From assembly GCA_019348575.1 (NCBI GenBank), contig JAHWJE010000025.1, positions 1-10,281 of the forward strand: a DNA stretch of 10,281 bases. The letters are read 5' to 3'. The notes under the pieces were generated by a model. The model was not told the origin of the DNA and did no database searches. It saw only the letters and a program-made list of their open reading frames with translations. This document shows positions 1-10,281 of the stretch, in pieces. This DNA comes from Actinomycetota bacterium (GTDB lineage: Bacteria > Actinomycetota > Thermoleophilia > Solirubrobacterales > Solirubrobacteraceae). The position numbers were made by a program, and so were the translations under genes. How positions within the stretch are numbered: position 1 is the stretch's first letter; every line of letters begins with the position of its first letter.

Positions 1-2
1 GC

Positions 3-257
3 AAGCTGCTGCCCGCGCTCTACAACCTGGCCCACGAGGGCGCGCTGCCCGAGCGCTTCGGCCTGGTCGGCAGCGCCCGCACCGAGATGACCGACGACGA
101 GTTCGCCGAGATGGCGATCCAGTCCGTGCGCGAGTTCTCGCGCCGGCCGCCCGACGAGAAGGTGCTCGCCAAGCTGTTCGCCGACACCCGCTACGTGACC
201 GGCTCCTTCGACGACGACGAGGTCTACGCCGGCCTGAGCGACGCCCTCGACGAGCTC
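3..257 (+). pseudogene. zwf: Glucose-6-phosphate dehydrogenase N-terminal fragment
   Basis: The frame opens with [19 protein letters not shown]. In G6PDH this directly follows the NADP-binding GASGDLTxR loop, so the window starts about 25-30 residues into the protein. It continues with the family's R-x-E-MTDDEF segment, a helix with REFSRR, and YVTGSFDD followed by D-x-x-x-Y-x-x-L. G6PDH oxidises glucose 6-phosphate to 6-phosphogluconolactone at the entry to the pentose phosphate pathway and is normally about 450-510 residues. Only about 85 residues are here. The next expected block, leading to the GNRxFYLA segment, is absent and is replaced by oxidase sequence. The substrate-binding and C-terminal domains are missing, so this piece cannot be active. 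The right boundary is approximate because both families carry a similar L-D-E-A-type stretch. Confidence 0.75.
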
Positions 258-722
258 GACGAGGCGCTGGCGCCGCTCGGGCTCGTGTACCCCGTGTTCC
301 CCGGCGAGTACAGCGCCAGCATCGGTGGCAACGTCGCCACGAACGCCGGCGGCATGCGGGCCGTGAAGTACGGCGTCACCCGCCACCAGGTCCTCGGTGT
401 CGAAGCGGTGCTGCCCACGGGCGAGGTGATCCGCACCGGCGGCAAGCAGTACCGCGTCTCGGAGGGCCAGACCCTGCTGGTCGAGCGGCTGCCCGGCGAC
501 GCCGGCGCGACCGTGGACCTCCAGCCGCTGCTGTACGCCGGCGACGAGGCCGTCTTCGACGCCGACGGGCTCAAGCAGGTCTCAGTCACGGCGCGGATCG
601 TCGGTCACGAGCGCGGCGAGAAGCTGCGCGTGTTCAAGTTCAAGCCCAAGCGCGGCTACAAGCGGACCACCGGCCATCGCCAGGAGCTCACGCGCCTGGA
701 GATCACGGAAGTGAAGGGCTAA
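3..722 (+). CDS. rplU: Mosaic open frame ending in 50S ribosomal protein L21
   Basis: One uninterrupted frame runs from the window edge to the TAA at 720-722, with the first ATG at 87. It is not a normal gene. Its translation falls into three blocks: a glucose-6-phosphate dehydrogenase N-terminal piece (about 3-257), a GlcD-like FAD-oxidase piece (about 258-446) and L21 (about 426-722). Only L21 reaches a natural end, four bases before rpmA, where rplU is expected. L21 is a large-subunit protein that binds 23S rRNA and is normally about 100 residues; a protein read from ATG 87 would have 211. No proper rplU start (MYA- or similar) is present. The three blocks stay in frame because the joins fall in short stretches the parent genes probably share. 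I judge this a sequence chimera more likely than a working fusion. The L21 identification itself is secure. Confidence 0.75.
258..446 (+). pseudogene. GlcD-like FAD-linked oxidase fragment
   Basis: The segment reads [18 protein letters not shown], then [12 protein letters not shown], then [15 protein letters not shown] and [12 protein letters not shown]. This is the FAD-binding (PCMH-type) region of glycolate oxidase subunit GlcD and D-lactate dehydrogenase-like flavoproteins. [12 protein letters not shown] is the pyrophosphate-binding stretch, and [11 protein letters not shown] normally continues into a V-K-x-x-x-GYDL block. Only about 60 residues of a protein normally near 450-500 are present. 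The start of the FAD domain, the rest of it and the catalytic cap are all missing. At residue GGK the sequence switches to L21 (GGKQYRV). The family assignment is confident; which oxidase it came from cannot be told. It cannot act as an enzyme in this form. Confidence 0.75.
426..722 (+). other. rplU: L21 portion of the mosaic frame
   Basis: From GTG 426 the reading is [58 protein letters not shown] and the terminal [10 protein letters not shown]. This is the complete L21 fold except for about three N-terminal residues before VIRTGGK. The usual L21 start is Met-Tyr-Ala followed by an I/V-x-[10 protein letters not shown] strand. GTG 426 could in principle start a near-normal 98-residue L21, but no convincing Shine-Dalgarno sequence precedes it. 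The bases before it are read in frame as GlcD-type PTGE. The basic [10 protein letters not shown] loop that contacts 23S rRNA is intact. Confidence 0.8.
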
Positions 723-726
723 CGAG

Positions 727-987
727 ATGGCACACAAGAAGGGCCTCGGCTCCTCGCGCAACGGGCGCGACTCCAACGCGCAGCGCCTCGGCGTCAAGAC
801 GTTCGCCGGCCAGACGGTCTCCGGCGGCGAGATCATCGTGCGCCAGCGCGGCACGCGCTTTCGCCCCGGTGAGGGCGTCGGCATCGGCAAGGACGACACC
901 CTCTACGCGCGCTCGCCGGGCACCGTCGTGTTCGGGATGCAGCGCGGCAAGCGCGTCGTCTCGATCGCCCCGCCCGACGCCGAGTAG
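727..987 (+). CDS. rpmA: 50S ribosomal protein L27
   Basis: This 86-residue protein begins [20 protein letters not shown] and contains [39 protein letters not shown] and the terminal KRVVSIAPP, all diagnostic of L27. The flexible N-terminal tail of L27 reaches toward the peptidyl-transferase centre and helps place tRNA. There is no extra N-terminal extension of the kind cleaved in Firmicutes, so the tail is made mature. Length is typical (about 84-90). The start ATG lies four bases after the L21 stop, the usual rplU-rpmA arrangement, and implies co-translation. The next gene starts four bases after its stop. No anomaly in codon use or motif is seen. Confidence 0.98.
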
Positions 988-991
988 ACCG

Positions 992-1405
992 ATGTCGCCG
1001 CGGGACCTGGCCCGCGCGCTCGCCGGCGGTCGCATCACGATCGGCGCCGCCCTGCTCGCGGCGCCGCGGCTGTCGCTGGGGATGTGGATCGGCCGCGACG
1101 CCGCAGCCCCCGCGGTCGCCGCCGTCGGCCGCGCGCTGGGCATCCGCGAGGTCGTGCTCGGCGCGATGCTGCTGCACACGATCGACAGGCCGCAGGTCGC
1201 CGCGCGCTGGCTTCGCGCGGTGGCGGCGTGCGACGCCCTCGACCTCGTCGCGACGCTCGCCGGGTGGCGGGCGCTGCCGGCTCGCGGCCGGCCGCTGATC
1301 GTGGCGATGGCGGGCGCCGCCGCCGCCGGTCAGCTCTGGGCCGCGCGGGAGATGACGGATGGCGAGGCGCAGGAGCGGGCGGACGCGCCCGGCCAGGCCC
1401 CTTAG
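992..1405 (+). CDS. Small four-helix membrane protein, function unknown
   Basis: This 137-residue protein starts at an ATG only four bases after the rpmA stop, so it is probably translated with it. Hydrophobicity suggests four membrane helices at about residues 12-30, 38-63, 72-93 and 99-118, with a short charged tail (MTDGEAQERADAPG). Between the helices are an arginine-rich start (SPRDLARALAGGR) and a GRALGIRE turn. This pattern recurs in small actinobacterial membrane proteins of the DUF4267 sort, but that family link is a recollection and not tested. No catalytic residues are evident. It is not part of the usual rplU-rpmA-obgE block. Its stop codon is two bases from the stop of the opposing gene. 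Coding status is supported by the tight spacing and the regular hydrophobic pattern. Confidence 0.75.
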   Translation: MSPRDLARALAGGRITIGAALLAAPRLSLGMWIGRDAAAPAVAAVGRALGIREVVLGAMLLHTIDRPQVAARWLRAVAACDALDLVATLAGWRALPARGRPLIVAMAGAAAAGQLWAAREMTDGEAQERADAPGQAP

Positions 1406-1407
1406 GC

Positions 1408-1689
1408 CTAGGCGGGGTGCTGCTCCAGCCAATCGCGCGCCGCGGCGCTCGCCTCCTGCGCGACCGCCGCCATGTTCGCGCCCGGCGGCGGGAGTGGGAT
1501 GACGCCGAGCATGACGAGCGTGCGGATGATCGACTCGCGGGGGTTCATGGCGTTTGACCACGGCTCCGGAAACGGGTCGCCCAGCTTGGCCTTCGCAACC
1601 CATTCCACGAGCAGGCGCTCTCGGAGCGCCACCCGGGGCGGCTCGTCCATCGGCCTGACCGTCTCGCGCTGCTGGCGCTCCTCGTCCAT
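1408..1689 (-). CDS. Hypothetical 93-residue protein
   Basis: I do not recognise this family. The protein begins with a charged segment (MDEERQQRETVRPMDEPPR). It continues with a helix (LRERLLVEWVAKAKLG), a P-F-PEPWSNAMNPRESIIR segment, a hydrophobic stretch (TLVMLGVIPLPPPG) and a terminal helix (AAVAQEASAAARDWLEQH). It has no cysteines and no signal peptide. Third codon positions are mostly G or C, and its stop closely faces that of the membrane-protein gene; both support a real gene. It starts 12 bases after the SDR stop on the same strand, so the two are likely co-transcribed. A second in-frame Met at residue 14 is an alternative start. CACCAT six bases upstream of the first ATG resembles the CTACCNT promoter element but lacks its leading CT. 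No function can be assigned. Confidence 0.65.
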   Translation of the reverse strand: MDEERQQRETVRPMDEPPRVALRERLLVEWVAKAKLGDPFPEPWSNAMNPRESIIRTLVMLGVIPLPPPGANMAAVAQEASAAARDWLEQHPA

Positions 1690-1701
1690 CGCTCGATGGT
1701 G

Positions 1702-2391
1702 TCAGGTCCGCTGGCTGACGGGGCGGATGAGGATCTCGTTGACGTCGACGTGCGGCGGCTGCTGGACGGCGAAGAGAACCGCGCGGGCGATGTCGTCGGG
1801 CGCCAGCGCGTTGGCGACGGGGTTGTCGAAGAACGGCGTGTCGACCAGCCCGGGCTCGACCGACGTCACCCGCACGCCCGTCTCGTTGAGCTCCTGGCGC
1901 GCCGCTTCGGCCATCGCGGTGACGGCGTGCTTCGTCGCGCTGTAGAGCGAGCCCGACAGCGCACGGCGCCCGGCGACCGAGCTCGTCAGCAGCAGATGCC
2001 CGGTGGACTGCTTCAGCGCGGGGAGCGTGGCGCGGATCGTGAACGCGCAGCCGAGCACGTTCGTCAGCACCATGTCGCGCCAGTGCTCCGGCGTCTCCTC
2101 GAGAAAGCCGCGCGCGGCGCCGAAGCCGGCGTTGGCGAACGCGACGTCGATGCGGCCGAAGGCGTCCAGCGCGGCCTGCGCCATCGCCTCCTGCTGTGAG
2201 AAGTCCGTCACGTCGCAGGTGACCGCGATCGCGCGCGCCTCGCCGCCGAGCTCGTCGGCGAGCGCCGACAGCCTGTCGGTCGAGCGGGCGGCGAGCACGA
2301 GCCGGTAGCCGGCGCCGGAGGCGCGACGCGCGGTGGCGGCGCCGATCCCGCTCGAGGCGCCGGTGATCAGAAAGACGGGGTCTTCGGCCAT
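1702..2391 (-). CDS. Short-chain dehydrogenase/reductase (classical SDR)
   Basis: This 229-residue NAD(P)-dependent oxidoreductase has a complete classical SDR set. TGASSGIG at residues 10-17 binds the cofactor, CDVT at 59-62 follows the third strand, and NAG at 87-89 is present. The catalytic residues are N111, S137, Y150 and K154 (YSATK). The post-catalytic turn EPGLVDTPF lies at 179-187. Arginines 36 and 40 after the second strand hint at NADP(H) preference, an inference. Length is typical of short members (about 230-250), and the C-terminal ILIRPVSQRT fits the YdfG-like branch. The substrate cannot be predicted. The gene is divergent from obgE with 45 bases between starts. It is preceded by AAGGAG five bases before ATG, unlike most neighbours. 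It interrupts the usual rpmA-obgE adjacency. Confidence 0.93.
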   Translation of the reverse strand: MAEDPVFLITGASSGIGAATARRASGAGYRLVLAARSTDRLSALADELGGEARAIAVTCDVTDFSQQEAMAQAALDAFGRIDVAFANAGFGAARGFLEETPEHWRDMVLTNVLGCAFTIRATLPALKQSTGHLLLTSSVAGRRALSGSLYSATKHAVTAMAEAARQELNETGVRVTSVEPGLVDTPFFDNPVANALAPDDIARAVLFAVQQPPHVDVNEILIRPVSQRT

Positions 2392-2396
2392 GCATG

Positions 2397-2402
2397 CTCC
2401 TT
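2397..2402 (-). promoter_or_regulatory. Shine-Dalgarno sequence of the SDR gene
   Basis: On the minus strand AAGGAG precedes the SDR ATG with a five-base spacer (CATGC). This is a near-ideal ribosome binding site and fixes the start at 2391. An overlapping ATG four bases upstream is in another frame. The site contrasts with the neighbouring genes that carry a promoter-like element at the start codon and no ribosome binding site. Confidence 0.75.
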
Positions 2403-2421
2403 CGATCGGCCAGCTTGGGGG

Positions 2422-2428
2422 CTACCTT
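2422..2428 (+). promoter_or_regulatory. Probable -10 element of obgE (CTACCTT)
   Basis: CTACCTT contains the TANNNT hexamer TACCTT at 2423-2428, eight bases before the GTG start of obgE. A start site 6-9 bases after the hexamer would fall at the GTG and give a leaderless mRNA. There is no Shine-Dalgarno sequence between them. TTCGAT at 2401-2406, 16 bases upstream, is a weak -35 candidate. The same CTACCNT word recurs before three other genes in the window. Confidence 0.5.
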
Positions 2429-2436
2429 GGTACCCC

Positions 2437-3738
2437 GTGCTCTACGACAAGGCGCGAATCTGGGTGCAGGCGGGAGCCGGCGGTGACGGCTGCCTGAGCT
2501 TCCGCCGCGAGGCGCACGTCCCGCACGGCGGCCCCGACGGCGGCGACGGCGGGCGCGGCGGCGACGTCGTCGCCGTCTGCGACGAGTCGCTGCGCGACCT
2601 GCAGTCCTTCAAGCGCAGAGCGCACTACAAGGCCAGGCGCGGAGGCCATGGCGAGGGCGGGCAGCGCCACGGCGCCGACGCTCCCGTGCTCGAGATCCGG
2701 CTGCCGCCGGGCACGCAGGTCACGTCATGGGACGCCAGCAGCCACGACCTCGTCGTTCCCGGCCAGCGCGTCGTCCTGGCCCGCGGCGGCTCCGGCGGCC
2801 GCGGCAACAAGCGCTTTGCGACATCCACGCGGCAGGCACCGCGGCTCGCCGAGAAGGGCCTGCCGGGCGAGGAGGGCTGGGTGCAGCTGCGCCTGAAGCT
2901 GCTCGCCGACGTCGGACTCGTGGGGTTGCCGAACGCCGGCAAGTCGTCGCTGCTCGCGCGCCTGACACGCGCTTCGCCGAAGGTCGCCGCCTATCCGTTC
3001 ACGACGCTCGAGCCGGTGCTCGGCACGCTGCAGGGCGCCGAGCGCCAGCTCGTGATCGCCGACATCCCGGGGCTGATCGAGGGCGCGAGCGAGGGCGCGG
3101 GCCTCGGGCATGACTTCCTGGCCCACGTCGAGCGCACCCGCCTGCTCGTGCATGTCCTCGACCTCGCGCCGGTCGACGGCTCCGATCCCGTCGCCAATCA
3201 CGCGACGATCGAGGCCGAGCTGCGCGCGCACGACCGCCGCCTCGCCGAGCTGCCGCGGCTGCTCGCGCTTTCAAAGGCCGATCTGGTGTCGGCGCAGGAA
3301 GCGCAGCGGGCCGCGCGCGAGTGGCGCGAGCGGCTCGGTCCCGGGGTGGCGGTCCACGTCACGTCGGCCGCGACCGGGCAGGGCCTGGAGGCGCTCTCGA
3401 CAGAGCTCCTGCGCCGCGTGCCGCTGGCGGCGCCCGCGCGCGCGGAGGATGGGGGCGCCCTGGACGACGCGCCGCTCGCCGAGCACCGCGTGTTCCGGCC
3501 CGCCGGCGAGCGCGGCTTCACGCTGGTCGAGCGCACCGGCGCCGGCGTCTTCCGCGTCGAGGGCGAGGCGGTCGACCGGCTGATCGCACGCCACGACCTC
3601 GAGCACGAGGATGCCCTTCCCCACGTGGAGGCGCGACTGCGGTCCATGGGGGTCATCGCCGCGCTGGAGGAGGCCGGGTTCGAACCGGGCGACGACGTCG
3701 AGATCGCCGGCGTGCTGTTCGAGCTTCACCCCGGATAG
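2437..3738 (+). CDS. obgE: GTPase Obg (ribosome assembly and stress GTPase)
   Basis: This 433-residue GTPase helps mature the 50S subunit and links it to growth state. It has the three Obg parts. The N-terminal glycine-rich Obg fold (about 1-158) has AGAGGDG, HGGPDGGDGGRGGDV and GGSGGRGNKRFATSTRQAP. The G domain (about 159-330) has G1 GLPNAGKS 163-170, G2 TT 189-190, G3 DIPG 209-212, G4 SKAD 279-282 and G5 SA 310-311. The C-terminal OCT domain is about 345-430 (VFRPAGERGFTLV, LRSMGVIAALEEAG, DDVEIAGVLFEL). The GTG start is chosen because MLYDKARIWVQAGAGGDG is the exact family N-terminus. The usual G4 motif is NKxD; here Ser replaces Asn. The gene has its own likely promoter since the SDR pair separates it from rpmA. 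Length is within the family range. Confidence 0.98.
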   Translation: MLYDKARIWVQAGAGGDGCLSFRREAHVPHGGPDGGDGGRGGDVVAVCDESLRDLQSFKRRAHYKARRGGHGEGGQRHGADAPVLEIRLPPGTQVTSWDASSHDLVVPGQRVVLARGGSGGRGNKRFATSTRQAPRLAEKGLPGEEGWVQLRLKLLADVGLVGLPNAGKSSLLARLTRASPKVAAYPFTTLEPVLGTLQGAERQLVIADIPGLIEGASEGAGLGHDFLAHVERTRLLVHVLDLAPVDGSDPVANHATIEAELRAHDRRLAELPRLLALSKADLVSAQEAQRAAREWRERLGPGVAVHVTSAATGQGLEALSTELLRRVPLAAPARAEDGGALDDAPLAEHRVFRPAGERGFTLVERTGAGVFRVEGEAVDRLIARHDLEHEDALPHVEARLRSMGVIAALEEAGFEPGDDVEIAGVLFELHPG

Positions 3739-3785
3739 CGCCGCGCGGCGCAACCTTCGCGGCTGTGGGGGTGTTGTCGCCCCCA
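3738..3785 (+). terminator. Possible terminator structures after obgE
   Basis: Two inverted repeats follow the obgE stop. A perfect 14-base palindrome (GCGCCGCGCGGCGC) spans 3738-3751 and overlaps the last stop base. TGGGGG (3766-3771) can pair with CCCCCA (3780-3785) across an eight-base loop. Neither is followed by a T-run, so classical intrinsic termination is uncertain. In GC-rich actinobacteria terminators without T-runs occur, but chance palindromes are also common. Confidence 0.3.
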
Positions 3786-3805
3786 AGGCGCGGGCAACGA
3801 CCGGG

Positions 3806-3810
3806 GGAGG
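3806..3810 (+). promoter_or_regulatory. Strong Shine-Dalgarno before an alternative hydrolase start
   Basis: GGAGG, inside a GGGGGAGG run, lies five bases before GTG 3816. That GTG is in frame with the downstream hydrolase and would add 25 residues to its N-terminus. It competes with the ATG at 3891, which has a promoter-like element and no ribosome binding site. Confidence 0.4.
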
Positions 3811-3874
3811 ATTCTGTGCGGCAACGCAACGAGCACGACGAGGCAGCCAGCAAGGCGCGCAGCGGCCCGACCCT

Positions 3875-3881
3875 CTACCGT
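3875..3881 (+). promoter_or_regulatory. Probable -10 element of the hydrolase gene (CTACCGT)
   Basis: CTACCGT includes TACCGT at 3876-3881, nine bases before ATG 3891. The spacing fits leaderless transcription, as at obgE and proA. No recognisable -35 is seen. If GTG 3816 is the true start, this element would instead be coding (Leu-Tyr-Arg). Confidence 0.42.
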
Positions 3882-3890
3882 TCCCGCCCG

Positions 3891-5507
3891 ATGAGGCTTC
3901 GAACGATCGCACTCGCCGCGCTGCTGCTCCTCACGCTGTCCGTGCCCGCGGCCCAGGCGTCACCCGACATGGTGTCGGTGATGATGGACGACGACCAGCT
4001 GCTGTACCGCAGCGACAAGATCCGTGGCCGGACGCTCGTGCAGATGCGCAAGCTCGGGGTGGACGTCGTGCGTGCGACCGTCCTGTGGAAGACCGTCGCC
4101 GAGGGCGCGTCGCTGACGAACAGGGAGATCAGGCAGCTGAAGAGCGACAAGCTCCGCAAGCGCGCCCGCGCGCAGCGCGCCCGCTTCAGGCCCAGGAACC
4201 CGCGGACCTATCCCACGCGCAACTGGGACCGCTACGACAACCTCGTCAAGGACGCCGCCAAGTTCGGCATGCGCGTCTACTTCACCGTCACCGGGCCGGG
4301 CCCGTCCTACGCGCATCGCAAGGCGCCGGCGAGCCAGCGCCGCAACGCCGGGACGTACAAGCCGATCCCGACCCGCTTCAGAGACTTCGTCGAGGCCGTC
4401 GGCCGCCGCTACTCGGGCAGGACGCGTGACGAGAACGGCATCCGCCGCCCGCTGCCGCGCGTCTCACTGTGGTCGATCTGGAACGAGCCCAACCAGCCGG
4501 GCTGGCTCACGCCGCAGTACGAGAAGCGTGACGGCCAGGTCGTGCCGGCCGCGCCGGCGCTGTATCGCAAGCTCTACCACGCGGGCGTGGAGGGCCTCAA
4601 GCGTGCACGCCACACGGTGACCGAGGACGGGATCTTCATCGGCGAGACGGCGCCGCTGGGGTCCAGCCAGACCGGGCCGCGCAACGGGATGCGACCGGTT
4701 CCGTTCCTGCGCGAGCTGCTCTGCCTGGCGCCCGATGGCACGACCTACGCAGGCCCCGACGCGGCGCGCCGCGACTGCGACGACTTCGCGCGCAACGGCC
4801 CGCTGCAGGCGACCGCGTACGCGCACCATCCCTACACGAAGAAGGTCGCGCCGACGAAGGCGACGGCCAACCCCGACGAGATCACGATCGCCAACATCGG
4901 CACGCTCGGCCCGCTGCTGGACACGCTGGCGATCCAGTCCGGGGGCAAGATCGCGGGCGGCCTCCCGATCCTCCTGACGGAGTTCGGCTACGAGTCCAAC
5001 CCGCCCGACCCGCGCAACGGCATTCCCTATATGCGACAGGCGGAGTTCAACCAGCTCGGCGAGTTCCTCGCCTACAACGAGCCGCGCGTGCAGGCCATGA
5101 CGCATTTCCTGTTGCGCGACGTCGCGCCGCTCAAGCAGTACCCGAAGGGCTCGCGGCTGTACTGGTTCACATACCAGTCCGGCCTCGTCACCAACGGCGG
5201 GCGCTCCAAGCCCGCCGCCTTCGCCTACGCGCTGCCGTTCGTCGTGTTCCCGTCCGGCGCGGGTGTCACCGGCTTCTGGGGGCAGCTGCGCTTCCGGCCC
5301 AACGGCGCGCAGGACATCGCGGTCGTGATGTGGCGCCCGAACGCGAAGTCGCCGTGGCAGCAGATCGGCGAACCGGCGGCGACCTCGCCGCGCGGCTACT
5401 TCACGGGAACGGTCCCGACGCCCGGGCCGGGCGGCGAGTACCGCGCGGTCTACGTCAACCCGGAGAACGGCAAGATCACCAACTCCTCGCTGCCGACCAA
5501 GCTCTAG
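3891..5507 (+). CDS. Secreted clan-A-type glycoside hydrolase
   Basis: This is a 538-residue exported protein. A signal peptide covers residues 1-23 (MRLRT, hydrophobic core ALAALLLLTLSV, cleavage after AQA). A TIM-barrel catalytic domain follows to about 445, and a beta-rich C-terminal domain covers about 450-538. SIWNEPN (195-201) carries the likely acid/base E199. LLTEFGY (361-367) carries the likely nucleophile E364. HHPY at 312-315 is also typical of the clan. C278 and C296 are the only cysteines I see and could form a disulfide. Residues 78-108 are strikingly basic (RQLKSDKLRKRARAQRARFR). The substrate is unknown; cellulase-like (GH5/GH39-like) annotation is likely in databases. The gene sits alone between obgE and proB. 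An alternative GTG start at 3816 would give 563 residues; I prefer ATG 3891 because it gives a normal signal peptide. Confidence 0.85.
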   Translation: MRLRTIALAALLLLTLSVPAAQASPDMVSVMMDDDQLLYRSDKIRGRTLVQMRKLGVDVVRATVLWKTVAEGASLTNREIRQLKSDKLRKRARAQRARFRPRNPRTYPTRNWDRYDNLVKDAAKFGMRVYFTVTGPGPSYAHRKAPASQRRNAGTYKPIPTRFRDFVEAVGRRYSGRTRDENGIRRPLPRVSLWSIWNEPNQPGWLTPQYEKRDGQVVPAAPALYRKLYHAGVEGLKRARHTVTEDGIFIGETAPLGSSQTGPRNGMRPVPFLRELLCLAPDGTTYAGPDAARRDCDDFARNGPLQATAYAHHPYTKKVAPTKATANPDEITIANIGTLGPLLDTLAIQSGGKIAGGLPILLTEFGYESNPPDPRNGIPYMRQAEFNQLGEFLAYNEPRVQAMTHFLLRDVAPLKQYPKGSRLYWFTYQSGLVTNGGRSKPAAFAYALPFVVFPSGAGVTGFWGQLRFRPNGAQDIAVVMWRPNAKSPWQQIGEPAATSPRGYFTGTVPTPGPGGEYRAVYVNPENGKITNSSLPTKL

Positions 5508-5517
5508 CGGCAGCGCC

Positions 5518-5533
5518 TGAGCGCGCGCGCTCA
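5518..5533. repeat. Perfect 16-base palindrome upstream of proB
   Basis: TGAGCGCGCGCGCTCA reads the same on both strands. It lies 10 bases after the hydrolase stop and 5 bases before the TAAGCT element of proB, where a -35 would sit. It may be an operator, part of a terminator, or a chance product of GC alternation. Confidence 0.45.
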
Positions 5534-5538
5534 CGACA

Positions 5539-5544
5539 TAAGCT
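5539..5544 (+). promoter_or_regulatory. Possible -10 element of proB (TAAGCT)
   Basis: TAAGCT fits TANNNT and is 10 bases before GTG 5555. It stands out as the only AT-rich patch (CATAAGCT) in the 47-base spacer. No Shine-Dalgarno sequence of normal strength or spacing is seen between it and the start codon. Confidence 0.4.
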
Positions 5545-5554
5545 GGGCGGCGCC

Positions 5555-6646
5555 GTGGCCCGCTACGTCATCAAGCTCGGATCGAGCATCGTCGCCGAGG
5601 ACGACGGCGAGCTGCGCGCCTCGGTGATCGCGCGCATCTGCGCCGAGGCGGCGGCGCGCCACGCCGCGGGCGACGACGTCGTGCTCGTGACGAGCGGGGC
5701 GATCGCACGCGGCATGCGCGTCATGCAGCTGCCCGTGCGCCCGCGCGCGATCGAGGATCTGCAGGCGGCGAGCGCGGTCGGCCAGGGCAAGCTCTACCGC
5801 GTCTACGACGAGTTGCTGCGCGAGCACGCGATCACCTCGGCGCAGGTGCTGCTGACGTTCTTCGACATGAGCGCGCGCGCGCACTACCTCAACGCGCGAC
5901 AGACGCTCGGCAAGCTGCTCGAGTGGCGCGTCATGCCGGTCATCAACGAGAACGACACGACGGCGACCGACGAGATCTCCTTCGGCGACAACGACTTCCT
6001 CGCCGCCCAGGTCGCGCTGCTCGTGGGCGCCGACCTGCTCGTGCTGCTGACCGACGTGGAGGGCCTCTACACGGCGAGCCCGCGCACCGACCCGAGCGCG
6101 GTGCTGGTCCCGCGCGTGACGGACTTCGAGGCGCTCTCGGCGCTGGCGATCGGCCACACGACGTCGCCGCTGGGGACCGGCGGCATGCGCTCGAAGGTCG
6201 TCGCCGCCGAGATGGCGACCGCCGGCGGGGTCGAGACCGTGATCTGCAGCGGGCTGCGCGAGGGGGCGCTCGGCGCGGCGCTGGACGGCGAGCAGGCCGG
6301 GACGCGCTTTGCGGCGCGCAAGACGCGCTACTCGTCGTTCAAGCTCTGGCTGAAGTACGCCAAGCCCTCGCAGGGCACGATCGTCGTCGACGCCGGCGCG
6401 GCGCGCGCGCTGCGCGACGGCGGCACGTCGCTGCTGCCCGTCGGCGTCACCGAGGTGCGCGGCTCGTTCGCCGCCGGCGACGCCGTGCAGGTCGCGCACG
6501 GGGCGATCGTGATCGGCAAGGGGATCTGCAACTACGCCGCCGACGAGCTCGTGAAGGTCAAGGGAATGAAGTCCGCGGCCGTGCGCGAGCTGATGCCGCG
6601 GGCGACCGACGAGGCGATCCATCGCGACTACTTCGTGCTCTCGTGA
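5555..6646 (+). CDS. proB: Glutamate 5-kinase
   Basis: This 363-residue enzyme phosphorylates glutamate to gamma-glutamyl phosphate, the first step of proline synthesis. An amino-acid kinase domain spans about 1-260, with KLGS at 7-10, TSGAI at 46-50, AVGQGKLY at 74-81, NEND at 131-134, GDND at 144-147, LLTDVEGLYT at 164-173 and GTGGMRSK at 207-214. A PUA domain follows at about 270-350 (SQGTIVVDAGAARAL, FAAGDAVQVA, GKGICNY). Size and two-domain layout match the E. coli enzyme (367 residues). The GTG start is chosen because ARYVIKLGSS is the conserved beginning; the open frame continues upstream into the hydrolase gene but has no kinase-like sequence there. proA follows 28 bases later. Feedback inhibition by proline acts on this enzyme in known cases. 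Confidence 0.97.
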   Translation: MARYVIKLGSSIVAEDDGELRASVIARICAEAAARHAAGDDVVLVTSGAIARGMRVMQLPVRPRAIEDLQAASAVGQGKLYRVYDELLREHAITSAQVLLTFFDMSARAHYLNARQTLGKLLEWRVMPVINENDTTATDEISFGDNDFLAAQVALLVGADLLVLLTDVEGLYTASPRTDPSAVLVPRVTDFEALSALAIGHTTSPLGTGGMRSKVVAAEMATAGGVETVICSGLREGALGAALDGEQAGTRFAARKTRYSSFKLWLKYAKPSQGTIVVDAGAARALRDGGTSLLPVGVTEVRGSFAAGDAVQVAHGAIVIGKGICNYAADELVKVKGMKSAAVRELMPRATDEAIHRDYFVLS

Positions 6647-6661
6647 GCGCGCGGCTCTGAT

Positions 6662-6668
6662 CTACCCT
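6662..6668 (+). promoter_or_regulatory. Probable -10 element of proA (CTACCCT)
   Basis: CTACCCT holds TACCCT at 6663-6668, six bases before ATG 6675, the spacing expected when transcription begins at the start codon. No Shine-Dalgarno sequence is present. proA may therefore have its own promoter as well as any readthrough from proB. Confidence 0.5.
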
Positions 6669-6674
6669 TCGGCG

Positions 6675-7949
6675 ATGGCCATCGCCACCCGCACCGTCTC
6701 CGACGTCTGCCTGGCGGCGCGCGACGCGGCGCGCGCGCTCGCGGCGCTCGACACCGACACGAAGAACGCCGCGCTGCAGGCGATCGCCGCCGCGCTGATC
6801 GCGCGCAGCGACGAGATCCTGGAGGCCAACGCGCGCGACATGGAGGCGGGGCGCGCCAGCGGGCTCGACGCGGCGCTGCTCGACCGGCTCGCCCTCGATC
6901 CCGCGCGCATCGCCGTGATCGCGGCCGGCACGCGTGCGATCGCGGCGCTGCCGGACCCCGTCGGCGAGGTCGTCGAGGGCGCCCGGCTGCCCAACGGGCT
7001 GGACGTGCGCAAGCTGCGCGTGCCGTTCGGCGTCGTCGCCGTCGTCTACGAGGCGCGGCCGAACGTCACGATCGACGCCGCGTCGCTGTGCCTGAAGTCC
7101 GGCAACGCGGTCGTCCTGCGCGGCTCGTCGTCGGCCGCGCACTCGAACGCCGCCCTCGCGAGCATCGCGGCGGACGCGGCGGCCGCCGCGGGCGTCCCCG
7201 ACGGCGCGGTCGGGCTCGTCGCCGGCGGCGGCCGGGAGGAGCTCGCCGAGCTCGCCACGCAGGACGGGGTCGTCGACCTGATCTTCCCGCGCGGCGGCGA
7301 AGGGCTGAAGGCGGCGCTGAAGGCCGTCGCGACCGTTCCGGTGATCTACGCCGCGTCGGGCAACTGTCACGTGTACGTCGACGCCAGCGCAGACCTCGAC
7401 GCCGCCGAGGCGATCATCCTCAACGCCAAGGTCCAGCGGCCCGGCGTCTGCAACGCCGCCGAGACGCTGCTCGTGCACGCCGGCGCCGCGCCGGCGTTCC
7501 TGCCGCGGGCGCTCGCGGCGCTGCGCGAGGCCGGCGTCGAGCTGCGCGTCGACGGGCGCGCACGCGCCCTGGCGGGCAGCGCGCTCGCGCCGTCGCTGCA
7601 GGACGCGACCGACGAGGACTGGGACACGGAGTTCCTCGCGCCGGTGCTCGCCGTGCGCGTCGTGGACTGCATCGACGAGGCGATCGAGCACGTCGACCGG
7701 CACGGCTCGGGCCACTCCGAGGCGATCGTGACGAACGACGCGCGCTCGGCAAGGCTGTTCGAGCGCGGCGTGGACGCGGCGTGCGTATACGTCAACGCGT
7801 CGACGCGCTTCACCGACGGCGGCGAGTTCGGGATGGGCGCCGAGATCGGCAACTCCACGCAGAAGCTCCACGCGCGCGGGCCGATCGGCCTGCGCGAGCT
7901 GTGCACGTTCAAGTACGTCGTCGTCGGCGACGGCCACGTGCGCCCGTAG
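6675..7949 (+). CDS. proA: Glutamate-5-semialdehyde dehydrogenase (gamma-glutamyl phosphate reductase)
   Basis: This 424-residue NADPH-dependent enzyme reduces gamma-glutamyl phosphate to glutamate semialdehyde, which cyclises toward proline. The aldehyde-dehydrogenase fold shows the ProA signatures: VPFGVVAVVYEARPNVTIDA (117-136), KSGNAVVLRG (141-150) and ASGNCHVYVD (227-236). QRPGVCNAAETLLV follows, with catalytic C259. GSGHSEAIVT lies at 344-353, and the signature NASTRFTDGGEFGMGAEIG at 374-392 is followed by GPIGL. Length is typical (about 415-430). ATG 6675 gives the standard N-terminus with a conserved LNTDTKN-like element (LDTDTKNAAL). nadD starts six bases downstream, so proA-nadD-rsfS likely form one transcript. 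No key residue is missing. Confidence 0.98.
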   Translation: MAIATRTVSDVCLAARDAARALAALDTDTKNAALQAIAAALIARSDEILEANARDMEAGRASGLDAALLDRLALDPARIAVIAAGTRAIAALPDPVGEVVEGARLPNGLDVRKLRVPFGVVAVVYEARPNVTIDAASLCLKSGNAVVLRGSSSAAHSNAALASIAADAAAAAGVPDGAVGLVAGGGREELAELATQDGVVDLIFPRGGEGLKAALKAVATVPVIYAASGNCHVYVDASADLDAAEAIILNAKVQRPGVCNAAETLLVHAGAAPAFLPRALAALREAGVELRVDGRARALAGSALAPSLQDATDEDWDTEFLAPVLAVRVVDCIDEAIEHVDRHGSGHSEAIVTNDARSARLFERGVDAACVYVNASTRFTDGGEFGMGAEIGNSTQKLHARGPIGLRELCTFKYVVVGDGHVRP

Positions 7950-7955
7950 CGCGCG

Positions 7956-8555
7956 GTGGCGCGGATCGGGATCCTCGGCGGGTCGTTCAACCCGCCCCAC
8001 CTCGCTCACCTCGTCTGCGCGTCGGAGGCGGCGGCGCAGCTTCAGCTCGACCGCGTGCTGCTCACGCCGGTCGCAGCGCCGCCGCACAAGGATGCCGAGC
8101 GCGATCCCGGCCCGCGGGAACGGCTGAGGCTGTGCCGCCTTGCGATCGGCGGCGACGAGCGGCTCGACGTGTGCGATCTGGAGGTGCTGCGAGGCGGGCC
8201 GTCGTACACGATCGATACGCTGAGGGAGCTTCATGCGCGCACGCCGGAGGATCACCTGACCTTCATCGTCGGGGGCGACATCGCCCTCGGACTGCCGAGC
8301 TGGCACGAGCCCGAGGCGGTCCTCGGTCTCGCACGGCTCGCGGTGGCGGAGCGCTCGGGGGCCGGCCGCGGGGACGTCGCGGCGCGGCTGAGCGAGCGCT
8401 TCCCGGACGCGCCGCCGCCGGCGTTCTTCGACATGCCGCGCCTGGACATCTCCTCGTCTCAGATCCGGCGCCGGATCGAGCAGGGGCGCCCGATCCGCTA
8501 CCTCGTACCTGATCCCGTTGCCGAGCACATCACTCGGGAAAGGCTCTACCGATGA
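7956..8555 (+). CDS. nadD: Nicotinate-nucleotide adenylyltransferase
   Basis: This 199-residue enzyme transfers AMP from ATP to nicotinate mononucleotide, making deamido-NAD in NAD synthesis. The nucleotidyltransferase motif GGSFNPPHLAHL at 8-19 holds the two HxxH-type histidines (H15, H18). APPHK at 41-45, SYTIDTL at 83-89, GGD at 106-108 (commonly GAD), LPSWHEP at 113-119 and ISSSQIRRRI at 165-174 complete the set. Length matches the bacterial family (about 190-215). The GTG start six bases after the proA stop gives the conserved beginning (M)ARIGILGGSF. The stop overlaps the rsfS start in ATGA, so the two are translationally coupled, a pairing conserved across many bacteria. Confidence 0.97.
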   Translation: MARIGILGGSFNPPHLAHLVCASEAAAQLQLDRVLLTPVAAPPHKDAERDPGPRERLRLCRLAIGGDERLDVCDLEVLRGGPSYTIDTLRELHARTPEDHLTFIVGGDIALGLPSWHEPEAVLGLARLAVAERSGAGRGDVAARLSERFPDAPPPAFFDMPRLDISSSQIRRRIEQGRPIRYLVPDPVAEHITRERLYR

Positions 8556-8908
8556 CGCCACAACAGCTCGCAGAGACGATCGCCGCCCAGGCCGCCGACA
8601 AGAAGGCGATCGACGTCGTCGAGCTCGACGTGCGCGGCGTGCTGAGCTACACCGACTTCTTTCTCGTCTGCTCGGGGAACACGGCGCGTCAGACGAAGGC
8701 GATCCACGACGGGATCCATCAGACGCTCAAGGACGAGCACGGAGTCCTGCCGCGGCGCGTGGAGGGCGTCGGCGAGGCGCGCTGGATCCTGATGGACTAC
8801 CTCGACGTCGTCGTCCACATCTTCACGCCCGAGGCGCGCGACTTCTACCGGCTCGAGCAGCTGTGGGGCGAGGTCCCGGCGCGGGCGATGGAGCCCGCCG
8901 AGGCGTAG
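8552..8908 (+). CDS. rsfS: Ribosomal silencing factor RsfS
   Basis: This 118-residue protein belongs to the RsfS/Iojap (DUF143) family. It binds L14 on the 50S subunit and blocks joining with 30S when nutrients are short. The signature blocks are ADKKAIDVVELDVRGV, LSYTDFFLVCSGNTARQTKAI, a RRVEGVGEARWILMDYLDVV segment, and VHIFTPEARDFYRLEQLWG near the end. A short Ala/Glu-rich tail follows. Length is typical (105-130). ATG overlaps the nadD stop by four bases, which supports the start and implies coupling. Its TAG stop directly abuts the stop of udgX on the other strand. Together with L27 and Obg it gives the window a 50S theme. Confidence 0.97.
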   Translation: MTPQQLAETIAAQAADKKAIDVVELDVRGVLSYTDFFLVCSGNTARQTKAIHDGIHQTLKDEHGVLPRRVEGVGEARWILMDYLDVVVHIFTPEARDFYRLEQLWGEVPARAMEPAEA

Positions 8909-9538
8909 CTACCGCCCCGACGAGAGAGCCTCGGCCGCGACGCGCAGGTCCTCGGTCAGCAGCTCGCGCTGGCTCTGGCGCGACTCGCTGTCGGAGCCGC
9001 GCAGGATCGCCGACGGGTGGATCGTCGCGATCACGAGCGGAGCGAGGTCGGACTCCAGCGGCCGCCCGCGCTGCGCCATCAACCGAAACGCGCTGCCGAA
9101 CAGCGTCTTGGCGGCGGTGGCGCCGAGGACCACGAGCGCCGCGGGCCGCACGACGTCGAGCTCCGCGCGCAGCCATGGCCGGCAGGCCTTGACCTGCGCG
9201 GCGCTCGGCTTCTGGTGGATGCGCCGCTTGCCGCGCTGCTCGAACTTGAAGTGCTTGACGGCGTTCGTGACGTAGACCTCGCTGCGCTCGATCCCCACCG
9301 CGTGCAGCGCCTTGTCGAGCTCGCGCCCCGCCGGGCCGACGAACGGGTGCCCCTCGCGATCCTCGCGATCGCCCGGGACCTCGCCGACGAGGACCATCGG
9401 CGCGTCCTCGGGGCCCTCGCCGAAGACCGTCTGCGTGGCGGGCTCCCAGAGGTCGCAGCCGCGGCAGTGCCGGGCAGCTTCGCGCAGCGCCTCGAGGTCG
9501 AGCTGCTCGGGGAAGAAGTCGCTTGCGTCGAGCGCCAT
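8909..9538 (-). CDS. UdgX-type uracil-DNA glycosylase
   Basis: This 209-residue DNA repair protein belongs to the family 4-related UdgX group, which excises uracil and becomes covalently linked to the DNA. It shows motif A VGEVPGDRED (51-60) followed by HPFVGPAG, YVTNAVKHFKF, and the UdgX-specific KRRIH loop at 104-108 with the likely covalent His108. LGATAAK at 138-144 and motif B IHPSAILR at 173-180 follow. Iron-sulfur cysteines C25 and C28 (CRGC) and C119 are present. The usual fourth cysteine, expected just before LGATAA, is valine here. Motif A has Val where UdgX, as I recall, carries Gln (GEQPG). The ATG at 9538 has no clear ribosome binding site. The gene lies 74 bases downstream of tRNA-Ala on the same strand and may share its transcript. 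Confidence 0.92.
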   Translation of the reverse strand: MALDASDFFPEQLDLEALREAARHCRGCDLWEPATQTVFGEGPEDAPMVLVGEVPGDREDREGHPFVGPAGRELDKALHAVGIERSEVYVTNAVKHFKFEQRGKRRIHQKPSAAQVKACRPWLRAELDVVRPAALVVLGATAAKTLFGSAFRLMAQRGRPLESDLAPLVIATIHPSAILRGSDSESRQSQRELLTEDLRVAAEALSSGR

Positions 9539-9612
9539 GCGCAGACGCGTTCCCGCTCGCGGCGGTCGCCAACCGGCGTGGGGAGCGCGCCGACACGATC
9601 CAGGCGAGGGAG

Positions 9613-9685
9613 TGGAGCTGAGGGGGCTCGAACCCCTGACCTTCGCGCTGCCAGCGCGACGCTCTCCCAGCTGAGCTACAGCCCC
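9613..9685 (-). tRNA. tRNA-Ala (anticodon GGC)
   Basis: The minus strand folds into a complete 73-base cloverleaf. The seven-pair acceptor stem (GGGGCTG with CAGCTCC) includes the G3-U70 wobble pair that marks alanine tRNAs. The D arm is GCTC/GAGC, the anticodon stem TCGCG/CGCGA carries loop CTGGCAG, the variable loop has five bases, and the T arm AGGGG/CCCCT carries TTCGAGC. Anticodon GGC reads GCC, one of the preferred alanine codons in this GC-rich genome. Discriminator is A; the CCA end is not encoded and must be added. It lies between the coiled-coil gene and udgX on the same strand. Confidence 0.97.
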
Positions 9686-9698
9686 AGGTTGCTCGTGG

Positions 9699-9704
9699 AT
9701 CTTA
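9699..9704 (-). promoter_or_regulatory. Possible -10 element of tRNA-Ala (TAAGAT)
   Basis: On the minus strand TAAGAT lies 13 bases before the first base of the tRNA and matches TATAAT at four of six positions. Its TAA is also the stop codon of the coiled-coil gene. No clear -35 is visible, but upstream bases are constrained by coding. It could give the tRNA its own promoter. Confidence 0.4.
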
Positions 9705-10265
9705 GCGTCGCCTGCGCGGCATGAACTCCGGGACGTCGGGCTGCACCGAGGCCGCGCCGGGCGCCGGTGGCGGCCGGCCGTCGTGTACGGAGGGCGCCGC
9801 TCGATCCGGATCGGCGCGATCCAGCCGCGCCGACAGCTCGGAGTGCGCGTCGCGGACGTCGCGCAGCAGGCGCTCGGCGTTGACGCGCAGCGAGTCCGAC
9901 AGCTCGCGCAGGTGGCCGCTCAGCGTCTCGCCCTCGCGCAACACGTCGCGCGCGACGGCGCGCGCCTCGGCGATCAGCTCGCGCGCCCGCGCCTGTGCCT
10001 GATGGCGCGCCTCCAAGGCTGACTCGGCCGCCTCGCTGCGCAGCTCCTCGGCGGCCGCGACGGCCTCGGCGCGCAGCTCGTCGGCCTCCTCGTCGGCGGC
10101 CCGCACGCGCAGCTCCGCCGCGCGCTCGGCCTCCGCGATCCGCTCGGCGGCGCGTGCCTCGGCAGTGGCGCGCAGCTCCTCGGCCGCCCGCTCGGCGGCC
10201 TGCACGATCTGCTCGACGTGGCGCGCCGCGGACCCAGCACCGTCGGAAGCTCGCTGCTGCGCCAT
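9702..10265 (-). CDS. Ala/Glu/Arg-rich coiled-coil protein, DivIVA-like
   Basis: This 187-residue protein is almost all helix-forming from about residue 15 to 148, rich in Ala, Glu and Arg, with no Cys or Trp. Hydrophobic positions recur at 11-residue spacing: I20, L31, L64, L75, L97, V108 and L119, with EELR/DELR words at several. This suggests a hendecad coiled coil as in F-type ATPase b subunits or DivIVA-like scaffolds. A second motif (LREGETLSGHLRELSDSLR then NAERLLRDVR) lies at 109-138. A Pro/Ala linker (about 150-179) leads to the end PEFMPRRRR. There is no signal peptide or membrane helix, so it is probably a cytoplasmic scaffold. Function is not known; a role in polar growth or division is a guess from DivIVA resemblance. 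CTACCAT precedes the ATG by eight bases. Confidence 0.85.
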   Translation of the reverse strand: MAQQRASDGAGSAARHVEQIVQAAERAAEELRATAEARAAERIAEAERAAELRVRAADEEADELRAEAVAAAEELRSEAAESALEARHQAQARARELIAEARAVARDVLREGETLSGHLRELSDSLRVNAERLLRDVRDAHSELSARLDRADPDRAAPSVHDGRPPPAPGAASVQPDVPEFMPRRRR

Positions 10266-10273
10266 GACCCACG

Positions 10274-10280
10274 ATGGTAG
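10274..10280 (-). promoter_or_regulatory. Probable -10 element of the coiled-coil gene (CTACCAT)
   Basis: Minus-strand CTACCAT contains TACCAT at 10274-10279, eight bases before the ATG at 10265. It is the fourth CTACCNT copy at a start codon in the window and the only one on the minus strand. The -35 region lies outside the window. Confidence 0.5.
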
Positions 10281-10281
10281 G

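Follow-up and report, generated by a model that had tools for sequence, protein, structure and literature searches.

A zwf-glcD-rplU open frame at the end of a Solirubrobacteraceae contig is best read as a cross-class chimera

The open frame at 3..722 on the forward strand of the window (the whole stretch of DNA analysed, 10,281 bases, which is the entire contig, the database copy of the protein, P0001, coming from a contig of that length) is, with a probability of about 0.96, an artefact: a cross-class chimera with two joins at the 5' end of the contig, a figure that covers the amplification and the assembly routes jointly. The three-part protein that the frame seems to encode almost certainly does not exist: the first ~445 bases of the contig are pieces of two unrelated genes joined to a ribosomal protein gene. 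On sequence comparison, the chimera is best read as holding at least two source organisms. Its source is probably a metagenome, and we infer that it originated in vitro or in silico.

The frame, of 239 codons and as many aa, continues beyond the 5' limit of the window. Pfam matched G6PD_N to frame residues 1-87 (E 1.4e-14, profile positions 13-100 of 183), FAD_binding_4 to residues 82-146 (E 1.8e-16, profile positions 74-139 of 139) and Ribosomal_L21p to residues 142-237 (E 8.4e-30, profile positions 4-99 of 99). NCBIfam placed zwf, glcD and L21 models on the same three parts, with the zwf part extending to residue 87 or 88 and the FAD_binding_4/glcD match beginning at residue 82-84. Among these models only that for L21, TIGR00061, passed its curated cut-off, as is expected because the zwf and glcD pieces are fragments, and matches to solved structures agree with the assignment to three families. 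The original prediction, that three families share one stop-free frame and that both leading pieces are incomplete, was thus borne out: the G6PDH and GlcD domains each cover only part of their profiles. Since the window is the whole contig, the odd zwf/GlcD part sits at a contig end.

The two joins were placed by per-residue comparison with the listed relatives, comprising 119 GlcD proteins, 119 L21 proteins and the 113 of 119 zwf proteins that were placeable. The frame is zwf-like through residue 87 and GlcD-like from residue 82, locating join 1 at residues 82-87 (246..263, forward strand), where the codons for LDELDE fit both zwf and GlcD of the putative Acidimicrobiia type. It is GlcD-like through residue 148 and L21-like from residue 145, locating join 2 at residues 145-148 (435..446, forward strand), where ACCGGCGGCAAG, encoding TGGK, is common to GlcD and L21. 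Joins had been proposed at 240-280 and 420-450, and the comparison upheld and narrowed both intervals. No stop arises at the joins, as the two genes meeting at each shared word read it in one phase and as one motif.

Codon alignment gave a common word of ~9-18 nt or slightly more at join 1; it used ungapped alignments lying fully inside their loci, with up to seven displayed for each family. At join 2 the window has GTG ATC CGC ACC GGC GGC AAG against ATC GTC AAG ACC GGC GGC AAG in the L21 genes of close relatives, an exact identity of 12 nt. Lys precedes TGGKQY in all 38 loci in which the word was found (of 62), and the aligned residue before TGGK in the 119 listed L21 proteins is Lys in 115 and Arg in 4; a parent L21 with Arg there might extend the common word to ~17 nt. 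A longest-common-word test was made on the nearest relatives (4 zwf, 9 glcD and 6 rplU genes, giving 36 zwf x glcD and 54 glcD x rplU pairs). The longest common word lay at join 2 in 15 of the 54 pairs (10 exactly, 5 with one extra base) and elsewhere in 39; at join 1 it was found in 1 of the 36 pairs and elsewhere in 35, some of the words outside the joins being longer, up to 17 nt. Because 39 and 35 pairs have their longest word elsewhere, the join words are usable but not uniquely compelled join points. Just beyond join 2, at 459-461 (residue 153), the window has Ser; the aligned place is Glu in 117 of the 119 listed L21 proteins and Thr (73) or Ser (43) in GlcD. This residue may be a trace of a mixed consensus or a simple variant.

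The glcD piece between the joins (264..434, forward strand), a portion of the FAD-binding domain, has a taxonomic affinity of its own. In 10 relative genomes its identity was at most 51%, or 61% when tblastn aligned a 56-residue core. Across 299 Thermoleophilia genomes it was matched in 237; the best match by E-value was 56% identical (E 3.6e-20), and the top identity among the matches listed was 62% over 55 residues. Among 396 genomes drawn from the phylum, 28 had a match with E no higher than 1e-20, the top one at 88% identity. In the protein collection, where the search admitted proteins of ~131-418 aa only and mostly left out full-length GlcDs, identity to other GlcD proteins reached 92% (119 matches listed besides the window's own). 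An ncbi organism name was attached to 13 of these 119, of which 12 are Acidimicrobiia, Acidimicrobiales, Microthrix or Microthrixaceae and one is 'Actinobacteria bacterium ATB1'; the best organism-named match among those listed, at 90% identity, is from Acidimicrobiales. We take Microthrix and Microthrixaceae to belong to Acidimicrobiia, which is a class separate from Thermoleophilia, the class holding Solirubrobacteraceae. From these identities, the glcD piece looks like one from another class, Acidimicrobiia-type, than the zwf and L21 pieces. An earlier gain of this GlcD by the clade was also considered and rejected, as it was not seen in the 299 genomes of class Thermoleophilia.

The zwf piece (3..263, forward strand), belonging to the NAD-binding domain of glucose-6-phosphate dehydrogenase and cut by the contig 5' end, showed aa identities of 88%, 85%, 81% and 76% to relative genomes G001, G003, G004 and G002, respectively. 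Eight of its listed matches carry an ncbi organism name, seven being Solirubrobacteraceae or Solirubrobacterales and one 'bacterium' only. In 8 of 10 relative genomes the zwf and rplU matches are on different contigs, in one they are 1.7 Mb apart, and in the remaining one a zwf match was not found. The search also turned up P0241, a protein on a 905-base ENA contig in which the zwf piece is matched twice in tandem (P0241 residues 52-120 and 149-206), and which seems to be a further chimera of this kind.

The third part (447..722, forward strand) extends rplU from after the TGGK motif to the stop, at aa identities of 86% (G001 and G002) and 87% (G003) to the relatives' rplU. The L21 domain is nearly whole and has no start codon of its own: native L21 begins with MPYAIVK, MAYAIVK or MYAIVK in close relatives, and in the window GlcD codons stand in place of this start and of the five or six codons after it. 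The zwf and rplU pieces are both predicted to be of Solirubrobacteraceae type, an assignment that does not establish a common species. Downstream, the right end is a normal rplU-rpmA junction, as had been claimed: rpmA (L27, Ribosomal_L27), the usual neighbour of rplU, lies at 727..987 on the forward strand, and the L001 rpmA is in the same position with 96.5% identity. A start codon is present at 992, just after rpmA.

Upstream of rplU-rpmA, a region to which the original prediction had also pointed, the window departs from its relatives. L21 is present in 41 of the 62 related loci, 39 of the 41 having more than 300 nt of upstream sequence, and 36 of these 41 have an RNase E/G match whose end is at most 700 nt upstream of L21 (family membership was verified for L001 and L003). 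In locus L048 it ends 1058 nt upstream, and in 4 of the 41, two of which have less than 150 nt upstream, it was not found there. A significant match to RNase E/G is absent from the window, and at E 1e-8 neither zwf nor GlcD is matched in any of the 62 related loci, each spanning at most ~13 kb.

The 62 related loci were collected by an Obg scan, the closest being Solirubrobacteraceae MAGs at 84, 82 and 82% aa identity, and 10 of them were taken into the gene-order comparison. Ten genes of the window, from rpmA through UDG, are arranged as in L001 with 70-97% aa identity, the common order being rpmA, SDR, obg, proB, proA, nadD, rsfS and UDG, and the body of the contig looks ordinary on account of this match. 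A 540-codon frame at 3885-5504 without a Pfam or NCBIfam match lies between obg and proB, as it does in 6 of the 10 compared loci (62-85% aa identity). L001 stops before the last gene of the window, a possible 187-aa gene on the reverse strand (9702-10265) that adjoins tRNA-Ala and has no family match; its sole match among the 10 compared loci, several of which end before that point, is in L046 at 40% identity.

The fusion as such was found once, in the protein collection, as its own copy P0001. Besides P0001, none of the best 120 of 6092 protein matches covers more than 41% of the fusion, and within those 120 a second domain is present in P0001 only. In 146 family genomes, of which 133 match at E 1e-25, no place covering the whole fusion is among the matches listed (sorted by E-value); the longest run-on spans among them are 1-123, 114-237, 115-237 and 119-238, with 52-58% identity and, in two cases, an internal stop. 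Parts of the fusion were matched by 413 plasmid records, none covering 80% of it in one place, and the 15 plasmid matches listed are GlcD-like run-ons into L21 coordinates (~30-40% identity) or L21 (41-44%). A real fusion family was rejected as a candidate, no second example being present among the protein and family-genome matches listed.

For the preferred reading, a chimera made in vitro or in silico, we propose the following course. The trustworthy contig would begin inside the rplU gene of a member of Solirubrobacteraceae; ahead of the TGGK codons there would be a switch to an Acidimicrobiia-type glcD at the ~12-nt shared word, and ~170-190 nt further upstream, at the short LDELDE word, a second switch to a Solirubrobacteraceae-type zwf. 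Our first choice is that incompletely extended strands switched template during amplification and that the product was picked up at a thinly covered contig end; PCR also yields template-switching chimeras. The next possibility is that the join was made by the assembler alone, a de Bruijn graph or greedy assembler joining reads of three loci at their shared words without any chimeric molecule. We give this purely computational route a substantial but minority share of the artefact reading. In its favour, the word at join 1 could be up to 18 nt or slightly more, whereas that at join 2, 12 nt with close relatives and ~17 nt at best, stands against it, the usual assembler k being 21 or more. Because the identity at join 2 (~12-17 nt) is below usual assembly k-mers, amplification template switching is slightly favoured, and with so short an exact identity plain k-mer collapse has no direct support. 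The computational route also draws on simulated metagenomes, in which, according to the available text of one study, interspecies chimeric contigs are noticeable (PMC3100316).

Against an artefact count the many pairs whose longest common word lies outside the joins, the predominance of inverted chimeras reported for MDA (PMC1855051), and the fact that both joins keep the sense strand and the frame, which an artefact need not do. The same clean, in-frame junctions would suit a real genome rearrangement, in which foreign glcD DNA and a zwf fragment recombined before rplU and left a disrupted locus in a living cell, and the short shared words could serve here as well, being what microhomology-mediated recombination uses. 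Such an event would nevertheless need two joins within ~190 nt, a partner from another class and the loss of both the rplU start and the RNase E/G neighbour, all at a site that happens to be a contig end and with no second case among the matches listed; we regard it as very unlikely. More improbable again, to the point of being nearly negligible, is a real fusion gene, in which the essential ribosomal protein L21 would carry an N-terminal extension of ~140 residues or more made from zwf/G6PDH and a laterally acquired Acidimicrobiia-type glcD fragment. The frame is indeed open over 239 aa, and extensions of L21 do occur: among the organelle bL21 chains of the structure library, some are longer, at 165-270 residues, and match L21 in a central or later portion. 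Against this, neither extension piece is a whole domain and no homologue is present among the matches listed.

The original prediction of a chimera formed at short shared sequences is therefore supported by the foreign-class GlcD, the joins in shared words, the lack of a second fusion among the matches listed and the missing rplU neighbour. Its attribution to assembly or amplification across three loci also stands, with two refinements: the pieces appear not to come all from one genome, and the short identity at join 2 somewhat favours a chimeric molecule. The value of frame 3-722 lies in caution only. Its product already has a three-domain entry in the protein collection (P0001), which could mislead gene-fusion searches, and a differing taxonomic source of one piece, together with joins in shared words, can expose such chimeras without reads.

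Compared with known arrangements, the window resembles the rng-rplU-rpmA-obg region of Solirubrobacteraceae from rpmA to UDG, in the order of L001; that region has an RNase E/G gene and the rplU start where the window instead has the zwf and glcD pieces. Interspecies chimeric metagenome contigs, as described in the available part of one study (PMC3100316), resemble the window in that a single contig holds parts of different organisms. Many partners in those contigs belong together at species, genus or family level, with similarity suggested as the main cause, whereas the parts of the window would come from different classes and share very short identity. For MDA, the accessible portion of a further study (PMC1855051) reports that 85% of 475 chimeras were inverted, and that those joining sequences more than 10 kb apart were nearly equally direct (58) and inverted (69), with complementary bases in 27.6% of the direct and 34.8% of the inverted ones. 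As far as that text goes, MDA chimeras are mostly inverted and formed within one molecule, whereas both joins of the window are direct and at least one probably lies between organisms. The same source gives complementary words of 2-21 nt at more than 70% of junctions (PMC1855051), and in this respect amplification chimeras are like the window, in which unrelated sequences are joined at short complementary words.
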